Origin: an uncultured Alphaproteobacteria bacterium
GTDB taxonomy: Bacteria > Pseudomonadota > Alphaproteobacteria > Thalassobaculales > Thalassobaculaceae
Reading direction: 5' to 3'
Assembly: GCA_902629125.1 (NCBI GenBank)
Contig: CACOPQ010000004.1
Coordinates: forward strand, 62,001-126,000
Length of the DNA: 64,000 nucleotides
Part shown: positions 1-64,000 of the stretch, in pieces
Layout of the letters: every line of letters starts with the position of its first letter
Position numbering within the stretch: the stretch's first letter is position 1
Made by a program: the position numbers and the translations under genes
The notes under the pieces: generated by a model
What the model was told of the DNA's origin: nothing
Databases searched by the model: none
What the model saw: the letters and a program-made list of their open reading frames with translations, nothing else

Positions 1-260
1 AACCATGTCAAAATACATAACGAAAATAGGAATACCCACAGGCGTTGGATTAACTCAAATAATCTGCCACCCGTCAATGCCTGGACAACATTTGTAATTA
101 AGCTGGGAACAATAAGGATTGCCATAGCTTCTTTTAATCCCAGAACCGGAACTAATAGAGCTAATGAAATAGTCGGTAGTCCTAAACCAACTACTCCTTT
201 TACAAATCCTGCGAGTATATAGACAGAAGCAACATATAAAACCAGTTCACCAGAAAGCAT
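1..260 (-). CDS. TauE/SafE family sulfite/anion permease, 5' part only
   Basis: The coding strand begins with ATG at 260 and stays open to the window edge, giving about 86 residues. The protein opens with a hydrophobic segment containing GFVKGVVGLGLPT, followed by LALLVPVLGLKEAMAI, the N-terminal repeat typical of TauE/SafE membrane permeases, which export sulfite, sulfoacetate or other organosulfur anions. At least two membrane segments are visible. The substrate cannot be told from this fragment. It is divergent from the crotonase gene, with a 199-base gap between the starts that should hold both promoters. Confidence 0.85.
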   Translation of the reverse strand, partial: MLSGELVLYVASVYILAGFVKGVVGLGLPTISLALLVPVLGLKEAMAILIVPSLITNVVQALTGGRLFELIQRLWVFLFSLCILTW

Positions 261-459
261 AATTAAAACTCTATAAACATTTTCATCCAGGAACAAAGTG
301 CCGTAGAATGTCGGACGTTGCTGTATATTAACCTAGCTGACTTAAATAGTAATGAAATACTCTATTCTACAGAATACTGAATGTCATAATTTAAATTGGG
401 TCGTCACTTCAATACTGGCCAATATTTAATTCAAATAACGTTATAAAAATGAGAAAGAT

Positions 460-1233
460 ATGCTTCGTACGGAAAGATCAGAAAATATCGAACTTTTTAT
501 ATTGGATAGGCCAGAAGCCGGTAATTCTATTAGTGCCGAATTAACCACAGCTTTACTGGAGAAACTTGAGGCACTTAAATCAGATAATAACCTCCATGCT
601 CTGATAATTACCGGTGCTGGGAAAAAGTTTTTTTGTACCGGAGGTGACATAAAGCAGTACCAGTCGATAAAAGATAAAGAGAGCCTTAATAGTCATTTTA
701 ATAGAACTCGTTTGATAATGGACACTTTAGAGCAGCTGGAATGTCCCGTGATCAGCGCCATAAATGGTTATGCCCTAGGCGGAGGAGCCGAGCTAATTCT
801 TTGTACCGACTATCGAGTAGCTATTAAAGGCGCGAAAATAGGTTGGCCCCAAGCTCGACTTGGAATAATTCCTGCCTGGAATGGTATCGACCGACTTGTT
901 AGAGATTGTGGACCACGAGTTGCAAGCAACCTGATGCTTACGGGGAAACAGATTGATGCAGAAGAGGCAAAAACTCTCGGTTTAATTGACGAAGTGATAA
1001 ACGATAATGACGTCGTTGATGCGGCCTTATCTTATGCGGGTCTGTTAGCGGAGAGTTCTCCGCTGGCACTTAAAGCGACGAAACGTATTATCAAATCGTG
1101 CTCTAAAATGAAAAGTGAAGAAGTAAGAAAGTTACAGTATGATATTTTCCCTGATTTGTGGTTCAGCGCTGATCACAAAGAGGCCGAGAAAGCATTCACA
1201 GAAAAAAGAAAACCATTATTTACAGGTAGATAA
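460..1233 (+). CDS. Enoyl-CoA hydratase/isomerase (crotonase) family protein with altered acid/base residue
   Basis: A 257-residue cytosolic crotonase-fold protein, normal length for the family. Both oxyanion-hole segments are visible: CTGGDIK near residues 59-65 and NGYALGGGAEL near 102-112. The first catalytic glutamate of rat crotonase (E144) is kept as E111. The second (E164, in the QPE motif) is replaced by Q131 in GWPQARLGIIP. Enzymes with this change often catalyse decarboxylation, isomerisation or another reaction instead of simple hydration, so the acyl-CoA reaction is unassigned. The ATG at 460 follows a GAGAAAG ribosome-binding stretch. It converges with hspQ, leaving a 21-base gap. 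Confidence 0.9.
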   Translation: MLRTERSENIELFILDRPEAGNSISAELTTALLEKLEALKSDNNLHALIITGAGKKFFCTGGDIKQYQSIKDKESLNSHFNRTRLIMDTLEQLECPVISAINGYALGGGAELILCTDYRVAIKGAKIGWPQARLGIIPAWNGIDRLVRDCGPRVASNLMLTGKQIDAEEAKTLGLIDEVINDNDVVDAALSYAGLLAESSPLALKATKRIIKSCSKMKSEEVRKLQYDIFPDLWFSADHKEAEKAFTEKRKPLFTGR

Positions 1234-1254
1234 GGACATTTTCTCTATCTACAT

Positions 1255-1584
1255 CTACGCTATCATTGCTTTAGACTTATAAAGACCGTCTGTTGGGCCC
1301 GTAAACATAGTGGCAATTTCCGGATGACCAACTGGGCCATTATCACCGTCTTCAACCAAATTTTGCTCTGAGACGTAAGCAACGTAATAATTTTCAGGAT
1401 TTTCCGCGAGGAGGTGATAAAAGGGCTGATCCTTACGGGGCCTTTTGTCGGCAGGAATTGATTGATACCACTCATCTGAATTATCAAATTCGGGGTCTAC
1501 GTCGAAGATAACACCCCGAAAGTCATGTACTCGATGACGCACTATGGCGCCTATAGAAAATTTTGATTCAGCTATTTTCATCAC
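1255..1584 (-). CDS. hspQ: Heat shock protein HspQ / hemimethylated-DNA-binding YccV-like protein
   Basis: A 109-residue protein with the full HspQ pattern: FSIGAIVRHRVHDFRGVIFD at residues 9-28, then DPEF, RPRKDQPFYH, YVAYVSEQNL and a C-terminal HPEIATMF. In Escherichia coli this small cytosolic protein binds hemimethylated DNA near oriC and acts as a specificity enhancer for Lon protease; alphaproteobacterial homologues are single-domain like this one. The length matches the family. It is a single gene on the minus strand between the crotonase and a sugar epimerase, with no sign of an operon partner. Confidence 0.93.
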   Translation of the reverse strand: MMKIAESKFSIGAIVRHRVHDFRGVIFDVDPEFDNSDEWYQSIPADKRPRKDQPFYHLLAENPENYYVAYVSEQNLVEDGDNGPVGHPEIATMFTGPTDGLYKSKAMIA

Positions 1585-1767
1585 AAACTCTACTTTTAAA
1601 TTCTGAGTCTTGTATATATTGGCTTTTCCTGCGCTTACGTCCAGTGAAATTTACATTTAGTTCCTCTATTGTTTAACTTTTGATCAAAACCTGAGCTCGT
1701 ATATCTCAAAAACTGGTTAAATCTCTTAAGTTAAAGTTTTATTTTAAATATATAAGCATTTCGGAAT

Positions 1768-2916
1768 TTACGAATCGTTAAATTTCTCTAATTCAAGACA
1801 CGCCATTCCTAAATGGTATGCGCTACTGACTGGCATTTTATCTGAAAGCACTTGCCAATTCTGCGTGTAGTGTTCAACCCAGGTACCTGTTTCTTTAAGA
1901 TAATGCTCTAAAACGGTTTCTAGACAATTTCTAAGGTAGATTAAGTTCAGCTCACTGGGATATACACATAGAGCCTTTATCAGTTCTAAAACAGGCCACA
2001 ACCGTTTCGAACTCTTCAATATAGTCACATCTTTCGCGTTTATTTGGTCAAAAACTCCCTCAAACTCCTTATCCCAACCAAATTCTAGCGATTGACTTAA
2101 TATTCTGGCGCCAAGGCCTTTTAATTCTGGTTGGTCTAATGTCTCGGCCGTCCAGTTTAACAACCACGCCCATTCATAATGGTGGCCAGGTTCAATGATA
2201 TGTCCAATCTCCTTATTCGGATTAAAATTCCTATTAAGATATTCACGAATAATTAGTTTTTTCTTATCTAAAAACGTTTCACAAAAAAGTGTTAATAGTG
2301 ATTTTACAAGTGAACTATATTGATTACCCTCATAACATTTGCTCAAGGCTAATGCCGCTTCAAGAAGGTGCATGTGAGGATTTTGTGATCTTTGATTATC
2401 CGTCTTATCTAAAAAGCAACGGTTCATTTTCTCTTTATACGACCCATCTGAGCGCAGAAAATGTTCCTGTAACACCCTTATTGTCTTTCGTATCCAAGGC
2501 TCAGCATCCCTCTTCCCGATATACTCAGCATAATGTACAAGACCAAACAACACAAAAGCATGTGCATATAAATCTTTTGTAAGATCAAGGGGTTTTCCAT
2601 CTACAGTCACTCTGCTATACCAGCCTTCGTGATCTACATCCCAAAAGTTGGTTATTAAATATGCAAATATATTATTGGCCATTCGTTCAAAGGTTTTATC
2701 ACCGGTAAGCGCGCTCCAACGCGAAAAGACAAAAAGTTGTCGGCCATGCACCATTACGCGGCGAAAATTCTCCGGCCCGTTTTTACCTTGGCTATCTAAA
2801 GTTTCAAATAACCCACCATACTTCTTATCCCAGCCGTGCTCTGATAAAAATGGGAGCGTTTTATCAGTAAAAGTACGGAAAAAATCATAACTAAGTTTTG
2901 TAATTAAAGGAGTCAC
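1768..2916 (-). CDS. AGE-family epimerase/isomerase (N-acylglucosamine 2-epimerase/mannose isomerase-like)
   Basis: A 382-residue (alpha/alpha)6-barrel protein of normal AGE-family length. Conserved active-site segments are present: HGRQLFVFSRW (57-67), DLYAHAFVLFG (115-125), NPHMHLLEA with H181 and H183, and EPGHHYEWAW with E242, H245 and H246. H368 near the C-terminus fits the family's other catalytic histidine. Members interconvert aldoses and ketoses or epimerise C2 of N-acyl sugars; mannose isomerase or cellobiose-epimerase-like activity is as likely as N-acylglucosamine epimerisation. The start is GTG. It is divergent from glycerol kinase, so carbohydrate or polyol use is the shared theme. 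Confidence 0.88.
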   Translation of the reverse strand: MTPLITKLSYDFFRTFTDKTLPFLSEHGWDKKYGGLFETLDSQGKNGPENFRRVMVHGRQLFVFSRWSALTGDKTFERMANNIFAYLITNFWDVDHEGWYSRVTVDGKPLDLTKDLYAHAFVLFGLVHYAEYIGKRDAEPWIRKTIRVLQEHFLRSDGSYKEKMNRCFLDKTDNQRSQNPHMHLLEAALALSKCYEGNQYSSLVKSLLTLFCETFLDKKKLIIREYLNRNFNPNKEIGHIIEPGHHYEWAWLLNWTAETLDQPELKGLGARILSQSLEFGWDKEFEGVFDQINAKDVTILKSSKRLWPVLELIKALCVYPSELNLIYLRNCLETVLEHYLKETGTWVEHYTQNWQVLSDKMPVSSAYHLGMACLELEKFNDS

Positions 2917-3085
2917 ACTAAACCCTATAGAATCTGCTCAGTACTACCGACAGCAGCTTTTAACGTAGCAGATAGCCTATTATTAATATAGGACCTTGAT
3001 CGGCTTTGTTATAAGCTTTTTTAAAGACATTGTAAAAACTGGGTTGTATCCCCACAGACAGTTTCATGCCAGAGGCTCAAATCCT

Positions 3086-4606
3086 ATGACAAAATATATA
3101 CTCGCTATTGATCAAGGAACGACATCTACACGAGCAATAATTTTTGACGAAAACCTAAATATTATAAGTAGTGATCAGAGGGAATTTAATCAGCATTTTC
3201 CAAATTCTGGATGGGTAGAACACGACCCTGAGGATATATGGCAAACTTCTCTAAAAACCTGTAATAATGCTATCGCAAAAGCATCAATAGCATCCTCGGA
3301 TTTGTTATCTATTGGGATAACAAATCAACGAGAGACAGTTATTTTGTGGGACCGAGAAACAGGCACGCCAATATATAGGGCAATTGTTTGGCAAGATCGT
3401 AGAACAGTAAAGCTTTGCGAAAAGCTAAGAAGTCAAAACCTTGAGGTGACGGTCAATGAGAAAACTGGTTTGCTATTAGATCCATACTTTTCAGCCACAA
3501 AGATAAGCTGGATATTAGATAATGTCAGTGGAGCGAGGCTGGCCGCCACGCAAGGGAAACTGGCTTTTGGCACTATAGATACATTTCTTCTATGGCGCTT
3601 AACGAACGGTGCGGTGCATGCTACGGATATTACGAATGCGTCACGCACCTCTCTATTCAACATTCATAAAAAAGCATGGGACGATGAATTACTGAACCTT
3701 TTTAATATCCCTAGAGCATTGCTTCCCGAAGTTCACCATTGTACAGGATTATTTGGAATGAGCAGTCCTGATATTTTTGGCGTCAAAATCCCAATTACCG
3801 GAATTGCAGGAGATCAACAAGCTGCAGCTATCGGCCAAGCTTGCTTTAGTCCGGGAATGGTAAAATCAACATATGGCACCGGCTGTTTTGCTTTATTAAA
3901 TACCGGTGAGAATGCTGTTTCTTCTACCAATAAAATGCTCACGACGATCGCTCATGGAATAAACGGTCATGTAAGCTATGCGTTAGAAGGTTCTATTTTT
4001 ATAGCTGGTGCCGCAGTCCAATGGCTACGAGATGGAATCCGAATAGTAGATGATGCCAAACAAACTTCTGGACTAGCAGAACGTTCAGACAAGCAACAGG
4101 ATATTTATCTCGTTCCAGCATTTACAGGCCTTGGTGCTCCTTATTGGGACCCCGACTGTCGAGGTGCGATATTTGGTATAACAAGGGATACTGGAAGGGA
4201 AGAGTTTGCAAGAGCAGCTCTTGAAGCGGTCTGTTATCAAACAAGAGATCTCCTAGAAGCAATGAAACGCGATTGGGCAGTTGGTTCTGAAATAGAAACA
4301 ACATTAAGAGTAGATGGTGGACTAGCCGCAAATAATTGGGCAATGCAATTTTTAGCTGATATTCTTATGTCTAACATCGATCGCCCAGTTAATCTCGAAA
4401 CGACCGCCCTTGGAGCAGCTTACCTCTCTGGTCTCTATATGGAGGCTTTGCCAGCTCCTGAAGAATTTGAAAAAAGATGGGCTAGAGAAAGATGTTTCAA
4501 GCCTGCAATGTCACCTGCGGAGTGTCAGAGAAAGTATAAAGGATGGCGTGATGCAGTTCAGCGAACATTGGTTAATAAAGTTACAACTTTTGATCATAAC
4601 CACTGA
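3086..4606 (+). CDS. glpK: Glycerol kinase
   Basis: A 506-residue FGGY-family kinase that phosphorylates glycerol to sn-glycerol 3-phosphate with ATP. The N-terminal [15 protein letters not shown], the [13 protein letters not shown] and [11 protein letters not shown] segments, [15 protein letters not shown] and the C-terminal [15 protein letters not shown] are all glycerol-kinase hallmarks. The ATG at 3086 is chosen because [11 protein letters not shown] is the usual beginning of GlpK; an upstream in-frame TTG at 2996 would add 30 unlike residues. No GlpD or GlpF neighbour is visible, so it may work with a distant dehydrogenase. The next gene starts 14 bases after its stop and is probably co-transcribed. 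Confidence 0.95.
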
Positions 4607-4620
4607 GTATTAGGAAGATT

Positions 4621-5667
4621 ATGGCAGAAATTAATATTGGTCTTGTTGGGGCTGGAGTTATTGGAAAAAAACATGCACTTGCTATAGAAAATTCAAGCAA
4701 TTGCAAGTTGGCAGCCATAGTCGATGTAACAACTGAAGCAAAGAAGCATGCAAGAGATTTAGGAGTTCCTTTTTTTGCAAGTCTTGAAGAATTATTTCAA
4801 GGGCGATTAGTCGATGGGATAATATTAGCAACGCCAAGCGATCTACATAAAAATCAAGGCGTACTTTGTGCTAAAAATAATATTCCTGCACTGATTGAAA
4901 AACCGTTAGCAACAACAATTTATGATGCAGAAGCTTTGGTAACGATCGCACAGCAAACTGGCATACCTATTATTTCTGGACACTATAGACGCTTTAATAA
5001 ACAGATAGAGGCTGCCCGAAACGCCATACAATCTGGTGAGATTGGAAGATTAATAGGTGTTTCCGCTATTTGGGCGATGAAAAAGCACGACGAATACTAT
5101 GATGTTGAATGGCGTACTCAAAAAGGTGGTGGACCAATACTAACTAATCTCATCCATGACATTGATTGCCTTCGTTGGATTTGCGGTGATATCGAGACAG
5201 TAACGGCGCACGTATCTAATACGACACGCGGTTTTGAAGTGGAGGATAGTGCAGCTATTACAATGCAGTTTTCTACTGGCGCACTAGGTTCTATTTTTCT
5301 CACTGACGCCGGTCCAAGCCCCTGGTCTTTCGAGGCATCAACGGGCGAAAATCAAGATTTTGCGCATTTGGGGAATTGTTGCTATCGCTTCGTAGGTACC
5401 GACGGCTCTTTAGAATTTCCTAAAATGGGCTTGTGGAAATACCCATCGCCGGACCGAGCTGCATGGCACTTTCCTATGCTAAAGACACAAAAGGTAATCG
5501 GGCCTGGCTCCCCCTTAGTTAGCCAGGTAGAACATTTTGGCAAGGTAATTAACAACGAAGAAGAGCCTCGTTCTAGCGCACGAGATGCTGCGAACACACT
5601 CAGTGCTACACTTGCCGTACTGGAGGCAGCAAAAACTGGAAAGGTTGTGAGCCCTTGTAAAATTTAA
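4621..5667 (+). CDS. Gfo/Idh/MocA family NAD(P)-dependent oxidoreductase
   Basis: A 348-residue protein with an N-terminal Rossmann fold (GLVGAGVIGKKHA, residues 7-19) and the family EKP motif at 93-95, where the lysine is catalytic. The C-terminal half has THLIHD-like NLIHDIDCLRW, with the His/Asp pair typical of inositol-2-dehydrogenase-type members. The reaction is oxidation or reduction of a sugar, inositol or similar polyol; the exact substrate is unknown. A GGAAGATT ribosome site precedes the ATG. It lies 14 bases behind glpK, suggesting a polyol operon, and converges with the ThDP enzyme gene. Confidence 0.88.
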   Translation: MAEINIGLVGAGVIGKKHALAIENSSNCKLAAIVDVTTEAKKHARDLGVPFFASLEELFQGRLVDGIILATPSDLHKNQGVLCAKNNIPALIEKPLATTIYDAEALVTIAQQTGIPIISGHYRRFNKQIEAARNAIQSGEIGRLIGVSAIWAMKKHDEYYDVEWRTQKGGGPILTNLIHDIDCLRWICGDIETVTAHVSNTTRGFEVEDSAAITMQFSTGALGSIFLTDAGPSPWSFEASTGENQDFAHLGNCCYRFVGTDGSLEFPKMGLWKYPSPDRAAWHFPMLKTQKVIGPGSPLVSQVEHFGKVINNEEEPRSSARDAANTLSATLAVLEAAKTGKVVSPCKI

Positions 5668-5709
5668 ACTACAATAGACAATAGCTAAGAAAAGTAATTG
5701 TATTAGGGC

Positions 5710-7380
5710 TTAAAATCTTCCCTTATCAACTGACACGCTAATCAGGTTTGGTCCAGCCCTATTATCTAACGCCTCTTGCAAAGCCGGCACCAGCTCATTG
5801 TGGTTGGTTACACGCGTAGATGGCAGCCCTAGTGATTTGGCAAGCCCGACAAAGTCAACTGCAGGTTCTTTAAAATCCATTCCTATAAAATTTTCATTAC
5901 CATGGAAGGCATACAAACGTTCTTTTATTATCCGATAGCCTCCATTGTCACAAATTATGTAATTTATAGGTAACCTCTGATTTGCAGCAGTCCAAAGAGC
6001 CTGTATTGAGTACATCGAACTACCATCACCAATGACAGCAATTACTTGCCGGTCCGGATAAGCCGCTTGTACTCCACACGCTGCTGGAACGCCCCATCCA
6101 ATGCCCCCACTAGCCATACCAAACAGAGATATCTCATCTCTATATGGAAGCAGAGCCGGCAAAGACCTTGTACTTATAATTCCTTCATCTACGAAAATGG
6201 TGTCTTCAGGCATAGAGTCTATTATCGTCATCAACATCCAGGAAGGATCAATCGCTCCCGATTTCGGAAGTTCCTTTAATTGTTTTGTCAGGCCTTCTCT
6301 TGTCTTCGTCCAGTTTTTACTTCGAAGTACCTCTTTATTCTTGGTTGATTTCGATTTTAGGTTTTGGCCCCCCCTTCTTTCTAAAATTGGCGTGAGAGCT
6401 GCCATCGTTTCCTTTATATCTGCCCTCACCGCCATCTCAGTCGGAAAGTTTTTTCCCATCTCCCAATCGCGTTGACCAATCTGAATTATTGGCATTCCAT
6501 CCGGTAAGGGTTCAACTGGAGCCCAAACTGACATGCGCAAAACGTCTGCTCCTAATACAATTAGTAAATCGTATGGAGAAAGGACATCTCTAACCTGCTG
6601 TTGATCTCTGGACAAAGCTCCCATGAAACAGGGATGCGTGGATGGAAAATGAGCACCATATTGCACTGTCTGTTGATAGACAGCACATCCAAGAACATCG
6701 GCTATATTTCCCGCTTCTTCAAAAGCACGGTCCGTAGCTATCTCGTGCCCGGCAAGTATAACAGGATTTTTTGCTTCAATCATCCTGTCAGCTAGAGCGT
6801 TTAGGGTTTCCTCTGTCGGACATACTTTTGTTTGGATCCGTGTCCTGCTTCCCAACTCAAGCGCATCTTCTTCATTTAAAATATCTCCAGGAAGCGAAAT
6901 GAAAACTGGACCCATCGGCGGTGTCATTGCAATTTTTGCGGCACGACGAACAATGCGCGGAAGGTCTTGTAGTCTCGTTACCTCAACTGCCCATTTAACA
7001 AGAGGTTCCGCCATAGGCACAAGCGAATCATATAATAAAGGTTCGGTAAGGCCATGGCCTAACTCTTGTTGACCGGCTGTAATGATAATAGGTGTATTTG
7101 CAAATTTTGCGGCGTAAATCGCTCCCATCGCGTTTCCAAGACCCGGGGCAACGTGCACATTACATGCTGACAATTTTCCCGACGCTCTTGAGTAACCCTC
7201 TGCCATATAAACAACGAGCGATTCTTGCATGCTCATAAGATAATTTAAGTCTGGGTGCTCAGAAAGCGCGTCCATGATCGGTAACTCTGTTGTACCCGGA
7301 TTTCCAAAAAGATGCGTAATCCCCTCATCTTTAAGCAAGGCCAGGAACGCTGAACGACCGGTAATTTTATTCGCGCTCAT
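5710..7380 (-). CDS. ThDP-dependent benzoylformate-decarboxylase-like enzyme
   Basis: A 556-residue three-domain thiamine-diphosphate enzyme. The cofactor-activating glutamate is E53 (MQES) and the ThDP/Mg motif runs from GDG at 451-453 to N479. The N-terminal GNPGTTELP and NVHVAPGLGNAMGA resemble benzoylformate decarboxylase, including its active-site His70 (here H76). Of the other two BFD catalytic positions, Ser26 aligns with T30 and His281 with S284 (LRMSVW), so the substrate or reaction probably differs from benzoylformate decarboxylation. The ATG has a GGAGTT ribosome site. The next minus-strand gene upstream encodes an LLM flavoenzyme about 100 bases away, possibly in one transcript. 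Confidence 0.88.
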   Translation of the reverse strand: MSANKITGRSAFLALLKDEGITHLFGNPGTTELPIMDALSEHPDLNYLMSMQESLVVYMAEGYSRASGKLSACNVHVAPGLGNAMGAIYAAKFANTPIIITAGQQELGHGLTEPLLYDSLVPMAEPLVKWAVEVTRLQDLPRIVRRAAKIAMTPPMGPVFISLPGDILNEEDALELGSRTRIQTKVCPTEETLNALADRMIEAKNPVILAGHEIATDRAFEEAGNIADVLGCAVYQQTVQYGAHFPSTHPCFMGALSRDQQQVRDVLSPYDLLIVLGADVLRMSVWAPVEPLPDGMPIIQIGQRDWEMGKNFPTEMAVRADIKETMAALTPILERRGGQNLKSKSTKNKEVLRSKNWTKTREGLTKQLKELPKSGAIDPSWMLMTIIDSMPEDTIFVDEGIISTRSLPALLPYRDEISLFGMASGGIGWGVPAACGVQAAYPDRQVIAVIGDGSSMYSIQALWTAANQRLPINYIICDNGGYRIIKERLYAFHGNENFIGMDFKEPAVDFVGLAKSLGLPSTRVTNHNELVPALQEALDNRAGPNLISVSVDKGRF

Positions 7381-7486
7381 ACATAACTCCTAATTTCTTT
7401 TCATTACGTTAAATTTTAATAAACGACTCTAGATGTATTTCATTACCCGACATCTTTTATATTATTCTCCAAATTACATATATTCG

Positions 7487-8575
7487 TTAGCACCGATAAC
7501 GCTTCATCACAAGCTCTGCAAAATCGCTTAAATTTACTCTTGCTTGATCCATAGAGGGCAGTAGAGCTACTTCATTCAACCCCATAGCTTCCCTTTCTTC
7601 CAGCATCGAAATTATCTCATCAGGAGTTCCCACAAGGCCTCCCGTTGCTCTAATCAAATTCTCCGTAACAAAACGTCTTTCCTCGGGCACGGCAAATGCA
7701 CAATGTCCTAAGTGTATTTGTTGAAACCTTTTGGAAGGCGGTGTTTCCATTTTTTCTGTAAATGCTAAATACTCATCCCAAAGATTTTGACAACTCTTAG
7801 CGATACTACTTGTATCTCCGTTATATTGATAGAGCTCATACCAATAGTGGAGAGCAGCAAGTGCCATAGCACCAATTTCATCAATGACCCTATCTGACAC
7901 CATATTTTCGCCTGGCTTTAAAACGCAGGCATAAGTAAGGGCCGAAGTATGGAAAACACTTGGCAAAACCCTATTCGCCTCAGAGGCTCCAAGTTCTATT
8001 TTCTTAAGGCTTTGCATGAGCAATGCCTTTGTTTGATTGTAAGAACATATTCGACCATCACCATAGGCACCAGTTGCCATCAAAGCTTTAGGACCATCAG
8101 CAGCTACATATATTGGGACCGGCTGTTCGACGTTGATAAACCCTTCTTTTTGATGAAGAAATTTGATCTCTCTCTTTTCTCCCTTGTGACTAAACTCTAC
8201 CTCCTTACCAGCTACCAGTGCTCTTACTACCCGCAAGTATTCCCGAAACTCGCCTATTTTCATGGGGTTCATTCCCATTACACGCATCGCAGTGTGGCCA
8301 GTTCCAATAGCTAAAAAGGTGCGACCTGGGGCGAGTGCATTAATGGTCGCAATTGAATGCGCAGTAACCGGCGCCAAGCGGGTAGAAGCTATAGCTACCC
8401 CAGTACCGAGTCTAATACGTGACGTATTTGATGCTGCCAACGCCAGTATTGCATACGTATCTGAATAGATCATTTGAGAGTCTGGGGTCCAAACGCTATC
8501 ATACCCCATTCTTTCTAGATCGACTATAATTCTCCAATCGGATGCCCGAGGAACAACCATTGTACCGAATTGCAT
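7487..8575 (-). CDS. LLM class flavin-dependent oxidoreductase (bacterial luciferase-like)
   Basis: A 362-residue single-domain TIM-barrel protein of the luciferase-like monooxygenase superfamily. Segments such as LERMGYDSVWTPDSQ, RIRLGTGVAIASTRLAPVTA and GRTFLAIGTGHTAMRVMG are typical of members using FMNH2 or reduced F420; the cofactor cannot be settled from sequence alone. The ATG is preceded by GGAGATAACTGA. It sits between the gamma-glutamyltransferase and ThDP-enzyme genes in the same direction, with short gaps (26 and 106 bases), so the three may be one transcription unit. Substrate unknown. Confidence 0.88.
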   Translation of the reverse strand: MQFGTMVVPRASDWRIIVDLERMGYDSVWTPDSQMIYSDTYAILALAASNTSRIRLGTGVAIASTRLAPVTAHSIATINALAPGRTFLAIGTGHTAMRVMGMNPMKIGEFREYLRVVRALVAGKEVEFSHKGEKREIKFLHQKEGFINVEQPVPIYVAADGPKALMATGAYGDGRICSYNQTKALLMQSLKKIELGASEANRVLPSVFHTSALTYACVLKPGENMVSDRVIDEIGAMALAALHYWYELYQYNGDTSSIAKSCQNLWDEYLAFTEKMETPPSKRFQQIHLGHCAFAVPEERRFVTENLIRATGGLVGTPDEIISMLEEREAMGLNEVALLPSMDQARVNLSDFAELVMKRYRC

Positions 8576-8601
8576 TCAGTTATCTCCCATTTCTACAGCT
8601 A

Positions 8602-10359
8602 CTAATCTCCAATCACGAGTCCTTCTCGCCTTGGGTCGGCGGCACCAACTAAAGTTCCATCATCGTTTATTTGTATCATCTGAATGCCACTATTTAAGTT
8701 CCGCACCTTTATTTGGTGCCCAAGTTGGCTTAACCCTTTTTTTAAGCCCAACGCATCCGACGCTTCTTCAAGTTCGGTTACGCCATTTCTATTGACAACA
8801 TGACCTGAGTTTATGGCGGACTGAAGGTCCATTCCCCAATCCAAAACTGAAATTATTGTCTTCGCTACATAAGATATAATTCGTGATCCACCTGGAGAAC
8901 CAAGTAATAAATATGGTTTATTATTTTTTAAAACGATGGTTGGAGACATTGAACTTCTGGGTCTTTTACCACCTTCAACACGATTTGCGATCAGCCCATC
9001 CTTTTTCTTCGGAACAAACGCAAAATCTGTCATCTCATTATTGAGTAAAAATCCACCAGCTATTAATCGACTGCCGAAACCTGTTTCTATCGTAGAGGTT
9101 AATGAGAGTGAATTGCCATAACTATCAACCACTGAAAAGTGCGTAGTCCCAACACTCTCTTTATGCTGATGCAATTGTCGCAGTAACTCCTCAGAACCAG
9201 GCGGGGCTCCTGGTTTAGCCTTTTCAATGGGAGCTCTAGCAATTTTTGTAAATCGCTCTTTCAAATAAGCTTTATCCATCAGGCCCTGACTAGGAACGGA
9301 AACAAAATCACTATCAGCAATATATAAATTACGATCAGCATATGCCAATTTTGATGCTTCAATGAATAAATGCATTCCTTCGACGCTGCGCCCAATGTCC
9401 TTAAGTTGAGCGTTTTCCAGAATGCCTAGAATAAGGCCAACTGTTAGCCCACCGGAACTCGGTGGCCCCATTCCACAGATTTTATAATCTCTATACGGCA
9501 AGCAAACCGGTGTTCGTTCTTTAACCTCGTAGCGTTCAAGATCGGATTCCTCCATTATACCGGGATTCACCCTACTCGACTTAACAGTTCTCACAATTTG
9601 ATCACCTATCACGCCGTGATAGAGCGCTTTGGACCCGTGTTGGGAAATTATTTTGAACGTCTGTGCAAGCTTTTTATTTCGAATTATTTCACCGGGTGAA
9701 TATTCTGAACCATCTTTTTTAAAAAATATGTTCTGCGTATCGTCAAAGAACTTCAGCTTTTTCAATCTTGCTCTTTTTATAGACTTCGCAAGTCGACTCG
9801 ATACTGGAAATCCATTTGCAGCCAAATCAATTGCCGGTTCAAAAAGCTCCCTCCAAGCGATTGAGCCAAAGTTTAGGTGAAGTTTTTCCAAGAGAGCCAA
9901 CGTCCCTGGAACGCCCACTGAAAGTCCCCCCGGAACCACATCCCAGAACTGTCGTTTCATACCATCTTTATCGAGAAACATATCCGCTGTAGCCGATTTT
10001 GGCGCTGTTTCTCGACCATCATATGACTCTAATTTTTTTTCCCGCGCGTTCCAGTATAAAGCAAAAGCGCCACCACCTATGCCCGAAGATTGCGGTTCTA
10101 CTACGTTTAATGCCAACTGGATCGCTATTGCTGCGTCAGCTGCTGTACCACCCTTTTTAAGTATTTCGAAGCCCACTTTAGAAGCGATTGGATGTGCGGT
10201 CGCTACCATTATGGACCTTCCTACAATTTGCTGGCTTTCTTGACGCCCGAAGCCTTCTTCTGGTTGTGGTCTCTTAGTATCCGCAAAACTATTGGAGAAA
10301 ATCATTAAACTTACGCCAACTTGGCAAAATAAATATTTAAAGATGTGATTTTTGAACAT
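8602..10359 (-). CDS. ggt: Gamma-glutamyltransferase (periplasmic, self-processing)
   Basis: A 585-residue Ntn-hydrolase proenzyme. Residues 1-26 form a signal peptide (basic start, hydrophobic core, SFA before the cut). The autocatalytic nucleophile is T405 in VGTTHFSVVD, preceding the small subunit; the N-terminal VATAHPIASKVGFEILKKGG and QSSGIGGGAF and the C-terminal GGKRPRSSMSPTIV, with LLLGSPGGSRI, are family signatures. It cleaves gamma-glutamyl bonds of glutathione and related compounds in the periplasm, releasing glutamate, and may also act as a cephalosporin-acylase-type amidase. It is the first gene of the minus-strand group and is divergent from the second LLM gene. Confidence 0.95.
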   Translation of the reverse strand: MFKNHIFKYLFCQVGVSLMIFSNSFADTKRPQPEEGFGRQESQQIVGRSIMVATAHPIASKVGFEILKKGGTAADAAIAIQLALNVVEPQSSGIGGGAFALYWNAREKKLESYDGRETAPKSATADMFLDKDGMKRQFWDVVPGGLSVGVPGTLALLEKLHLNFGSIAWRELFEPAIDLAANGFPVSSRLAKSIKRARLKKLKFFDDTQNIFFKKDGSEYSPGEIIRNKKLAQTFKIISQHGSKALYHGVIGDQIVRTVKSSRVNPGIMEESDLERYEVKERTPVCLPYRDYKICGMGPPSSGGLTVGLILGILENAQLKDIGRSVEGMHLFIEASKLAYADRNLYIADSDFVSVPSQGLMDKAYLKERFTKIARAPIEKAKPGAPPGSEELLRQLHQHKESVGTTHFSVVDSYGNSLSLTSTIETGFGSRLIAGGFLLNNEMTDFAFVPKKKDGLIANRVEGGKRPRSSMSPTIVLKNNKPYLLLGSPGGSRIISYVAKTIISVLDWGMDLQSAINSGHVVNRNGVTELEEASDALGLKKGLSQLGHQIKVRNLNSGIQMIQINDDGTLVGAADPRREGLVIGD

Positions 10360-10456
10360 AAGGTGAGTACTTGGTAAAGTTAGCGGAATTGAAAGTATGT
10401 CATAATTTAATGATCAAATTGCGATACGTCACGAAATATTACACGGGAAAATTTTA

Positions 10457-11326
10457 ATGAAATTTGGACTTCGGTACCTAAACACAGGCCCTAATGTTGA
10501 TCCAACTAAAGCTATAGCAATCGCTCAGGCGGCGGAAGAAGTCGGCTTCGAGAGTGTTTGGACAGTTGATCATGTTGTTATCCCGCAGGATTACAAATCA
10601 GCCTATCCCTATTCGCAGTCACGCAGACTAGGGGATGGGACTGAAAATATCGACTTACCCGATCCCTTAATTTACATGGCCTATTTGGCGGCCGCGACAA
10701 CAAAAATCAGACTTGCCACCGGAATTTTAATTGTTCCTCAAAGAAGCCCCGTTGTGACAGCCAAGCAGCTTGGAACGCTCGACTATATGTCTGGCGGTAG
10801 AATAGACCTCGGCATTGGTGTTGGATGGCTAGAAGAAGAATTTCAAGCTATTGGTGTACCATTTGAAAAAAGGGGCAAAAGAACGGACGAATGTATCACC
10901 GCAATGCGAGCCCTTTGGAAAGATGAAATTGCTGAGTTCCATGGAGATCTAATAAACTTTGGACCGGTTTTTTGTCGGCCGCAACCAATTAACAAGGCCA
11001 TCCCAATAATAGTTGGTGGGCATAGTAAAGCTGCAGCTATTCGAGCTGGCAGAATTGGAGATGGTTTTTTCCCTGCCCGTGGATGCCCTGAAGACCTTTT
11101 TTCACTTGTAAAAAGTACTGCACGGGACTGTGGGAGAGATCCAGATGAAGTAGAATTTACTGTTTCAGTCCCAGATGATTTAAGCGCGATACCAGAAATG
11201 GCCAAGTTGGGCGTTAAGAGAATATTGATCCCATCAAGTGCGATGGGCGGAACGAGTAAGTGGGCCAGCAACCCTGATGAAGTTTTTGCTTTAAAGGACC
11301 TGATACAAAAATATACGGATATATAG
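10457..11326 (+). CDS. LLM class F420-type oxidoreductase (TIGR03619-like)
   Basis: A 289-residue luciferase-like TIM-barrel protein. EVGFESVWTVDHVVIP, KIRLATGILIVPQRSPVVTAK (in two adjacent parts), GRIDLGIGVGWLEEEF and RPQPINKAIPIIVGGHS match the Rv2161c-like group of presumed F420-dependent oxidoreductases. It is shorter than, and only distantly similar to, the LLM enzyme at 7487-8575, so the two are not a recent duplication. Whether F420 or FMN is used cannot be decided here. It heads a plus-strand pair with the MFS transporter about 90 bases downstream. Confidence 0.88.
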   Translation: MKFGLRYLNTGPNVDPTKAIAIAQAAEEVGFESVWTVDHVVIPQDYKSAYPYSQSRRLGDGTENIDLPDPLIYMAYLAAATTKIRLATGILIVPQRSPVVTAKQLGTLDYMSGGRIDLGIGVGWLEEEFQAIGVPFEKRGKRTDECITAMRALWKDEIAEFHGDLINFGPVFCRPQPINKAIPIIVGGHSKAAAIRAGRIGDGFFPARGCPEDLFSLVKSTARDCGRDPDEVEFTVSVPDDLSAIPEMAKLGVKRILIPSSAMGGTSKWASNPDEVFALKDLIQKYTDI

Positions 11327-11415
11327 AAAAGGGCCATTGTAAGCTGTTTTCTGTAACAGTGACGTCAGTAAAGTTTCGTTAATCACTTACCAACCACTTT
11401 TTTAAACGCATAGAG

Positions 11416-12663
11416 ATGAAATCCAAACCGTTGAGCTATACTGCTCTTATAAAGCACTCCCCCCACCTTCTCATATTTGGCTTCTTGATGACCTTTTCCT
11501 CAAGTCTTGGTCAGACGTTTTTTATTGGTGCTTTCGGTCCCAGTATTCAAAATGAATTTGAACTAAGTCACAGTGAATGGGGTAGTATCTACATGATTGG
11601 CACCGTTCTGAGCGCAGTATGCTTACCATGGACGGGACAACTGATCGACAGATTCAAGTTAAAAAACTATACATTTTTTGTTTTCTTAGGCCTTTGCGCA
11701 TCTGGACTATTTATTTCAATTGTACCAATCGCTTGGCTGCTAATACCGGTGATATTCTGCCTCAGGCAATCGGGCCAAGGTTTAACCAGTCATATTGCTG
11801 TCACAACGATGGCGAAATATTTTTCAATTAATAGAGGAAAATCTATAGCCATTGCGGCCTTAGGCTATGCTGTCGGCGAATCTTTTCTTCCATTGCTAGT
11901 GGTATTAGCCATCTCAATCTTTAGTTGGCGACAAACATATGGAATAGCAACTGGATTATTATTTCTAATTTTTTTCCCACTTGTTATGTGGCTGTTATCC
12001 AGGTCGAGCAATAACAGTTTAAAAAATCCCGACGAGAATACAGCAACATACAAAAAAGAGTCAGAATTTGTAAAAAGTTGGACTAGGCGAGAAATGCTTC
12101 ATCACTGGCGCTTTTATTTGATAATGCCAGCAGTGATCGCACCCTCCTTCATCGGGACCGGGCTATTTTTTCATCATTTAACTCTCGCCGATGCAAAAGG
12201 CTGGAGCGCAATTTGGATTACTGGAAGCTACTGGGTCTACGCGGTCGGCTCTGTAGCGGCCTCATTATTTTTTGGACCATTAATTGACAGAATTAGTGCT
12301 GTTAAAGCAGTACCACTATTTCTCATTCCAAAAATAGCGGCTTTACTCATTATTTGGAATTTTTCCAATCCCTATTGGGCTTGGCCATATCTTCTACTCC
12401 TCGGCTTGAATGTAGGCATGATGTATACAGGAATAACTGCTCTATGGGCAGAATTGTATGGCCCAAAATACCTTGGTAGTATCCGTTCTTTTGTCGTGGC
12501 CATTACCGTCTTAGCTTCTGCCCTTGGCCCCCCATGCATGGGATTTTTAATCGACGGTAACATATCAGTTGAATCTATTTGCTTTATATTTGCCTCCTAT
12601 TGCACAGGTGCTGCCGTTTTAATAAAAATTGGTCTCGCAAACGTTAAACCTCAACAATCTTAA
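11416..12663 (+). CDS. Major facilitator superfamily transporter
   Basis: A 415-residue inner-membrane protein with about twelve hydrophobic segments in two halves separated by a charged loop near residue 200. FIGAFGPSIQNEFELSHSEW and the loop QLIDRFKLKN after helix 2, echoed by GPLIDRISAVK in the second half, are MFS signatures; the overall type resembles organic-acid or drug carriers. It likely imports or exports a substrate of the neighbouring enzymes; nothing identifies it. Its stop codon ends exactly where the convergent iron-ADH gene's stop begins, with no gap. Confidence 0.88.
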   Translation: MKSKPLSYTALIKHSPHLLIFGFLMTFSSSLGQTFFIGAFGPSIQNEFELSHSEWGSIYMIGTVLSAVCLPWTGQLIDRFKLKNYTFFVFLGLCASGLFISIVPIAWLLIPVIFCLRQSGQGLTSHIAVTTMAKYFSINRGKSIAIAALGYAVGESFLPLLVVLAISIFSWRQTYGIATGLLFLIFFPLVMWLLSRSSNNSLKNPDENTATYKKESEFVKSWTRREMLHHWRFYLIMPAVIAPSFIGTGLFFHHLTLADAKGWSAIWITGSYWVYAVGSVAASLFFGPLIDRISAVKAVPLFLIPKIAALLIIWNFSNPYWAWPYLLLLGLNVGMMYTGITALWAELYGPKYLGSIRSFVVAITVLASALGPPCMGFLIDGNISVESICFIFASYCTGAAVLIKIGLANVKPQQS

Positions 12664-13824
12664 TCATTCTGCTAATTTTAAAATTTCAAGAACATCCGAA
12701 GGACCATTGATTTTCCTTGGGTTGTGCGGGACCCACGGCGTCCCCATAGCCTTTTCCGCAATCGATGCAAAGTCTTTCGCGTTAATATCAACATCAGAGA
12801 GCCGAGTTGGCATGCCCAAGTCTCGAATTAACTTCTCTAACAGCTCGCTCGCAGATGTTCCAGGATCCCCCATGGCCTGGGAAACTCTAACTTGCCGGGG
12901 ATAGTTCGCTGTTTCATTCCATCGCATAACCGCTGGCAACATGATGCAAGATGTGTGGCCGTGGGGAATATTGAAGGCAGCTCCAAGAACATAACCTATG
13001 CCATGACTAGCACCCATCGGTACACCGCTGGCAAGCGGAGCCATTGACATCCATGTGCCTAGTTGACAGCTTAAACGCGCCTCTAAATCACTGGGATTGT
13101 TTTTTACCGATATCAATCCAGAAGATAATAATGATAATCCCTGAATAGCTTGCGCGTCACCAAAGGGATGAGAGCGCATCGAACAAATTCCCTCAACGCA
13201 ATGATCAACTGCCCGAATTCCCGTTGACAAAAACAACCACTCGGGTGTGTGAATTGTGGGAGCTGGATCAAGGATAACGACTTTAGGCATGATACCAGGG
13301 TGCCTAAATAATTCTTTTGTTTTGGAAGACTCATCTGTTACGCCAGAAATTGCACTAAATTCACCACCTGATAATGTGGTTGGTATTGTAATTTGTGGAA
13401 TTGACGGGCCAATTAGTGTACCGCCGTCTACACTGTTGCCATTGCGCAGCTCATCGAGCTTGCTTACTTCGGTTATATTATTTGAAATACAAAGCGCAAT
13501 AGCCTTGGCAGCATCTGTCAGAGACCCGCCACCAAAAGTAACGATCAGGTCCGCTTCTTTTTCCATTGCCAGTTTTGTTGCCGCGACGACGTCCTTCCGC
13601 GGTGTATGCGGAGACATATCGAAAAATTCACCAACACATTTATTTCCAAGGCTTCTGCGGATTTTTTCTATTTCATCTGTATTACGGTTTAAAGTACCAC
13701 TCGCTAAAAGAAAAACACGATTTGCATCGTAATTCTTTATTTCTTCTAGCAATGCTTCATTAGCAGGACGGCCAAAAGTTACTGCGTCCATCCGTCCAAA
13801 AGCTACTCTACCTTTTAATTCCAA
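12664..13824 (-). CDS. Iron-containing alcohol dehydrogenase / maleylacetate reductase family protein
   Basis: A 386-residue two-domain dehydrogenase. The NAD(P) loop GGGSLTDAAKAIAL, ITIPTTLSGGEFSAISGVTD and NIPHGHTSCIMLP match the maleylacetate-reductase branch of the iron-ADH superfamily. The segment that normally carries the Asp-x-x-x-His metal ligands reads AVDHCVEG, so the spacing is unlike canonical iron alcohol dehydrogenases, as expected for metal-poor maleylacetate reductases. In aromatic catabolism these reduce maleylacetate to 3-oxoadipate. The start is TTG, supported by GGGAGG six bases upstream. No ring-cleavage dioxygenase gene is adjacent. Confidence 0.85.
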   Translation of the reverse strand: MELKGRVAFGRMDAVTFGRPANEALLEEIKNYDANRVFLLASGTLNRNTDEIEKIRRSLGNKCVGEFFDMSPHTPRKDVVAATKLAMEKEADLIVTFGGGSLTDAAKAIALCISNNITEVSKLDELRNGNSVDGGTLIGPSIPQITIPTTLSGGEFSAISGVTDESSKTKELFRHPGIMPKVVILDPAPTIHTPEWLFLSTGIRAVDHCVEGICSMRSHPFGDAQAIQGLSLLSSGLISVKNNPSDLEARLSCQLGTWMSMAPLASGVPMGASHGIGYVLGAAFNIPHGHTSCIMLPAVMRWNETANYPRQVRVSQAMGDPGTSASELLEKLIRDLGMPTRLSDVDINAKDFASIAEKAMGTPWVPHNPRKINGPSDVLEILKLAE

Positions 13825-13956
13825 TGGATACCTCCCGCTTAAATTTTTTATTTTTGAAATAGATTACTATAAAAAAATGTTCTAGATCATGGCCTCAATT
13901 CAAAAACAACTCAAAACAGAATAAAGAAGAGCAAGTGGTATGCAATTAATATAAAG

Positions 13957-14493
13957 TCATGTACTAAAGCGCAAATCAACTTCAGTCCGGCGTTTATTCA
14001 ACGGTTTAAGAACCCGAACACTCGGCACTTCAAGTAACTGTTTTATGTCAGTCATAGAATTCACACACCCGAAGCCTCGTTTATCTATATCTTTATCGAG
14101 GCCAACGCTTTCTAACCAAACAATCTCAAGATTATTAACAGACGTCAGGTCGCATGCTTCTTCGATAATAATGAGATACTCATTAAAAGAAATATTTGGA
14201 GTCGTTTCTAAACCCTGAAATAAGTTTCTACTCCAATTATTCATTTTGGTTCGCCATTCACCCGTCCCCCCAGGGCCTGCATTATTTGTGTATGCATCAC
14301 TTTTGAAGAACTCTGGCCCATCAACATGGTGTAAGGCGACAAAAGGTGCTTTTGCATCGGACATGCACTCGAACCTCTGCGTTGCATGAAATCCAGGGAA
14401 TGTTAGAAGCATCTTTGTATGCTCTTCATACCACATATCCCAGTCCTTACGCCTATTTTTATCAATTAAATTCATTTCAACCATGTAAATCAT
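13957..14493 (-). CDS. Hypothetical protein with EthD-like dimeric alpha/beta-barrel N-terminus
   Basis: A 178-residue protein. The first half, with WYEEHTKMLLTFPGFHATQRF near residues 21-41, resembles EthD-type dimeric ferredoxin-like barrels, where a conserved Trp-x-x-x-His pattern precedes a Pro-Gly-Phe strand. The C-terminal third (from about residue 105) is less typical. No catalytic assignment can be made. It lies between the maleylacetate-reductase-like gene and a divergent TPR gene; similar barrel proteins in catabolic clusters bind or rearrange small aromatic or keto intermediates, but that role here is inference. Confidence 0.65.
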   Translation of the reverse strand: MIYMVEMNLIDKNRRKDWDMWYEEHTKMLLTFPGFHATQRFECMSDAKAPFVALHHVDGPEFFKSDAYTNNAGPGGTGEWRTKMNNWSRNLFQGLETTPNISFNEYLIIIEEACDLTSVNNLEIVWLESVGLDKDIDKRGFGCVNSMTDIKQLLEVPSVRVLKPLNKRRTEVDLRFST

Positions 14494-14671
14494 GAATAAC
14501 CCCGCCTATAGATGATCATATTGAGTGCTCGATAAACCTATCGCTGATTTAAAAAGCTCTTACATCCAAATAAACCTTTTATTTTATTCTGCGACTTGTT
14601 TAGTTGAGTTAACCAGATATTATTTTTATTCTAAAAATTGAGCTATAATATAGCAAAATCTCGGGGGTTCC

Positions 14672-15967
14672 ATGGTTTTAAAAGACAGATATGATTTACA
14701 AATATCAACATCTTCTGACGGCGCTCGACAGGCTTATATTGAAGCAGTTGACGCAATTTTATCAGCGACGGGAAATGTTGAAAATGCGCTGGACAAATGC
14801 ATTAATGCTGATCCAAACTTTGCTCTAGCGTACTCTGCAAAAGCCCGAATACTTCAACTTAAAGGGCAAATGCCCGATGCAAAACAATCTGCCGAGAAGG
14901 CAGTTGAGTTAGCAGCCAATGCAACGGACCGAGAACGACAACACGCACAGATTTTCCAGCTACTTACAAGTGGACGGGGGCCAGCTGGACTAGAACTTAT
15001 TCGAAAACACGTCAACGAGCATCCCACCGACGCGTTTGCTCTAGCACCTGCATGCAGTGTTTTCGGACTAATAGGGTTCAGTGGGCGTGTTGATCGAGAA
15101 AATGAACAAGTTGAGCTTTTAAGGCCATTAGCTGGCGCATATGGCGACGATTGGTGGTTTGCAACCGTTTATGGTTTCGCCCTTGTAGAAGTTGGGGAGT
15201 GGGTGAAAGGGCGCGAAATGGTCGAAAATGCTCTAAAACAAAATCCAAGGAGTGCCCACACAGCACATGTTTGGGCCCATGCGCTTTATGAGGCAGGCGA
15301 AGATAAAGTGGTTGCGGATTATTTAGAAAAATGGCTGCCCGATTACGCTCTTGATAATTATCTTAGCTGCCACTGCTGGTGGCATTTCTGTTTATCGAAA
15401 CTAATGCTTGGAGAGCATGAAAGCGTTTTACCAATATACGAGAAATACTGTTCACCAAAAGTTTCCAATAGTCCCTCAATAAATGTATTTACCGACGGCG
15501 CCGCATTACTTTGGCGTTCAGAACTAGCCGGAATGGATAGATCTAAGAAACATTGGCAAGAACTACTCGAATTTAGAAAAAACAGCTTTCCGAAACCCAT
15601 GGTATTTGTTGATGCACACGGCGCATTACCGTCAATAGCGTTAAATGATCAAGAAGATGTCAATACATGGCATGACGCTTTAATTGAAGCTGGACAAAAA
15701 GAGAAATTACCCGCTGGTTTAGTCCCAGCAGAATTGGTAAAGGCCTTTATATCACATGCCCAAAAAGACTGGAGCAACGTGATAACCACATTAGAGCCAA
15801 TCGCAGATGAAGTGGTCAGAATTGGAGGGTCCAGGGCGCAACGAGACTTGATCCAAAACACCTATCTGTCCGCGCTAATAAATGATGGAAGAGTAGAAAC
15901 TGCGCGATCTTTTCTAAATAAGCAACACGACCGGCAGCCGTCGGTACCCTTGCAAAATTTTAACTAG
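14672..15967 (+). CDS. TTC38-like tetratricopeptide repeat protein
   Basis: A 431-residue helical protein without signal peptide. The order of features (early VDAILSATGNVENALDKCINADPNFALAYSAKA in pieces, a TPR-like ADAKQSAEKAVELA helix, HAWAHALYEAGE-like HVWAHALYEAGED near 200, and CHCWWHFCLSKLMLGE) matches the bacterial and eukaryotic TTC38 family. Its biochemical role is not established; bacterial homologues often neighbour catabolic hydrolases and dehydrogenases. A second, unrelated TPR protein lies at 46657-48285. The gene is divergent from the EthD-like gene and has a TATAATATA stretch about 25 bases before the ATG that could be a -10 element. Confidence 0.8.
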   Translation: MVLKDRYDLQISTSSDGARQAYIEAVDAILSATGNVENALDKCINADPNFALAYSAKARILQLKGQMPDAKQSAEKAVELAANATDRERQHAQIFQLLTSGRGPAGLELIRKHVNEHPTDAFALAPACSVFGLIGFSGRVDRENEQVELLRPLAGAYGDDWWFATVYGFALVEVGEWVKGREMVENALKQNPRSAHTAHVWAHALYEAGEDKVVADYLEKWLPDYALDNYLSCHCWWHFCLSKLMLGEHESVLPIYEKYCSPKVSNSPSINVFTDGAALLWRSELAGMDRSKKHWQELLEFRKNSFPKPMVFVDAHGALPSIALNDQEDVNTWHDALIEAGQKEKLPAGLVPAELVKAFISHAQKDWSNVITTLEPIADEVVRIGGSRAQRDLIQNTYLSALINDGRVETARSFLNKQHDRQPSVPLQNFN

Positions 15968-16004
15968 ATGACTTATTAAAGACACTAATTTAGAACTATG
16001 ATAA

Positions 16005-16619
16005 TCAAAATCCGAGTTTAACAATATTCCTTGAATTTACTGTTACATTATTAACTAGATGAACGTAATCCGAATTATTAGCCAGCAGATCGTAAGCTTT
16101 TTCTATCTGCTCCATCGACCTGTAAGAAACGGCTAAAAGTTCGTTGCCGGCATTTTCGCCGGTTATGATTGATCCTAATCTATATGTAAGTGCGCCAGTT
16201 CCCGAAAAGATTGGAGCGAGCTTATTTATTGATGTTAGCATGGACCTGTCCGTTTTTACCCTAGTCAGAACAAGATAACGCCCCTTCACTTTTAGATCCT
16301 GCTCGTAGCTTACAGGACTGTATTTAATGAAATTACTTGATTTAATAGAGGTCGTCTCTCCGTCAAATAACCTCTGATAATAGGAAGAGTCTTGATAAAT
16401 TTCAAAAGCGTGTTCGAAATCTCTTAACGTTGGATAATTTTCAAAATAAGCTAGCGCTCCAGCATATTTGCCAGTGGTAAGAACGCCAAAGTAAATTAAA
16501 GTATTAGTTACTTTGTCCTCTAGATAAGTCTTTAGTTGCCGACATAATTCTAAATTTCTAGGAAGGCATTTCGATTGACATTCTGCCACAGTGGTAATGC
16601 AGTAATTTGGTGATTTCAT
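16005..16619 (-). CDS. Hypothetical protein with two tandem dimeric-barrel-like repeats
   Basis: A 204-residue protein of unknown function with an internal duplication. TTGKYAGALAYFENYPTLRD near residue 50 and ITGENAGNELLAVSYRSMEQ near 150 follow the same pattern: Gly-x-x-Ala-Gly, a strand, then a helix ending in a Tyr-rich stretch (SSYYQRLF, NSDYVHLV). This is how two fused NIPSNAP/ABM-type ferredoxin-like barrels look. The ATG has a strong GGGAAGGG ribosome site. It is convergent with the TTC38-like gene and 71 bases upstream of mnmD's 3' end; the pair may be co-transcribed with nothing else. Confidence 0.65.
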   Translation of the reverse strand: MKSPNYCITTVAECQSKCLPRNLELCRQLKTYLEDKVTNTLIYFGVLTTGKYAGALAYFENYPTLRDFEHAFEIYQDSSYYQRLFDGETTSIKSSNFIKYSPVSYEQDLKVKGRYLVLTRVKTDRSMLTSINKLAPIFSGTGALTYRLGSIITGENAGNELLAVSYRSMEQIEKAYDLLANNSDYVHLVNNVTVNSRNIVKLGF

Positions 16620-16690
16620 AACCCTTCCCTTTTTTACTCAAACAGAACTAAACCATATTTGTATTTATTCAACAGATCTCCATAATCAGC

Positions 16691-17374
16691 TCAAGGACAA
16701 TACACCCCGGAAAGCATCTCCCTTTTCTTTCCAAACCCTGGCTGCTTTTTTATTTTAAACCCGTTCTCTCTAAGTCCCTTTTGTACCATTGAAGCAGATG
16801 TAAAAGTCGCATAGCTTGTTCCTTTACCGCTTAGACGTCTCATTTCATTGAAGAGCACCGGTGTCCACATAGCTGGATTTTTAGCAGGACTAAAACCATC
16901 TAGAAACCACACATCTGCCAGGATGTTTAGTTTAGGTAAAGCAATATTGATATCCTCTATGAATATGGTGATCTCCACGCTCCCCTCTTCGAAAAGAAGA
17001 TTGTAGCGGTCAGTAGTTGGTTTAGAGTAAACAGAGCAAAAACAACTTAAATAAGTCTCTAACTCAGTAAAATTTTTTAAACTGTCAGAAATCTGTTTAA
17101 CAGTAAGTGGAAAAGCCTCGATCGTGAAAAATCTGAGTTTACTAGTTTTTGGTTGCGTTTCACGCCAAGCCTTCCAAGTGGCAAGAAAATTCAATCCAGT
17201 ACCAAAGCCCGTTTCAATTATAGTAAAGTCCTCTCTCCGCTCCCAAGCCTGCGGCAGACCATTTCCTCGCAAAAAGACATACTCTGTCTCAGCCAAGCCA
17301 TTCTCCGAAGAAAAATACACATCATCAAAATTTGGCGAAAACGGTGTCCCGTCTTCTCTTACATCAAATTCCAA
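16691..17374 (-). CDS. mnmD: tRNA (mnm5s2U34)-methyltransferase MnmD
   Basis: A 227-residue SAM-dependent methyltransferase equal to the N-terminal domain of bifunctional MnmC. FDDVYFSSENGLAETEYVFL (16-35), then GNGLP and the SAM motif IIETGFGTGLNFLATW, plus VWFLDGFSPAKNP, are diagnostic. It methylates the 5-aminomethyl group of wobble uridine 34 in tRNAs such as Lys, Glu, Gln and Arg(UCU). The FAD oxidase half (MnmC2) is absent, as in many bacteria. The start is TTG at 17374; an out-of-frame 22-codon reading frame (ATG at about 17444) ends just upstream and might couple translation. Confidence 0.9.
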   Translation of the reverse strand: MEFDVREDGTPFSPNFDDVYFSSENGLAETEYVFLRGNGLPQAWERREDFTIIETGFGTGLNFLATWKAWRETQPKTSKLRFFTIEAFPLTVKQISDSLKNFTELETYLSCFCSVYSKPTTDRYNLLFEEGSVEITIFIEDINIALPKLNILADVWFLDGFSPAKNPAMWTPVLFNEMRRLSGKGTSYATFTSASMVQKGLRENGFKIKKQPGFGKKREMLSGVYCP

Positions 17375-17525
17375 GTCAGAGCCCTTCTCTTGTATATGAG
17401 GTTATTTTCTTATCAGACATTTTGATCAGTTTGTTTGGCTCCATTTCGTTTCTAGTAATCTAAAGTAGCCCAGGTTATTAATGGTTTTGTATTAATATAC
17501 TATTGGACAAACTTAAAGCTAACGT

Positions 17526-18371
17526 TTGGTAACTTTTAGCAAACCGGGAGCAGCCAGAGTGATTACCCATAAAGGAAAAAAAATAGATTACATTGAGTAT
17601 GGAGAAGGTCCAGCGATACTATTTATTCCCGGCTCATTCAGCACTCCTTCCGCTTGGAGCGCAGTACAAAGATCAATGCCCCCATATTACCGTTTTATCA
17701 GTACTAGCCTTTGTGGATATGGTTCTACCGAAGAATTACGAAGCACTGATAACTATGGAATGAACAATCTAATTGATATTATCGAAGCAGTAGTAGAGAA
17801 AATTGGACAGCCCGTCCATTTAGTAGGACACTCGTTCGGTGGAATGGTGGCATTAGCTAGCGCCCTGTCGGATAGGTTCGAAATTCTCAGCATATCAACA
17901 TTTGAGGCAAATCCTATAACACTTATTGATACCTACAGACATCGTTATTTATTTGAAGAAACGATAAAAATTAAGGATGAGTTTGAGGCGGCATTTAACG
18001 CGCAGAACAAAGATGCCGCAAGAATTATAATAGATTTTTGGGGTGGCAATGGCTCTTTTGATTCAATGCCCAATTCCGTGCAACAATATTGTCGAAAAAC
18101 AGCTTATAACAATGTGCTAGATTGGTACACTGCCCTTAGCTTCAGAGCGAAAGCTGATGACTACGCCAAGCTCTCTATGCCAGTGTTATTAGTGAGAGGT
18201 GCTCACGCTAATACCCAGATGGTGCAGATTACAAAGACTTTGCAAGCCTGCATACCCAACCAAAGCTCTGTAATAATACGTGACTCTGCGCATTTTTTAA
18301 TTACATCTCATGCAGCTGAGTGTGCACAAATCTTAGCTGATTTTTTAAATTGCTTTAAAAGACAAATTTGA
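17526..18371 (+). CDS. Alpha/beta hydrolase
   Basis: A 281-residue alpha/beta-hydrolase-fold protein. The nucleophile elbow is GHSFGG with S103, the oxyanion region is FIPGSFSTPSAW (34-45), and the catalytic histidine lies in RDSAHFLI near residue 258. It hydrolyses an ester, amide or C-C bond in the cytosol; the substrate is unknown. The start is TTG at 17526; a GTG eleven codons on is possible. It is divergent from mnmD, and directly behind it, overlapping its stop in another frame, lies a decayed peroxiredoxin-like gene. Confidence 0.85.
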   Translation: MVTFSKPGAARVITHKGKKIDYIEYGEGPAILFIPGSFSTPSAWSAVQRSMPPYYRFISTSLCGYGSTEELRSTDNYGMNNLIDIIEAVVEKIGQPVHLVGHSFGGMVALASALSDRFEILSISTFEANPITLIDTYRHRYLFEETIKIKDEFEAAFNAQNKDAARIIIDFWGGNGSFDSMPNSVQQYCRKTAYNNVLDWYTALSFRAKADDYAKLSMPVLLVRGAHANTQMVQITKTLQACIPNQSSVIIRDSAHFLITSHAAECAQILADFLNCFKRQI

Positions 18372-18372
18372 T

Positions 18373-18551
18373 GAATTAGAAACAAATATTATGTTTGTTC
18401 CTGATTACATGGCAGAAAAACTGAAAATTTTGCAAGCCAGGTTGGCCTAAAACTGCCAGTAGCGTATGACCTTTCGATGAAGCAAATGAGACAATTTGGC
18501 CTTTATATTTTAGAACCGCGCCCCAACAAAACTGATAGAGCGGAACGCTGA
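18373..18551 (+). pseudogene. Peroxiredoxin-like (AhpC/TSA) gene remnant, frameshifted
   Basis: Reading from 18373 gives ELETNIMFVPDYMAEK, then at the five-A run at 18416-18420 the frame changes and continues as TENFASQVGLKLPVAYDLSM, then RQFGLYILEPRPNKTDRAER to a TGA at 18549. The second piece resembles the region of bacterial peroxiredoxin-like proteins between the active-site helix and the C-terminal strand (FAxxVGLxxPVAYxL, LGLYxxxPR). One added A restores a continuous frame. The redox CxxC part and the C-terminus are missing, so the copy cannot be functional. The assignment is by remembered family pattern only. Confidence 0.4.
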
Positions 18552-18670
18552 CGTAACAGAAAAAAACAGAATACACTTTTAAAACTGTAATTTTTTAAGA
18601 AATGACTTCTAACAGAGTTTTTTAAAACTCACGTCGATATTTTTGCCTATTTGTTTACCGCTCGGTTTTT

Positions 18671-18943
18671 CTAGTCAGAAACCTCTGCAATTTCTTCTTC
18701 CGCTTGTTCAATCGCGCGGTTAAGTGCTCCTTGAAGCGCCTTTGCTGATTCAAGAGTTAATTCAACAGCAGTTCGCTTTCCAATGCCTTCTTCTCCGTTC
18801 ATGAAATCAATAGTTATCGCCTCCTCTAGAAGAGCGTGGTGAGGATGATCATAACAAACAACCGCCTGCCTCAATTTAAACCATGAGTTACCATCCTTAC
18901 CTTTTCCCTCTGCATCGACGATTTCAACAATAGAAGTACACAT
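18671..18943 (-). CDS. DUF6295-like small protein
   Basis: A 90-residue acidic protein. The beginning MCTSIVEIV, the middle WFKLRQAVVCYDHPHHALLE and the TIDFMNGEEG then AVELTLESAKALQGAL pattern match a small conserved family of unknown function (DUF6295, from memory). It starts 5 bases after the stop of the upstream dienelactone-hydrolase gene, so the two are almost certainly translated from one mRNA. The conserved DHPHHALLEEA histidines could bind metal, which is inference. Confidence 0.7.
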   Translation of the reverse strand: MCTSIVEIVDAEGKGKDGNSWFKLRQAVVCYDHPHHALLEEAITIDFMNGEEGIGKRTAVELTLESAKALQGALNRAIEQAEEEIAEVSD

Positions 18944-18948
18944 AATAA

Positions 18949-19695
18949 TTACACCGAAAGATATTTTTCAAAGAAGGCAAATGTTTTTTGCCAGCTATCT
19001 ATAGCTTGTTCTACTCTGTAAAGCGGCGTGTAATAGTACCAGATTCCATGGCCTGCATCGTCGTATCTATGAAATTCATAATTTTTGGCATATTTCTTCA
19101 ATTCTTCTTCATGCTGATTTACTTGTTCAACATTTGGTGCACGGTCGTCGTTTCCAAAGATGCCTAATAATGGACAAGACAACTTTGACGTCATATCAAT
19201 TGGTTGAACTGGTTGCTTCTCTGGACGATCATCTTCGGCCTGCACAACGCGACCACCCCATAAATCAACCACACAATCAATATCATCTCTTTTACATGCA
19301 TAAAGAAAGGCTTGTCTCCCGCCAGAACAACTTCCAATCAAGCCAACTTTTCCATTGCTCCAAGGTTGAGACCGCAGCCACTGCACTGCGCCTTTCGTGT
19401 CACCAACCATTTGGTCATCGGAGACGCCTCCCTCTGCGCGTGCCTTCGCTGCCACATCGTCTGAGGGTCCATAACCAATGCGATCGTACAGATTATGGCT
19501 TATTGCTGCATAGCCATGATGAGCAAATCTTCGAGTAAATTCACGATAGGTTTCATCCCAGCCAGGTAAATGATGTATTAACACGACCCCGGGAAATGGT
19601 CCCTTCCCCATGGGACGAGCTGTGTAAGCATTGATAGCATCACTGTTATGCCCGTTGATCTTTATTGTTTCCACAATCATACTTTCGTACGTCAT
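18949..19695 (-). CDS. Dienelactone hydrolase family protein
   Basis: A 248-residue alpha/beta hydrolase of the dienelactone hydrolase type. The nucleophile is C123 in GSCSGG, followed by DLWGG, the acid-bearing IFGNDDRAPN and a catalytic histidine in DDAGHGIWYY. Dienelactone hydrolases open 4-carboxymethylenebut-2-en-4-olide to maleylacetate, which would connect to the maleylacetate-reductase-like gene at 12664-13824, but the family is broad and other lactones or esters are possible. It is the first gene of a two-gene operon with the DUF6295-like gene and is divergent from the nitroreductase. Confidence 0.87.
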   Translation of the reverse strand: MTYESMIVETIKINGHNSDAINAYTARPMGKGPFPGVVLIHHLPGWDETYREFTRRFAHHGYAAISHNLYDRIGYGPSDDVAAKARAEGGVSDDQMVGDTKGAVQWLRSQPWSNGKVGLIGSCSGGRQAFLYACKRDDIDCVVDLWGGRVVQAEDDRPEKQPVQPIDMTSKLSCPLLGIFGNDDRAPNVEQVNQHEEELKKYAKNYEFHRYDDAGHGIWYYYTPLYRVEQAIDSWQKTFAFFEKYLSV

Positions 19696-19865
19696 TTTCG
19701 TTTCCCTTATTTCTGAAAAAGGAGTTCTAGTTTATGAAACACCTTCCAATTGTAATTCGAATTTAGACATAGCGTGTAAATTATTCCAAGAGAAATGAAC
19801 TAATTACACTGTCCGAGCAATCTATCCGCTAGAACCAAGCAACAAGTATAAGGTTATATGAGATC

Positions 19866-20513
19866 GTGACCAAATTTGATGTCAAGCACACAGATACTTT
19901 ATTAACAACTACCCGAGCGGTGCGAAAGAGATTAGACCTTAGTCGGCTTGTAGAAGAGCAGCAAATTAAAAAATGCTTAGAAATCTCTCAACAGGCTCCC
20001 ACAGGTTCCAATCGCCAGGGTTGGCAATGGGTTATCATCACTGATAAAGAAAAACGGCGAATAATAGCCAATTATTATCGCCAAGGTGCAGGCAATTATA
20101 TCGAAGAGGGGAAAAATTCTGCGAGAGACAAAGGCGATGATCAGGATTTCAAAGTGTTTGAATCTGCACAGTATTTAGCGGATAACATGGAGGATGTTCC
20201 CTTACTGGTTATCCCGTGCATAGATACTAGTCATATGCCTCTTAACGCCCCAGGGCGTAAATGGCTATCTCTTGGCGGGTCTATATTCCCAGCGATTTGG
20301 AGCTTTCAACTTGCGTTAAGGGCGCGTGGCCTTGGTTCCTGCATAACAACGCTTCACTTAGCCTATGAGAGAGAAATATCAAAAATTATTGGTATACCTG
20401 ACAACTTTGCACAGGTTGCGTTACTGCCAGTCGCCTACACTAAGGGAACTGAATTTAAACCTGCTAAGCGTCCCCCGGTTTCTGAAATAATACATTGGAA
20501 CAGTTGGGAATAA
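19866..20513 (+). CDS. Nitroreductase family protein
   Basis: A 215-residue FMN-binding nitroreductase-fold protein. TTRAVRKRLDLSR with the Arg pair that binds the FMN phosphate, QQAPTGSNRQGWQWVII, and the late ALRARGLGSCITTLHL segment are typical. These dimeric enzymes reduce nitro groups, quinones or enones with NAD(P)H. The start is GTG at 19866. It is followed 30 bases later by a plus-strand alpha/beta hydrolase and forms a two-gene unit divergent from the dienelactone hydrolase operon. Confidence 0.9.
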   Translation: MTKFDVKHTDTLLTTTRAVRKRLDLSRLVEEQQIKKCLEISQQAPTGSNRQGWQWVIITDKEKRRIIANYYRQGAGNYIEEGKNSARDKGDDQDFKVFESAQYLADNMEDVPLLVIPCIDTSHMPLNAPGRKWLSLGGSIFPAIWSFQLALRARGLGSCITTLHLAYEREISKIIGIPDNFAQVALLPVAYTKGTEFKPAKRPPVSEIIHWNSWE

Positions 20514-20543
20514 ATATTAACTTTAAGCGCTAGAAAATAGTTA

Positions 20544-21359
20544 ATGGAGATTAGCGTGCCCCAGGTATCGACCAAACATGGATTTCTCGAGTATGCGATT
20601 ACGGATTCCTCTTCGCGTTGGAGGAAGCCAACGGAAACAATTTTATTCCATCATGGCGTCGGCATTGATATGGATATTTGGATAGATTGGCTGCCACATC
20701 TTTCAAACAACTTTAGATGTGTCCGGTTTGACATGAGAGGTTGCGGAAGGTCAAGCATTCCGCCAGACGGTCAAAGATGGAGCATGGAGGAAATGATGTC
20801 TGATGTGCTTGCAGTGGCAGACGCTGCTGGCGCTGACAAATTTCACCTTATTGGTGAATCTATCGGTGGAACAATATCGCTTTATACAGCTCTGAATGCC
20901 TCGAATAGAATAACGACTGTGACGGCACTCTCAACGGGACACCGAGGCAATTATATCAATCAGGTTGGGAGTTGGAGAAATACTGTTGAGCAGGAGGGGT
21001 TTTCGGCATGGACAACAAAAATGATGGAGCATAGATTTTACGCTGGTGCAGTACAAGATGATGTATATCAGTGGTTCTCTAAGACCCAAGCTAATTCAAA
21101 CCCTGAAGTCACATTGGCGCTTGGAGAATTGCTGATGGCTCAAGACCTTTCCCAAGATTTAAATAAATTGAAGAAGCCTGTTTTACTCATACATCCCGAC
21201 TCTAGTCCGTTTCTTCCCGTGAGTATGTCCGCAGAAATACATTCTTTACTGCCAAACTCCCAATTGATGGTTATCCCACATGCAAAGCATGCTATAGCAT
21301 GTAGCCATGCAAAAGAAGGAGCAGAAGCCTTTTTAAACTTTATAGATTGTTACAATTAA
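20544..21359 (+). CDS. Alpha/beta hydrolase, 3-oxoadipate enol-lactonase-like
   Basis: A 271-residue alpha/beta hydrolase with an oxyanion HHGVGIDMDIW segment (36-46), FDMRGCGRSS (62-71) and the nucleophile S106 in GESIGG. The histidine lies in PHAKHAIACSH near the C-terminus. It resembles PcaD-type enol-lactonases and related carboxylesterases. It lies 30 bases behind the nitroreductase gene and is probably co-transcribed. With a dienelactone hydrolase and a maleylacetate-reductase-like gene within 8 kb, ring-cleavage product metabolism is plausible, although no dioxygenase for ring cleavage is seen. Confidence 0.85.
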   Translation: MEISVPQVSTKHGFLEYAITDSSSRWRKPTETILFHHGVGIDMDIWIDWLPHLSNNFRCVRFDMRGCGRSSIPPDGQRWSMEEMMSDVLAVADAAGADKFHLIGESIGGTISLYTALNASNRITTVTALSTGHRGNYINQVGSWRNTVEQEGFSAWTTKMMEHRFYAGAVQDDVYQWFSKTQANSNPEVTLALGELLMAQDLSQDLNKLKKPVLLIHPDSSPFLPVSMSAEIHSLLPNSQLMVIPHAKHAIACSHAKEGAEAFLNFIDCYN

Positions 21360-21421
21360 TACACTAAGTAATTAACGATAGTGTATGTTGCATCGCATAA
21401 AAATATATTTACCGATAGGTT

Positions 21422-21477
21422 TTGGCGACCGAGAAAAGTTTCTAACCTACAACCCTCTGTTAAAAAAACAGATACTC
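21422..21477 (-). pseudogene. Decayed 3' portion of a tRNA-Arg(UCU)-like gene
   Basis: These 56 bases align without gaps to 26009-26064, the 3' three-quarters of the intact tRNA-Arg gene, in the same orientation. By hand count 40 of 56 positions match, including TTGGCGAC at the CCA end, AACCT and CAACCCTCTG around the T-arm and variable loop, and CAGAT with CTC near the anticodon arm. The anticodon loop is reduced to A/T-rich sequence and the T-stem is broken. Beyond 21477 the match fades. It is either the distal attachment-site copy of an old tRNA-directed insertion or a dead tandem tRNA. Confidence 0.65.
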
Positions 21478-21533
21478 CTCTAGAAGTAGCCTTAATGATT
21501 TCTATGGGTTGTCTGCAAACGTTACTCACATGA

Positions 21534-21701
21534 TTATTCTAATAAATTCCTGTAACTATTTTGAGCAGAGGCAACAAAAACGGCTTCAAAACTCCCACGT
21601 TCGTCGAACCACAAGCTGTGATTTATTTTTTTCGAATAGAAACTCGCGAGCACGAAAGGGAAAATAACAAGTAGGAATTTTCTTTCAGTTCTGCCATACA
21701 C
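21534..21701 (-). CDS. Possible 55-residue exported small protein
   Basis: A GTG at 21701 opens a 55-codon frame. It starts MYGRTERKF, then a hydrophobic LLVIFPFVLASFYS that looks like a signal peptide or membrane anchor, then a polar tail (WFDERGSFEAVFVASAQ). No family is recognised and the ribosome site is weak, so it may be chance or the remnant of a larger gene. It would be divergent from hydantoinase pair 1. Confidence 0.25.
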   Translation of the reverse strand: MYGRTERKFLLVIFPFVLASFYSKKINHSLWFDERGSFEAVFVASAQNSYRNLLE

Positions 21702-21862
21702 TTACTCGGAAAATAATACTTTGGAAACTATTATGAAACCTGTTTAATGAAGACTAAAGATGACCAGAATTCTAACCGATATTAGCAACTTTGAACTTAA
21801 CGTGAGTAGATTAAAAACATGCAATATAGGGTACTTAAGTTTCAACCTAAGGAGAAGAAATA

Positions 21863-23887
21863 ATGCTATGGGTCGGTATCGATACTGGCGGCACTTTCAC
21901 CGATCTGGTTGCCTATAATTCCGAGACAAGAAAATTGATTTCCCTGAAGACGCCGTCAACGCCGGATGATCATGCTCTTGGCGTAATAACCGCTGTGAAG
22001 AAAACAGGGATTGAGTTGCCAAAGATCACCGGTTTTTCGCATGGCACTACAGTGGCTACCAACACAGCGCTAGAACATAAAGGAGCCAAGCTGGGGATCA
22101 TTACAACGCGAGGCTACCGAGATGTGTTAGTTATAGGCCGTGGAAACCGTACGCAACTATATGATGTAACAGCCGTGCGCCCGGCCGGAATTGTCCAGCG
22201 TGAACATATCATGGAAGTGGATGAACGCAGCACTGTCGACGGCTTGATCCATAAGCATCTTAACGAAGATCAAGTTGCATCGGCCTGCACCTATTTTCTA
22301 TCGGAGGGGATTGAAGCAGTTGCAGTGTGTTTCCTGCACGCCTATGCCAATTCTCGGCATGAGCAGCGGGCAGCTGAAATTGTCCAAAAATTGATGCCCG
22401 AGGTGCATGTCTGCACATCAAATGAAATTTTGCCGGAATACCGTGAATTTGAGAGGTTTTCGACTACCGCTCTTAATGCATTTGTAGCACCGCGCACTGG
22501 ACGGTATTTAACCCAATTGGCAGATAAGCTTGCTGACACAGGCTTGACTACCCCAGTTCGTGTAATGGCGTCAAACGGTGGAACTTGGCCGGCGGTTCGC
22601 ATGGCTAACCGGCCTGTAAACGCATTACTATCAGGGCCAGCCGGCGGTGTAATCGCTGCAAGCGTACTCTCCGAAGCACTAAATATCCATGACATTATCA
22701 CGTATGACATGGGCGGTACGAGTACTGATGCCTGCATGATCCGAAATGGGACCTATGGTATGAACCCAGAAGGAATGGTCGGGTGGTATCCAAATCGGGT
22801 GCCACAAATTGACATTAATACCGTCGGAGCAGGTGGAGGGAGTATAGCCTATTTGGAAGCAGGTAATTTTTTAAATGTTGGCCCGCAATCGGCCGGTGCG
22901 GAACCGGGACCAGCTTGTTATGGAAAAGGTGGAACGCAGCCAACCGTAACCGACGCCAACGTAGTACTCGGTCGATTTCTTCCTAGTGACGCCCTCGGTG
23001 GCTCTATCTTTATCGATGTCAAAGCTGCTCAAAGTGCTATAGCTCATATCGCCAAAAAGTTGAAACTTTCAACCGAAGCCATGGCCGAAGGGATAATCCA
23101 ACTCGCGGTAATTCAAATGACCAGCTCCGTTAAAGAAATTTCAGTGATGCGCGGCATTGATCCAAGAGATTTTACTCTCGTTGCTTTTGGAGGAGCCGGT
23201 CCAATGCATGGAGCTTTGATTGCAGAAGAACTAGGTATGGCCCGGGTAGTAATACCGCCGCTCCCAGGTAACTTTTCCGCTTTTGGATTATTGGTCGCAG
23301 ACACAAGGCATGACGTAGCTAAGACCGAGATTATGCAGCTAGAATTCTCTGATATAAGTGATATCCGTAGAGCTCTGAAACCCTTGGAGAATGAGGCAAG
23401 AGAACGGCTTAGGGCCGACGGTTTTGACAATGATCAAATACGAATCGAGGCTAGTTTAGATATGCGTTATGTAGGTCAGTCCTTTGAGCTCAATATTATG
23501 CTGCCAGCTGCATTCACGGATACTGAAGAACTGATGGAAGCCTTTCATCGAGCTTATGAACAGCGATACTCACATCGAGATCGAGGCTCCGGTGAAGTGG
23601 TAGCCTTTCGTGTCACCGGCTTTGGAACTGTGGATCGTCCTCCTTTACCGTCAGTCCTTGGTGGCAACGACCTGGCTGGCTCTGTTCGAGATAAGCGACA
23701 GGTAATTTTTAATGGCGTATCCAAAGAAACAACCGTTTATTGGCGAGAAGACCTACCGTTGAATACAATTTTCGAGGGACCTGCGATCATAGAAGAACTT
23801 GGATCCACTACCGTAGTTCCACCTAACTTCAACGTATCAATGGACCGAACGGGTAGTCTGATCTTAGATCGGAAAACAACAAAATGA
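21863..23887 (+). CDS. Hydantoinase/oxoprolinase subunit A (HyuA), pair 1
   Basis: A 674-residue ATP-dependent subunit of the HyuA/5-oxoprolinase/acetophenone-carboxylase family. GIDTGGTFTDLVAY (5-18) is the N-terminal phosphate loop of the actin-like ATPase fold; FSHGTTVATNTALEHKGA, YDMGGTSTDACMI and TVGAGGGSIAYLEAG continue the standard order, and the C-terminal beta domain has RYVGQSFELNI. With HyuB it activates and opens amide, lactam or carbonyl substrates using ATP. Its stop overlaps the ATG of the partner gene (ATGA, 23884-23887). No racemase or D-hydantoinase lies nearby, so the substrate is open. It lies between a tRNA-Arg remnant and the intact tRNA-Arg gene. Confidence 0.93.
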   Translation: MLWVGIDTGGTFTDLVAYNSETRKLISLKTPSTPDDHALGVITAVKKTGIELPKITGFSHGTTVATNTALEHKGAKLGIITTRGYRDVLVIGRGNRTQLYDVTAVRPAGIVQREHIMEVDERSTVDGLIHKHLNEDQVASACTYFLSEGIEAVAVCFLHAYANSRHEQRAAEIVQKLMPEVHVCTSNEILPEYREFERFSTTALNAFVAPRTGRYLTQLADKLADTGLTTPVRVMASNGGTWPAVRMANRPVNALLSGPAGGVIAASVLSEALNIHDIITYDMGGTSTDACMIRNGTYGMNPEGMVGWYPNRVPQIDINTVGAGGGSIAYLEAGNFLNVGPQSAGAEPGPACYGKGGTQPTVTDANVVLGRFLPSDALGGSIFIDVKAAQSAIAHIAKKLKLSTEAMAEGIIQLAVIQMTSSVKEISVMRGIDPRDFTLVAFGGAGPMHGALIAEELGMARVVIPPLPGNFSAFGLLVADTRHDVAKTEIMQLEFSDISDIRRALKPLENEARERLRADGFDNDQIRIEASLDMRYVGQSFELNIMLPAAFTDTEELMEAFHRAYEQRYSHRDRGSGEVVAFRVTGFGTVDRPPLPSVLGGNDLAGSVRDKRQVIFNGVSKETTVYWREDLPLNTIFEGPAIIEELGSTTVVPPNFNVSMDRTGSLILDRKTTK

Positions 23888-25917
23888 GCAAAATAGACCC
23901 TGTCACATTAGAGATTATGACTGAAGGCCTTATATCAGTAGTACGTGAGATGCGGGCTACAGTTTTCCGCACAGCTCGCTCGGTAGCCATCTATGAAGCG
24001 CGAGACTTTTCTTGTGGTTTATTTGATGCTACAGGCCAGGTGGTGGCTCAGTCGGAGGATATTGGAAGCCATGTTGTACCTTTACCTTGGTCCGTTGAAC
24101 AATCCCTGAAAGAACTCGGTGATGACCTTGCGCCGGGTGACGCCATTTTGATGAATGATCCTTATCGTGGTGGAACACACCTAAATGACGTTACTATCAT
24201 TTATCCAGTATTCCATGATGGTAAATTGGTATTTTTTCCTGCTGTGCGTGAACATTGGGCTGACGTCGGTGGGTCTGTCCCTGGTTCAATGTCCGGTACT
24301 GCAAACGAGATATACCAGGAAGGTATCCGTATTCCGCCATTAAAAATCATGGAAGGTGGTAAAATCAATAACGCAGTTATGGAATTGTTATTATCAAATA
24401 TGCGAGTTCGCGATGAACGCTTGGGCGACTTCAATTCGGGCATGGCCGCCTGTAAAACGGCCGAGAGAAGACTTCGCGAATTAATTTCCCGCCACGGGCT
24501 GGATCCGTTGCTAGCTAGCGTAAACTTAAATCTTAAACGCTCGGAAAAACGGATGCGAGAAAAGATTTCATCTTTACCGGATGGCGATGTCTACTATGAA
24601 GATTATTTGGAAACCTTTGGGCCAAACGGGCTTGAACCATTATTGCTGCCTCTTAGATTGACGATAGCCGGTGATAAGCTCACAGCCGATTTCACCGGCG
24701 TGTCTCCTCAAGTTCCAGCACCGGTAAACTCAACTCTGGCGGTTACCGCGGCATCGGTATTTATTACTTTAAAGTCAGCACTGGACCCAAAGCACGCCTT
24801 AAATCATGGTTCATTTCGGCCGGTGACTGTAATCGCGCCTGAGGGCACTATTGTCAACGTAACTCATCCAGCCCCAGCGGGTAGTCACGGTGAGATCCGT
24901 AAGCGAGTAATAGCTTGCATGTTGGGTGCCTTAAGCCAGATCTGCCCAGAATTAATTTCTGCTGACATCCATCGTACATCATTCCATAATTTAATTGGTG
25001 GAATTGACCCGAAGACTGGACGAGAATTTGTACACTACGAATGGTCGGCCGGTGGAAATGGTGGATTTAAAGGTGCTGATGGACCAAGCGTTATGGCGGC
25101 AATCGACTGGGGAGATCTTAGTACAGCGCAACCAAGTGAAGTATTGGAAAGTAGATTTCCGTTGCACATTGAATGGACACGTCAGGGGATTGATTCCGGC
25201 GGGGCTGGTTACAATCGTGGCGGACTTGGTATGCGGCGAAGTATTATGCTGACCCGCGGTAGTGCATCCTATTCATTACTTTCAGATGGAGCGGTTATGC
25301 CACCGTTTGGCGTGTTAACTGGTCAATCTGGGGCACGTGTAGAATCATTTATAATTCGTGACGGTAAGCGGATCGACTTCCCCACACCTGGAAAAGTTGG
25401 AGGTTTCCCGATGAAGGAGGGTGATAGGTTGATCCTACAGTCAGCTGGTGGTGGGGGGTATGGCGATCCATTGACGCGAGAAATCCACCGCATTACAGAA
25501 GATTTGCGCGCTGGACTTATCTCAATGCAAGCAGCAACAGAGATTTATGGAGTAGTACTGAAGGATGATAATACAATAGATCAAGATGCCTCAGTAGAAC
25601 ATAGAGAAAGGCTTTTGAAAGCTAGGCCGACTTTGCAGGCTGCCATCGCTGACTTTGATTGTTACAAGACCGTCGGCTATAGTCGAAAACGAATCTGCCG
25701 CGTAAACCCCGCTGATGCACAACGCTTCGGTCAAACGATCGACGATTGCATTGAAATTCTTGGACCGACTGGCACGCCACTGCGCGCATGGATAGAAGTG
25801 GATGAAAGTGTTGAAGCTGGTCAATTACCTCTAGATACCCTAGGTCTAGGGGTATTAGGCGCCGAGGAAGGCGACGACGTGAAAGTACGGTCCTTGCTGA
25901 TACCCGTTGTAACGTGA
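23884..25917 (+). CDS. Hydantoinase/oxoprolinase subunit B (HyuB), pair 1, with C-terminal extension
   Basis: A 677-residue HyuB subunit. DPVTLEIMTEGL, NDPYRGGTHLNDVT, EHWADVGGSVPGSMSG, EIYQEGIRIPPLKI and GGGGYGDPLTREI are the usual conserved blocks. The HyuB body ends near residue 540. About 130 further residues follow that are absent from the other two HyuB proteins here (556 and about 558 residues). This tail has CRVNPADAQRFGQTIDDCIE, then GTPLRAWIEV and EEGDDVKVRSL, which looks like a small double-psi beta-barrel. It is translationally coupled to HyuA by a 4-base overlap. Confidence 0.92.
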   Translation: MSKIDPVTLEIMTEGLISVVREMRATVFRTARSVAIYEARDFSCGLFDATGQVVAQSEDIGSHVVPLPWSVEQSLKELGDDLAPGDAILMNDPYRGGTHLNDVTIIYPVFHDGKLVFFPAVREHWADVGGSVPGSMSGTANEIYQEGIRIPPLKIMEGGKINNAVMELLLSNMRVRDERLGDFNSGMAACKTAERRLRELISRHGLDPLLASVNLNLKRSEKRMREKISSLPDGDVYYEDYLETFGPNGLEPLLLPLRLTIAGDKLTADFTGVSPQVPAPVNSTLAVTAASVFITLKSALDPKHALNHGSFRPVTVIAPEGTIVNVTHPAPAGSHGEIRKRVIACMLGALSQICPELISADIHRTSFHNLIGGIDPKTGREFVHYEWSAGGNGGFKGADGPSVMAAIDWGDLSTAQPSEVLESRFPLHIEWTRQGIDSGGAGYNRGGLGMRRSIMLTRGSASYSLLSDGAVMPPFGVLTGQSGARVESFIIRDGKRIDFPTPGKVGGFPMKEGDRLILQSAGGGGYGDPLTREIHRITEDLRAGLISMQAATEIYGVVLKDDNTIDQDASVEHRERLLKARPTLQAAIADFDCYKTVGYSRKRICRVNPADAQRFGQTIDDCIEILGPTGTPLRAWIEVDESVEAGQLPLDTLGLGVLGAEEGDDVKVRSLLIPVVT

Positions 25918-26009
25918 TCAAAAAACGATACTGACGCTCGATATTACCGTACTTAAAATCAATCCTTTCTATTAGCTGTTTTGTGAAAGGTCATGATTTC
26001 ATTGAGGAT

Positions 26010-26086
26010 TGGCGACTCCGGCAGGACTCGAACCTGCAACCCTCTGCTTAGAAGGCAGATGCTCTATCCAGTTGAGCTACGGAGCC
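26010..26086 (-). tRNA. tRNA-Arg (anticodon UCU)
   Basis: The minus strand folds as a full cloverleaf. The acceptor stem is GGCTCCG paired with CGGAGTC (one G-U). The D stem is GCTC/GAGC, the anticodon stem TCTGC/GCAGA closes a CTTCTAA loop with anticodon TCT, and the T stem GCAGG/CCTGC encloses TTCGAGT. The discriminator G is followed by an encoded CCA at 26012-26010. It reads AGA (and by wobble AGG) codons. Two decayed relatives lie at 21422-21477 and 38872-38949, in the same orientation. Confidence 0.97.
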
Positions 26087-26874
26087 GACGAGGAGAAAAT
26101 AGACGCAAAACCCGAGGAAAAGCAAGACTTTTAGAGGAAAAACCAAGAGAAAGTCTTGAGTTTTGGTGAAAATAAAATAGCGGTTTTATTACAGAGGCTT
26201 AGTTATGTCCCGTTATCCATCATAAACCTTACACATGACGATTTTGCCGTAACCTTTTATCAACATTAATAACTAAGGTAAGGAGTGAGAAATGAGATTA
26301 GGCCAATTTAAAAATAGCACCGGGGTAAAGAATGACAAGAGAACTTAAATTAATTGAAGTCTGACATGCTAAAAATTAAAAAAGCTAATTTCATTATGTG
26401 GCGATTGGGAGAACTCTTCCCAGTGCCCCCTGTTCCATTGGATCACAGAAGTTTATACGAGTTACTTGTTGGTTGGTCTGCGGTATTTCGGACCTCAGGG
26501 CGATGCAATACGACCGTCCAAATATCATCATTTTTATCTAATTCTACAGCCATTATTTCTTCTTTTCGAAATGTTTCTTCGTGAAGCCTTAACCAGGCCT
26601 ATTTAAAATACAATCAAGCAAAACTCGATTTAAATACTTCAACCAACTATGCTCTACAATAAAATGACAGTACAAGATGGGATAACTCTACCGATAAAAA
26701 TTATCAAATAGCTTCCGAATAAAATTGATCTAAGTTTACTATTTTCAAACTAGGTTGTTTCTAAGTAGATTGAAATCCTCTAAAATTTCGTGGAAAAGCG
26801 TTGATACACTATAACAGTCTTAAAACCTTACTCATATTCAGTGATCTCGAAGAAGCGCAAGCGGGTTTTCTATC
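26087..26874. other. 788-base gap with gene debris between tRNA-Arg and an acyl-CoA dehydrogenase gene
   Basis: The first 50 bases are the 5' flank of tRNA-Arg and are partly repeated at 38950-38996. An enoyl-CoA hydratase remnant occupies 26443-26553 on the minus strand. At 26292 an ATG behind a good AAGGAGTGAG ribosome site opens an 18-codon frame (MRLGQFKNSTG...) that could be the truncated start of a lost gene. No intact gene longer than this is supported. Confidence 0.5.
26443..26553 (-). pseudogene. Enoyl-CoA hydratase remnant (N-terminal 36 codons)
   Basis: ATG at 26553 opens MAVELDKNDDIWTVVLHRPE, then VRNTADQPTSNSYKLL and a TGA at 26443. The DIWTVVLHRPEVRN pattern is the first beta-strand and N-x-x-D turn of crotonase-family enoyl-CoA hydratases, correctly placed about 10 residues from the start. 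Beyond the stop no crotonase sequence can be followed, so this is a truncated or eroded gene. The intact crotonase at 460-1233 has a different sequence (LFILDRPEAGN), so it is not a local copy of that gene. Confidence 0.6.
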
Positions 26875-28671
26875 ATGGTGAATACAAAATATTCCGACCC
26901 TAACTATAATCCAGCAGAGAGGCCAGGCTTGAATGATAGTGATAATATCCCACCAGATTGTTCCGGCCAAAACTTTTTCCTAATTGACCACCAATTTCAA
27001 AGTCTTTTGCCACTATATACCTCAAAGGATGAATACCAACATTTCAGATCACACCTTGAGCGTCTAGGAAAGGTTGCTGGTGGACGCCTAAATGACTTGG
27101 CTATGCAGGCTGATAAAAACATCCCCGTATTGCATCCAAGGGATCGATTTGGTCGTGATATCGACTGGATTGAATATCATCCTGCCTACAAAGAAATGGA
27201 GCAGATCGCGTGGAATGATTTTAAAATGGCCGCTATGTCTCATCGGCCTGGAGCCCTCGGCTGGCACCAAGTTGTTTCTCCTCCGATTAAATATGCATTT
27301 CAATATCTATTTTCCCAAGCTGAATTTGGAATTTTATGCCCGTTATCCGTATCCGAAACATCGGCTTACCATTTCGAATGGGCCAAGGACGCAAAACTGA
27401 AAAAACTATTCTGGGAAGGATTAACCAGCCTTGACTTTAGTCAGAGATTAACAGGGACGCAGTTTATGACGGAAAAGGCTGCAGGGTCTGATGTTGGCAA
27501 CGGAACATTGACTGCAGTACCCGATGGCGACAACTGGAAGCTCTACGGCGAAAAATGGTTTTGTTCGCATGCCGATGCCGATGTAGCCCTGCTGCTAGCG
27601 AGACCCGATGGAGCACCTACCGGTACAAAGGGACTGGGGCTATTCGCTATGCCTAGACATCTGGAAGACGGGTCCCGAAACAGTTACCGTATCGTTCGAC
27701 TAAAAGATAAACTTGGTACTAAAAGCATGGCATCTGGGGAAATAATTTTCGAAGGCGCAAAAGCATATGCGGTTGGGGATGTCTCTCAAGGAATAAAACA
27801 AATGTTAGGCCAAGTAAATTTATCACGGCTTTCGCATGGCGTTCGGGCCGCAGGAATGATGCGTCGCTGCCTAAATGAGGCGTTAAGTGCTGCCCGCTTT
27901 CGACAACAATTCGGGGAACCTTTAATAAACAAACCGTTAATGCGTAGCCAATTACTTGATATTATTATTCCGACCGAACAAGCTTTAAGTGCTGTTATGT
28001 ACACGTCTCATTGTATGCAAGAAGCGGCGAACGGTGACACAAGAAGTGAGAAGCTTCTTCGCCTAGCAACACCATTACTTAAGATGATGGCATGCAGAGA
28101 TAACGTTCCCGTCGCAACTGCATCTATGGAGACACGCGGAGGCCTCGGCTATATAGAGGAATGGGTTAATCCTCGGTTAGTTAGAGACGCACAAATAGGG
28201 CTTCTCTGGGAAGGCACGACTAACATAAATGCCTTAGACGTTATCACACGGGCGATAAAAAAAGAAAATTGTGGTGAAGCATTAAGGGAAGATATGAATC
28301 TGATATTAGATGACGCTTCCAGTTGCCCTGGCCAATTAAAATCGCTCCTTAAAAATAAAATCGGTCGCGCAATCGAATTTGCCACTATTGTAGCCGAAAA
28401 TCCCGATAGTGAGTCCGAATGCAGACGAGCCGCCAGTGGTCTTTATAATGCTAAAACTGCCACACTTTTAGCCTCAGAAGGTGCTAAAATTGGTGCAGAG
28501 GGCGGCGATGCACGCCGCCTTATTTTATCCCGCCTAGTTGTGGACACGCGGCTCACTCCGCGAGATCCATTAGCCGTCAATGAGAGTTCATTTCAAACTG
28601 AAGCATCAAAGCTTCTGATAGATGAAGCGCCCGTAAGTCTCGATAGAGCACTAGAAGTAATATCATTATAG
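26875..28671 (+). CDS. Acyl-CoA dehydrogenase, AidB-like
   Basis: A 598-residue flavoprotein, longer than standard acyl-CoA dehydrogenases and close to the AidB-like group. TGTQFMTEKAAGSDVGNGT near 200 is the AidB-type FAD/substrate loop, and LSHGVRAAGMMRRCLNEAL with FRQQFGEPLINKPLMRSQL is the FAD-binding helix region. WEGTTNI at about 445-451 carries the usual position of the catalytic glutamate (E446). It may oxidise an acyl-CoA or, like AidB, act in alkylation protection. It stands alone on the plus strand, convergent with a broken ion-channel gene. Confidence 0.9.
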   Translation: MVNTKYSDPNYNPAERPGLNDSDNIPPDCSGQNFFLIDHQFQSLLPLYTSKDEYQHFRSHLERLGKVAGGRLNDLAMQADKNIPVLHPRDRFGRDIDWIEYHPAYKEMEQIAWNDFKMAAMSHRPGALGWHQVVSPPIKYAFQYLFSQAEFGILCPLSVSETSAYHFEWAKDAKLKKLFWEGLTSLDFSQRLTGTQFMTEKAAGSDVGNGTLTAVPDGDNWKLYGEKWFCSHADADVALLLARPDGAPTGTKGLGLFAMPRHLEDGSRNSYRIVRLKDKLGTKSMASGEIIFEGAKAYAVGDVSQGIKQMLGQVNLSRLSHGVRAAGMMRRCLNEALSAARFRQQFGEPLINKPLMRSQLLDIIIPTEQALSAVMYTSHCMQEAANGDTRSEKLLRLATPLLKMMACRDNVPVATASMETRGGLGYIEEWVNPRLVRDAQIGLLWEGTTNINALDVITRAIKKENCGEALREDMNLILDDASSCPGQLKSLLKNKIGRAIEFATIVAENPDSESECRRAASGLYNAKTATLLASEGAKIGAEGGDARRLILSRLVVDTRLTPRDPLAVNESSFQTEASKLLIDEAPVSLDRALEVISL

Positions 28672-28721
28672 GAACATTTTTTGCCGAGGCCGATTGTTTT
28701 TAAACGCTTTAGTTCCGCTAT

Positions 28722-29472
28722 TTATCTCTGTATTGTTCGTAATTCCTTATAATCTTCCTCACTAACATATCTTTTATTCCCTTCTGTTTCACTTTTATCA
28801 CCCGCTTGTTTGCCTTCATTAAATGTCTCCATAGAATCTATTATGATAGCTATAAACAAGTTTAATACGGTAAAACTCGATGAAATTATAAAAGCGACAA
28901 ATAAAATCCAAGCCCACAGATAAATTTCCATTACAGGTCAGACGATTCTCATGGACCAACCTTCTAATGTCATAATTTGGAAAAGTGTTAATATTGAGTC
29001 ATCCAGGGTACCAAACCATTCCGAAAAGTTTTGTCCAAATATTTTTGTCGTAATCACCAAAAACACGTAAAATACCAACAAAAGCAGTTGAATTATGGCT
29101 CCCACCCCGGACACGGCAGGCAAAAGTGCCACAACAATTCTGCGCAACCGCGGCACAGCTGAAACTAATCGAAATACTCTCAGCACTATTAAAGCCCTTA
29201 GAACCGCCAATGCCTCATTAGATGGAACTAATGTTATAGCTATCACCATAAAATCAAAAACCCCAGGGGTCTCAAAAAAAACAGCGTCCCTTCGTAAAAA
29301 TTCGAAGCACTAGCTTTATACAGAGAACGATGATGACTGCCTGATCAAACAGCAGCAATTCCCTACCAGTGAATTCCATCACTTTTGGCGATGTTTCTAA
29401 GCCGAGTATCAGGGCGTTCACTATGATCAGCCCCATTATGAAATTTCTTTTTGAAGGAGGGGTGATCAACAA
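28722..29472 (-). pseudogene. Voltage-gated sodium channel (BacNav type) pseudogene
   Basis: Three consecutive minus-strand pieces together spell a bacterial Nav channel. Piece one has GLIIVNALILGLETSP (helix S1). Piece two has the S4 sensor LRALIVLRVFRLVSAVPRLR and the selectivity filter TLEGWS. Piece three has PVMEIYLWAW and the S6 helix TVLNLFIAIIIDSM. Removing one T from the eight-base run (A8 on the plus strand, 29274-29281) joins the first two as KGRCFFETPGVFDFMVIAI. The second break is an in-frame TGA at 28938-28940 where relatives usually have Arg before PVM, consistent with CGA to TGA. The total, about 250 codons, is family length. Confidence 0.8.
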
Positions 29473-29545
29473 GTAGATTTACTTTGTATCGCAATGTTAA
29501 TTGTTCCAGCTCATTTGTTTTCATTATTCTGTTAAAAAATAAAAA

Positions 29546-30463
29546 TTAGACCCCAATATCTATATTTCGTGCTGCGAAGCTGCGGCTTGGGATATCTAGG
29601 ATTGTTTCTATCTTTTTTGCTGTTGTTAATATCAGGTCGGTATCAAGTCCTGTGTCTAATTCAGATCTATTTAACATATTTACAATGTCTTCAGTGGGAA
29701 GATTTCCGATATCTCCCATTCCACCCGGCATTGCAATACCGCCTCCAATACCACAAATTGAGCCCTCTACTGATTTCGCACCTGCGTTTAGAGCCGCAAA
29801 CATATTCGCGGCAGCCATACCTGTCCTCTCATGCATATGAAATCCTAACTCTAAGTCAGGCCAACGGTCGCGCACAGCGGAAAAAATTCTGCCAATATGT
29901 ATTGGATTTTCCATCCCGGTACTCGCAGCTAAATACAGACGTCGGATACCCTTTTTATGAAGTTTGTTTACAACATTGAAAATTGCTTCATCAGCTATTA
30001 TTCCCTGATAGGGGCAGAAAAAAGTTACCCCCATCGCCATTATGAATTTTATTCCCGCTTTTTCCGCTAATTCAAAACAGTCTCCCGCCGCATTTATTGC
30101 GTGATCAAGTGTCATATTCTGATTTTTTTTGAGATACGTTTCACTAACCGTCAGCAGACCGAGGATCTCGTCGACAAGACCTGATTCGATCGCTCGGATA
30201 GCACCTTTCTTATTTGGAACTAATGCACGGTAGACCGTTCCCGGGCGCCGTTTTATTCGTTCTAAAACAGCTTCGGCATCAATTAACATTGGAACAACTT
30301 TTGGATGTGCAAAACTAGTTACTTCTATTATCGGCAAGCCAGCATCCGAGAGTAAATCGACGATCCTCACTTTATCTTCTGTAGATATCCATCGAGGAAA
30401 AGATTGAAGTCCATCCCGTGGTCCAACTTCTGCTACAACAACCTTTTGATTTCTTTTAATCAT
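29546..30463 (-). CDS. HMG-CoA lyase-like protein lacking the signature cysteine
   Basis: A 305-residue TIM-barrel protein of the DRE-TIM aldolase family. VAEVGPRDGLQSFPRW (10-25) gives the metal and substrate residues (Arg-Asp), FAHPKVVPMLIDAE follows, and FHMHERTGMA supplies the metal histidines. In true HMG-CoA lyases the signature loop carries a catalytic Cys (GLGGCPY); here it reads GSICGIGGGIAMPGG, so that Cys is Gly, with a different Cys four residues earlier. It may cleave another 3-hydroxy-acyl-CoA or be a non-canonical lyase. It lies 19 bases downstream of a CoA-transferase gene in the same operon. Confidence 0.85.
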   Translation of the reverse strand: MIKRNQKVVVAEVGPRDGLQSFPRWISTEDKVRIVDLLSDAGLPIIEVTSFAHPKVVPMLIDAEAVLERIKRRPGTVYRALVPNKKGAIRAIESGLVDEILGLLTVSETYLKKNQNMTLDHAINAAGDCFELAEKAGIKFIMAMGVTFFCPYQGIIADEAIFNVVNKLHKKGIRRLYLAASTGMENPIHIGRIFSAVRDRWPDLELGFHMHERTGMAAANMFAALNAGAKSVEGSICGIGGGIAMPGGMGDIGNLPTEDIVNMLNRSELDTGLDTDLILTTAKKIETILDIPSRSFAARNIDIGV

Positions 30464-30482
30464 ACTTCTCTTTCTGGGTATT

Positions 30483-31703
30483 TTAGCCTAACTCATAACC
30501 CTCATTCTCTAACATGTCTGAATCGAAACCGAGCATATCTATCAATACTTCCCTATTATGTTCTCCAAGTTTGGGGCCTGCATGTTTAATTTCACCAGGG
30601 GTACGCGAGAAGTTCCCGACAACATTTTGCATCTTTAAGGGGCCTTTCAACTCGCTATCTTCAACAGCCACAATATTACCCCGAGCAATAAAGTGCGGAT
30701 CTTCAAATATCTCAGCTATATTATTACAAGCTGCAACAGCTGCTCCGAATTCATCGAACAGTTCAATTAAAGTGTCTCTATCAAAGGCCAGGATTGCATC
30801 TTGTAAGGCGTCGTCTAATGCCTCTGCATTTTGAATTCTCAATCTATTATCCAAAAATCTTGGATCGTTAATGAGATCAGGAACATGCAATGCCTCACAC
30901 ATTCGTTCAAAAGTTGATTGTGCACTTCCAGAAATTGAAACCCATTTATCATCCTTAGTTCGATATGTATTTCGGGGTGCTGTGAATGGAAGACGACTTC
31001 CATTCCGTTCCTGTATTATCCCTAATTGATCATAATCAACTACCTGAGGACCAAGTAATGTGAATAACGGCTCATAAATTCCAAATTCTACAATTTGCCC
31101 TCTTCCACTATTTTGGTCTCTCTCTCGTAACGCCGCCAGTGCTAAATATGCTCCCATCAAACCAGATGTTTCATCCGCAAGACCAAAACCAGGAAGTAAG
31201 GGTGGTCGATCAGAATATCCGGTGATCGATGCGAAACCCGCATATCCCTCCGCCAACGTGCCAAACCCTGGCCGATGGCTATTCGGTCCGGTCTGGCCAA
31301 ATCCCGTTATTCTTACCATTATAAGACCCGGGTTTATTTTACTGAGGGTTTCATAATCGAGCCCCCATTTTTCAAGCGTTCCCTTGCGATAGTTCTCTAT
31401 AATTATATCTGCATCTTTGACTAAAGCCTTAACGATTTGAACTCCTAGTGGAGTACGCAAATCTGCGGTAACTGACCGTTTATTACGATTGACTAATTTG
31501 TACATCAAACCGACGCCGTCTTTATTATTACCCCAATACCGAATTTCGTCTCCGGTACCCGGTCTTTCGACTTTGATAACATCGGCCCCAAAATCGCCAA
31601 GAAACATAGAGGATATAGGCCCTGCTAAGAAATTTGAGATATCGATAACCCGGACCCCACTCAAGGCGCCACTTATAGGGGCCTTAATATTATCTTTATC
31701 CAC
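30483..31703 (-). CDS. CaiB/BaiF family III CoA-transferase
   Basis: A class III CoA-transferase of about 406 residues. GVRVIDISNFLAGPISSMFL and GADVIKVERPGTGD, then NKRSVTADLRTP, IIENYRKGTLEKWGLDY and RITGFGQTGP are standard. The catalytic aspartate is in GFGLADETSGLMGAY. It moves CoA between acids such as succinyl-CoA and a carboxylate. The start is taken as GTG at 31703 because AAAGGAAG lies 5 bases upstream; a TTG at 31748 would add 15 atypical residues. The HMG-CoA-lyase-like gene follows, so CoA activation then carbon-carbon cleavage is the likely logic. Confidence 0.9.
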   Translation of the reverse strand: MDKDNIKAPISGALSGVRVIDISNFLAGPISSMFLGDFGADVIKVERPGTGDEIRYWGNNKDGVGLMYKLVNRNKRSVTADLRTPLGVQIVKALVKDADIIIENYRKGTLEKWGLDYETLSKINPGLIMVRITGFGQTGPNSHRPGFGTLAEGYAGFASITGYSDRPPLLPGFGLADETSGLMGAYLALAALRERDQNSGRGQIVEFGIYEPLFTLLGPQVVDYDQLGIIQERNGSRLPFTAPRNTYRTKDDKWVSISGSAQSTFERMCEALHVPDLINDPRFLDNRLRIQNAEALDDALQDAILAFDRDTLIELFDEFGAAVAACNNIAEIFEDPHFIARGNIVAVEDSELKGPLKMQNVVGNFSRTPGEIKHAGPKLGEHNREVLIDMLGFDSDMLENEGYELG

Positions 31704-31764
31704 TACTGCTTCCTTTGATAAAAATTGATAAGTAAGACTAGATAGCAAGTGTTGACACGTTCTG

Positions 31765-31797
31765 TAAACTTTACTTCTTATTAAGTTGTAAAGTTTA
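31765..31797. promoter_or_regulatory. Perfect 10-bp inverted repeat upstream of the CoA-transferase gene
   Basis: TAAACTTTAC at 31765-31774 is mirrored by GTAAAGTTTA at 31788-31797, with a 13-base spacer. It lies 60-95 bases upstream of the CoA-transferase GTG, where an operator would sit. On the plus strand it overlaps a TTGACA at 31752-31757. It could bind a regulator of the CoA-transferase/lyase operon; it could also be a weak hairpin. No experimental or family evidence is available. Confidence 0.35.
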
Positions 31798-31804
31798 AGG
31801 ATAG

Positions 31805-31993
31805 CCGCTATATGCTTGGTTAAGTCTGAAACCGTACTTCGTTATACTAAATAAATGGCTTGAAGTAGCCAAGCGTCTAAACGTCACGACCGACGTGCTC
31901 CCTGATCTCAACCGCGGTAATGCGAATAAGTTCAAGAGATGGTCTGGCCTCAAAAAAACTGACCTGCCTGACATGAATGTCATAGCCAATTGA
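31805..31993 (+). pseudogene. Unrecognised protein-coding remnant, no start codon
   Basis: A 62-codon open frame with a protein-like composition: YAWLSLKPYFVILNKWLEVA, then KRLNVTTDVLPDLNRGNANK and FKRWSGLKKTDLPDMNVIAN, ending in TGA at 31991. There is a TAG directly before it and no ATG, GTG or TTG near its beginning, so it looks like the C-terminal end of a lost gene. The local base composition is more G+C-rich than the flanks. No family is recognised; the opposite strand also has an open frame of similar size, so coding strand is uncertain. Confidence 0.3.
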
Positions 31994-32018
31994 TAATAAG
32001 CCAGCAGTTCTTAGGCTG

Positions 32019-32180
32019 TCAGCAAGTCATGGCTTCTAATTTTTGCCGCGCCTCCCAGACGACTACACAATCAGGGCAACGTTGGGTGGCGGGTCGCCGC
32101 GCCCTATAAGCTGGATGTTTTCGGCAACCTTCAGATAATACTTCTAGGTATCTAATTTTTTGTTCAAGTTTCTTTTTCAT
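32019..32180 (-). CDS. Small Cys/His (zinc-ribbon-like) protein
   Basis: A 53-residue protein read from ATG at 32180 to TGA at 32019. After a charged helix (MKKKLEQKIRYLEVLSEG) comes CRKHPAYRARRP, then CPDCVVVWEARQKL. The C-x-x-H plus C-x-x-C arrangement and the HPAYRARRxPT context resemble a widespread small zinc-binding protein type found in phages and alphaproteobacteria. Function is unknown; nucleic-acid binding is inference. It is isolated between a CoA-transferase gene and a broken short-chain dehydrogenase gene. Composition is more G+C-rich than its neighbours, hinting at transfer. Confidence 0.6.
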   Translation of the reverse strand: MKKKLEQKIRYLEVLSEGCRKHPAYRARRPATQRCPDCVVVWEARQKLEAMTC

Positions 32181-32221
32181 TTTAAAAGCTTAAACGCAAA
32201 AGAAACACGTAAGCAAGGTTA

Positions 32222-32993
32222 TTAAATCGTTCTGAAACCGCCATCAGCCATGATAATACCTCCGGTAACATATGCAGATAAATCTGAAGCAAGAAAAATC
32301 GCTGGCCCCGCAATATCTATTGGCTTCCCGGCTCGTCCGAGAGGAGTATGGTCTAAAACTTGTTTGACCATTCCTGGGTTTGCATCACGAGCTGTTTTGT
32401 TCAAAGGGGTTTCGATTAATCCTGGACCGATAGCATTAACTCTTATGCCATGGCTTCCAAGTTCTGCCGCAAATGATCTCGTAAGGCCCAAAACGCCGTG
32501 TTTAGAGGTCGTATAAGCAGCTGAGTTTGGCCACGCCACGTGCACAAATGATTGAATGGACCCAATGTTGATCACTCGTCCTTTACTTTCAATTAGCTGA
32601 GACAAAAACGCGTGAGTTACATTAAAAACTCCCTTTATGTTGACCTCAAGAATATCATCCCAATCCTTAACCACAGTGGCTTTATCGCCAGTGACTGGGG
32701 TCCGCCGATTAATACCTGCGTTGTTAACCAGGATTGATGCGACACCTAACTTTTCCTTAACTTCACTCACCACATCGTTGCAAGAATCTCGATCGGTGAC
32801 GTCTAAACCAAGGCTAATGGCTTCGCCGCCTTTTTTTCAAAATAGTTTGAGCCACACGGGATCCCGCTTCAACATCTATATCCAGAATGGCTACCGAAGC
32901 TCCCTGCTCCGCATAACCTATGGCGATACCCTCGCCAATTCCTGATCCACCACCAGTAACGACTGCTATATGGCCTTCCAATAGATTACCCAT
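32222..32993 (-). pseudogene. Short-chain dehydrogenase/reductase, frameshifted in an A7 tract
   Basis: ATG at 32993, behind AAGGAGTAAGGATC, begins MGNLLEGHIAVVTGGGSGIG, the SDR nucleotide motif, and runs to about codon 53. At the run of seven A (plus-strand T7, 32831-32837) the frame shifts. Removing one A gives TILKKGGEAISLGLDVTDRD and an uninterrupted protein with NNAGINRR, INIGSIQS, the catalytic SAAYTTSKHG (Tyr, Lys) and a C-terminal YVTGGIIMADGG. The intact product would be about 256 residues, typical for the family. Either a recent pseudogene or a homopolymer error; as written only the C-terminal 183 residues can be read. Confidence 0.85.
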
Positions 32994-33149
32994 GATCCTT
33001 ACTCCTTGGTTAATTAAAAGAACATTGTGATCTTAACAACTGCTATTAGAAAATAGATCTTGAATCCCATTCAATGAAAAATTTCCTCAATCATCAAGTG
33101 ATATAAAAAACACTCGTTTTTTCGAACATTTTTTTGTTAGACTTAACAG

Positions 33150-35249
33150 ATGATAACAGTGGCATTTGATATTGGTGGGACCTTCACGGACTTCGTTTTA
33201 CGAAATAATGCGACTCAAAAGACATGCTTTCTGAAAGTCACAAGTACACCGTCAAACCCTGAGATTGCAGTACTGTCTGGATTAAAGCAAATACTGAAAG
33301 AAGCAAACACAGCTCCGAAATGTGTCGGCACTGTCCTGCACGCGACTACCATTGCCACAAACGCAATTTTGGAGCGGAAAGGCGCATCAACTGCACTTAT
33401 AACAACGAAAGGTTTTCGGGACGTGTTGCTTATCGGACGTCAAAAAAGATACGAAACATATGACCTCTATATAAATAAACCGGAGCCGCTTGTTCAAAGA
33501 AAACATATCATTGAAGTAACAGAGCGAACAGATTTCGACGGATCCATATCAACTTCTATAGACCCCCGCTCTTTAGATATTGCAATAGAAAAACTGATCG
33601 AATTAAAATCTGACGCTGTTGCTATTTCATTGATCAATTCTTACGCCAACCCATCAAATGAACAAGTGATCAGAGACGCAATATTTAGAAAAGCCCCCCA
33701 CTTATCGGTCTCAGTTTCTTCAGAAATCTCACCAAAGTTTAGAGAGTACGAGCGCACAAACACCGCTGTTTCTAATGCTTACGTTCAACCGATTTTGGAT
33801 CGCTACATCGGTCAACTCGAGTCTGCACTAACGGCAGAAGGCTTTAAAAATGATCTCTTTGTTATGCAATCTAACGGAGGACTTGTATCAACTAAGATAG
33901 CTCGAAAGTATCCTATTCGAGTTGTTGAGTCTGGTCCGGCTGCTGGAGTTCTAATGGGAGCTTTGGTTGGTGAGCGCATTGGAGAGAAACATGTTATCAC
34001 ATTTGACATGGGAGGAACGACGGCAAAACTTGGAGCCGTTGATGATGGCAGGCCTGCGATCAGCCCTACATTCGAAATAGGACATGTAAATTTTAAAAAA
34101 GGCAGCGGACTTCCAATCAATATCCCCTCAGTTGAGCTCATAGAGATTGGTGCAGGAGGGGGTTCGATCGCAAGTGTAGATACGGGCATGATAAAAATTG
34201 GACCCGAAAGCGCCGGAGCAGATCCGGGACCAGTCTGTTATGGACTCGGAGGAACCAATCCTACTGTTACTGATGCAAATATAATTTTAGGTTATATTTC
34301 AACTAAACTATTCAATTCTGGCAAAATTCAACTTGATATTAGGCGAGCACGCCTAGAACTAGATAAACAAATAGCTAAACCTTTGAACTTGAGTTTAGAG
34401 AAAGCCGCATGGGGTGTGCATGCTGTTGCAACAAAAAATATGGAGAATGCTCTTAGAATTGTATCAGTCGAACGGGGCAGAGATCCTAGGAAATACGCAA
34501 TGGTGGCATTCGGAGGGGCCGGGCCACTTCACGCCGCGCGATTAGCTAGAGAAATTGGCATTCCAAAAGTAATTATTCCGTACGCGGCAGGTCTCGGTTC
34601 AGCTCTTGGTTTACTCGAAGCTCAGCCTAAGGTCGATGTTTCAATTACCCAGCTAATAAAAATGACAGGTACTGTGCATAGCAAAATTGCATCGATTTTT
34701 CATGAACTGGAAAATCGCGCTTATGCAGAACTAGACCGATTAGGAGCTAAAGGGACTATTGAACTAATTCGACAAGCGTCTATGAGATATGTTGGACAAG
34801 GTTATGAAATCCTTGTGGATTTACCGTCAGGAACTATTGGTAAAAATTACCATGCCCTCGTCAAAAAAGCCTTTAAAGATACGTATTTTAAGAAACATAA
34901 ATTTCTAGATAACGAAGCAGAAATTGAATGCGTAGATTGGACATTAATTGCCAATATAAAAAGTAACAACGCTAATCACAACATTCATGATGCCAGTGCC
35001 TCACAGGATACTTTTTTAGATCAACAAGGAAGCCGACTAGTGTGGTTTCCAGAAACGGATGGTTTTATTGAAACGAAAACAATTAATAGACAAACACTCC
35101 CTGTAAATCATGTTGTAACCGGGCCAGCCTTGATCGAAGATAGTGATAGTACTGCGGTAATCTTGCCAAATGATAAAGTTACAAAACACGAATTAGGTCA
35201 CTTGGTAATAGAAATTTATCAAAATCGAGTGCCGGAGGTAGACAGATAG
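33150..35249 (+). CDS. Hydantoinase/oxoprolinase subunit A (HyuA), pair 2
   Basis: A 699-residue HyuA subunit with FDIGGTFTDFVLRN at the N-terminus, LHATTIATNAILERKGA, TFDMGGTTAKLGAV and IGAGGGSIASVDTG. Note that the second block reads GGTTAKLG where pair 1 has GGTSTDA and pair 3 GGTSADV; this puts it in the subgroup often annotated as N-methylhydantoinase A. It is divergent from the broken SDR gene. Its last base is the first base of the HyuB start (TAGTG), so the pair is tightly coupled. The substrate is unknown. Confidence 0.93.
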   Translation: MITVAFDIGGTFTDFVLRNNATQKTCFLKVTSTPSNPEIAVLSGLKQILKEANTAPKCVGTVLHATTIATNAILERKGASTALITTKGFRDVLLIGRQKRYETYDLYINKPEPLVQRKHIIEVTERTDFDGSISTSIDPRSLDIAIEKLIELKSDAVAISLINSYANPSNEQVIRDAIFRKAPHLSVSVSSEISPKFREYERTNTAVSNAYVQPILDRYIGQLESALTAEGFKNDLFVMQSNGGLVSTKIARKYPIRVVESGPAAGVLMGALVGERIGEKHVITFDMGGTTAKLGAVDDGRPAISPTFEIGHVNFKKGSGLPINIPSVELIEIGAGGGSIASVDTGMIKIGPESAGADPGPVCYGLGGTNPTVTDANIILGYISTKLFNSGKIQLDIRRARLELDKQIAKPLNLSLEKAAWGVHAVATKNMENALRIVSVERGRDPRKYAMVAFGGAGPLHAARLAREIGIPKVIIPYAAGLGSALGLLEAQPKVDVSITQLIKMTGTVHSKIASIFHELENRAYAELDRLGAKGTIELIRQASMRYVGQGYEILVDLPSGTIGKNYHALVKKAFKDTYFKKHKFLDNEAEIECVDWTLIANIKSNNANHNIHDASASQDTFLDQQGSRLVWFPETDGFIETKTINRQTLPVNHVVTGPALIEDSDSTAVILPNDKVTKHELGHLVIEIYQNRVPEVDR

Positions 35250-36919
35250 TGAGTGATAATCAGCTTGACCCCATTACAGCAACCGTTATCTGGAACACTT
35301 TATTATCAATCGCAGAGGAATTGGGAACAACACTTCGACACACCGCTTTTTCAGAAGGCGTTCGAGAAGGTGACGATTTTTCCACCGCGATATTTAATAG
35401 TAACGCACTAATGGTAGCGCAGGGTAATTTTAGCCCTGGTCATCTTGGCGCGATGCCATCTTGCGTAAAACACGCGTTATCTTATTTCCCACCAGAGTCG
35501 TTAGAGCCTGGGGATTCCATACTATTAAATGATTCGTTTTTGGGATCAGGACATTTCCCCGATACATTTCAGATTATGCCCGTTTTCTTGGAAGGAAAAT
35601 TGATCGGATTTGTAGCTTGCTCAGCTCATCAAGTCGATATGGGAGGAGCCGCTCCCGGTTCGCAGAAAGTGCAGGGGGTTACAGAATCTTATCAAGAGGG
35701 TTTGCGTCTATTACCAGTTCGTTTTGTAAAAAATGGGACTATTGACGAGGATATACTGCGCATAATTCTTGGTAATGTGAGGGTTCCGGATAAAGTACGT
35801 GGTGATTTATTAGCCCAACATACTGCAAACTTAAGTGCGGCAGAAAGACTGTCTAGGTTATTTTTTGATCATGGTACGGCAACAGTGGAGAGCGCTTACA
35901 CGTTTATTTTAAATCGGTCTGAGCAGGCCATGCGAAAAGCTCTATCTGTCGTACCCGAAGGAAAATACAGCTTCGAAGATTATCTCGACGATTACGGACC
36001 AGGAACCGAACCTATAAAAATGGCAGTAGATGTTACTTTTGATGGGATGGGAAGTGTTGAAATTGATTTTTCACGTTCATCCGATGCCGTTCCTGCAGCC
36101 ATTAATTCTTACATTAACTACACTCGGGCCTACGCACTTTTTGCCATAAAGGTTTTTTGCAATTCAAAAGAACCACAAACAGAGGGAGCGATGCGGCCAA
36201 TAACAATAAAGGCACGCGAAGGTTGTTTCTTTAATCCTTCCTTTCCCGCACCTTCAGGCGGCAGGGCGATACTTCAAATAAGAATTTTTGATACTATTAA
36301 CGGTGCTCTTTCCATGGCGTTGCCCCAAAAGGCAATGGGGGCATTTTCGCATTGGTCAAACCCAAACATCGGTGGAATTGATGACAGAACGAATAAACAG
36401 TTTGTAATGTATGATCTGTCTCTTGCCGGTTATGGAGGAAGATATAGCGAAGACGGGCCTGAAGCTCTTTCGCCCGTTATGAATTGTACTAATATCCCAG
36501 TTGAAGTACATGAGGCACACAATCCCATCCGAATTAACTGTCTTGAACTGATACAAGATAGCGGCGGCGCCGGCCAATGGAGAGGGGGATGTGGATTGAG
36601 AAAAGATATAGAGTTACTTAATTCTACGGCGGTATTATCGCATCTGGCAGATAGACACAAATTTCAACCATATGGCGTTTTTGGGGGCAAATCCGGAAGC
36701 CTTGCTGAAACGCTATTAATTAGAGGAAATAAAACTATAGCAGTGGCCTCTAAAGGCGTCGAACAACTACAAGAAGGCGATGTCTTGAGTTTTCGTCTTT
36801 CGGGTGCCGGTGGCTATGGACCACCAGAGGATCGAGATCCATGTGCTATTAGACAGGATATTGATAATGAATATATTAGCGCAGAAGCAGCGGAGCGAGA
36901 TTATAAGTGGTCGGAGTAA
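35249..36919 (+). CDS. Hydantoinase/oxoprolinase subunit B (HyuB), pair 2
   Basis: A 556-residue HyuB subunit starting at the GTG that overlaps the HyuA stop by one base. DPITATVIWNTLLSIAEELG, NDSFLGSGHFPDTFQIMP and CSAHQVDMGGAAPGS are conserved blocks; ESYQEGLRLLPVRFV and GAGGYGPPEDRDP are near the middle and end. The ATVIWNTLLSIAEELGTTL start with SFLGSGHFPD is typical of N-methylhydantoinase B-type members. Length is standard, without the extension seen in pair 1. It converges with a CoA-transferase gene; a 9-bp hairpin lies in the gap. Confidence 0.93.
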   Translation: MSDNQLDPITATVIWNTLLSIAEELGTTLRHTAFSEGVREGDDFSTAIFNSNALMVAQGNFSPGHLGAMPSCVKHALSYFPPESLEPGDSILLNDSFLGSGHFPDTFQIMPVFLEGKLIGFVACSAHQVDMGGAAPGSQKVQGVTESYQEGLRLLPVRFVKNGTIDEDILRIILGNVRVPDKVRGDLLAQHTANLSAAERLSRLFFDHGTATVESAYTFILNRSEQAMRKALSVVPEGKYSFEDYLDDYGPGTEPIKMAVDVTFDGMGSVEIDFSRSSDAVPAAINSYINYTRAYALFAIKVFCNSKEPQTEGAMRPITIKAREGCFFNPSFPAPSGGRAILQIRIFDTINGALSMALPQKAMGAFSHWSNPNIGGIDDRTNKQFVMYDLSLAGYGGRYSEDGPEALSPVMNCTNIPVEVHEAHNPIRINCLELIQDSGGAGQWRGGCGLRKDIELLNSTAVLSHLADRHKFQPYGVFGGKSGSLAETLLIRGNKTIAVASKGVEQLQEGDVLSFRLSGAGGYGPPEDRDPCAIRQDIDNEYISAEAAERDYKWSE

Positions 36920-37097
36920 CATCGCCTTCAAGATTTCTTTTTAGAAGCTTGTTAAAATATTTTTAATGCTTAGGAAAGAAAATAACGTCGAGGCCTGAAC
37001 AAGCAACACTTTCGCATCCACGGCGCTCGAAGATCTAGCGGATGCCCTCCCGAACGTCCCGAGCCTATGCTGCGGCAAAATAGTGTCGTTTGACGAA

Positions 37098-37120
37098 AGC
37101 AGAAATATTTGATTTCTGCT
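37098..37120. terminator. Possible bidirectional hairpin between convergent genes
   Basis: AGCAGAAAT at 37098-37106 pairs perfectly with ATTTCTGCT at 37112-37120 around a 5-base loop. It lies between the convergent hyuB2 and CoA-transferase genes, 4 bases beyond the latter's stop. A clear U-tract is missing, so termination strength is uncertain. The preceding 100 bases (about 36985-37085) are unusually G+C-rich and unassigned. Confidence 0.4.
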
Positions 37121-37124
37121 CCTC

Positions 37125-38327
37125 TCATATTACCCCAATTTCCCTAAGTTCGCTTAACTCCTTTTCCGATAAACCGAGTTCTTCTTGATATAAAGCAATA
37201 GTATCTTCCCCTAAGCATGGCCCAAGCCTAGTCACTTCCCCAGGACTGTCGGATAGACCTGGGATCACGTTTGGCACTGTGACTTCACCTATCTTAGATA
37301 CATTAATCTTTTTAAGTAAATTTCTTGCCTTAAACTGCGGATCTCCAAAAATATCTGCAATAGAGTTAATTGGTCCCGCCGGCACGCCACTTTGGGTGCA
37401 AATTTCTATCAAATTGTGACGCGGCATAGATAGGGTCCATTTTTCCACTTCATTTAAAACTTCTTTTCTACTTCCAAGGCGTACAGCCTGATCGCCAAAT
37501 TTTTCCAGCAGGTCTGGACGCTGCATTGCCACTGTCAAACGCTCGAACATTTTATCAGTTGTGCACGCTATTGCTAGAAACTTTCCGTCCGCTGAAGGAA
37601 AGTGCCCATGCGGGCATGCGTTAACCGTACCCGTTCCCTCCGGCTCGCGTACAAAGCCGTCCATTGCATAGCGGGGGGCAATTTCGTCGAGCACTCTAAA
37701 TACGCTCTCAAAGAGAGCACAGTCTACGACTTGTCCTTTTCCCGTCTCTTCTCTATGGCGCAATGCCATCATGATCCCGATACATCCATTCATTCCGGTC
37801 ATATAGTCGCCCAAAGAAGTAGAGCCAGGCGTTACTGGTATTTCACCGGGCAATCCGGAGAGATAGGTCAAACCACCAACAGCATGTGCTATCCTAGCGA
37901 AACCAGGCCTGTCTTTATATGGGCCCGTCTGGCCGTATCCAGAAACTCTCAATAAAATCAAACGAGGGTTTATTTTACTCAGGACATCCCATCCAAGACC
38001 CCATTTTTCTAATGTTCCTGGTCGAAAATTTTCACAAATAACATCACTATTTTTCGCCAATTTTTTGAGGATACTTGCTCCTTCAGGTTTACTCAAATTT
38101 AGCGTAACAGACCTCTTATTTCTTGCTTCATTCAGCCATGCAAGCGACTGATAAGGAAGCTCGGTTTTTGTTCCAAATTGACGAAGAGGATCCCCACCAT
38201 TAGGGTGCTCAATTTTTATCACATCCGCCCCAAATTCACCCATAATAGTCGCAGCGTATGGGGCTGCAATAAAGCAAGCTATATCTAAAACTCTAATACC
38301 AGTTAAAGGTTTTCGGATTTTGGGCAT
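37125..38327 (-). CDS. CaiB/BaiF family III CoA-transferase
   Basis: A 400-residue class III CoA-transferase. GIRVLDIACFIAAPYAATIM and GADVIKIEHPNGGDPLRQFG lie at the N-terminus; KRSVTLNLSKPEG and NFRPGTLEKWGLGWDVLSKI follow. The catalytic aspartate is D174 in SLGDYMTGMNG. It is related to, but clearly distinct from, the CoA-transferase at 30483-31703, so the region encodes two substrate-specific CoA activations. It converges with hyuB2. Its upstream side is a long gap with a tRNA pseudogene. Confidence 0.92.
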   Translation of the reverse strand: MPKIRKPLTGIRVLDIACFIAAPYAATIMGEFGADVIKIEHPNGGDPLRQFGTKTELPYQSLAWLNEARNKRSVTLNLSKPEGASILKKLAKNSDVICENFRPGTLEKWGLGWDVLSKINPRLILLRVSGYGQTGPYKDRPGFARIAHAVGGLTYLSGLPGEIPVTPGSTSLGDYMTGMNGCIGIMMALRHREETGKGQVVDCALFESVFRVLDEIAPRYAMDGFVREPEGTGTVNACPHGHFPSADGKFLAIACTTDKMFERLTVAMQRPDLLEKFGDQAVRLGSRKEVLNEVEKWTLSMPRHNLIEICTQSGVPAGPINSIADIFGDPQFKARNLLKKINVSKIGEVTVPNVIPGLSDSPGEVTRLGPCLGEDTIALYQEELGLSEKELSELREIGVI

Positions 38328-38871
38328 AATTACTAATTCCTCCTTTTTTCTCTCTTATCACTATGATTTTGCTGTTCCGGTGCGTTTGTTTCGTGCATCA
38401 AAAATTTCGACTGCAAAAGGAAGTCTAAGTCTCAAAGTTTAATCCAATCATTTTAAGCTCGCTTTTGATAATTCGTCTATCTCTGTAAATCCGCATTATT
38501 TTGCGCCAGTTTTTTTGCCACGAAAAAGTATCAGCACGTTTTCGATGAAGACTTTCCAGTGTAGTTATTATATTGCAAGATATTTTAAACGAGCAGTCTT
38601 TGACAAACCAGACTGTAGACCGTGCTAAGACGTGTCACTTCCTCTGTAATGAATATCATTGGGCCTTAAGAATAGCCGTGCGTGATTTAATGTCGATTAT
38701 CTGTTTTTATTTTTCGTATTGACCACTCCTCTTTCCTTTCAATCAACACAAGAGGAAGAAGAGCAATAACCGGCGCCTAGTTTTTGCATGCCTAAAGACA
38801 ACGGCATACTTATGCCCTTTTTTCGTCGCGTAATATCAGGGAGGAAACCAAATCCTTTCTTTGCGCGACTT
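38328..38871. other. Gap of about 540 bases without recognisable genes
   Basis: Apart from the promoter region expected next to the CoA-transferase start, nothing coding or structural was recognised here on either strand. It leads directly into the tRNA-Arg pseudogene. Confidence 0.5.
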
Positions 38872-38949
38872 TTGACGATTTAGGTCGGTCTCGAACTTGA
38901 AACCCTCTGCTTAGACGGCAGGCGCTCTATCAAGTTGAGTTACGGAACC
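38872..38949 (-). pseudogene. tRNA-Arg(UCU) pseudogene
   Basis: These 78 bases align without a gap to the intact tRNA-Arg at 26009-26086, with about 63 identical positions by hand count. The decay is in essential places. The universally conserved U33 before the anticodon is G. The T-stem strands no longer pair, two acceptor-stem pairs are broken and the encoded CCA is TCA. The homology continues about 50 bases into the 5' flank (38950-38996 against 26087-26136, one indel), ending near a shared TTTTAGAG. The whole tRNA locus with its promoter region was therefore duplicated before decaying. Confidence 0.85.
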
Positions 38950-39140
38950 GGTGGGGAGAAACTAGACAAAAAAACTATCCAAAAGAAGGCTTTTAGAGCA
39001 AAACCTTTGGAAAAGTCTCGGACAGTTGCAGATTAAAGAGGAAATCAATATCATTAGGATGAGCCTGAAAAAAATATTTTTTTAAATGAAAATTATCTTC
39101 CAATCGTATTTTGCGTAATTCATATGAAAGGCAAAAACTA

Positions 39141-39959
39141 ATGGAACTAACATCAGAGCAGCTCGCACAGTTTAACCGCGATGGATATATTATTTTCCCT
39201 GAATTGTTGAATTCAAAAGAAATTAAAATCTTGCAGAGCGAAGTAGATCGTGTATCACAAATCGAATCTGAGATGGTTGTAAGAGAGGGAGAAGACGAGA
39301 CTGTAAAAATCATGTTTCGGCTCCACGAAGATAATGGCGAAACAGCTTCTCCTGCGTTTCGTGCCGCCGCCTGCTCGCCCCGTATCTTAGGAGCAGCCCA
39401 ACAATGTCTAGGAGACAATAACCTTTATTTACACCACAGCAAACTCAATATGAAATCTGCAATAGAAGGGTCTGCGTGGCCATGGCATCAAGATTTTCAT
39501 AGTTGGCACCTCGACGGAATAAAAGAACCGGACATGGCAACAATGACTGTAGTATTAACAGAAGCTACCCCTATTAATGGATGCATGTACGTATTACCGG
39601 GCAGTCACCGGTATGGACGTTCTGATCCCCGCTGGGATGACTCAACAGCGTACAATTTATGGGTAGCTAAGACTTCAGATATGAAAAAATTCTTTAAAGA
39701 ATTTCCTGAGCCCGTTCCAATTATTGGAGGACCAGGAACGGCAGCAATATTTCACTGTAATCTTTTACATGCTTCGGGTCATAACCTCTCATCTGAGGAT
39801 CGTTGGCAAATTTTCTTCTGCTTCAATAAATGTGCGAATCGTCCTAATGTGGTTGAGAATCCAAGGCCTGACTTTGTCCGGTCAACAAATTGGACTCCAT
39901 TAAAACTGAGTTCAAATGATTCAATAATCAATCATGCTAAAATAACTTCTGCGAATTGA
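39141..39959 (+). CDS. Phytanoyl-CoA dioxygenase (PhyH) family protein
   Basis: A 272-residue non-haem Fe(II)/2-oxoglutarate oxygenase. The metal triad is H116 and D118 in WPWHQDFHSWH and H210 in NLLHASGHN; R221 (SSEDRWQ) is placed to hold 2-oxoglutarate. EATPINGCMYVLPGSHRYG is the family's core strand. Members hydroxylate a carbon next to a carbonyl or heteroatom in lipids, natural products or amino-acid derivatives. The ATG at 39141, after AAAGG, is preferred over an upstream TTG at 39111. It is a single gene with large gaps on both sides. Confidence 0.9.
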   Translation: MELTSEQLAQFNRDGYIIFPELLNSKEIKILQSEVDRVSQIESEMVVREGEDETVKIMFRLHEDNGETASPAFRAAACSPRILGAAQQCLGDNNLYLHHSKLNMKSAIEGSAWPWHQDFHSWHLDGIKEPDMATMTVVLTEATPINGCMYVLPGSHRYGRSDPRWDDSTAYNLWVAKTSDMKKFFKEFPEPVPIIGGPGTAAIFHCNLLHASGHNLSSEDRWQIFFCFNKCANRPNVVENPRPDFVRSTNWTPLKLSSNDSIINHAKITSAN

Positions 39960-40678
39960 TATATTTAGAAAATTGTTATGATCGAGCTGCCTTATATTAA
40001 ACTAAATTTGCAAAAATTATCGTCTCTGGAAAAAATGCAATTCCTCTAATAGGCTCTAGTATTTAACTAATGTTCGATTTACGAGAGAGCTAATTTATTA
40101 TTGAGCCGACTTTCCTTTGCAAACTAAACTATCGCTAGGATGGTGGATAAATTTGTTATGAGTTCAAAAAATAAAATTATAGCATCGCTTTCCATTAATC
40201 TTTTCTGTAAGGATTTAAAACACAAATACTCTCAATTTTTAGACTGTTTAAAGTTAAAATTATTTATATGTCAGCCGTTTTGCTAATTAATTATCTCTAT
40301 GCAAATTACGTGATTGCGAGTTCCGTATTTTTTGTTTGGTTGGTTACAACTATTACTCAAGCGTGGCTTGTGCGCTATCCATTTTAATCCCTAGGATGGT
40401 TACATATACGAAAATGTGTCTACCTATAACCCTCAGCTTTTTTCTTACAACCGCATACTTTACGCCGTCTAGTGAGCACATAGCGACTTTTTAAACCCTG
40501 CCAGCATACGCTCGCGCTAGGGCAACGATATTTGATGAGTAAGGTATCGAAGCGATGGCCGCTGCTTGTAATGCAAAACCGCTTTAGGTGACTAGCAGTT
40601 TCATTAGATCCTTCATTTGCATACTTTTACTTATTGTGGAGTTAGGATAGCAAACTTGAACTCTATAGGGACATGTCT
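39960..40678. other. Gap of about 720 bases with no firm gene
   Basis: Mostly A+T-rich sequence. A 39-codon plus-strand frame at 40268-40387 (ATG; MSAVLLINYLYANYVIASSV, then FFVWLVTTITQAWL) would encode a hydrophobic peptide but lacks a ribosome site. No RNA, repeat or recognised remnant was found. Confidence 0.4.
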
Positions 40679-40777
40679 CTAGAAGTACGTGATAGCCGCT
40701 ACGACTGCGATAATAAAAGCATAACCGACTAGATAGTACCATCCAATCCATTTGGGGAAGTTAGGTATCTCTGGCAT
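40679..40777 (-). CDS. 32-residue single-span membrane peptide
   Basis: ATG at 40777 is preceded by AGAGGA at ideal spacing. The product, MPEIPNFPKWIGWYYLVGYA then FIIAVVAAITYF, is a short polar, Pro- and Trp-containing head followed by one transmembrane helix running to the C-terminus. This is the design of tiny accessory subunits of respiratory complexes, but no family is recognised. Nearest genes are flavodoxin and a PhyH-type dioxygenase. Confidence 0.5.
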   Translation of the reverse strand: MPEIPNFPKWIGWYYLVGYAFIIAVVAAITYF

Positions 40778-41056
40778 ATTTGTTCCTCTAACAAAAGTTG
40801 TTGGGTAAGAGAGCGCGTCCGAAGGTGACGTTTCCGCCGCAGATCAACTCGATTGAACCAAGCACGCCCCACCTTGACACTAACTAGGACGAACATATGG
40901 TAGGTCAATCATCTATGTAAAACGTTTAGATCTGCTAAGCGACAGTGGAAACGCAAACATTCGAACCCCTGCCGCAGAACTCCATACAAAACCTCATACG
41001 GTCTCGCAGGCACCTGCGGCTGCGGAGAGGTATCCCGCCTCCGCCGCCGCCTCATT

Positions 41057-41518
41057 TTATTTAGACTTTGTACTTTTATAGTTTTTTAATGTCTCTGATA
41101 GCCATGGGATAGCTATATCTTCTGGCATATCCCCGGATGAAGCGTCAAAAAGACCTCTTTCACCGACTTGGATCGCTCCGTGTTCTTTAAGTATTTTTAA
41201 AAGTTGTTCACTACCCATATTGAACGTTTCGCCATAACCCTGGTCTCCCAACCCAAAAATTGCAAACTCTAAACCTGATAGATCTGGCTTACGTTCACGA
41301 ATTTCTTCCACAAAATCATCTGCTGATTCAGGGATATCCCCATAACCGGTTGTGGAAGATACAAAAACATGTAAAGCCTCATCCTTTAAATCATCAACCC
41401 CAAGATGCGCCATGTCAGACATTGAAAGATCATATTCATCTGACATCGCCCGGACTATATCTTCACACAACATCTCGCCGGTGCCCAATACGGTGGCAAA
41501 ATACAAATTAATTTTCAT
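41057..41518 (-). CDS. Flavodoxin domain protein, MioC-like
   Basis: A 153-residue flavodoxin. TVLGTGEMLCEDI (9-21) is the FMN phosphate loop; SSTTGYGDIPESADDF and GLGDQGYGETFNMG are the two isoalloxazine-flanking loops. The TTGYGDxPE wording matches MioC and the FMN domains of sulfite reductase and cytochrome P450 reductase-type proteins. It carries single electrons to a partner oxidoreductase; biotin synthase and methionine synthase are known MioC-type partners, none encoded here. Single gene on the minus strand. Confidence 0.9.
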   Translation of the reverse strand: MKINLYFATVLGTGEMLCEDIVRAMSDEYDLSMSDMAHLGVDDLKDEALHVFVSSTTGYGDIPESADDFVEEIRERKPDLSGLEFAIFGLGDQGYGETFNMGSEQLLKILKEHGAIQVGERGLFDASSGDMPEDIAIPWLSETLKNYKSTKSK

Positions 41519-42080
41519 CAGAACGTTGTTTTCCTTTATTTATAAAATTATGTACCACTTTTAGCATTTAATATTAAAAGCGTCTTTGTCCACAAAAACG
41601 AAAATGATGGCAACAAAAACAAAAGTGAATGGTCAAACCAATGCACTCCTTATTTCCTTGATGCGCAACCTTTAAACAACGCGACCATATCAATATTGGC
41701 TTTAAAAAGGAAAGATATTGTTGGCTAAGCTATGGTCGAGTAAAACGCGTCCAGAACCTTCCACGGAAAAATTCTACCAACTAACGCTCTCTAGTCACAT
41801 TTACGAAAAGTATTATATTTTTTATCATTAAGCTTTCGGCTGGCCTCCAATGCTATTGAGTATGTCACGCATTAATAGATAGAATGCATGGCTAATTTTT
41901 GCCACGGTTCGTTCAAATCTTTTCGATGGAATTCGGGCCGTATACCAGGGTCATTAATGGGATCCGCCGCTGCAAAAACAGCGTCCTCAAAATAAAAACG
42001 GCCTAACTAATTGCAACTATCTCAAATTATCGTTAGTGATTTTAATGTAATAATTTGTAAATGTTTAATGGAGTTTGTTT
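41519..42080. other. Gap before mmsA with a possible minus-strand coding remnant
   Basis: At 41872-42006 the minus strand has a 44-codon frame with no start codon: GRFYFEDAVFAAADPINDPG, then IRPEFHRKDLNEPWQKLAMH. Its composition is protein-like, suggesting the end of a lost gene, but no family is recognised. The final 70 bases are A+T-rich and should contain the mmsA promoter; GGAG lies 8 bases before its ATG. Confidence 0.3.
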
Positions 42081-43577
42081 ATGGATCGACAAATTAATCA
42101 CTGGATTGATGGTAAAGTTGAAATTGGTGAAAGTGGTCATTACGGAGATGTGTTTGATCCATCAACTGGCATGGTACAGGCAAAAGTATCGCTGGCTAAC
42201 GCAGATGAAGTTAACAAAGCGGTGAAGAATTCTCTTAAATCATTTGAAACGTGGTCTGCTACACCTCCACTTAAAAGGGCGAGAGTGATGTTCAAATTTC
42301 GCGAACTCCTGGAGAATAATTTAAAAGATTTAGCAAAAATAGTGACCTCGGAGCATGGAAAAATTCTCACGGATGCTGAGGGTTCAATCATTAGGGGGAT
42401 GGAGGTTGTAGAATTTTCTGCCGGAATTCCGCACCTTTTAAAGGGCGAATACACTGAGCAAGTCGGCAATGGAATTGACAGTTGGTCTACGCGGCAACCC
42501 CTCGGTGTTTGTGCAGGTATTACACCTTTCAACTTTCCGGCCATGGTTCCAATGTGGATGTTCCCCGTTGCAATAGCATGCGGGAATACCTTTATCTTGA
42601 AACCTTCTGAACGGGATCCTAGTTTTGGAATAAAGATGGCAGAATTACTTAAAGAAGCAGGGTTGCCAGATGGTGTTTTTAATGTTGTGAACGGCGATAA
42701 AGAGGCCGTAAATGCTCTCTTAAATCACGACGATGTTGTTGCTGTAAGTTTTGTTGGATCTACTCCCGTGGCGGAGCATATATATAAAACGGGGACAGCA
42801 AAAAACAAAAGAGTTCAAGCATTGGGTGGCGCCAAAAACCATATGGTGGTGATGCCTGATGCGGATATGGATCAGGCTACTGATGCCTTAATGGGGGCCG
42901 CATACGGTTCTGCGGGGGAAAGGTGTATGGCTGTATCTGTAGCAGTTGCCGTAGGTAATGCTGGGGATGAGTTGATCGATAAACTTTCGCCACGAGTTAG
43001 ATCTCTAAAAATAGGTCCAGGAAATGATCCTGAAAGCGAGATGGGGCCGCTGGTAACAGATGCTCATAGAAGCAAGGTTGAAGCTTTTATAGGTAAGGGG
43101 GTTGAAGAAGGAGCTGCGCTTATCGTAGATGGCCGAGGGCTAAAGCTGCAGGGATATGAGAACGGCTTCTACACAGGAGGCACTCTCTTCGACAATGTAA
43201 CGAAAGAAATGTCAATTTATAGAGAGGAGATTTTCGGCCCTGTGCTTTCTGTGGTACGCGCCAGAAATTATGCCGAGGCAGCAGAGTTAATTAACGAGCA
43301 CGAGTTTGGCAACGGTGCTGCGATATTTACTCAGGACGGCGACGTCGCCCGCGAGTTCTCTAATAAGGTAAAAATTGGAATGGTCGGTGTTAATGTACCA
43401 ATACCCGTACCACTTGCATTCCATAGTTTTGGGGGCTGGAAGCGATCGATGTTTGGAGATCATCATATGCATGGGTTAGAAGGAGTGAGGTTTTACACTC
43501 GCTATAAAGTAATTACATCGCGTTGGCCAACAGGTATCCGAGAAGGCGCAAATTTCGTTATGCCAACAACAGATTAG
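42081..43577 (+). CDS. mmsA: CoA-acylating methylmalonate-semialdehyde dehydrogenase
   Basis: A 498-residue aldehyde dehydrogenase of the MmsA type. TPFNFPAMVPMWMFPVAIAC (148-167) and FVGSTPVAEHIYKTG, then ALGGAKNHMVVMPDAD and the nucleophile C282 in GERCMAVSVAV are diagnostic. MmsA converts methylmalonate or malonate semialdehyde to propionyl- or acetyl-CoA with NAD and CoA, in valine, beta-alanine and inositol breakdown. Unlike ordinary aldehyde dehydrogenases it has Gly-Gly-Ala-Lys-Asn instead of the general-base Glu. The ATG at 42081 follows GGAG; a TTG two codons earlier is less likely. Confidence 0.94.
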   Translation: MDRQINHWIDGKVEIGESGHYGDVFDPSTGMVQAKVSLANADEVNKAVKNSLKSFETWSATPPLKRARVMFKFRELLENNLKDLAKIVTSEHGKILTDAEGSIIRGMEVVEFSAGIPHLLKGEYTEQVGNGIDSWSTRQPLGVCAGITPFNFPAMVPMWMFPVAIACGNTFILKPSERDPSFGIKMAELLKEAGLPDGVFNVVNGDKEAVNALLNHDDVVAVSFVGSTPVAEHIYKTGTAKNKRVQALGGAKNHMVVMPDADMDQATDALMGAAYGSAGERCMAVSVAVAVGNAGDELIDKLSPRVRSLKIGPGNDPESEMGPLVTDAHRSKVEAFIGKGVEEGAALIVDGRGLKLQGYENGFYTGGTLFDNVTKEMSIYREEIFGPVLSVVRARNYAEAAELINEHEFGNGAAIFTQDGDVAREFSNKVKIGMVGVNVPIPVPLAFHSFGGWKRSMFGDHHMHGLEGVRFYTRYKVITSRWPTGIREGANFVMPTTD

Positions 43578-43769
43578 GCCACGTAACGCACGCGATTTTT
43601 GCGTTGTTCAATAGTTGTGCTTAAACAGAACCATCTCAAACCCTGCGGGATAAGAGAGCTGGTCGATGGAAAACAATACGTCTGTCGACACGTTACAGGA
43701 AGTATCAAGACGGAAACTGGAATACTCCGACTTAATTGTTTAGTAACTAAAGTTGATCGATTGTCAAAT

Positions 43770-43898
43770 TCAAACAAGCAACCAAGCAAGTAAAGCTAGA
43801 ATTATAACTATGGCTACGACTGCTAGTTTTATTGCGGTAACTAAACCTGTGTAACTATCTTTATAAAATTTGTAATCTGGGTCTTTGTCAGATGTCAT
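43770..43898 (-). CDS. aa3-type cytochrome c oxidase subunit IV-like peptide
   Basis: A 42-residue peptide, MTSDKDPDYKFYKDSYTGLV then TAIKLAVVAIVIILALLAWL. The charged head followed by a Tyr-x-Gly turn and one C-terminal membrane helix is the pattern of the bacterial aa3 oxidase subunit IV family (PF07835), a tiny alphaproteobacterial accessory subunit. Orphan copies away from the ctaC-ctaD genes are common. No strong ribosome site is seen. It is convergent with mmsA and 53 bases from a small membrane-protein gene. Confidence 0.7.
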   Translation of the reverse strand: MTSDKDPDYKFYKDSYTGLVTAIKLAVVAIVIILALLAWLLV

Positions 43899-43951
43899 AA
43901 CTTTTGCTAACAATTACTGATAGATTGCGGTGTCCATTAGCCGCATTGGAT

Positions 43952-44341
43952 TTAAAGATTCTTTCGAGCAAAGATAAAAGATTTAATACAGAGAAAACAA
44001 AAAATAAAACCTGTTAAAGCCATCATTAATTTTGATAGGTCTGCCCAGGGATTAGAGAATAACCCACTTGATAGTGTGCTGCGGATAAAGTCGAGACCAC
44101 CCAAAAAGATAAGAACCCCTAATATTGCTACTAAATGCATCAGAAGTTTTTTTCTGCCAGGCATAAGCAACGATAAAACACCCAACAACAAAACAAGCAG
44201 CCCAAAAAACGTTGGTATAAGTGATGTAATGGACTGACTATTTCCAATTAAAGAAATTACAATCCCCCACACAATTAGGAAGACGCCATAGAAAGCCGAT
44301 ATTTTCTCCAGGTTTTGTCCAAAAATTCTGAATTCATTCAT
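43952..44341 (-). CDS. Four-helix membrane protein of unknown function
   Basis: A 129-residue inner-membrane protein with four hydrophobic segments: AFYGVFLIVWGIVISLI, LIPTFFGLLVLLLGVLSLL, LLMHLVAILGVLIFLGGLDF and MMALTGFIFCFLCIKSFIFA. Short polar loops such as MPGRKK separate them. The pattern occurs in a conserved but uncharacterised family of small four-helix proteins; no catalytic residues stand out. It is in the same direction as the subunit IV-like peptide and may share a transcript with it. Confidence 0.7.
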   Translation of the reverse strand: MNEFRIFGQNLEKISAFYGVFLIVWGIVISLIGNSQSITSLIPTFFGLLVLLLGVLSLLMPGRKKLLMHLVAILGVLIFLGGLDFIRSTLSSGLFSNPWADLSKLMMALTGFIFCFLCIKSFIFARKNL

Positions 44342-44554
44342 TACTGTCGCATACTCCTATTTCGTTACAGTCTATTTTTGTACTGGATCGGCCAAAACCG
44401 ACTTATCAATTTTTGGAACAAAATAAATTAGTAAATTTATTGCGATTGAGAAGCATTTGCAATATAAAATGCTATCAAAAGTCGATATGTCCCGTAACTT
44501 TTGAACGCGACACATCTCTCTTAACACTAATACTTCAAGAGCAGGAGATTCGTT

Positions 44555-45163
44555 TTGCCGAAATTTTTATTTAAATACTCATGGCCTCTTTTAACCTACT
44601 CGATTCTGATTCTTCTTGGAAATGCCACTTTGGCTGAACCAACAAAAAACGAATTAATATCACGAATGCAAAACGGCGGAACAGTTATTTACATAAGGCA
44701 TGCATCCACGGAGAAGGATTATGCTGATCAAGTTACAGCTGACGTGAATAATGGTTCAACTCAAAGAGTGCTAAGTGAAAAGGGATGGCATGAAGCTGTG
44801 CACATCGGAAATGCCTTTTCATTCTACAAAATACCTGTGGAAAAAGTTATAACTAGCGAATATTTTAGAGCGTGGCAGACTGCTTGGTTAGCATTCAACC
44901 AATATTCAAAAGATCCAAACTTAAACTTCCTCCCATTTGAAGATTACACGCCCGCTCAGACAGCGCAGATGAAAAAGACAATCACTCCGTATTTATCAAC
45001 AATCCCTAAATCAGGTAAAAATATCGTTATAGTGGCACATGATGATCCATTCGAAGCTGCAACCGGCATTTATCCGGAACCAATGGGAATAAGCTATATT
45101 ATAGAACCACAAGGTAATAATAAGTTTAAAATACTCGGCGCGATCAAAGTAAATAAATGGTAA
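44555..45163 (+). CDS. Secreted histidine phosphatase family protein
   Basis: A 202-residue protein with a signal peptide (residues 1-27, ending NATLA) and a histidine-phosphatase core. The nucleophile motif is IYIRHAST near residue 51, followed by EKVITSEYFRAWQTA and the second catalytic histidine in IVAHDDPFEA. It would act in the periplasm on a phosphate ester. The start is TTG with AGGAGATTCG in front. The C-terminus has GISYIIEPQGNNKFK, seen in secreted relatives. Substrate unknown; stands alone. Confidence 0.85.
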   Translation: MPKFLFKYSWPLLTYSILILLGNATLAEPTKNELISRMQNGGTVIYIRHASTEKDYADQVTADVNNGSTQRVLSEKGWHEAVHIGNAFSFYKIPVEKVITSEYFRAWQTAWLAFNQYSKDPNLNFLPFEDYTPAQTAQMKKTITPYLSTIPKSGKNIVIVAHDDPFEAATGIYPEPMGISYIIEPQGNNKFKILGAIKVNKW

Positions 45164-45374
45164 TAAAAGCAAGTATTAAATCGCTGTCCCGAATAAACAT
45201 AACCTTTTAACCAAATTATAAATTTTCTTTCAAAGGCAGACTTGATATTTGTTTTTTAAAATCGGCGATGAAAACGATTTTTTCTAAAATGTCTTATTTT
45301 ACTTCTAAAAAATCAATGGTCCGTCTTGATAGTTTGCATATATTCAAGTTCAGAGAAACAGTAGGAACATTGAA

Positions 45375-46262
45375 ATGGATAAAATTAGAATTCAATTTAC
45401 GCTATTTTCGGCTTTTTATTCTCCACTCATATCAACAATGTCGGGAGGATTTTTAAAAGAAGAGGGATTGGATCCGGAATGGTCGGTGGCGCCTGCGGGC
45501 ACATCGGCTATCGCAGCACTTGAGGAAGGCACAGTTGACATTGTCCAGTCAGCCCTGAGCCAAGCGTTTGGACCTCTCTCTAGAGGAGAGACGCCAAGCG
45601 CAACTCATTTTGCTCAGGTAAATGAGATGGACGGTTTTTTTATAACTGCGAGAGAAAAAGACTCAAACTTTACATGGGATAAGTTAGAAGGCGCCGACGT
45701 TGTTCTTTTTGGGAGTGGACAACCTCTTGCGATGTTTAAATACGCATGCTTCAAGGCAGGAATAAGTTTTGAAAAAATTAATGCGATATACCCTGGCGGT
45801 GCTGCTGATATAGACTCTGCATTCCGCAACGGTAAAGGGCAATATGTTCAACAACAAGGTCCATTCCCACAACAACTAGAGGCAGATAATGTTGGCTCTG
45901 TCGTCGCAAACGTAGGACCTATGATAGGTCCATGCGGGTTTTCGAGCTTGGCTTCAGTACCGGAATGGCTAGAAACCGATATGGCAGCTAGGTTTATGCG
46001 GGCGTATAGTCGAACCCGAAAATATATGTTGAGCACGCCAGCAAGTGAAATATCAGCGGCTCAGAAACCATATTTCCCCAATATTGATCAGCTTGTATTA
46101 GAAAATTGCATTGAAACCTACCAAAATCTCGGGTGTTGGACGCCACACACGAATATTACTGAAGAAGCTTATCAAGCCACACTCGATATTTTTGAATATA
46201 ATGGTTTGATTAACGAGAGGTTTCCGTACGATAAAGTATGCAGAGGAATAAATTTCAGCTGA
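45375..46262 (+). CDS. NMT1/THI5-like (SsuA-type) substrate-binding protein without signal peptide
   Basis: A 295-residue periplasmic-binding-protein fold (type II). FSAFYSPLISTMSGGFLKEE (11-30) and GLDPEW, then GTSAIAALEEGTVDIVQSAL are typical of NMT1/SsuA-like proteins for pyrimidine precursors, sulfonates or nitrate. No signal peptide or lipobox is present: the protein starts MDKIRIQFTLF directly in the first beta-strand. No ABC permease or ATPase is adjacent. It may thus be a cytosolic enzyme or sensor, as in the THI5 group, rather than a transporter part. The ATG follows AGGAAC. Confidence 0.85.
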   Translation: MDKIRIQFTLFSAFYSPLISTMSGGFLKEEGLDPEWSVAPAGTSAIAALEEGTVDIVQSALSQAFGPLSRGETPSATHFAQVNEMDGFFITAREKDSNFTWDKLEGADVVLFGSGQPLAMFKYACFKAGISFEKINAIYPGGAADIDSAFRNGKGQYVQQQGPFPQQLEADNVGSVVANVGPMIGPCGFSSLASVPEWLETDMAARFMRAYSRTRKYMLSTPASEISAAQKPYFPNIDQLVLENCIETYQNLGCWTPHTNITEEAYQATLDIFEYNGLINERFPYDKVCRGINFS

Positions 46263-46656
46263 TAAAAGTGCGGTTTATAAGCAGGCTTTTTTTGAAAGTT
46301 CACGGCTTCGCTTACAGCAGCTAAAAATACATCAACTATCGGAAAGACTTATCTCCTTCGCTGTAATTTGGCCTTTTAGATTCTCTTTGAAGCTTTCGCC
46401 GAAAAAATATTATAAATTTAACGCATCGTTGTTTGTGTTATGTTATCGATAATGTTGACCGCTTTCTTTCGCAGGGATCTTTAAAAAAATTAGGTCGCAA
46501 GTTTGGCGAAGTTGACTTTTCCCTCAAGTATGTACGAGGTCATAATGTTCCGTCGCGATGTTTGTTAGAGGGACTACTATGCGGAACTGCCAATTGGCCT
46601 TGTAACTAGCCAGCAAATGCTATTAGCTAGTTTAGTTGCTTAGAAGGTGTATTTGA
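46263..46656. other. Gap of about 390 bases with an unassigned 58-codon frame
   Basis: From a TTG at 46433 the plus strand is open to TAG at 46607: MCYVIDNVDRFLSQGSLKKL, then GRKFGEVDFSLKYVRGHNVP and SRCLLEGLLCGTANWPCN. Upstream the frame stays open to 46391. It reads like protein but has no convincing ribosome site, and no family is recognised. Otherwise nothing is seen. Confidence 0.25.
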
Positions 46657-48285
46657 ATGACGGATTATTTTAATTTAGGCGATTATTCTCGGCATGTGAC
46701 CCTAAACAGCGAGAGCCAAACCTGGTTTGATCGAGCCATGGTATGGTTATTCGCATATAATCATGAGGAGGCGATCGAGTGTTTTGAGAAAGCAATTGCA
46801 GCCGACTCTGAGTGTGCATTTGCGTATTGGGGTGTCGCATACGCGGTTGGCCCTAACTACAATAAGCACTGGGACGTTTTTACGCCGAAAGAAAAAGGAC
46901 CCGTCCTCGAGAAAGCCCATAAGTTTTTGCAGGCTGGTTTAGCCTTGCCTTCACTTTCAAACTTAGAAAAATTGCTTCTCGAAGCTTTGGTTCAACGTTA
47001 CCCACAAAATCCAGATATAGAAGATTTTCAAGAGTATACTGATGCTTTTGCCAGCGCTATGCAACCGGTCTATCGTGAATATGCTAATGACTTAGATGTA
47101 TGTTTTGTTTATGCCGAAGCATTGATGAATAGAACTCCTTGGAAGCTTTGGAATTTTTGGAAAGGAATACCTAATCCTAAAGGTTCCGCGGTCGAGGCCA
47201 TGGCTGTTTTGGAGGATGCCTTTGACAGCTTTCCCTCTGCGTGGAAACATGCTGGCTTGTTGCATATGTACATTCATTTGATGGAAATGTCCCCTCACCC
47301 AGAAAAAGCATTACGACATGGAGACATTTTAACTGATTTAATTCCCGATGCTGGACATCTTGTGCATATGGCAACACATATTGATGTGCTTTGTGGCGAT
47401 TATCAAAATGTGCTGTCTCGTAATCTTTTAGCTTCTAAAGTGGACAATGCGTTCAAGCTTTATGCTGGTGCAGATAACTTTTATGCGCTTTATCGTATGC
47501 ATAATCTTCACTTTGCCATCTACGGAGCTATGTTTTTAGGCCAGAAAGCTGCCGCTCTTTCTGCTGCCTCACGCTTGCGAGAAGAAGTACCAGACGAAGT
47601 GGTTAAATTATATCCAGATATTTTTGAAACTTTTGTTGCTGCTGCACCACATGTTTACATACGTTTCGGCATGTGGGACGAAATTATAAAACTGCATCAA
47701 CCAGTTGACACAGAACTTTATGTAACAACAAATGCTCTTCTTTATTATGCAAAGGCCGTTGCTTGCGCAAACTTGGGTAAGCACTCTGACGCAGAAAATT
47801 ACGTATTAAATTTCGCCAAAGCTTATGCTGAAGTTCCTGATAGCCGCTACATGTTCAACAACAAATCTCGCGATATACTTGGGTTAGCCGAGGAAATGAT
47901 GCGAGGTGAGGTTGCGTTTAAATTGGGCGAAAAGACGGTGGGTTTAAATCATCTTAGAAAAGCTGTTGAGTTAGATGACAATCTTAGATATGAGGAGCCC
48001 TGGTCATGGCCAGTTCCAACACGTCATGCCTTGGGAGCTTTACTCCTAGAGGCTGGTGAATATGATGAAGCTGAAGCGGTATATAGAGCTGATCTCGGTT
48101 TGGACGAAAAGCTTCCGCGGCCCAGTCAGCACCCAAAAAATGTTTGGGCATTGCATGGACTGCACGAGTGCCTGAGAAATAAAAAGGATAAAACGGAATT
48201 ACCTCACGTCGCGTTACTACTGCAACAAGCCGAGGCCCGCGCTGATATAAAGATACGCGCGAGCTGCCTCTGCCGAGGTGAGTAA
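46657..48285 (+). CDS. Tetratricopeptide repeat protein
   Basis: A 542-residue all-helical protein without signal peptide. Early TPR units include FAYNHEEAIECFEKAIAADS and CAFAYWGVAYAVGPNYN. A conserved core LLHMYIHLMEMSPHPEKAL, then GHLVHMATHIDVLCGDYQNV, contains several His and Asp residues that could bind metal. The C-terminus has ALGALLLEAGEYDEAEAVY, another TPR. This matches a bacterial family usually annotated only as TPR protein. Its role is unknown. The gene is single, with a GGTG ribosome site before the ATG. Confidence 0.85.
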   Translation: MTDYFNLGDYSRHVTLNSESQTWFDRAMVWLFAYNHEEAIECFEKAIAADSECAFAYWGVAYAVGPNYNKHWDVFTPKEKGPVLEKAHKFLQAGLALPSLSNLEKLLLEALVQRYPQNPDIEDFQEYTDAFASAMQPVYREYANDLDVCFVYAEALMNRTPWKLWNFWKGIPNPKGSAVEAMAVLEDAFDSFPSAWKHAGLLHMYIHLMEMSPHPEKALRHGDILTDLIPDAGHLVHMATHIDVLCGDYQNVLSRNLLASKVDNAFKLYAGADNFYALYRMHNLHFAIYGAMFLGQKAAALSAASRLREEVPDEVVKLYPDIFETFVAAAPHVYIRFGMWDEIIKLHQPVDTELYVTTNALLYYAKAVACANLGKHSDAENYVLNFAKAYAEVPDSRYMFNNKSRDILGLAEEMMRGEVAFKLGEKTVGLNHLRKAVELDDNLRYEEPWSWPVPTRHALGALLLEAGEYDEAEAVYRADLGLDEKLPRPSQHPKNVWALHGLHECLRNKKDKTELPHVALLLQQAEARADIKIRASCLCRGE

Positions 48286-48435
48286 AAGAATTGCGGCCAT
48301 GTTTTTTAACGGTGTAAGCTAACTAAACCAATGAAGCCCGGCTCTGTTAAATGCCGATTACAAAAAAATATTTTTAAAAATACCGTCTGTAACATGTTAA
48401 AATAAAGCTGACTTAAGGCATAGTTGATTTAAAAA

Positions 48436-48723
48436 CTAGTCTGTCTGATAGAAGTAAGATACTTCACCCTCTTGCATCGAACTGTCTGTTAATGTTTCGC
48501 CCAGGCTTTTTCGAAAATTTTCCCGAGCCGGTAAGTTGCTTGCCGCAGACTGTGCGTCTGGATAAAGCGCAATTGAAACAACCGAAGTTGGGCTGGTCTT
48601 TATATTGATCACTAATTCTAGCGTTGGAAATGCCTCATCTCGTATCTTATCATAGGTAATTTCTGCTTTGTTTAATGCTTCCGCCGATTCAAACTCTAGC
48701 TTTGTAATTCTTCCTACACTCAT
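48436..48723 (-). CDS. Hypothetical 95-residue protein
   Basis: A small soluble protein beginning MSVGRITKLEFESAEALNKA, with a middle strand LELVINIKTSPTSVVSIALY and a C-terminal EGEVSYFYQ. The alternating strand-helix layout suggests a ferredoxin-like dimeric barrel (ABM/NIPSNAP style), but this is only a guess at fold. A clear CAGGAGAC ribosome site precedes the ATG. It converges with the TPR gene. No family is recognised. Confidence 0.6.
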   Translation of the reverse strand: MSVGRITKLEFESAEALNKAEITYDKIRDEAFPTLELVINIKTSPTSVVSIALYPDAQSAASNLPARENFRKSLGETLTDSSMQEGEVSYFYQTD

Positions 48724-49478
48724 AATAGTCTCCTGGATAATTCGTTTTAAAAAGGTGTACTTTATCCAAATTTAATTATTAAACGAAAGCAATGGTCGGA
48801 TACGAAGATACACACACTTGATGTTTCAAAGACATCTTAGTGGTACACTAGTTGGTTCGACAGAACAGGGAGCTCCACATTCGCGCACTCATGGCGGCAC
48901 TCGACGCCTCTAAGAGCAATGAATTCGATGTAGATGATTCTAGTCGCTAAATACAAAAGTAGATAGCGCTAGCAGCCACGATAGATCCTAAAAAGGATTA
49001 GGGCGGTGTATATGATGGTTGAGGATAACTAATGGGCGATCCAAGATGAAACGTTAAACAAAAAAGAATTAAGGCCGGATCAGTATTACTCCCTGTTTAT
49101 ATTTCCAACCGTTCTCACCCGGCACGACAAAGCATCATGCAGCACGCAGAACAAGTGCAAGGTAATATATGGTATCCACAGTTCGGACATACGGTTGGGG
49201 GTTATGGCGCACCAAGGGCACGCTGCGGAAAAACCTTTATGCCGAGCTTCCCAGTCGTATGAATACACTATATCAGTGTCATTGCTAACAGTGCTACTGA
49301 TTCATAGTAGGAATTATGAAGAAGCTATCAAAACTAACGTCATTAATCCTTTACCATTAATTATAAGCATTTTAGTGCTTGTAGAGCACTACCTCGCATT
49401 AAATGTTCTATGCACTTGATAAAGAAATTTATAAAAGCACATTAATTAAATATCAGTAATTGGTTAAAGTCTGATCTG
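48724..49478. other. 755-base gap with scraps of possible coding sequence
   Basis: Protein-like fragments occur without starts: on the plus strand near 48866-48949 (RELHIRALMAALDASKSNEF), and on the minus strand near 48952-49020, where FLGSIVAASAIYFCI resembles a membrane helix. Around 49110-49200 the minus strand has CPNCGYHILPCTCSACC, a Cys-rich stretch of 27 codons behind a stop, adjacent in another frame to ACPWC. These may be eroded small genes; none can be called intact. Confidence 0.3.
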
Positions 49479-50693
49479 ATGGTTGGTAAGAAAAGAAAAA
49501 TTTATGACGTGATCGTTTGTGGTGGCGGAATGACAGGCGCAGCTATGGCTCTATGCCTGGCAAATTTAAAATTGAATGTTGCCCTTCTAGAGACCGCTTT
49601 GCCACAGCCATTCTCAAAAAAACAGCGATTTGATCTTCGCGTCTCAGCGTTAAGTGCTCAGACTGTTTTACTTTTAAAAACTTTAGATGTATGGGAAGAC
49701 ATCTTGAAAACGCGATGCCATCCTTACCGAAGGCTGAGGGTTTGGGAAAATCCGAAGCTTGGAGATGTAATATTCAATGCCGACAACATCGACGAGCCGC
49801 AAATAGGCTTTATAGCAGAAAATCGCATTGTACAATTAGCATTGTGGAAGAAAATAAAGACAAAGAAACGGGTAACTACGTATTGCAGCACCACGTGGAG
49901 ACAATTTAAATATTGCGGTGATAAAGTTTTAGTCGACCTGCAAAATGGCGAACAGATAGCTGGGGATTTGCTGATTGGAGCAGACGGCGCTCAATCTGGC
50001 GTACGTAGAGAATTTCAAATACCCTCTTCCTTTTATAAATATGGTCAATCCTGTCTCGTAGCTTCAGTGCGTGCAAAAGAAGCGGAAAAAGATATGACCT
50101 GGCAGCGCTTTTCAAAAACGGGGCCCCAGGCATTTCTTCCGCTCTCTAAAGATTATGCATCGATAGTATGGTATCATCAAACAGAACAAATTAATAAACT
50201 AGTCCAGTTGGATGAGAGGGATCTCGCTTTAAAGATAATGGACTCCTTTCCAAACGAATTAGGTGTTGTGGAGGTTATTCAAAAGGGATGTTTTCCTTTA
50301 CACAAAAGTCACGCGTCTAACTACATTAAGCCTCGGCTTGCTCTTATCGGTGACTCCGCTCACACAATAAATCCACTCGCTGGTCAGGGAGCAAACTTGG
50401 GATTCCAGGACGTTATTTGCCTAAACAATGTTATAAATACGGCGCTGATAAATGGTGAGGATTGGTCATCAACGAGTGTGCTAAAACGTTATGAGATTAA
50501 AAGGAAAATATTTAATTCGATCATGATGAATGCAATAGATATCATTTATCATGGTTTTAGTAATGATGTGGTACCAATACGTTTTATTCGAAATAAAATA
50601 ATGTCATTCGCTAATGTTCCCATGATAAACAACTTAATCATGCGTTATGCCACCGGGCTTGGAATGGAATTGCCTGTCAATTTTGAAAGATAA
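49479..50693 (+). CDS. UbiH/UbiF/COQ6-type FAD-dependent monooxygenase
   Basis: A 404-residue class A flavoprotein hydroxylase. DVIVCGGGMTGAAMALCLA (10-28) binds ADP of FAD, LLIGADGAQSGVRREF is the DG motif, and LALIGDSAHTINPLAGQGAN with LGFQD is the second FAD motif. This last wording (NPLAGQGxNLGxxD) is the ubiquinone-hydroxylase signature, so a role in ubiquinone ring hydroxylation is likely, though other aromatic substrates remain possible. The usual MRxD variation cannot separate UbiH, UbiF, UbiM and UbiL here. Single gene, ATG start. Confidence 0.88.
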   Translation: MVGKKRKIYDVIVCGGGMTGAAMALCLANLKLNVALLETALPQPFSKKQRFDLRVSALSAQTVLLLKTLDVWEDILKTRCHPYRRLRVWENPKLGDVIFNADNIDEPQIGFIAENRIVQLALWKKIKTKKRVTTYCSTTWRQFKYCGDKVLVDLQNGEQIAGDLLIGADGAQSGVRREFQIPSSFYKYGQSCLVASVRAKEAEKDMTWQRFSKTGPQAFLPLSKDYASIVWYHQTEQINKLVQLDERDLALKIMDSFPNELGVVEVIQKGCFPLHKSHASNYIKPRLALIGDSAHTINPLAGQGANLGFQDVICLNNVINTALINGEDWSSTSVLKRYEIKRKIFNSIMMNAIDIIYHGFSNDVVPIRFIRNKIMSFANVPMINNLIMRYATGLGMELPVNFER

Positions 50694-50925
50694 CCTTACT
50701 AAACACATAAAGTAATCACGTCAAACCATTGTTTTTATTTTAAAAAATCTGCTCTACATTTTTCTTCAAGTAAATGAACCCTTCCGAACTTATTTTGAAG
50801 ACAATCAAAATTGGTTGAATACGATTACGCACGAGGAGCGGGTCATGCATGCGAATGATTTGCATTCGCAACCATTAATCAATATAAAGTAGATATCAAT
50901 CTACATTTTTATTACGAGAACTGAA

Positions 50926-52413
50926 ATGACCGAATTAAAAAAGTATGAAATTTTCATCAACGGGGAATGGAAAAAGCCAAATTCAGGAGAGTATCTGAAG
51001 AGTTATTATCCTTTTACGGGGAAAGAGTGGGCACTTATTCCTAGGTGTAACGAAACAGATGCGCACCTTGCTGTAAGCGCTGCTAAACAAGCAATGGAAG
51101 CTGATGAATGGCGGAGCTTAAATGCAACACAACGCGGTCATTTGTTGCGTAGATTGGGCGATATAATCGGAGAACATGCAGAGCGCCTGGGCAAAATCGA
51201 AGTCCAGGATAATGGAAAATTGATCGCTGAGATGGGCATGCAGTGCAGCTACCTCCCACAATGGTTCTATTATTATGGTGGTTTGGCAGATAAAATAGAG
51301 GGCGCTGTTCTTCCAATCGATAAACCAGACACCTTTACCTATACACGCCATGAACCACTTGGCGTTTGTGTAATGATAACTCCGTGGAACTCACCTCTTT
51401 TGCTACTTGCAATGAAATTGGCTCCAGCTCTTGCTGCAGGTAATGCGGTAGTTGTGAAACCCTCTGAATTTACGTCCGCATCAACACTTGAATTAGCGAA
51501 CCTAGTTAAAGAGGCAGGGTTTCCAGATGGCGTTTTCAATGTAATAACCGGTTACGGACCTGAGGTAGGTGAGGCTCTCGTGACACATCCAGATGTCGCG
51601 CGCGTCGCGTTTACTGGAGGTCCGATTAGCGGAGCAAATGTTTATGAGAAAGCGGCAGCGAGTCTTAAGAAAGTTAGTTTAGAGTTAGGCGGCAAGTCGC
51701 CAAATATCGTATTTGACGACTGCAACATCGAAAACGCTGTAAAAGGAGCTATTTCAGGTATCTTCGCCGCTTCCGGTCAAACTTGTATCGCGGGTTCGAG
51801 ACTGCTTGTTCAAAAAACCATTCACAATGAGTTTACTGATAAGCTAGTAGAATTTGCAAAAACTGCGAAAATAGGGGATCCTATGTTGCCTGACACGCAA
51901 GTCGGACCAGTTACAACTCAACCACAATTTCAAAAAATACTGGGATATATGGATATAGCCCGCGAAGACGGTGCTGAATGTATACTTGGTGGTGGTAGAC
52001 CAACTGACCCTGAATGCGCCGACGGTTGGTTCGTGGAACCAACTATCTTCGCAGGTGTAGATAATAAAATGCGCATTGCACAGGAAGAGGTCTTTGGTCC
52101 AGTCCTCTCTATTATCCCCTTCGAAGATGAGGATGAAGCTGTTGAGATTGCAAATGACGTAATTTACGGACTAGCGTCTGGAATATGGACTGGCGACATC
52201 AGACGTGCAATGGAAATTCCAAAACGGATTAAGTCAGGTACTGTTTGGGTAAACACATACAGAGCGTTAAGTTACATCGCTCCCTTCGGTGGCTATAAAC
52301 AGTCCGGGTTAGGCCGAGAAAATGGGCAAAAAGCAATAGAAGAGTACATGCAAACTAAGGCTGTCTGGATATCAACAGCAAAAGAGACACCAAATCCATT
52401 TATCATGCGTTAA
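50926..52413 (+). CDS. NAD(P)-dependent aldehyde dehydrogenase
   Basis: A 495-residue aldehyde dehydrogenase. ITPWNSPLLLLAMKLAPALA (151-170), VKPSE (177-181), the general base E253 in LELGGKSPN and the nucleophile C287 in SGQTCIAGSRLL are all present, followed by EEVFGPVLSIIPF. It oxidises an aldehyde to a carboxylic acid without CoA. The sequence type is close to benzaldehyde/betaine/gamma-aminobutyraldehyde branches, not precise enough to choose. It is a single gene; the mandelate-racemase-type gene follows 500 bases later. Confidence 0.92.
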   Translation: MTELKKYEIFINGEWKKPNSGEYLKSYYPFTGKEWALIPRCNETDAHLAVSAAKQAMEADEWRSLNATQRGHLLRRLGDIIGEHAERLGKIEVQDNGKLIAEMGMQCSYLPQWFYYYGGLADKIEGAVLPIDKPDTFTYTRHEPLGVCVMITPWNSPLLLLAMKLAPALAAGNAVVVKPSEFTSASTLELANLVKEAGFPDGVFNVITGYGPEVGEALVTHPDVARVAFTGGPISGANVYEKAAASLKKVSLELGGKSPNIVFDDCNIENAVKGAISGIFAASGQTCIAGSRLLVQKTIHNEFTDKLVEFAKTAKIGDPMLPDTQVGPVTTQPQFQKILGYMDIAREDGAECILGGGRPTDPECADGWFVEPTIFAGVDNKMRIAQEEVFGPVLSIIPFEDEDEAVEIANDVIYGLASGIWTGDIRRAMEIPKRIKSGTVWVNTYRALSYIAPFGGYKQSGLGRENGQKAIEEYMQTKAVWISTAKETPNPFIMR

Positions 52414-52916
52414 ACTACATATTTTCTTAATTAAACAATATGACGCATCGCGAAGAGAAAACACTAACGAAACAAAATCGTTAGTTCATCGCAATGAGAC
52501 ACTAAAGACTACCGTTTGACGATTTGGAGAATATAGCTTGTTGAGCCATCCGATCACTTTTATTTGATAAAAGACCGAATTTAACTAGATTTAGAAAATA
52601 CGCACAACCATTTAATATCTAAAACCGACCCCTGCAATAATGAGAGCTAGCAACTTTTACGGAAAAAATTCATTAGCATAGATCAGAAAGGAGAAAACAA
52701 TCACAAACGCTAATGAATACGGTTGTGGTAGCTAAGTAATCGGCAAGTGCGTGGGCTGGCACGCTCTATCGGAAATGAAATATCTTAAGAAAAAGGCAGA
52801 ATATTTATCAAGGCAGGCTTCAAAATCAGAACAGCCCGCTGCATATTGGGTCCATTTTAATAACAATATATCAACTAAAACTTTAACCTGTTTATGTTAT
52901 CTGATCAGGCCCTTTC
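52414..52916. other. 503-base gap without a firm gene
   Basis: A GTG-initiated 62-codon plus-strand frame (52751-52939) overlaps the next gene and is not convincing, though its middle (MKYLKKKAEYLSRQASKSEQ) looks protein-like. A good ribosome site AAAGGAGAAA at 52688-52697 has no proper ORF behind it, only a short one with early stops, suggesting an eroded gene. Nothing else is seen. Confidence 0.35.
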
Positions 52917-54056
52917 ATGCCTTGCCTACCAAAAACTGACCCTATCAAACTAGCTAAACTGGACCCGATATTACTTCGTGCAAAAATTGATGTACCAGTT
53001 ATTACTTCTTTTGGCATAATTTCTGAACGGACATCTTTATTGATTCGGGCCGAAGATATTGATGGCGCGGTCGGTTGGGGAGAGGTTTTTGGAAACTTTC
53101 CAACCCATGGCGCAGAAAATCGAAAACATATCCTTGAGGACTACATTGCCATATTGGCGCTTTCTAAAAGCTGGAAATCACCTTTAGAAGCTTTTGACAC
53201 AATTACAGCTAAAACACATGTTTTGACTTTACAATCCGGGGAACCAGGGCCCTTTGCACAGTCTATAGCCGGTCTAGACATCGCTCTTTGGGATCTAGCA
53301 GCTCGAAGAGTTAACATGCCATTGTGGAAGTTCCTAGGAGGAAAATGCAATTATATATCAACTTACGCAAGTGGACTTAATCCGACTGGTTTTGAAAATA
53401 TCGTGGAACAAAAAATTACTGAAGGATATAACGCCTTCAAAATTAAAGTTGGTTTTTGTCGAGAGGGAGATTTGCAATCTTTATCTAAAATAAGGAAGTT
53501 GATCGGCGATAGACGCCTTATGATTGACGTAAATCAAGGTTGGGATCTTGCAACAGCACGAGAGAACTGGATTGCTTACTCAGAACACAATTTAGACTGG
53601 ATAGAAGAACCTCTAGCAGCGGATAGTCCTCTTAGCGAATGGAAGGATCTGGCTTTACAACCAGGAGCCCCTATTGCTGCTGGCGAAAACTTGCTTGGCG
53701 ATGAGCAATTTAATAATTATATCAATTCACAATGTTTTGGATTTTTACAACCTGACATGTGCAAGTGGGGCGGGTTTAGCAAGACCTTGCCGCTAGCAAG
53801 AAGATCCTTATCTCATGGAATAACATATTGCCCGCATTTTTTAGCAGGACCGATCGGTTTGCTTGCTTCTGCACATAGTTTGGCGGCCGCCGGAGGCGAT
53901 GGTTTATTAGAAATTGATGCCAATTTTAACCCTATCCGAGAAAACTTAGTCGAAGGCTTACCCAGCATAAAAAATGGCATTATGACTTTGAACGATGCTT
54001 CGGGACTAGGAATTTATCCGGACCCAAAATTTATTAAGAAATATGCTGTCACATAG
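52917..54056 (+). CDS. Enolase superfamily protein, mandelate racemase subgroup
   Basis: A 379-residue TIM-barrel enzyme with a capping N-terminal domain. The KxK catalytic motif is K175/K177 in FKIKVG. The metal ligands are D204 (IDVNQGW), E230 (WIEEP) and E257 (AAGEN). The other side has H307 in YCPHF with D280 in QPDMCKWGG, the His-Asp dyad of the mandelate racemase subgroup. It abstracts the proton next to a carboxylate, giving racemisation or dehydration of an alpha-hydroxy or sugar acid. It heads the cupin, transporter and hydantoinase group at 52.9-60.5 kb. Confidence 0.9.
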   Translation: MPCLPKTDPIKLAKLDPILLRAKIDVPVITSFGIISERTSLLIRAEDIDGAVGWGEVFGNFPTHGAENRKHILEDYIAILALSKSWKSPLEAFDTITAKTHVLTLQSGEPGPFAQSIAGLDIALWDLAARRVNMPLWKFLGGKCNYISTYASGLNPTGFENIVEQKITEGYNAFKIKVGFCREGDLQSLSKIRKLIGDRRLMIDVNQGWDLATARENWIAYSEHNLDWIEEPLAADSPLSEWKDLALQPGAPIAAGENLLGDEQFNNYINSQCFGFLQPDMCKWGGFSKTLPLARRSLSHGITYCPHFLAGPIGLLASAHSLAAAGGDGLLEIDANFNPIRENLVEGLPSIKNGIMTLNDASGLGIYPDPKFIKKYAVT

Positions 54057-54185
54057 GTTCAAACAATAATTGTCCACGTCTTATATTCCAATTAAAGCAA
54101 GAATGGGCTAGGGTTTGAATCATCTTTATAAATAATCAAGATGTTACTGTAGGGAAACTACTTTTCAACTTTTATATTCTGGCCA

Positions 54186-54704
54186 ATGCAAATGCTCGAC
54201 AAAGTTAAAAAGAATTACTCGCCTTTAGCACCTCAGGACATGACTGATGAATTATTCTGGAAAGATGGTTTATCACCAAATGATGAAAGACTCTGGGTGC
54301 CTAACGGCCCAGGGCGATGGTCACGGCCCCTATGCCTCAATGTTAGTCAAGGATATTGGGTTCACATAACCAAAGTAACAGAAGCCGGCATTGTGTCGAG
54401 ACATCGTCATCCGGCACCCGTTCACGGCTTCGTAATTGAAGGAAAGTGGCGTTATCTTGAGCGCGACTGGGAAGCAACCGCGGGAAGTTACCTATATGAA
54501 CCCCCTGGCGATGTGCATACACTAGTTGTCGATGACGGCGAGAGTATGAAAACCCTTTTCCATAACTCAGGGGCATTACTATACTGCGATGAAGATGGAG
54601 AAACGGTTGGCTCTACCGACGTATTTGATCGTGTACAAGCTGCTAGGAACCATTTCGAAGAAGTGGGACTTGGAAGCGACTTTGTAAAACGCTTTATAAG
54701 ATAG
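54186..54704 (+). CDS. Cupin protein, 2,4'-dihydroxyacetophenone dioxygenase-like
   Basis: A 172-residue cupin. The metal-binding pattern is RHRHPAPVHGFVIEG (73-87; His, His and a following His) and PPGDVHTLV with the last ligand histidine. The segment KWRYLERDWEATAGSYLYEP between them and the family type match 2,4'-dihydroxyacetophenone dioxygenase and ChrR-like cupins. The reference enzyme cleaves an aromatic ketone side chain with O2 to give two carboxylates. The substrate here is unknown. It follows the mandelate-racemase-type gene by 130 bases. Confidence 0.85.
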   Translation: MQMLDKVKKNYSPLAPQDMTDELFWKDGLSPNDERLWVPNGPGRWSRPLCLNVSQGYWVHITKVTEAGIVSRHRHPAPVHGFVIEGKWRYLERDWEATAGSYLYEPPGDVHTLVVDDGESMKTLFHNSGALLYCDEDGETVGSTDVFDRVQAARNHFEEVGLGSDFVKRFIR

Positions 54705-54834
54705 TAAATTTTGGTTTATCTAAATTGCATTAAAGCCTTAGGACCAATCATAAATTGGCTGATACCGAAAAGTGACATCAATTACATTAAATTCCAAACT
54801 AAATTGTTTTTTATCGAGCCTATCTTAGCGTACA

Positions 54835-56160
54835 ATGGCGTCTGAGAAAGAGCACAGCAGCCAACGGCCTACGGTAACCATAAAAGAGTCTTATCGGTTT
54901 TTTACCCCTCTCATATTTATGGCCGAGTTGCATATGCTGTCTCATGCCATTATATCCGCCTTCCTCGCACGAATGCCGGATCCAGAACCAATTTTGGCCG
55001 CTTACAGTATCGCATTTTATTTACATGCGACACTAGGAAGCCCGGTATGGGCATGCCAATTTGTTGCTATCTCATTCATAAAAGATAGAGCGTCAACATT
55101 AAGATTACTTATTTTTAGTTCGCAAACTTTTCTGTTAGTTGCGTGGTTCTGGGCTCTTATAGGTTTAACTCCCGTTGGGATTGCTTTTTTCGTAGAGATA
55201 TTTGGAACGAGTATCGACGTTGCGAAAGAGGCACAGCTCTGTATTCTAATATCCACATTAATAGTGCCATGCGTTTTCTTCCGTTCAATAGCTTATGCTT
55301 TGTTGATGCTAAACAGACGTACAACCCTCGTGACACTTGGAACTTTAATAAGACTTTTTGGTCTCTTTGGTATCTTGTTCGTCCTCCAAGGACAAACAAC
55401 CGGCGCAACTGTTGGAATGATAGCGCTGGCAGGCTGCATTGCAATCGAGAGCGTTTATGCAACCTTGGCCGCTTTGAAGTATTATCTGCAACTGCCCAGT
55501 AAGAAGGGTGTACTACCAACATATACCGAGCTTTGGCGATTTGGCTGGCCCGTTATACTTATGCAGACAGCTGAAAGTGGTATAGCATTTACAATAAGTT
55601 TTTTTCTAGGGCGATTGCCACGCCCCGAACTTGCTATCGCGGGTTTTGGTGTTTTAGATGCTATGACACGTGTATTTTTAGGACCATTGCGAAATCTAAC
55701 ACAGGCTGTTCAAACACTAACCAAAAATGAATCCGATACAAAAGTGATAGGCAAATTTACTATTCATCTAGGAATTATATTTGGCGTTATTATGCTCTTG
55801 TTTCATATAGACGTCGTTCGAAATTTTGCATTGAAAGATATTATGGGCCTCTCATCGTCACTGGCATCTTATATCACACCCGCTTTATTATTAACTCCAA
55901 TTTTGGCATTGAGTATGACAGCTGCTGCTTTTACTCGTGGGCAGTTATTGGCAAGTCGTAAAACAACGACGATTGCTCTCGCTTCAGTAATTCGTATTGT
56001 GTCGGTCTGCCTTGTAGGTGTTGGCGCCCTGATATTTTATAATGCAAATGGAGCAGTTGTTGGAATTCTAGCACTCATAACTGCGTTCTCTAGTGAAACA
56101 ATAATTTTGGGAGGACGTGTCATATATGCTTTGAAAGTTAAAGGTGGACTATTTAATTGA
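54835..56160 (+). CDS. MATE/ANKH-like multi-span transporter
   Basis: A 441-residue inner-membrane protein with about twelve hydrophobic segments in two repeats. ESYRFFTPLIFMAELHMLSH (18-37) in the first half and ELWRFGWPVILMQTAESGIA in the second are mirrored starts, as in the MOP superfamily (MATE, lipid flippases, ANKH). The wording, with PILAAYSIAFYLHATLGSPV, is nearer to ANKH-like than to drug-exporting MATE proteins. ANKH exports citrate, ATP or pyrophosphate-related compounds in animals. It likely moves a substrate or product of the neighbouring enzymes. Confidence 0.8.
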   Translation: MASEKEHSSQRPTVTIKESYRFFTPLIFMAELHMLSHAIISAFLARMPDPEPILAAYSIAFYLHATLGSPVWACQFVAISFIKDRASTLRLLIFSSQTFLLVAWFWALIGLTPVGIAFFVEIFGTSIDVAKEAQLCILISTLIVPCVFFRSIAYALLMLNRRTTLVTLGTLIRLFGLFGILFVLQGQTTGATVGMIALAGCIAIESVYATLAALKYYLQLPSKKGVLPTYTELWRFGWPVILMQTAESGIAFTISFFLGRLPRPELAIAGFGVLDAMTRVFLGPLRNLTQAVQTLTKNESDTKVIGKFTIHLGIIFGVIMLLFHIDVVRNFALKDIMGLSSSLASYITPALLLTPILALSMTAAAFTRGQLLASRKTTTIALASVIRIVSVCLVGVGALIFYNANGAVVGILALITAFSSETIILGGRVIYALKVKGGLFN

Positions 56161-56345
56161 AAACTCATGAGAGTTAATGGAGTTCAATTAATTATTAAAA
56201 AAAACCCGCTCTAACTCGCTATCCAGAGCTTAAATTTTTGAACTTAAATCTCTTCCCGTAATACAGGTGACAAACTATCCCCACGTACGATATATGATTA
56301 ATCGTTAAAATTTCTTAGCGGCAGATTTTCAGATAGGGATGTACA

Positions 56346-58430
56346 ATGGGCTGGGCTATTGGTGTAGACGTTGGCGGAACATTTACTGACTTTTATTTAC
56401 ATAATAAAAACACGGGTTCATTCTACATCGGCAAGACACCATCGACGCCACATAATCCAGCCGAGGCAGTTGTTACCGGATTATTAGCTGTATGTGAAAA
56501 ACATAATGTTGCTTTGGAGAACATTAGCAGACTCTCTCACGGGACTACCGTTGGAACTAACACATTAATACAGAGGTCTGGCAGTAAGGTTGCATTGATT
56601 ACGACTAAAGGATTTAAAGACCTTTTGGAGATAGGTCGCCAGACAAGACCTCATATGTATAACCTACATAAGGATTTCCCCGCCCCTCTTGTAAATCGAG
56701 ATCATAGGTTTGAACTATCTGAACGAATGGATTTTAATGGAGATGTTATCACTGCCCCTAATAAATCCGATATAGAGGAAGTCATTAATAAAATTATACA
56801 AAGTGAAGCAAAGGCGTGCGCACTTGGCTTTCTATTTTCTTTTATAAACCCCAAGCACGAAAGAGACGTAGCCAAACTGATAAGACAAAAAGCACCAGAC
56901 CTCGTCATATCACTATCCAGCGAAGTACAACCTGAGTTTCGGGAATACGAAAGGTTATCAACCACTGTCCTTAACGCTTATTTACAGCCTGTCATGAGCG
57001 TTTACTTGAAAACTCTTGAGGATGGCGTAAAGAACAATCTTCCTAATGCAAATATTGGTATCAATCAATCAAACGGGGGACTTATGTCCCCGGAAAGAGC
57101 AAGACAATTTCCAGTCAGGACCGCTTTATCTGGCCCTGCAGCAGGAGCTGTTGGCGCCTCCTTTATTGCGCAGCAAGTCGGACGTAAAAATATAATCACT
57201 CTCGACATGGGAGGAACAAGCGCTGATGTAGCTATGATCCAGGACTTCAAGGTTTCAATTTCTTTTGATCGTGATGTTGCTGGTTTTCCGGTACGTCAAC
57301 CATCAGTTGATGTCGAAACCGTTGGAGCAGGCGGTGGTTCAATAGCGTGGTTTGATCGCGATGATCTTTTAAAGGTAGGGCCAACGAGTGCTGGAGCTCA
57401 TCCAGGACCAGCCTGCTATGGACTAGGAGGAACGTCGCCAACAGTAACTGATGCCAATCTAATATTGGGACGTCTTTCACCGAGAGGATTACTAGGTGGT
57501 AGTATGCAATTAGACCCTGATGCAGCAGTGAATGTATTTAAACCCATCGCAGAACGTTTGGGCTTCAAACCAGAGCATACCGCACACGGGGTGTTAGGAA
57601 TTGTGGTAGCAAATATGGTTCGAACAATCAGAACAATATCTGTAGAGAGAGGTTATGATCCGAGACAATGCGTTTTAATGCCATTTGGTGGTGCGGGCCC
57701 GTTACATGCTCGCGATGTCGCAATTAATTTAGGTATAAATGAAATGATAATTCCTGCCGCGCCGGGAATTGTTTGCGCTCAAGGTCTTTTAGTATCCGAT
57801 CTAAAAGAAGATTTTGTTGTAAGTCGCCGCCTACCGCTAACTGACGAAAGTCTGTCGGAACTACAAAACATAATTCAAGACCTAGAAACGAGGGCAAGCG
57901 ATTGGTTCGACAGGGAAAAGATAAAGTCGGATGTTAGAAATTTCAAGTTAGCCATAGATGCAAGATATACCGGGCAAAATTTCGAACTTTCTGTGCCGCT
58001 GGCTGAAGGAAAAACAATTGAAGTTTCCAAACTTAATCAAGCCCACTCAATACATCAAAATTTTTGCGAGGTACATGAACTAGCTTATGGCTATGCAAGT
58101 GAAGCTGACCCAGTAGAAATAATCAACGTACGGCTTACAGCAATTGCAAAATTATTTGAGTTTTCAACAAAAACTTCTGCAAATAATACCCCTCCCCCCC
58201 CAAAAGCGGATGGGAAAAGGCCGGTATTTTTTGAAAGCCCTGACAAACCAACAATCGCTAAATGTTTCAATAGGACCTCCCTTGTTCCAGGACAAGAAAT
58301 TCGCGGACCTGCGATTATTGAGCAATTAGATACAACAACGCCGGTATATCCTGGCGATATTGCTAAAGTCTCCGCTGATGGACACCTAATAATCTCTATC
58401 TCATCCAAAGGTGGCAAAAACGATGGATAA
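56346..58430 (+). CDS. Hydantoinase/oxoprolinase subunit A (HyuA), pair 3
   Basis: A 694-residue HyuA subunit. IGVDVGGTFTDFYLH (5-19) at the N-terminus is the ATP phosphate loop; LSHGTTVGTNTLIQRSG, LDMGGTSADVAMIQD, TVGAGGGSIAWFDRDD and GGAGPLHARDVA follow in the usual order. It shares this framework with pairs 1 and 2 but is no closer to one than expected for paralogues of old origin. The start of the partner gene lies inside its last codons (ATGGATAA). It follows the transporter by 185 bases. Confidence 0.93.
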   Translation: MGWAIGVDVGGTFTDFYLHNKNTGSFYIGKTPSTPHNPAEAVVTGLLAVCEKHNVALENISRLSHGTTVGTNTLIQRSGSKVALITTKGFKDLLEIGRQTRPHMYNLHKDFPAPLVNRDHRFELSERMDFNGDVITAPNKSDIEEVINKIIQSEAKACALGFLFSFINPKHERDVAKLIRQKAPDLVISLSSEVQPEFREYERLSTTVLNAYLQPVMSVYLKTLEDGVKNNLPNANIGINQSNGGLMSPERARQFPVRTALSGPAAGAVGASFIAQQVGRKNIITLDMGGTSADVAMIQDFKVSISFDRDVAGFPVRQPSVDVETVGAGGGSIAWFDRDDLLKVGPTSAGAHPGPACYGLGGTSPTVTDANLILGRLSPRGLLGGSMQLDPDAAVNVFKPIAERLGFKPEHTAHGVLGIVVANMVRTIRTISVERGYDPRQCVLMPFGGAGPLHARDVAINLGINEMIIPAAPGIVCAQGLLVSDLKEDFVVSRRLPLTDESLSELQNIIQDLETRASDWFDREKIKSDVRNFKLAIDARYTGQNFELSVPLAEGKTIEVSKLNQAHSIHQNFCEVHELAYGYASEADPVEIINVRLTAIAKLFEFSTKTSANNTPPPPKADGKRPVFFESPDKPTIAKCFNRTSLVPGQEIRGPAIIEQLDTTTPVYPGDIAKVSADGHLIISISSKGGKNDG

Positions 58431-60099
58431 TGACAAAAACGAACTAGACCCAATTAGCCTCGAAATTATTTCGAATGGATTACGCTCGATTACAGACGAA
58501 TGTTTCGTTGCACTTACACGCTCCTCCTACTCAACCAATATCAAAGAACGAAAAGACCATTCTATAGCCATCGTAGATAAAGAAGGCAGGCTCGTCGTTC
58601 AAGCAGCGATGACTATTCCTCTACACATTGCCTCGATGCGCGGTTTAATGGAATGTATACTTGAAAAATTCGATGGCGATATTAACGACGGAGACGTTTT
58701 TGTTGCAAACGACCCGCATACAGCGGGGGGAACCCATCTACCAGATATCAATTACGCTATGCCAATATTTGTTGATGGTGAAATAGTCGCCTTTAGTTGC
58801 AATATCGCTCATCATGCCGATGTCGGCGGAATGGTCCCAGGCTCTATGGCAGGTGGGATGTCGGAAATATACCAAGAGGGTTTGAGAATTCCCGTGGTGA
58901 AACTTTTTCGCAAAGGAGAGTTACAGCAGGACATAATGGATATTCTTCTTTTGAATGTCCGAGTTCCTAATGAGCGTAGAGGTGACCACAACGCTCAAAT
59001 AGCGGCGTGTCGTTTAGGGGCAAGACGTCTACTTGAAGTCATTAAAGAAAATGGCCTAGAGAACGTCTTATCTGCATTTGACCAAATTATTAGCAGAACA
59101 GCTAAAAGAATGCGTTTGGCCATCAGTGAGATACCTTCAGGCTCCTACTCGTTTGAAGATGTTATGGATGGAGATGGCATTGATACAACCAACATTCCCA
59201 TATGTCTCAAAATAAATGTTTCAGGAGATAAAATAAATTTAGATTTCAGCGGTACAAGCCAGCAAGTAGGAGGGAACATCAATACTACCTTCAATGCCGT
59301 GCAAGCTAGCGCATGTTATGCCTTGATTGCAGCGCTAGATTCCGAAATGCCTAGCAATCAGGGTATTTTAGATGTTGTAGAAATTAATATTGAACCAGGC
59401 ACCCTACTGAATTCAGTGTTTCCAGCACCAGTTGCGGCGCGCGCTCATACCTGTCAAAGGGTCGTTGATGTTGTTCTGGGTGCTCTATCAAAAGCATTAC
59501 CAGAAAACGTAATAGCCGCTGCTAATGGTGCCAACACAACAGCTGTGTTTTCTGGAATTGATCCTCGCACCAATCAGCCATATTTATATTTAGAAACATT
59601 GGGCGGTGGAATGGGAGCGAGAGCCCATAAAGATGGAAAAGACGGCGTTCAGGTTCATATCACTAATACCTCAAACCTTCCAGTTGAAGCTATCGAGCAG
59701 GAATACCCTCTTCGCGTAAGTGAATATTGTTTTATCGAGGATACCGGCGGCGCTGGAAAATATCGGGGCGGAATGGCTCTGCGACGCGTGGTTACACCCG
59801 TGAATCATACCTGTATCTTTAACGGTGCTGGTGAACGTTTTAGTAATAAACCTTGGGGACTTTTCGGTGGACAGGCTGGTGAGTCAGGCCAATTCTTGAT
59901 GCGGAAAGAAAGAAAAGTGATACGGCTCGACGATAAACCCGAGGAAGTAAAGGTTTCTCCAGGGACATATATTATAGTGGAAACACCAGGTGCTGGTGGC
60001 TATGGCCCGCCCGCTGAACGATCCAAGGATCTAATAAATCAAGATCGTGAAAGTGGCAAGTTTTCAATTGAATATATTAACCATCACTATGAAAACTGA
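58423..60099 (+). CDS. Hydantoinase/oxoprolinase subunit B (HyuB), pair 3
   Basis: A 558-residue HyuB subunit. LDPISLEIISNGLRSITDEC, NDPHTAGGTHLPDINYAMPI, HHADVGGMVPGSMAGGMSEI and ETPGAGGYGPPAERSKD are the conserved blocks. The ATG at 58423 is chosen because it follows AAAGGTGG and overlaps the HyuA stop by 8 bases; an upstream GTG at 58411 would add four residues. There is no C-terminal extension as in pair 1. A DUF1330 protein gene follows after 113 bases and may belong to the transcript. Confidence 0.93.
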   Translation: MDNDKNELDPISLEIISNGLRSITDECFVALTRSSYSTNIKERKDHSIAIVDKEGRLVVQAAMTIPLHIASMRGLMECILEKFDGDINDGDVFVANDPHTAGGTHLPDINYAMPIFVDGEIVAFSCNIAHHADVGGMVPGSMAGGMSEIYQEGLRIPVVKLFRKGELQQDIMDILLLNVRVPNERRGDHNAQIAACRLGARRLLEVIKENGLENVLSAFDQIISRTAKRMRLAISEIPSGSYSFEDVMDGDGIDTTNIPICLKINVSGDKINLDFSGTSQQVGGNINTTFNAVQASACYALIAALDSEMPSNQGILDVVEINIEPGTLLNSVFPAPVAARAHTCQRVVDVVLGALSKALPENVIAAANGANTTAVFSGIDPRTNQPYLYLETLGGGMGARAHKDGKDGVQVHITNTSNLPVEAIEQEYPLRVSEYCFIEDTGGAGKYRGGMALRRVVTPVNHTCIFNGAGERFSNKPWGLFGGQAGESGQFLMRKERKVIRLDDKPEEVKVSPGTYIIVETPGAGGYGPPAERSKDLINQDRESGKFSIEYINHHYEN

Positions 60100-60212
60100 T
60101 ACGTTATCAGTAAATTCATTTTAGGAATTACCTTGGTATTAAAACCGTCATTTGCGTAATCTATAGATCCTATCTAATTTTTGGCACTTAAATATTTGAA
60201 AAGGAGATACTT

Positions 60213-60512
60213 ATGGCTAAAGCTTATATTATAGCTCTTGTAAAATTTACTGATAAAGATAGTTTTTTACAGAATTATGCATCTAAAGTTGCAGATGTTT
60301 TTTCCAAATATGACGGTCACTTTTTAGTCCGTAATTCCGAAGCATCACATAAAGAAGGACGGCCCTTTGATATTCACGTAATCGCCGAATTCTCAAGTCT
60401 AGATAAAGCAAATGAAGCTCTGGAAAGCCCTGAATATCTTGAGATAAAAAAGCACAGAGTAGGTAATAGCGACACAGAGTATGGAACGTTTGTTGTCGTA
60501 GAAGGTTTATAG
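60213..60512 (+). CDS. DUF1330 family protein
   Basis: A 99-residue single-domain protein with AKAYIIALVKFTDKDSFLQN (2-21), GHFLVRN and RPFDIHVIAEFSSLDKANEA, the DUF1330 (dimeric alpha/beta barrel) layout. Members often accompany catabolic or detoxifying enzymes and have no fixed biochemical role. A strong AAAAGGAGATACTT ribosome site precedes the ATG. It is the last plus-strand gene of the 52.9-60.5 kb group. Confidence 0.88.
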   Translation: MAKAYIIALVKFTDKDSFLQNYASKVADVFSKYDGHFLVRNSEASHKEGRPFDIHVIAEFSSLDKANEALESPEYLEIKKHRVGNSDTEYGTFVVVEGL

Positions 60513-60824
60513 AAATTTTATCTCAAGCCTACACCTAGCAGCTCTAACTAAAAAGTTAACGGCATAAGCTTTTAACTTCGGTTTAACTTCACGCGGTATT
60601 TGAGCTGTGTATTCTAGTGAATAGCGCTCGGCATAAGTTATTGCTTCTTCGTTTGCCCTGAAAGTCAATCTAATCTTATTAGTGGTATCGCTGCCGGAAC
60701 TCCAATCCATTAGGGGGTTTGGTTAACTAGCAAAACTTTGCTTGTGCTCCAACATCCAGCCTTTTGTCCAAGTTTTCCCTAACTGCATCGCAATTTTACT
60801 AGGTCTTTAAATAATAACCCTCAT
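60507..60824 (-). pseudogene. NDUFS4-like complex I accessory subunit pseudogene
   Basis: Reading from ATG at 60824 gives MRVII, stop, RPSKIAMQLGKTWTKGWMLE, HKQSFAS, stop, PNPLMDWSSGSDTTNKIRL, then TFRANEEAITYAERYSLEYT. This follows the alphaproteobacterial ETC complex I subunit (PF04800) through its hallmarks: RPxKxAMQxG, KxWxLE, PLMxWTSSxDT and EAIxYAER. The two TAA codons at 60807-60809 and 60723-60725 are in frame, replacing a Tyr and another residue. The C-terminus is also altered after KAYAVNF. With two separate stops the gene is dead. Confidence 0.75.
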
Positions 60825-60882
60825 ACCATTCCCTAATATAAGATCTATGCACGGTATCAACTTTAAAGGCAGTCAATGAGGC

Positions 60883-60959
60883 TGGTCGGGGTGGACGGAT
60901 TCGAACCGCCGACCCTCTGCTCCCAAAGCAGATGCGCTACCAGGCTGCGCTACACCCCG
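60883..60959 (-). tRNA. tRNA-Pro (anticodon UGG)
   Basis: The minus strand folds as a cloverleaf: acceptor CGGGGTG with CACCCCG, D stem GCGC/GCGC, anticodon stem TCTGC/GCAGA with loop TTTGGGA (anticodon TGG), and T stem CGGCG or GGCGG-type arm around TTCGAAT. Discriminator A and an encoded CCA end at 60883. It reads CCA and other proline codons. It lies directly upstream of the dead complex I subunit gene on the same strand. Confidence 0.96.
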
Positions 60960-61171
60960 ACTGCCCTATTCATAGGGAAAAAATCACAGCAAATCAAGCA
61001 CTTACAAAAGTTTTTTATAATGATTACGAATTTAAGAGTCGAAAACCAACGTTAATAAAAAAAATACAATTATAACAATAATTTAACGATTATTCCTCAA
61101 TACTCTCCTCTGCTCCAAAAAATCCGAAACCGGATAATTAATCGGACTTTTATCGGACCTGTTTTTTTAGA
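60960..61171. other. Gap with no recognised feature
   Basis: A+T-rich sequence upstream of tRNA-Pro, where its promoter should lie. ATCCGAAACCGGATAA near 61125 is a short imperfect palindrome without clear meaning. Confidence 0.4.
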
Positions 61172-61402
61172 TTATTTGTTTGGATCATCCAAATAGGGGG
61201 TTGCGAAGTTTGGTGGATAAGCATGAACATATGTGCCCTTTCCATCAAATGGATAGTAAATTTGCTTTGGGATATATCGTTCAGCAGTCGTTCCCAACCT
61301 TTTAGCATGTTCTATAACAGCCGAGCGTTTCGCTGTGTGGTAACTTCTATAGTAATTAGGGTCCTCAATCCTCAGAGAAATGGTTACATTTAGGAATACG
61401 GT
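61172..61402 (-). pseudogene. C-terminal remnant of an unrecognised protein
   Basis: The minus strand is open for 76 codons after a TAA at 61403-61405 and ends TAA at 61172. It reads IEDPNYYRSYHTAKRSAVIE, HAKRLGTTAERYIPKQIYYP, then FDGKGTYVHAYPPNFATPYL. This Tyr- and Pro-rich, strongly protein-like sequence has no ATG, GTG or TTG in its first half, so the 5' end appears lost. Starting at an internal TTG would leave only 39 residues. The family is not recognised. Confidence 0.5.
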
Positions 61403-61512
61403 TTAGAAACCACTTTTAAGGTGCCATAACCCTGCAGAGAATACGCGATTAAATAGAGTAACTAAGGCCGTAGTGCCACACTTGCAGAAGTAAAGGCATA
61501 TCTTGACCGTAG

Positions 61513-62055
61513 CTATGAGTTACAGGAGGACGGTTTTCCCTTTGCCATGATTTTACGATAAAAAAAGGCAATCAAGCCTATGATTACTGCTCCAAATAAC
61601 GTCGGTATAAAAATAAAAGACCAACTAGGTTCCGAAAAAAATATAATGATTGGATTTGATGCTGCTGGTGGATGAGAAACTCTGAGGACTTGCATTCCAA
61701 CCACAGTAAAACACAGCGCTATTGGTAATAGCCAGAAATTAGCACCAAAAGTCATCAAAAAAGCCACCCCTATCAAAGATGCTAAAAAATGCCCTGCTAT
61801 AAGATTTTTCGCTTGAGAAAACTCTGATTTTGGAACTGCAAATAATAAAAAAATCGAGGCTCCAAAAGATCCAATAATCGATGGATAGCCGGAAGCAATT
61901 GAAATAACGTAGAGAACCATAATTGCAAAACCCGATATAATCCCACTTATGACAATTCGTGTCAGCGATTTCATATTAGTGATCAACCGAAAATAGGCGC
62001 GGCTTTTGTTCAGATAGGCCTTGAATACGACTTTTTTTCTTTTAAAAGGCAGCAT
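61513..62055 (-). CDS. HPP family membrane protein
   Basis: A 180-residue inner-membrane protein with four to five hydrophobic helices from about residue 32. The hallmark His-Pro-Pro motif is in VSHPPAASNPIII, after VVGMQVLR. HPP-family proteins are linked to nitrite transport in plants and cyanobacteria; bacterial roles are largely unknown. The first 27 residues are basic and cytosolic; a start at the internal Met28 (61974) is possible. Its ATG at 62055 lies 7 bases from the Fur-box palindrome, so iron or metal control is likely. Confidence 0.8.
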   Translation of the reverse strand: MLPFKRKKVVFKAYLNKSRAYFRLITNMKSLTRIVISGIISGFAIMVLYVISIASGYPSIIGSFGASIFLLFAVPKSEFSQAKNLIAGHFLASLIGVAFLMTFGANFWLLPIALCFTVVGMQVLRVSHPPAASNPIIIFFSEPSWSFIFIPTLFGAVIIGLIAFFYRKIMAKGKPSSCNS

Positions 62056-62061
62056 TTTTAT

Positions 62062-62102
62062 GTATCGATAATGAGAATGAGAATCATTCTCATTATCGAT
62101 AC
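62062..62102. promoter_or_regulatory. Fur-box-like 41-bp palindrome between HPP and formate dehydrogenase genes
   Basis: GTATCGATAATGAGAATGA at 62062-62080 and TCATTCTCATTATCGATAC at 62084-62102 are perfect inverted copies around GAA. The core AATGAGAATGAGAATCATTC (62070-62089) is a strong match to the classic Fur consensus of overlapping NATAAT/GAGAAT hexamers. It lies between two divergent starts (62055 and 62136) and can govern both. Fur or a Fur-like regulator (Mur, Irr) would repress both genes when metal is plentiful. A transcript hairpin is the alternative reading. Confidence 0.75.
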
Positions 62103-62135
62103 TTTATCTTAAAAGTAAACTCTAAACAGGAGGAA

Positions 62136-63335
62136 ATGATGAAGGTGCTATGTGTATTGTACGATGACCCAAAAAATGGAATGCCCAAAAGTTATCCACT
62201 AGCCAATCTTCCAAAAATTGAGGTATACCCGGATGGAATGACCCTACCATCACCCAAAGGCCGGGACTTTTCGCCAGGTGAGTTGCTGGGGTGTGTGTCC
62301 GGTGAACTCGGTTTGCGGAAATTTTTAGAAGATGCCGGTCACACGCTAGTTGTCACGTCTGACAAAGATGGTACTGGTTGCCAAGCGGACAAGGAGATAG
62401 TAGATGCTGATGTAGTAATATCTCAGCCATTTTTCCCATATTACCTAACAAAAGAGCGCATGCAATCGGCACCTAACTTAAAGATGGCAATCACTGCTGG
62501 AATTGGGTCTGATCACGTAGATTTAGCTGCTGCCATAGAGCGGAAAATCGATGTCGTTGAGGTGACATACTGCAACTCGCGATCAGTCGCGGAGCACATC
62601 GTGATGATGATTCTGAGCCTTGTTCGCGATTATCACAACCAACATCAGATTGTAAACTCGGGTGGTTGGAATATTGCAGATGCCGTATCTAGATCATACG
62701 ACGTTGAGGGCATGCATGTCGGAACTGTAGCTGCTGGTAGGATCGGTATCGATGCGTTAAGAAAGATGAAGCCGTTTGATGTGCACTTGCATTATTTTGA
62801 TAGACACCGGCTACCCGCTGCTGTTGAAGAAGAGTTAAACTTAACTTTCCACGAGACGGTTGAGTCGATGATCAAGATTTGTGACGTTGTCACAATAAAC
62901 TGCCCGCTTCATCCGGAAACAGAGGATCTTTTCAATCACGAAATGATAGGAAAGATGAAGACTGGCGCCTACATAATCAATACAGCGAGAGGAAAAATTT
63001 GCAATAGGGAAGCAATTGCTGATGCTCTAAAAACTGGTAAACTTGCAGGATATGCAGGTGATGTTTGGTTCCCTCAGCCTGCACCCAACGACCATGTTTG
63101 GCGAACTATGCCTAATCATGGCATGACACCACATACCTCCGGAACGAGCTTGTCTGCACAGGCAAGATACGCTGACGGTGTGCGAGAGATCCTTGAATGC
63201 TTTTTAGAGGATCGGGCGATCAGAGATGAGTATCTTATTGTGAAGGACGGGGCGCTTGCTGGGATGGGGGCACATTCTTACAGCGAGGGTAGTGCTACCT
63301 CTGGTTCAGAGGAGGCCGCCAACTACAAAAAGTGA
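62136..63335 (+). CDS. fdh: NAD-dependent formate dehydrogenase (metal-free type)
   Basis: A 399-residue D-2-hydroxyacid-dehydrogenase-fold enzyme, almost residue-for-residue aligned with Pseudomonas-type FDH. It keeps the catalytic set (Pseudomonas numbering plus one): N147, R285 (NTARG), Q314 (WFPQPAPND) and H333 (TPHTSG). D222 in FDRHRLP favours NAD over NADP. It oxidises formate to CO2 with NAD, cytosolic, without molybdenum or iron. The start is the first of two ATGs after AGGAGGAA. A Fur-box palindrome lies 34-74 bases upstream. A stable hairpin follows the stop. Confidence 0.95.
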   Translation: MMKVLCVLYDDPKNGMPKSYPLANLPKIEVYPDGMTLPSPKGRDFSPGELLGCVSGELGLRKFLEDAGHTLVVTSDKDGTGCQADKEIVDADVVISQPFFPYYLTKERMQSAPNLKMAITAGIGSDHVDLAAAIERKIDVVEVTYCNSRSVAEHIVMMILSLVRDYHNQHQIVNSGGWNIADAVSRSYDVEGMHVGTVAAGRIGIDALRKMKPFDVHLHYFDRHRLPAAVEEELNLTFHETVESMIKICDVVTINCPLHPETEDLFNHEMIGKMKTGAYIINTARGKICNREAIADALKTGKLAGYAGDVWFPQPAPNDHVWRTMPNHGMTPHTSGTSLSAQARYADGVREILECFLEDRAIRDEYLIVKDGALAGMGAHSYSEGSATSGSEEAANYKK

Positions 63336-63345
63336 CATCCAACAA

Positions 63346-63391
63346 AATGCTCCGATGTATCTTTGGCAGTTCCATGAACCATCGGAGCATT
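63346..63391 (+). terminator. Hairpin downstream of formate dehydrogenase
   Basis: AATGCTCCGATG at 63346-63357 pairs perfectly with CATCGGAGCATT at 63380-63391, giving a 12-bp stem with a 22-base loop, 11 bases past the fdh stop. A TTTTT follows 8 bases later (63400-63404), not directly, so it may be a terminator or an mRNA-stabilising 3' structure. Confidence 0.5.
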
Positions 63392-63485
63392 AAAATAGAT
63401 TTTTAAGCTCAAATACTTTTTAGCGTTTGAACTCAAATCAATGAATTTTGGTTTGATAAATTTTATTTCTTTCGGTGAGCCATTA

Positions 63486-64000
63486 ATGTCAGAAGCTTTT
63501 TGCAAGGTCATTTCGTGCATTAAAAATAAAGACTTCGAAACAGCCCTAAACATTCTAAAAAATATCGAGAAAACATCATCACTTAGTTGGCACCAGGCTT
63601 ATCTTATCGGATTTTGTTTAAAGCAACTGGGTGATATTCCAGATTCGATCATTTATTATAAAAAGTCATTGTCCATACTACCCAACCATCCTCTTACCCT
63701 TAATGCAATGGGTATTTCATACCAAAACATGGGTAACCTTAGCCAAGCGCGGCACCATTTCGAAGAATCAATAAAACTCCTGAAAGTCCCGTATTTCCCG
63801 AAGTGGTCTAGCTATAGCCTAATGTGTCGAACTTTGCTAAGCGAAGGGCTCAATAGCCTGGGGACAGTTTTGCATCTACTTTCAGAGAAACAAACAGACA
63901 AGCCGGAGTTGAAACAAGACGCGCTCCGTTCCTATCTTGAAGCTGTACGAATTGAAGGTGAAGTTCTAGCATTTAAGGCAAAGAAGCAAACACGGGTGAG
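63486..64000 (+). CDS. TPR protein, 5' part only
   Basis: ATG at 63486 (after GGTGAG) opens a frame that runs off the window end, at least 171 codons. It contains TPR-type helices: FETALNILKNIEKTSSLSWH, YLIGFCLKQLGDIPDSIIYY, NAMGISYQNMGNLSQARHHF and further helical sequence. An upstream in-frame ATG at 63441 would add 15 residues but lacks a ribosome site. Function unknown because the C-terminus is missing; such proteins may carry a glycosyltransferase or sulfotransferase domain later. Confidence 0.7.
   Translation, partial: MSEAFCKVISCIKNKDFETALNILKNIEKTSSLSWHQAYLIGFCLKQLGDIPDSIIYYKKSLSILPNHPLTLNAMGISYQNMGNLSQARHHFEESIKLLKVPYFPKWSSYSLMCRTLLSEGLNSLGTVLHLLSEKQTDKPELKQDALRSYLEAVRIEGEVLAFKAKKQTRV

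Follow-up and report, generated by a model that had tools for sequence, protein, structure and literature searches.

The window analysed here, a stretch of 64,000 nucleotides, belongs to a metagenome-assembled genome (G000; 2.37 Mb, 68% complete), which was compared with its four sisters in a genus set of five metagenome-assembled genomes (completeness 59-93%). At the locus of interest, a pair of hydantoinase/oxoprolinase-type genes, hyuA1 and hyuB1, lies between an intact tRNA-Arg(TCT) gene, on the minus strand as the first-pass annotation had placed it, and a short stretch resembling the 3' part of that gene. The features of the locus and its surroundings are as follows.

20544-21359, plus strand: alpha/beta hydrolase gene (Pfam Abhydrolase_1), host flank on the tRNA 3' side
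21423-21481, minus strand: putative decayed, displaced 3' part of tRNA-Arg (nt 19-77) at the far end of the segment, recognised by identity, shuffles and counterparts in G002 and G004
21482-21862, no strand: left end of the segment and hyuA1 leader, with no recognisable arm motif remaining
21863-23887, plus strand: hyuA1, hydantoinase/oxoprolinase A-type subunit (Pfam Hydantoinase_A, Hydant_A_N), predicted cargo, missing at the G004 locus
23884-25917, plus strand: hyuB1, hydantoinase B/oxoprolinase subunit (Pfam Hydantoinase_B), predicted cargo
25918-26009, no strand: right end of the segment, with TGATTTCATTGA at 25994-26005, similar to a portion of the arm found in other elements
26010-26086, minus strand: intact tRNA-Arg(TCT) (ARAGORN, Rfam), predicted target gene
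26087-26243, minus strand: tRNA leader, common to G002 and G004 (alignment from about -157)
33150-36919, plus strand: second hyu pair of the window, on the opposite side of the tRNA from a related pair in G002
38870-39003, minus strand: dead full-length tRNA-Arg copy with leader (about 80% identity over 38887-39003), on the 5' side, beside a PhyH gene

The annotation had reported an ungapped match of about 70%, in the same orientation, between 21422-21477 and 26009-26064. Counting gives 40 identical positions out of 56, against a best value of 29/56 in 2000 first-order Markov shuffles of the intergenic stretch, and the orthologous stretch of G002 also matches (35/56, with the same null maximum of 29). 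The remark that only the 3' portion of the tRNA is represented holds as well, since 39 of 59 positions agree with nt 19-77 and only 4 of 18 with the 5' 18 nt. Throughout the 64-kb window, the best matches to the 3' 59 nt of the tRNA are the gene itself (59), the dead copy at 38873 (47), a tRNA-Pro (40) and the remnant (39), all other places scoring 29 or less. An Rfam search at the remnant, of the kind that had been proposed for 21.4 kb, returned no tRNA even at E<=10. A dead full-length tRNA at this position was rejected on the poor 5' match and the Rfam result, and the 21.4-kb sequence is a decayed 3' part and not a whole dead tRNA. By sequence alone the remnant is equally close to tRNA-Lys(TTT) and tRNA-Arg (39/59 each); it is assigned to tRNA-Arg because of its position and the comparison with G004. 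Neither of the outcomes named beforehand as speaking against an insertion was obtained: G002, which carries hyuAB1, has the remnant too, and a full-length tRNA cannot be fitted to the sequence at 21.4 kb.

Other tRNA copies and a stretch missing from G004 were seen farther along the contig. The dead full-length tRNA-Arg at 38870-39003 is a copy for which a simple 3'-type insertion does not account. The gene beside it encodes a PhyH dioxygenase, a relative of which borders a truncated 5' half in G004, and about 13 kb present in G000 (window 39.8-52.8 kb) are missing in G004 between PhyH and the next genes. Past the intact tRNA-Pro at window positions 60883-60959, and already outside the window (L089), there are two tRNA-Pro copies with low scores and an apparently decayed sequence (G000:C4:128471-128544 and 129888-129961).

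The segment between remnant and tRNA carries little else than the hydantoinase genes. As had been proposed for its cargo, it has no sizeable genes apart from hyuA1 and hyuB1, and an integrase gene inside the segment, which Islander uses as a criterion for active islands, was not found in searches with PF00589 and PF00239. The G+C contents of hyuA1 and hyuB1, 48.6 and 48.1%, are the highest in the window, where other coding sequences longer than 1 kb have 43.4 +/- 1.9% and the second hyu pair has 41.9 and 44.2%, so the impression that the first pair is the more G+C-rich was correct. A relative of hyuB1 in viral contigs was not detected by the search that was run.

The locus is present in two of the four sister genomes, G002 (L049; public record PCAV01000079.1, Rhodospirillaceae bacterium isolate NP1282) and G004 (L050). 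Close matches to the flanking gene occur only in G000, G002 and G004; in G001 and G003 no close match to the flanking gene was present, and an empty, uninserted site was not found in the set, which counts against the explanation favoured below. In both sisters that have the locus, the hydrolase gene also adjoins a tRNA 3' copy or remnant. In G002 the alpha/beta hydrolase gene is followed by the remnant and hyuAB1, then by a displaced tRNA-Arg 3' copy, and this in turn by a GFA-family gene, a second, different hyu pair and the intact tRNA. The part with hyuAB1 and its flanks runs collinear with the window at 91.8% DNA identity, and hyuAB1 itself is 93-94% identical between the two genomes, similar to the backbone. 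Since the same genes and the same remnant are found in G002, entry of hyuAB1 must predate the split of G000 and G002, in keeping with the earlier view that the event is old. The displaced 3' copy of the other G002 segment, with the GFA gene and a hyu pair, is 58/59 identical to the tRNA, and this second pair entered later than hyuAB1. The G002 pair (L049 1103-4888) shares 76% DNA identity with the second pair of the window, yet the two lie on opposite sides of the tRNA, which suggests independent acquisition.

The comparison with related genomes at this tRNA, suggested as a check in the first-pass annotation, is most informative in G004, where hyuAB1 and the whole 4.6-kb segment are absent from the homologous site. 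Here the hydrolase flank can be aligned up to the very end of the tRNA and joins a displaced 3' copy, truncated at nt 19, that is identical to the G000 and G002 tRNA at 59 of 59 positions. This copy is followed by a 1.9-kb stretch with a single MscS-type channel gene, and then by the intact tRNA. The latter differs from the displaced copy by two paired T-stem changes (G50A/C66T) and agrees at every position with the tRNA-Arg of G034, a genome of another genus. With the old sequence at the displaced end and a foreign-type 3' half in the functional position, the new 3' half would therefore have come with the element; such a mosaic tRNA is what an insertion would predict, and it gives the orientation of the insertion at the level of single nucleotides. 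The near-perfect copies of G002 and G004 both end sharply at nt 18-19. An intact tRNA with a same-orientation displaced 3' fragment at the other end of the segment is thus seen in the window and repeated in G002 and G004, and this geometry supports the original proposal of a tRNA-targeted insertion. Different cassettes, with tRNA-derived direct repeats, occupy the one tRNA-Arg(TCT) in these relatives: hyuAB1, GFA with hyuAB2 in G002, and the MscS channel in G004. From these alignments, the gene has received several segments made up of cargo alone, hyuAB1 among them.

Partial tRNA copies were also sought in about 1.2 Mb, mostly around the tRNA genes of G000, G002 and G004 and including some loci of G032-G035. 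The scan returned a tRNA-Pro 5' half (G004), 3' parts of tRNA-Lys and tRNA-Glu (G000), a 3' part of tRNA-Arg(TCG) (G033) and a 5' half of tRNA-Arg(TCT) (G034). The copies have two polarities: 3' halves are located 3' of the tRNA, and 5' halves with their leader 5' of it, the latter being represented by tRNA-Arg (two in G004, one in G034) and tRNA-Pro (one in G004). The positions of the 5' copies and of two 3' fragments are given below.

L050 12758-12844, L050 4617-4674, L097 13414-13502 and L091 17271-17308: 5' halves of tRNAs, located 5' of the intact gene
L104 12031-12076 (G000): tRNA-Lys 3' fragment near the intact gene, enclosing a TPR-methyltransferase gene
L106 11622-11641 (G000): tRNA-Glu 3' fragment near the intact gene, enclosing a Sel1-repeat gene

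Segments similar to that of hyuAB1 also occur at tRNA-Pro, tRNA-Lys and tRNA-Arg(TCG). The cargo of the other segments includes peptide ABC transporters, an amidase, a nitrilase-family protein, an MlrC-like protein, the TPR-methyltransferase and an RND efflux system; among those of reverse polarity are the RND efflux system, peptide transporters and a protein of 974 aa that has no match in Pfam. Two points go beyond what had been noticed from the window: such segments are found several times, hyuAB1 being just one example, and an integrase gene did not turn up in any.

The breakpoints and ends of the segments have features in common. At tRNA-Arg(TCT), 3' copies start at nt 18-19 and 5' copies end at nt 31-34, the listed 5' halves all stopping in that range and being followed by an IHF-like arm; the core GATAGAGCATCTG lies within both kinds of copy, a single 5' copy having one substitution in it. 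At six of seven ends, just inside the element and 18-20 bp from the tRNA fragment, there is a site resembling the IHF consensus WATCAANNNNTTR. The arm motif CAATGACTTAG is exact in 4/7 of these tRNA-Arg and tRNA-Pro ends, covering both polarities and two different tRNAs. It occurs in about 0.1% of random AT-rich 45-mers, a control that has to be read with the fact that the motif was picked after inspection of the ends. At the far end of hyuAB1 no recognisable arm motif was found. Over the five genus genomes, exact TCAATGACTTAG occurs at eight places, against one for the reversed control; two of these are known element ends of G004, one immediately precedes a tRNA-Ser, and the rest seem unrelated to tRNA genes. 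The occurrence upstream of tRNA-Ser(GCT), around L156 1501-1615 in G001, is possibly another element end. Copies of the tRNA-Phe 3' part, seen in three genomes, lack the motif at their ends and were left out of the family. Sequences of the tRNA-Arg 3' part in viral contigs were considered as attachment sites and rejected, as they belong to complete tRNAs, and a search of viral contigs for arm-plus-core patterns gave nothing or unrelated matches.

The genus contains few candidates for the enzyme that would carry out such insertions. PF00589 detects seven proteins in the five genomes, at most two per genome, and the three that were inspected are of the XerC/XerD type, though below the NCBIfam equivalog cut-offs. 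Serine recombinases (PF00239) were not detected in the five genomes, none of the segments contains a recognised integrase, and an autonomous, recombinase-bearing relative of the segments was not found in the genus. Integrases are numerous in other genera of the family and include P4-type enzymes directly beside tRNA-Ser in G032 and G033. These counts come from incomplete assemblies, from which an integrase gene or an autonomous element may be missing and in which short repeats can mislead assembly.

That the 21.42-26.01 kb stretch arose by tRNA-directed insertion can be stated with high confidence. The rival that dispenses with insertion, namely a dead tandem tRNA from a duplicated cluster with the hyu genes brought between the copies by rearrangement or homologous recombination, is highly improbable. 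Duplication of whole tRNAs does happen, as the dead tRNA-Arg with leader at 38870-39003 and the dead tRNA-Pro copies farther along the contig illustrate, but at 21.4 kb nothing outside nt 19-77 matches, and the truncation of the near-perfect copies in G002 and G004 largely refutes this rival.

Less clear-cut is how the segment was inserted. An ordinary integrative element may have lost its own integrase and other genes by deletion after insertion, leaving the useful hyu genes. The hyuAB1 insertion, being older than the split of G000 and G002 and having a decayed far end, has had time for such a loss, and elements with an integrase (P4-type) at tRNA genes exist in genera of the same family. However, the recent insertions in G002 (58/59) and G004 (59/59) also consist of cargo only, in one case just one gene in 1.9 kb, remains of an integrase were not noticed, and the few PF00589 proteins of the genus are of the XerC/XerD type where inspected. 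Integrase loss is possible for the old hyuAB1 segment; for the recent segments of one and three genes it is less likely, and as a general account we consider it rather unlikely. The XerC/XerD-type proteins, as the only tyrosine recombinases recognised in the genus, could themselves be proposed to insert segments at the tRNA, as they do for elements that exploit dif. Known Xer-dependent elements integrate at dif. Since the core GATAGAGCATCTG and the arms show no likeness to dif by inspection, and phased IHF-like sites better fit a lambda-type integrase, this proposal is improbable.

We therefore prefer the explanation that the 4.6-kb stretch is a cargo-only integrative segment that would have entered tRNA-Arg(TCT) by site-specific recombination, and regard it as likely overall. 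The attachment site of the segment would have carried the 3' part of the tRNA from nt 19 to the end. The tRNA would thus be complete again after insertion, and its original 3' part, moved to the far end, would have decayed there. Recombination would be the work of a tyrosine integrase of the lambda type, helped by IHF and provided in trans, as for cis-mobilizable elements (CIMEs); its source could be a phage, a plasmid or an autonomous relative missing from these genomes or left unassembled in them. We infer this because no integrase was seen in the segments or the genomes, whereas a phased IHF-like site persists at the ends of the other segments, and we hold supply in trans to be somewhat more probable than its opposite. 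The cargo, a hydantoinase/oxoprolinase-type enzyme, may have been kept for its usefulness. A wider reading is offered tentatively and is less likely than not: the lineage may possess integrase-free cassettes whose ends share a signature, in which an IHF-like site and a GATAGAGCATCTG-type core are a fixed distance apart. One recombinase in trans would serve them all, and they could enter one tRNA in either polarity. Some would bring a new 3' half and others a new promoter with a 5' half, and both sides of the tRNA would grow like a two-ended cassette array.

In the available genomes, catabolic operons for hydantoinases, peptide transporters and amidases appear to be acquired at fixed tRNA sites without a recognised integrase beyond XerC/XerD types. 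If one recombinase acting in trans serves all cassettes, the end signature offers a handle for finding that enzyme and for listing the mobile part of the genome; otherwise, the locus is a clear further case of an established kind.

Cassettes at tRNA genes, CIMEs and additive islands are already known, and the hyuAB1 segment, taken alone, belongs among them. Additive flexible genomic islands with tRNA-directed cassettes were described for Ca. Actinomarinales (PMC7771536, the text of which does not contain the word "integrase"), for fGI-2 of Methylophilaceae (PMC10872708) and for fGI1 of Alteromonas (PMC4119200). They share with the present segments the partial-tRNA repeats that bound the cassettes and the metabolic and transport cargo, but concern other lineages and tRNAs; here, both sides of one tRNA are used and the ends have a common phased IHF-like site. 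Among the ssrA islands of Dehalococcoides (PMC3146451), 15 of 31 lack an integration module, and these were suggested to be CIMEs. In these too, cargo without a recombinase lies between attL/attR-like copies of the target RNA gene and accretes in tandem. The hyuAB1 segment likewise has attL and attR, the far end being decayed, and no recombinase or transfer genes. In Dehalococcoides, in contrast, sister islands have a serine-recombinase module, whereas no sister element with a recombinase was found in the genus studied here, and the target and the crossover position differ. The integrase-bearing islands collected by Islander (PMC4383910) also have ends marked by a regenerated tRNA and a displaced fragment, 3' fragments (3760) far outnumbering 5' fragments (159), but Islander requires an integrase inside the island, so the hyuAB1 segment would be rejected. 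The Tycheposons of Prochlorococcus, as treated in PMC10872708, are likewise cargo elements at tRNA genes of aquatic bacteria, with nutrient-related cargo; the ones covered in that paper carry a tyrosine recombinase, whereas none was found here, and the segment does not qualify as one of them. The traits that make the system a variant of its kind are a genus without recognised integrase, a shared phased site at the ends, and insertion in two polarities on one and the same tRNA.

Follow-up and report, generated by a model that had tools for sequence, protein, structure and literature searches.

A Fur-box palindrome between an island-borne metal-free formate dehydrogenase gene and a divergent HPP gene in an uncultured alphaproteobacterium

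Marine heterotrophs can draw reducing power from the oxidation of formate, and iron is often scarce in surface seawater. Iron-sparing swaps under Fur replace Fe-SOD with Mn-SOD, ferredoxin with flavodoxin and Fe-S fumarase with FumC. The locus described here lies in a 64,000-nucleotide stretch of alphaproteobacterial DNA (the window) and raises the question of whether formate oxidation is subject to a swap of the same kind. A preliminary description had read it as a metal-free, NAD-dependent formate dehydrogenase (FDH) gene and a divergent HPP protein gene under a near-ideal Fur palindrome, the metal-free enzyme being derepressed in iron scarcity to replace Fe-S/Mo formate dehydrogenases. If true, formate oxidation would join the iron-sparing swaps, by way of a metal-free FDH that Fur controls and that stands beside an Fe-S/Mo FDH, and the locus would show a plankton gene module, carried by a tRNA island, being brought under host iron control. 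The open-licence literature, outside which most subscription papers fall, yielded no Fur-controlled metal-free FDH, in keeping with the earlier statement that such coupling is not known to be described.

The palindrome and the genes on either side

The 41-bp palindrome (62062..62102, assigned to neither strand) consists of two 19-nt arms, 62062-62080 and 62084-62102, that are 100% complementary and 3 nt apart, exactly as first described. No other inverted repeat of the window has perfect arms as long as 12 nt at a spacer of 0-8 nt, and the longest perfect arm in 40 dinucleotide shuffles of the window was 11 nt, against the 19 observed. At its centre lies a 21-bp two-dimer Fur box (62072..62092, likewise without strand; TGAGAATGAGAATCATTCTCA) that agrees with the classical consensus at 18/21 positions, while 62073-62091 agrees with the 19-bp consensus at 16/19. 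The near-ideal Fur consensus claimed for the palindrome is therefore present, with a match beyond chance, and all three mismatches of the 21-bp box are GAGAAT in place of GATAAT, or the mirror of that. The 7-1-7 core TGAGAATCATTCTCA (62078-62092) is perfectly symmetric, is the only fully symmetric 7-1-7 site of the Fur box and occurs exactly once in the genome assembly to which the window belongs (68% complete).

The site resembles the classical Fur box and two-dimer operator (the P. aeruginosa box, bound by the Fur of M. gryphiswaldense, MgFur) in its overlapping GATAAT-type hexamers, in its position between divergent genes and in the -10-like element inside it; it differs in that symmetry is perfect out to 41 bp and in that the genes are those of an FDH and an HPP protein, not of iron uptake. 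The -10-like element belongs to a promoter-like site for HPP on the minus strand (62092..62119; TTTACT, 16 nt, GATAAT; 9/12), a weak call because the eight such sites in 61000-64000 are close to the shuffled mean of 6.5. No good promoter-like site was located upstream of FDH. The palindrome also scores as a terminator-like hairpin, a reading rejected because it sits between divergent genes.

To its right, the plus-strand FDH gene (62136..63335, 399 aa) matches the equivalog model NF005750 at 654 bits (cut-off 329) over residues 1-384, and its best solved relative is 2go1 (647 bits over 399 aa), which bears out its identification as a metal-free NAD-dependent enzyme. The match to such enzymes of the Pseudomonas 101 and Moraxella type (2nac, 2go1; NF005750) is full-length, but the FDH of the window differs from them in belonging to a marine SAR11/SAR116 clade and in having an HPP partner. 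Translation probably starts at the second ATG, 62139, since SAR11 and SAR116 matches begin at residue 2. To the left, on the minus strand, lies the divergent gene for a 180-aa HPP family membrane protein (61513..62055), which scores 116 bits against PF04982 (TM_HPP; gathering score 27) and confirms the second gene of the earlier reading. Its HPP motif (H128-P129-P130) is invariant across eight sequences; given the poor conservation of its first 27 residues, it may start at 61974 rather than 62055.

The FDH-HPP pair in other genomes

Of 97 loci examined by tblastn, 83 have HPP next to FDH, and 82 of these are distinct (L161 repeats L007). In 80 of the 82, all SAR11, HPP is upstream and co-directional with 76-196 nt between the matched ends; in the other two, both SAR116, it is divergent from FDH, the arrangement seen in the window. 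The 14 more distant FDH loci (56-71%; L115-L128) all lack HPP within the fetched flanks. As judged from sequence comparison, the coupling of FDH to HPP is real and old.

The strictness of this pairing yields a claim, open to test, about a membrane family of which little is characterised, namely that formate is carried by some HPP proteins. Maeda 2014, as cited in PMC7438415, reported that an HPP protein transports nitrite, and PMC7438415 also describes carriers common to formate and nitrite in the FNT family; since HPP here also adjoins FDH, a role as formate carrier may fairly be inferred by analogy. The protein of the window is like the HPP nitrite transporters in being a PF04982 membrane protein with the HPP motif; it is unlike them in its gene partner, FDH, and in that formate is only a proposed substrate. 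Within the open-licence literature (subscription papers being mostly outside it), no HPP formate carrier is described.

There is an appreciable chance, well short of even, that the HPP protein beside FDH instead carries nitrite or another anion and that its linkage to FDH is unrelated. The transport activity reported for an HPP protein is indeed for nitrite, and the predicted fold is uninformative: the AlphaFold model has a mean pLDDT of 78, Foldseek gave no match to the PDB below an E value of 2.4, VIA-align reached a top Z of 8.2 (an Rnf subunit and a designed helical channel), which is within noise for helical models, and a profile search for solved relatives found no solved chain. Against an unrelated linkage stand the constancy of the pairing in two gene orders throughout the FDH clade, its absence from the flanks of the more distant FDHs and the sharing of FNT carriers by formate and nitrite, all of which favour formate as the predicted substrate.

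At some SAR11 loci HPP-FDH is immediately preceded by a small ORF that contains Cys and by eye resembles a SufU/IscU-type scaffold (L082 4048-4440, L080 4047-4439 and L114 3739-4167).

Fur, related sites and the metal-dependent enzyme

Three FUR-family stretches, on contigs C14, C33 and C36, are present in the genome to which the window belongs (68% complete, 80 contigs). The C14 protein scores 118 bits against PF01475, and its nearest solved chain is MgFur (4ray, 160.9 bits), followed by 5fd6/5fd5 (157.7 bits), which we take to be rhizobial Fur/Mur. A Fur protein is thus at hand, the two scores being too close to separate Fur from Mur by sequence alone. The C36 protein is Zur-like, although its PRK11639 score of 110 bits is under the cut-off of 167. 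The C33 stretch (L003 1441-1860) has an internal stop and adjoins fabA/fabB-like ORFs, a usual place of irr; it could represent a broken irr or else an error of assembly. According to PMC4506495, two dimers of MgFur occupy the P. aeruginosa Fur box, with Lys15, Tyr56 and Arg57 recognising DNA; the DNA-contact stretches that hold these residues align identically in C14, residue numbers being matched by eye. The view reported in PMC3751524 is that Fur has kept its global role in iron regulation in Caulobacterales, Rhodospirillales and Sphingomonadales.

A relaxed Fur pattern, TGANAATNATTNTCA, occurs with up to two mismatches at 266 places in this genome, against 152 for the reversed control, and with up to one mismatch at 25, mostly inside genes. 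Because the exact core occurs once and the looser matches fall mostly inside genes, no Fur regulon of this motif is claimed. Of these places, use is made only of the FDH/HPP site and of two promoter sites by iron-linked genes: C6:32313, in the gap that separates a TolQ/ExbB-type gene from the gene of a TonB heme receptor (TIGR01785, 442 bits against 317), and C7:68789, 42 nt before a superoxide dismutase ORF. Elsewhere in the order, the exact 15-mer core is found at four sites in 3 of 35 other genomes, where ORFs read by eye, and not named from a family search, include a TonB-receptor-like gene (L102), a PepSY-like gene nearby (L105) and nitroreductase-like and ferrochelatase-like genes (L103, L104). 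Look-alikes of the palindrome are also present in 18 plasmid records, of which six regions were opened and two of the six are unannotated. The Azospirillum site, ahead of a siderophore gene cluster, is clearly iron-linked; that of Photobacterium is one gene before a siderophore receptor, that of Acaryochloris is merely in the neighbourhood of an ExbD gene, and the neighbours of that of Amphritea are not iron-linked by name. A 25-mer of the palindrome in two viral contigs, inside a small ORF of a phage-like contig (L172) and at the end of a small ORF (L173), is taken as coincidence.

The preliminary description had asked for an Fe-S/Mo FDH elsewhere in the genome, and one is encoded on contig C6: an alpha subunit scoring 769 bits against TIGR01591 (cut-off 666), with no partner subunit spotted beside the gene. 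It supplies the metal-dependent counterpart of an iron-sparing pair. The cut-off of TIGR01591 was exceeded in 7 of the 17 genomes searched, namely this one, three of the four others of the genus, two others of the family and G279. None of three SAR11/SAR116 carriers of the pair (G241, G453 and G454; 99%, 90% and 73% complete) has a match over the cut-off; their best scores are 53-57 bits, from proteins of 679-698 aa that by size are probably NuoG. Mo-type FDH genes (fdhF, fdsB, fdhD) are described in cultured SAR11 in PMC3160333, in which HPP is nowhere mentioned.

Conservation is where the earlier reading lacks support. A Fur operator was found upstream of none of the 82 distinct orthologous FDH-HPP pairs, an outcome that had been named in advance as refuting and that formally counts as such. 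The best site in these pairs agrees with the degenerate box at no more than 16/21 positions, against 21 in the window and 11-18 in shuffled SAR11 stretches, with the region read being shorter than 400 nt in 4 of the 82 loci. Fur control is therefore not a conserved property of the pair, as far as operator sequences can tell, and the operator is seen in this genome only, where the island-borne pair coexists with a core Mo-FDH; this bears on conservation and not on the match itself. Since no Mo-FDH scored over the cut-off in any of the three SAR11/SAR116 carriers, a switch made to spare metal would be pointless in them, and the missing operator is softened, though not removed, as counter-evidence, those genomes seemingly having no enzyme to spare. 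A pair without a metal-dependent counterpart leaves no enzyme in need of sparing, and the pair that has a Mo/Fe-S FDH beside it carries a Fur box, which is one case and not a statistical pattern.

In the model proposed here, Fur would act on both divergent genes, HPP and FDH, through the palindrome as their common operator within the promoter region. In iron-replete cells Fe(II)-Fur would cover the operator, probably by means of two dimers that overlap, and hold both genes low; when iron falls, Fur would leave, and the metal-free NAD-dependent FDH and HPP would be made, the one oxidising formate without iron or molybdenum in place of the host Mo/Fe-S FDH and the other bringing formate into the cell. 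The Fur box, the metal-free FDH, the divergent HPP gene, the host Fur, the Mo/Fe-S FDH alpha subunit and the coupling of FDH to HPP at all 82 loci speak for this part of the original reading, as do the related site by the TonB heme receptor gene and the exact cores by iron-type genes elsewhere in the order; the operator missing from the same loci speaks against it, as do the single exact core in the genome, the closeness of the Fur and Mur scores, the lack of a good promoter-like site for FDH and the lack of a partner subunit gene beside that of the Mo-FDH. On balance, repression of the acquired FDH/HPP module by Fur, probably for metal sparing, is rather probable, and Fur binding taken by itself is more probable still. 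The likeness to the iron-sparing swaps under Fur is that one genome has, for a single reaction, both a metal-free enzyme with a Fur box and an Fe-S/Mo enzyme; the differences are that the reaction is formate oxidation, that derepression is only predicted and that the metal-free gene comes from an island.

The same regulatory anatomy would fit Fur, or a Mur-like Fur homologue, tying the pair to a general iron (or manganese) starvation response and not to metal sparing, for example so that formate from the environment supplies NADH at times when the Fe-S-rich respiratory chain is scarce. That two of the solved chains nearest to C14 are presumably rhizobial Fur/Mur lends this some weight. An oxalate/formate antiporter of Caulobacter that is raised 3.1-fold by iron limitation, with no such effect of fur mutation (PMC3751524), is also consistent with it. 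A starvation response of this sort is nevertheless unlikely, though not negligible, given that a metal-free enzyme, a Mo/Fe-S counterpart and a Fur box together are what metal sparing predicts.

A tRNA-Pro island as the source of the pair

FDH is present at E <= 1e-100 in 1 of 36 genomes of the order, that of the window, and absent from the other 35. A scan of named genomes returned 490 FDH relatives, the best 80 of which are 79 SAR11 proteins and one SAR116 protein, 85-86% identical. A class-wide draw gave FDH at E <= 1e-120 in 8 of 385 genomes, and in the SAR116 family it is found at E <= 1e-100 in 2 of 61, one of these being the contig of L007. In a tree of 32 rows chosen from 98 sequences, the FDHs of the window, SAR116 and SAR11 form one clade (100/100), within which the grouping of the window with SAR116 is weak (80/47), and no donor is named for that reason.

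The left border of the island is a minus-strand tRNA-Pro gene (TGG; 60883..60961, equivalent to 884-962 of the extended locus L113), with the core side to its left. Further copies of this tRNA-Pro lie beyond the right end of the window at L113 6469-6547 (86%) and 7886-7964 (85%). They cut off a 5.5-kb segment with HPP, FDH, an ORF of no named family and a plus-strand gene for a TPR protein (63441..63998, running past the window end; 272 aa in full), and a second segment of 1.3 kb with an FAD oxidoreductase. At the equivalent tRNA-Pro of a genome of the same genus (G006) there is a different insert, roughly 8.3 kb long and closed at the far side by a 34-nt tRNA repeat; synteny between the two genomes returns at L113 17148, giving a variable stretch of 16.2 kb in the genome of the window. 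With three tRNA-Pro copies and differing content in G006, the locus has the form of a tRNA-bounded island, and the sequence evidence indicates that the FDH/HPP pair is cargo of a hypervariable tRNA-Pro island. The division of cargo segments by repeated tRNA-Pro at a hot spot is shared with tRNA-linked islands, including tycheposons. A tycheposon requires its own integrase; the island differs in that no integrase was seen among the 12 larger ORFs from HPP to MnmH, 2 of which gave no Pfam match. Similarly, no recombinase was seen among the larger ORFs at the hot spot.

It is improbable that the palindrome is the operator of some other regulator, or a relic of the island, with iron not involved. 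In favour of such a reading, the 41 bp of symmetry far exceed the length of a Fur box, the palindrome is single in the genome, the C33 stretch is broken and C36 Zur-like, and orthologous pairs lack it. Against it, 18 of the 21 central positions agree with the Fur box, comparable boxes in Azospirillum and in the order adjoin siderophore or iron-uptake-type genes, and the larger ORFs between the tRNA-Pro copies include no regulator gene.

Under the Fur model, the FDH/HPP module would have come as tRNA-Pro island cargo from a SAR11/SAR116-like source, and the Fur operator would have been added after the transfer. A fuller version, in which the acquired FDH and an HPP formate carrier joined the host Fur regulon as an iron- and molybdenum-sparing backup, and in which SAR11 and SAR116 represent an end state with the metal enzyme replaced and Fur control unneeded, can be put forward tentatively, its chances being slightly below even.

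Left of the tRNA-Pro gene, 56346-60512 holds ORFs that by eye are hydantoinase/oxoprolinase-type A and B subunits, together with a DUF1330 protein; the gene order is kept in G006, as befits the core side of the island border. The G006 insert includes a 2493-aa repeat protein. About 4-13 kb past the right end of the window, in the stretch replaced by other content in G006, lies a selenium cluster (L113 8164-17116, contig C4) with a selenate-type ABC binding protein (TIGR04553), an ATPase, a permease-like ORF, an oxidoreductase-SelD fusion, SenB (TIGR04348), SenA (NF041186) and MnmH. The four named models are over their cut-offs, and the cluster corresponds to selenoneine biosynthesis and 2-selenouridine.
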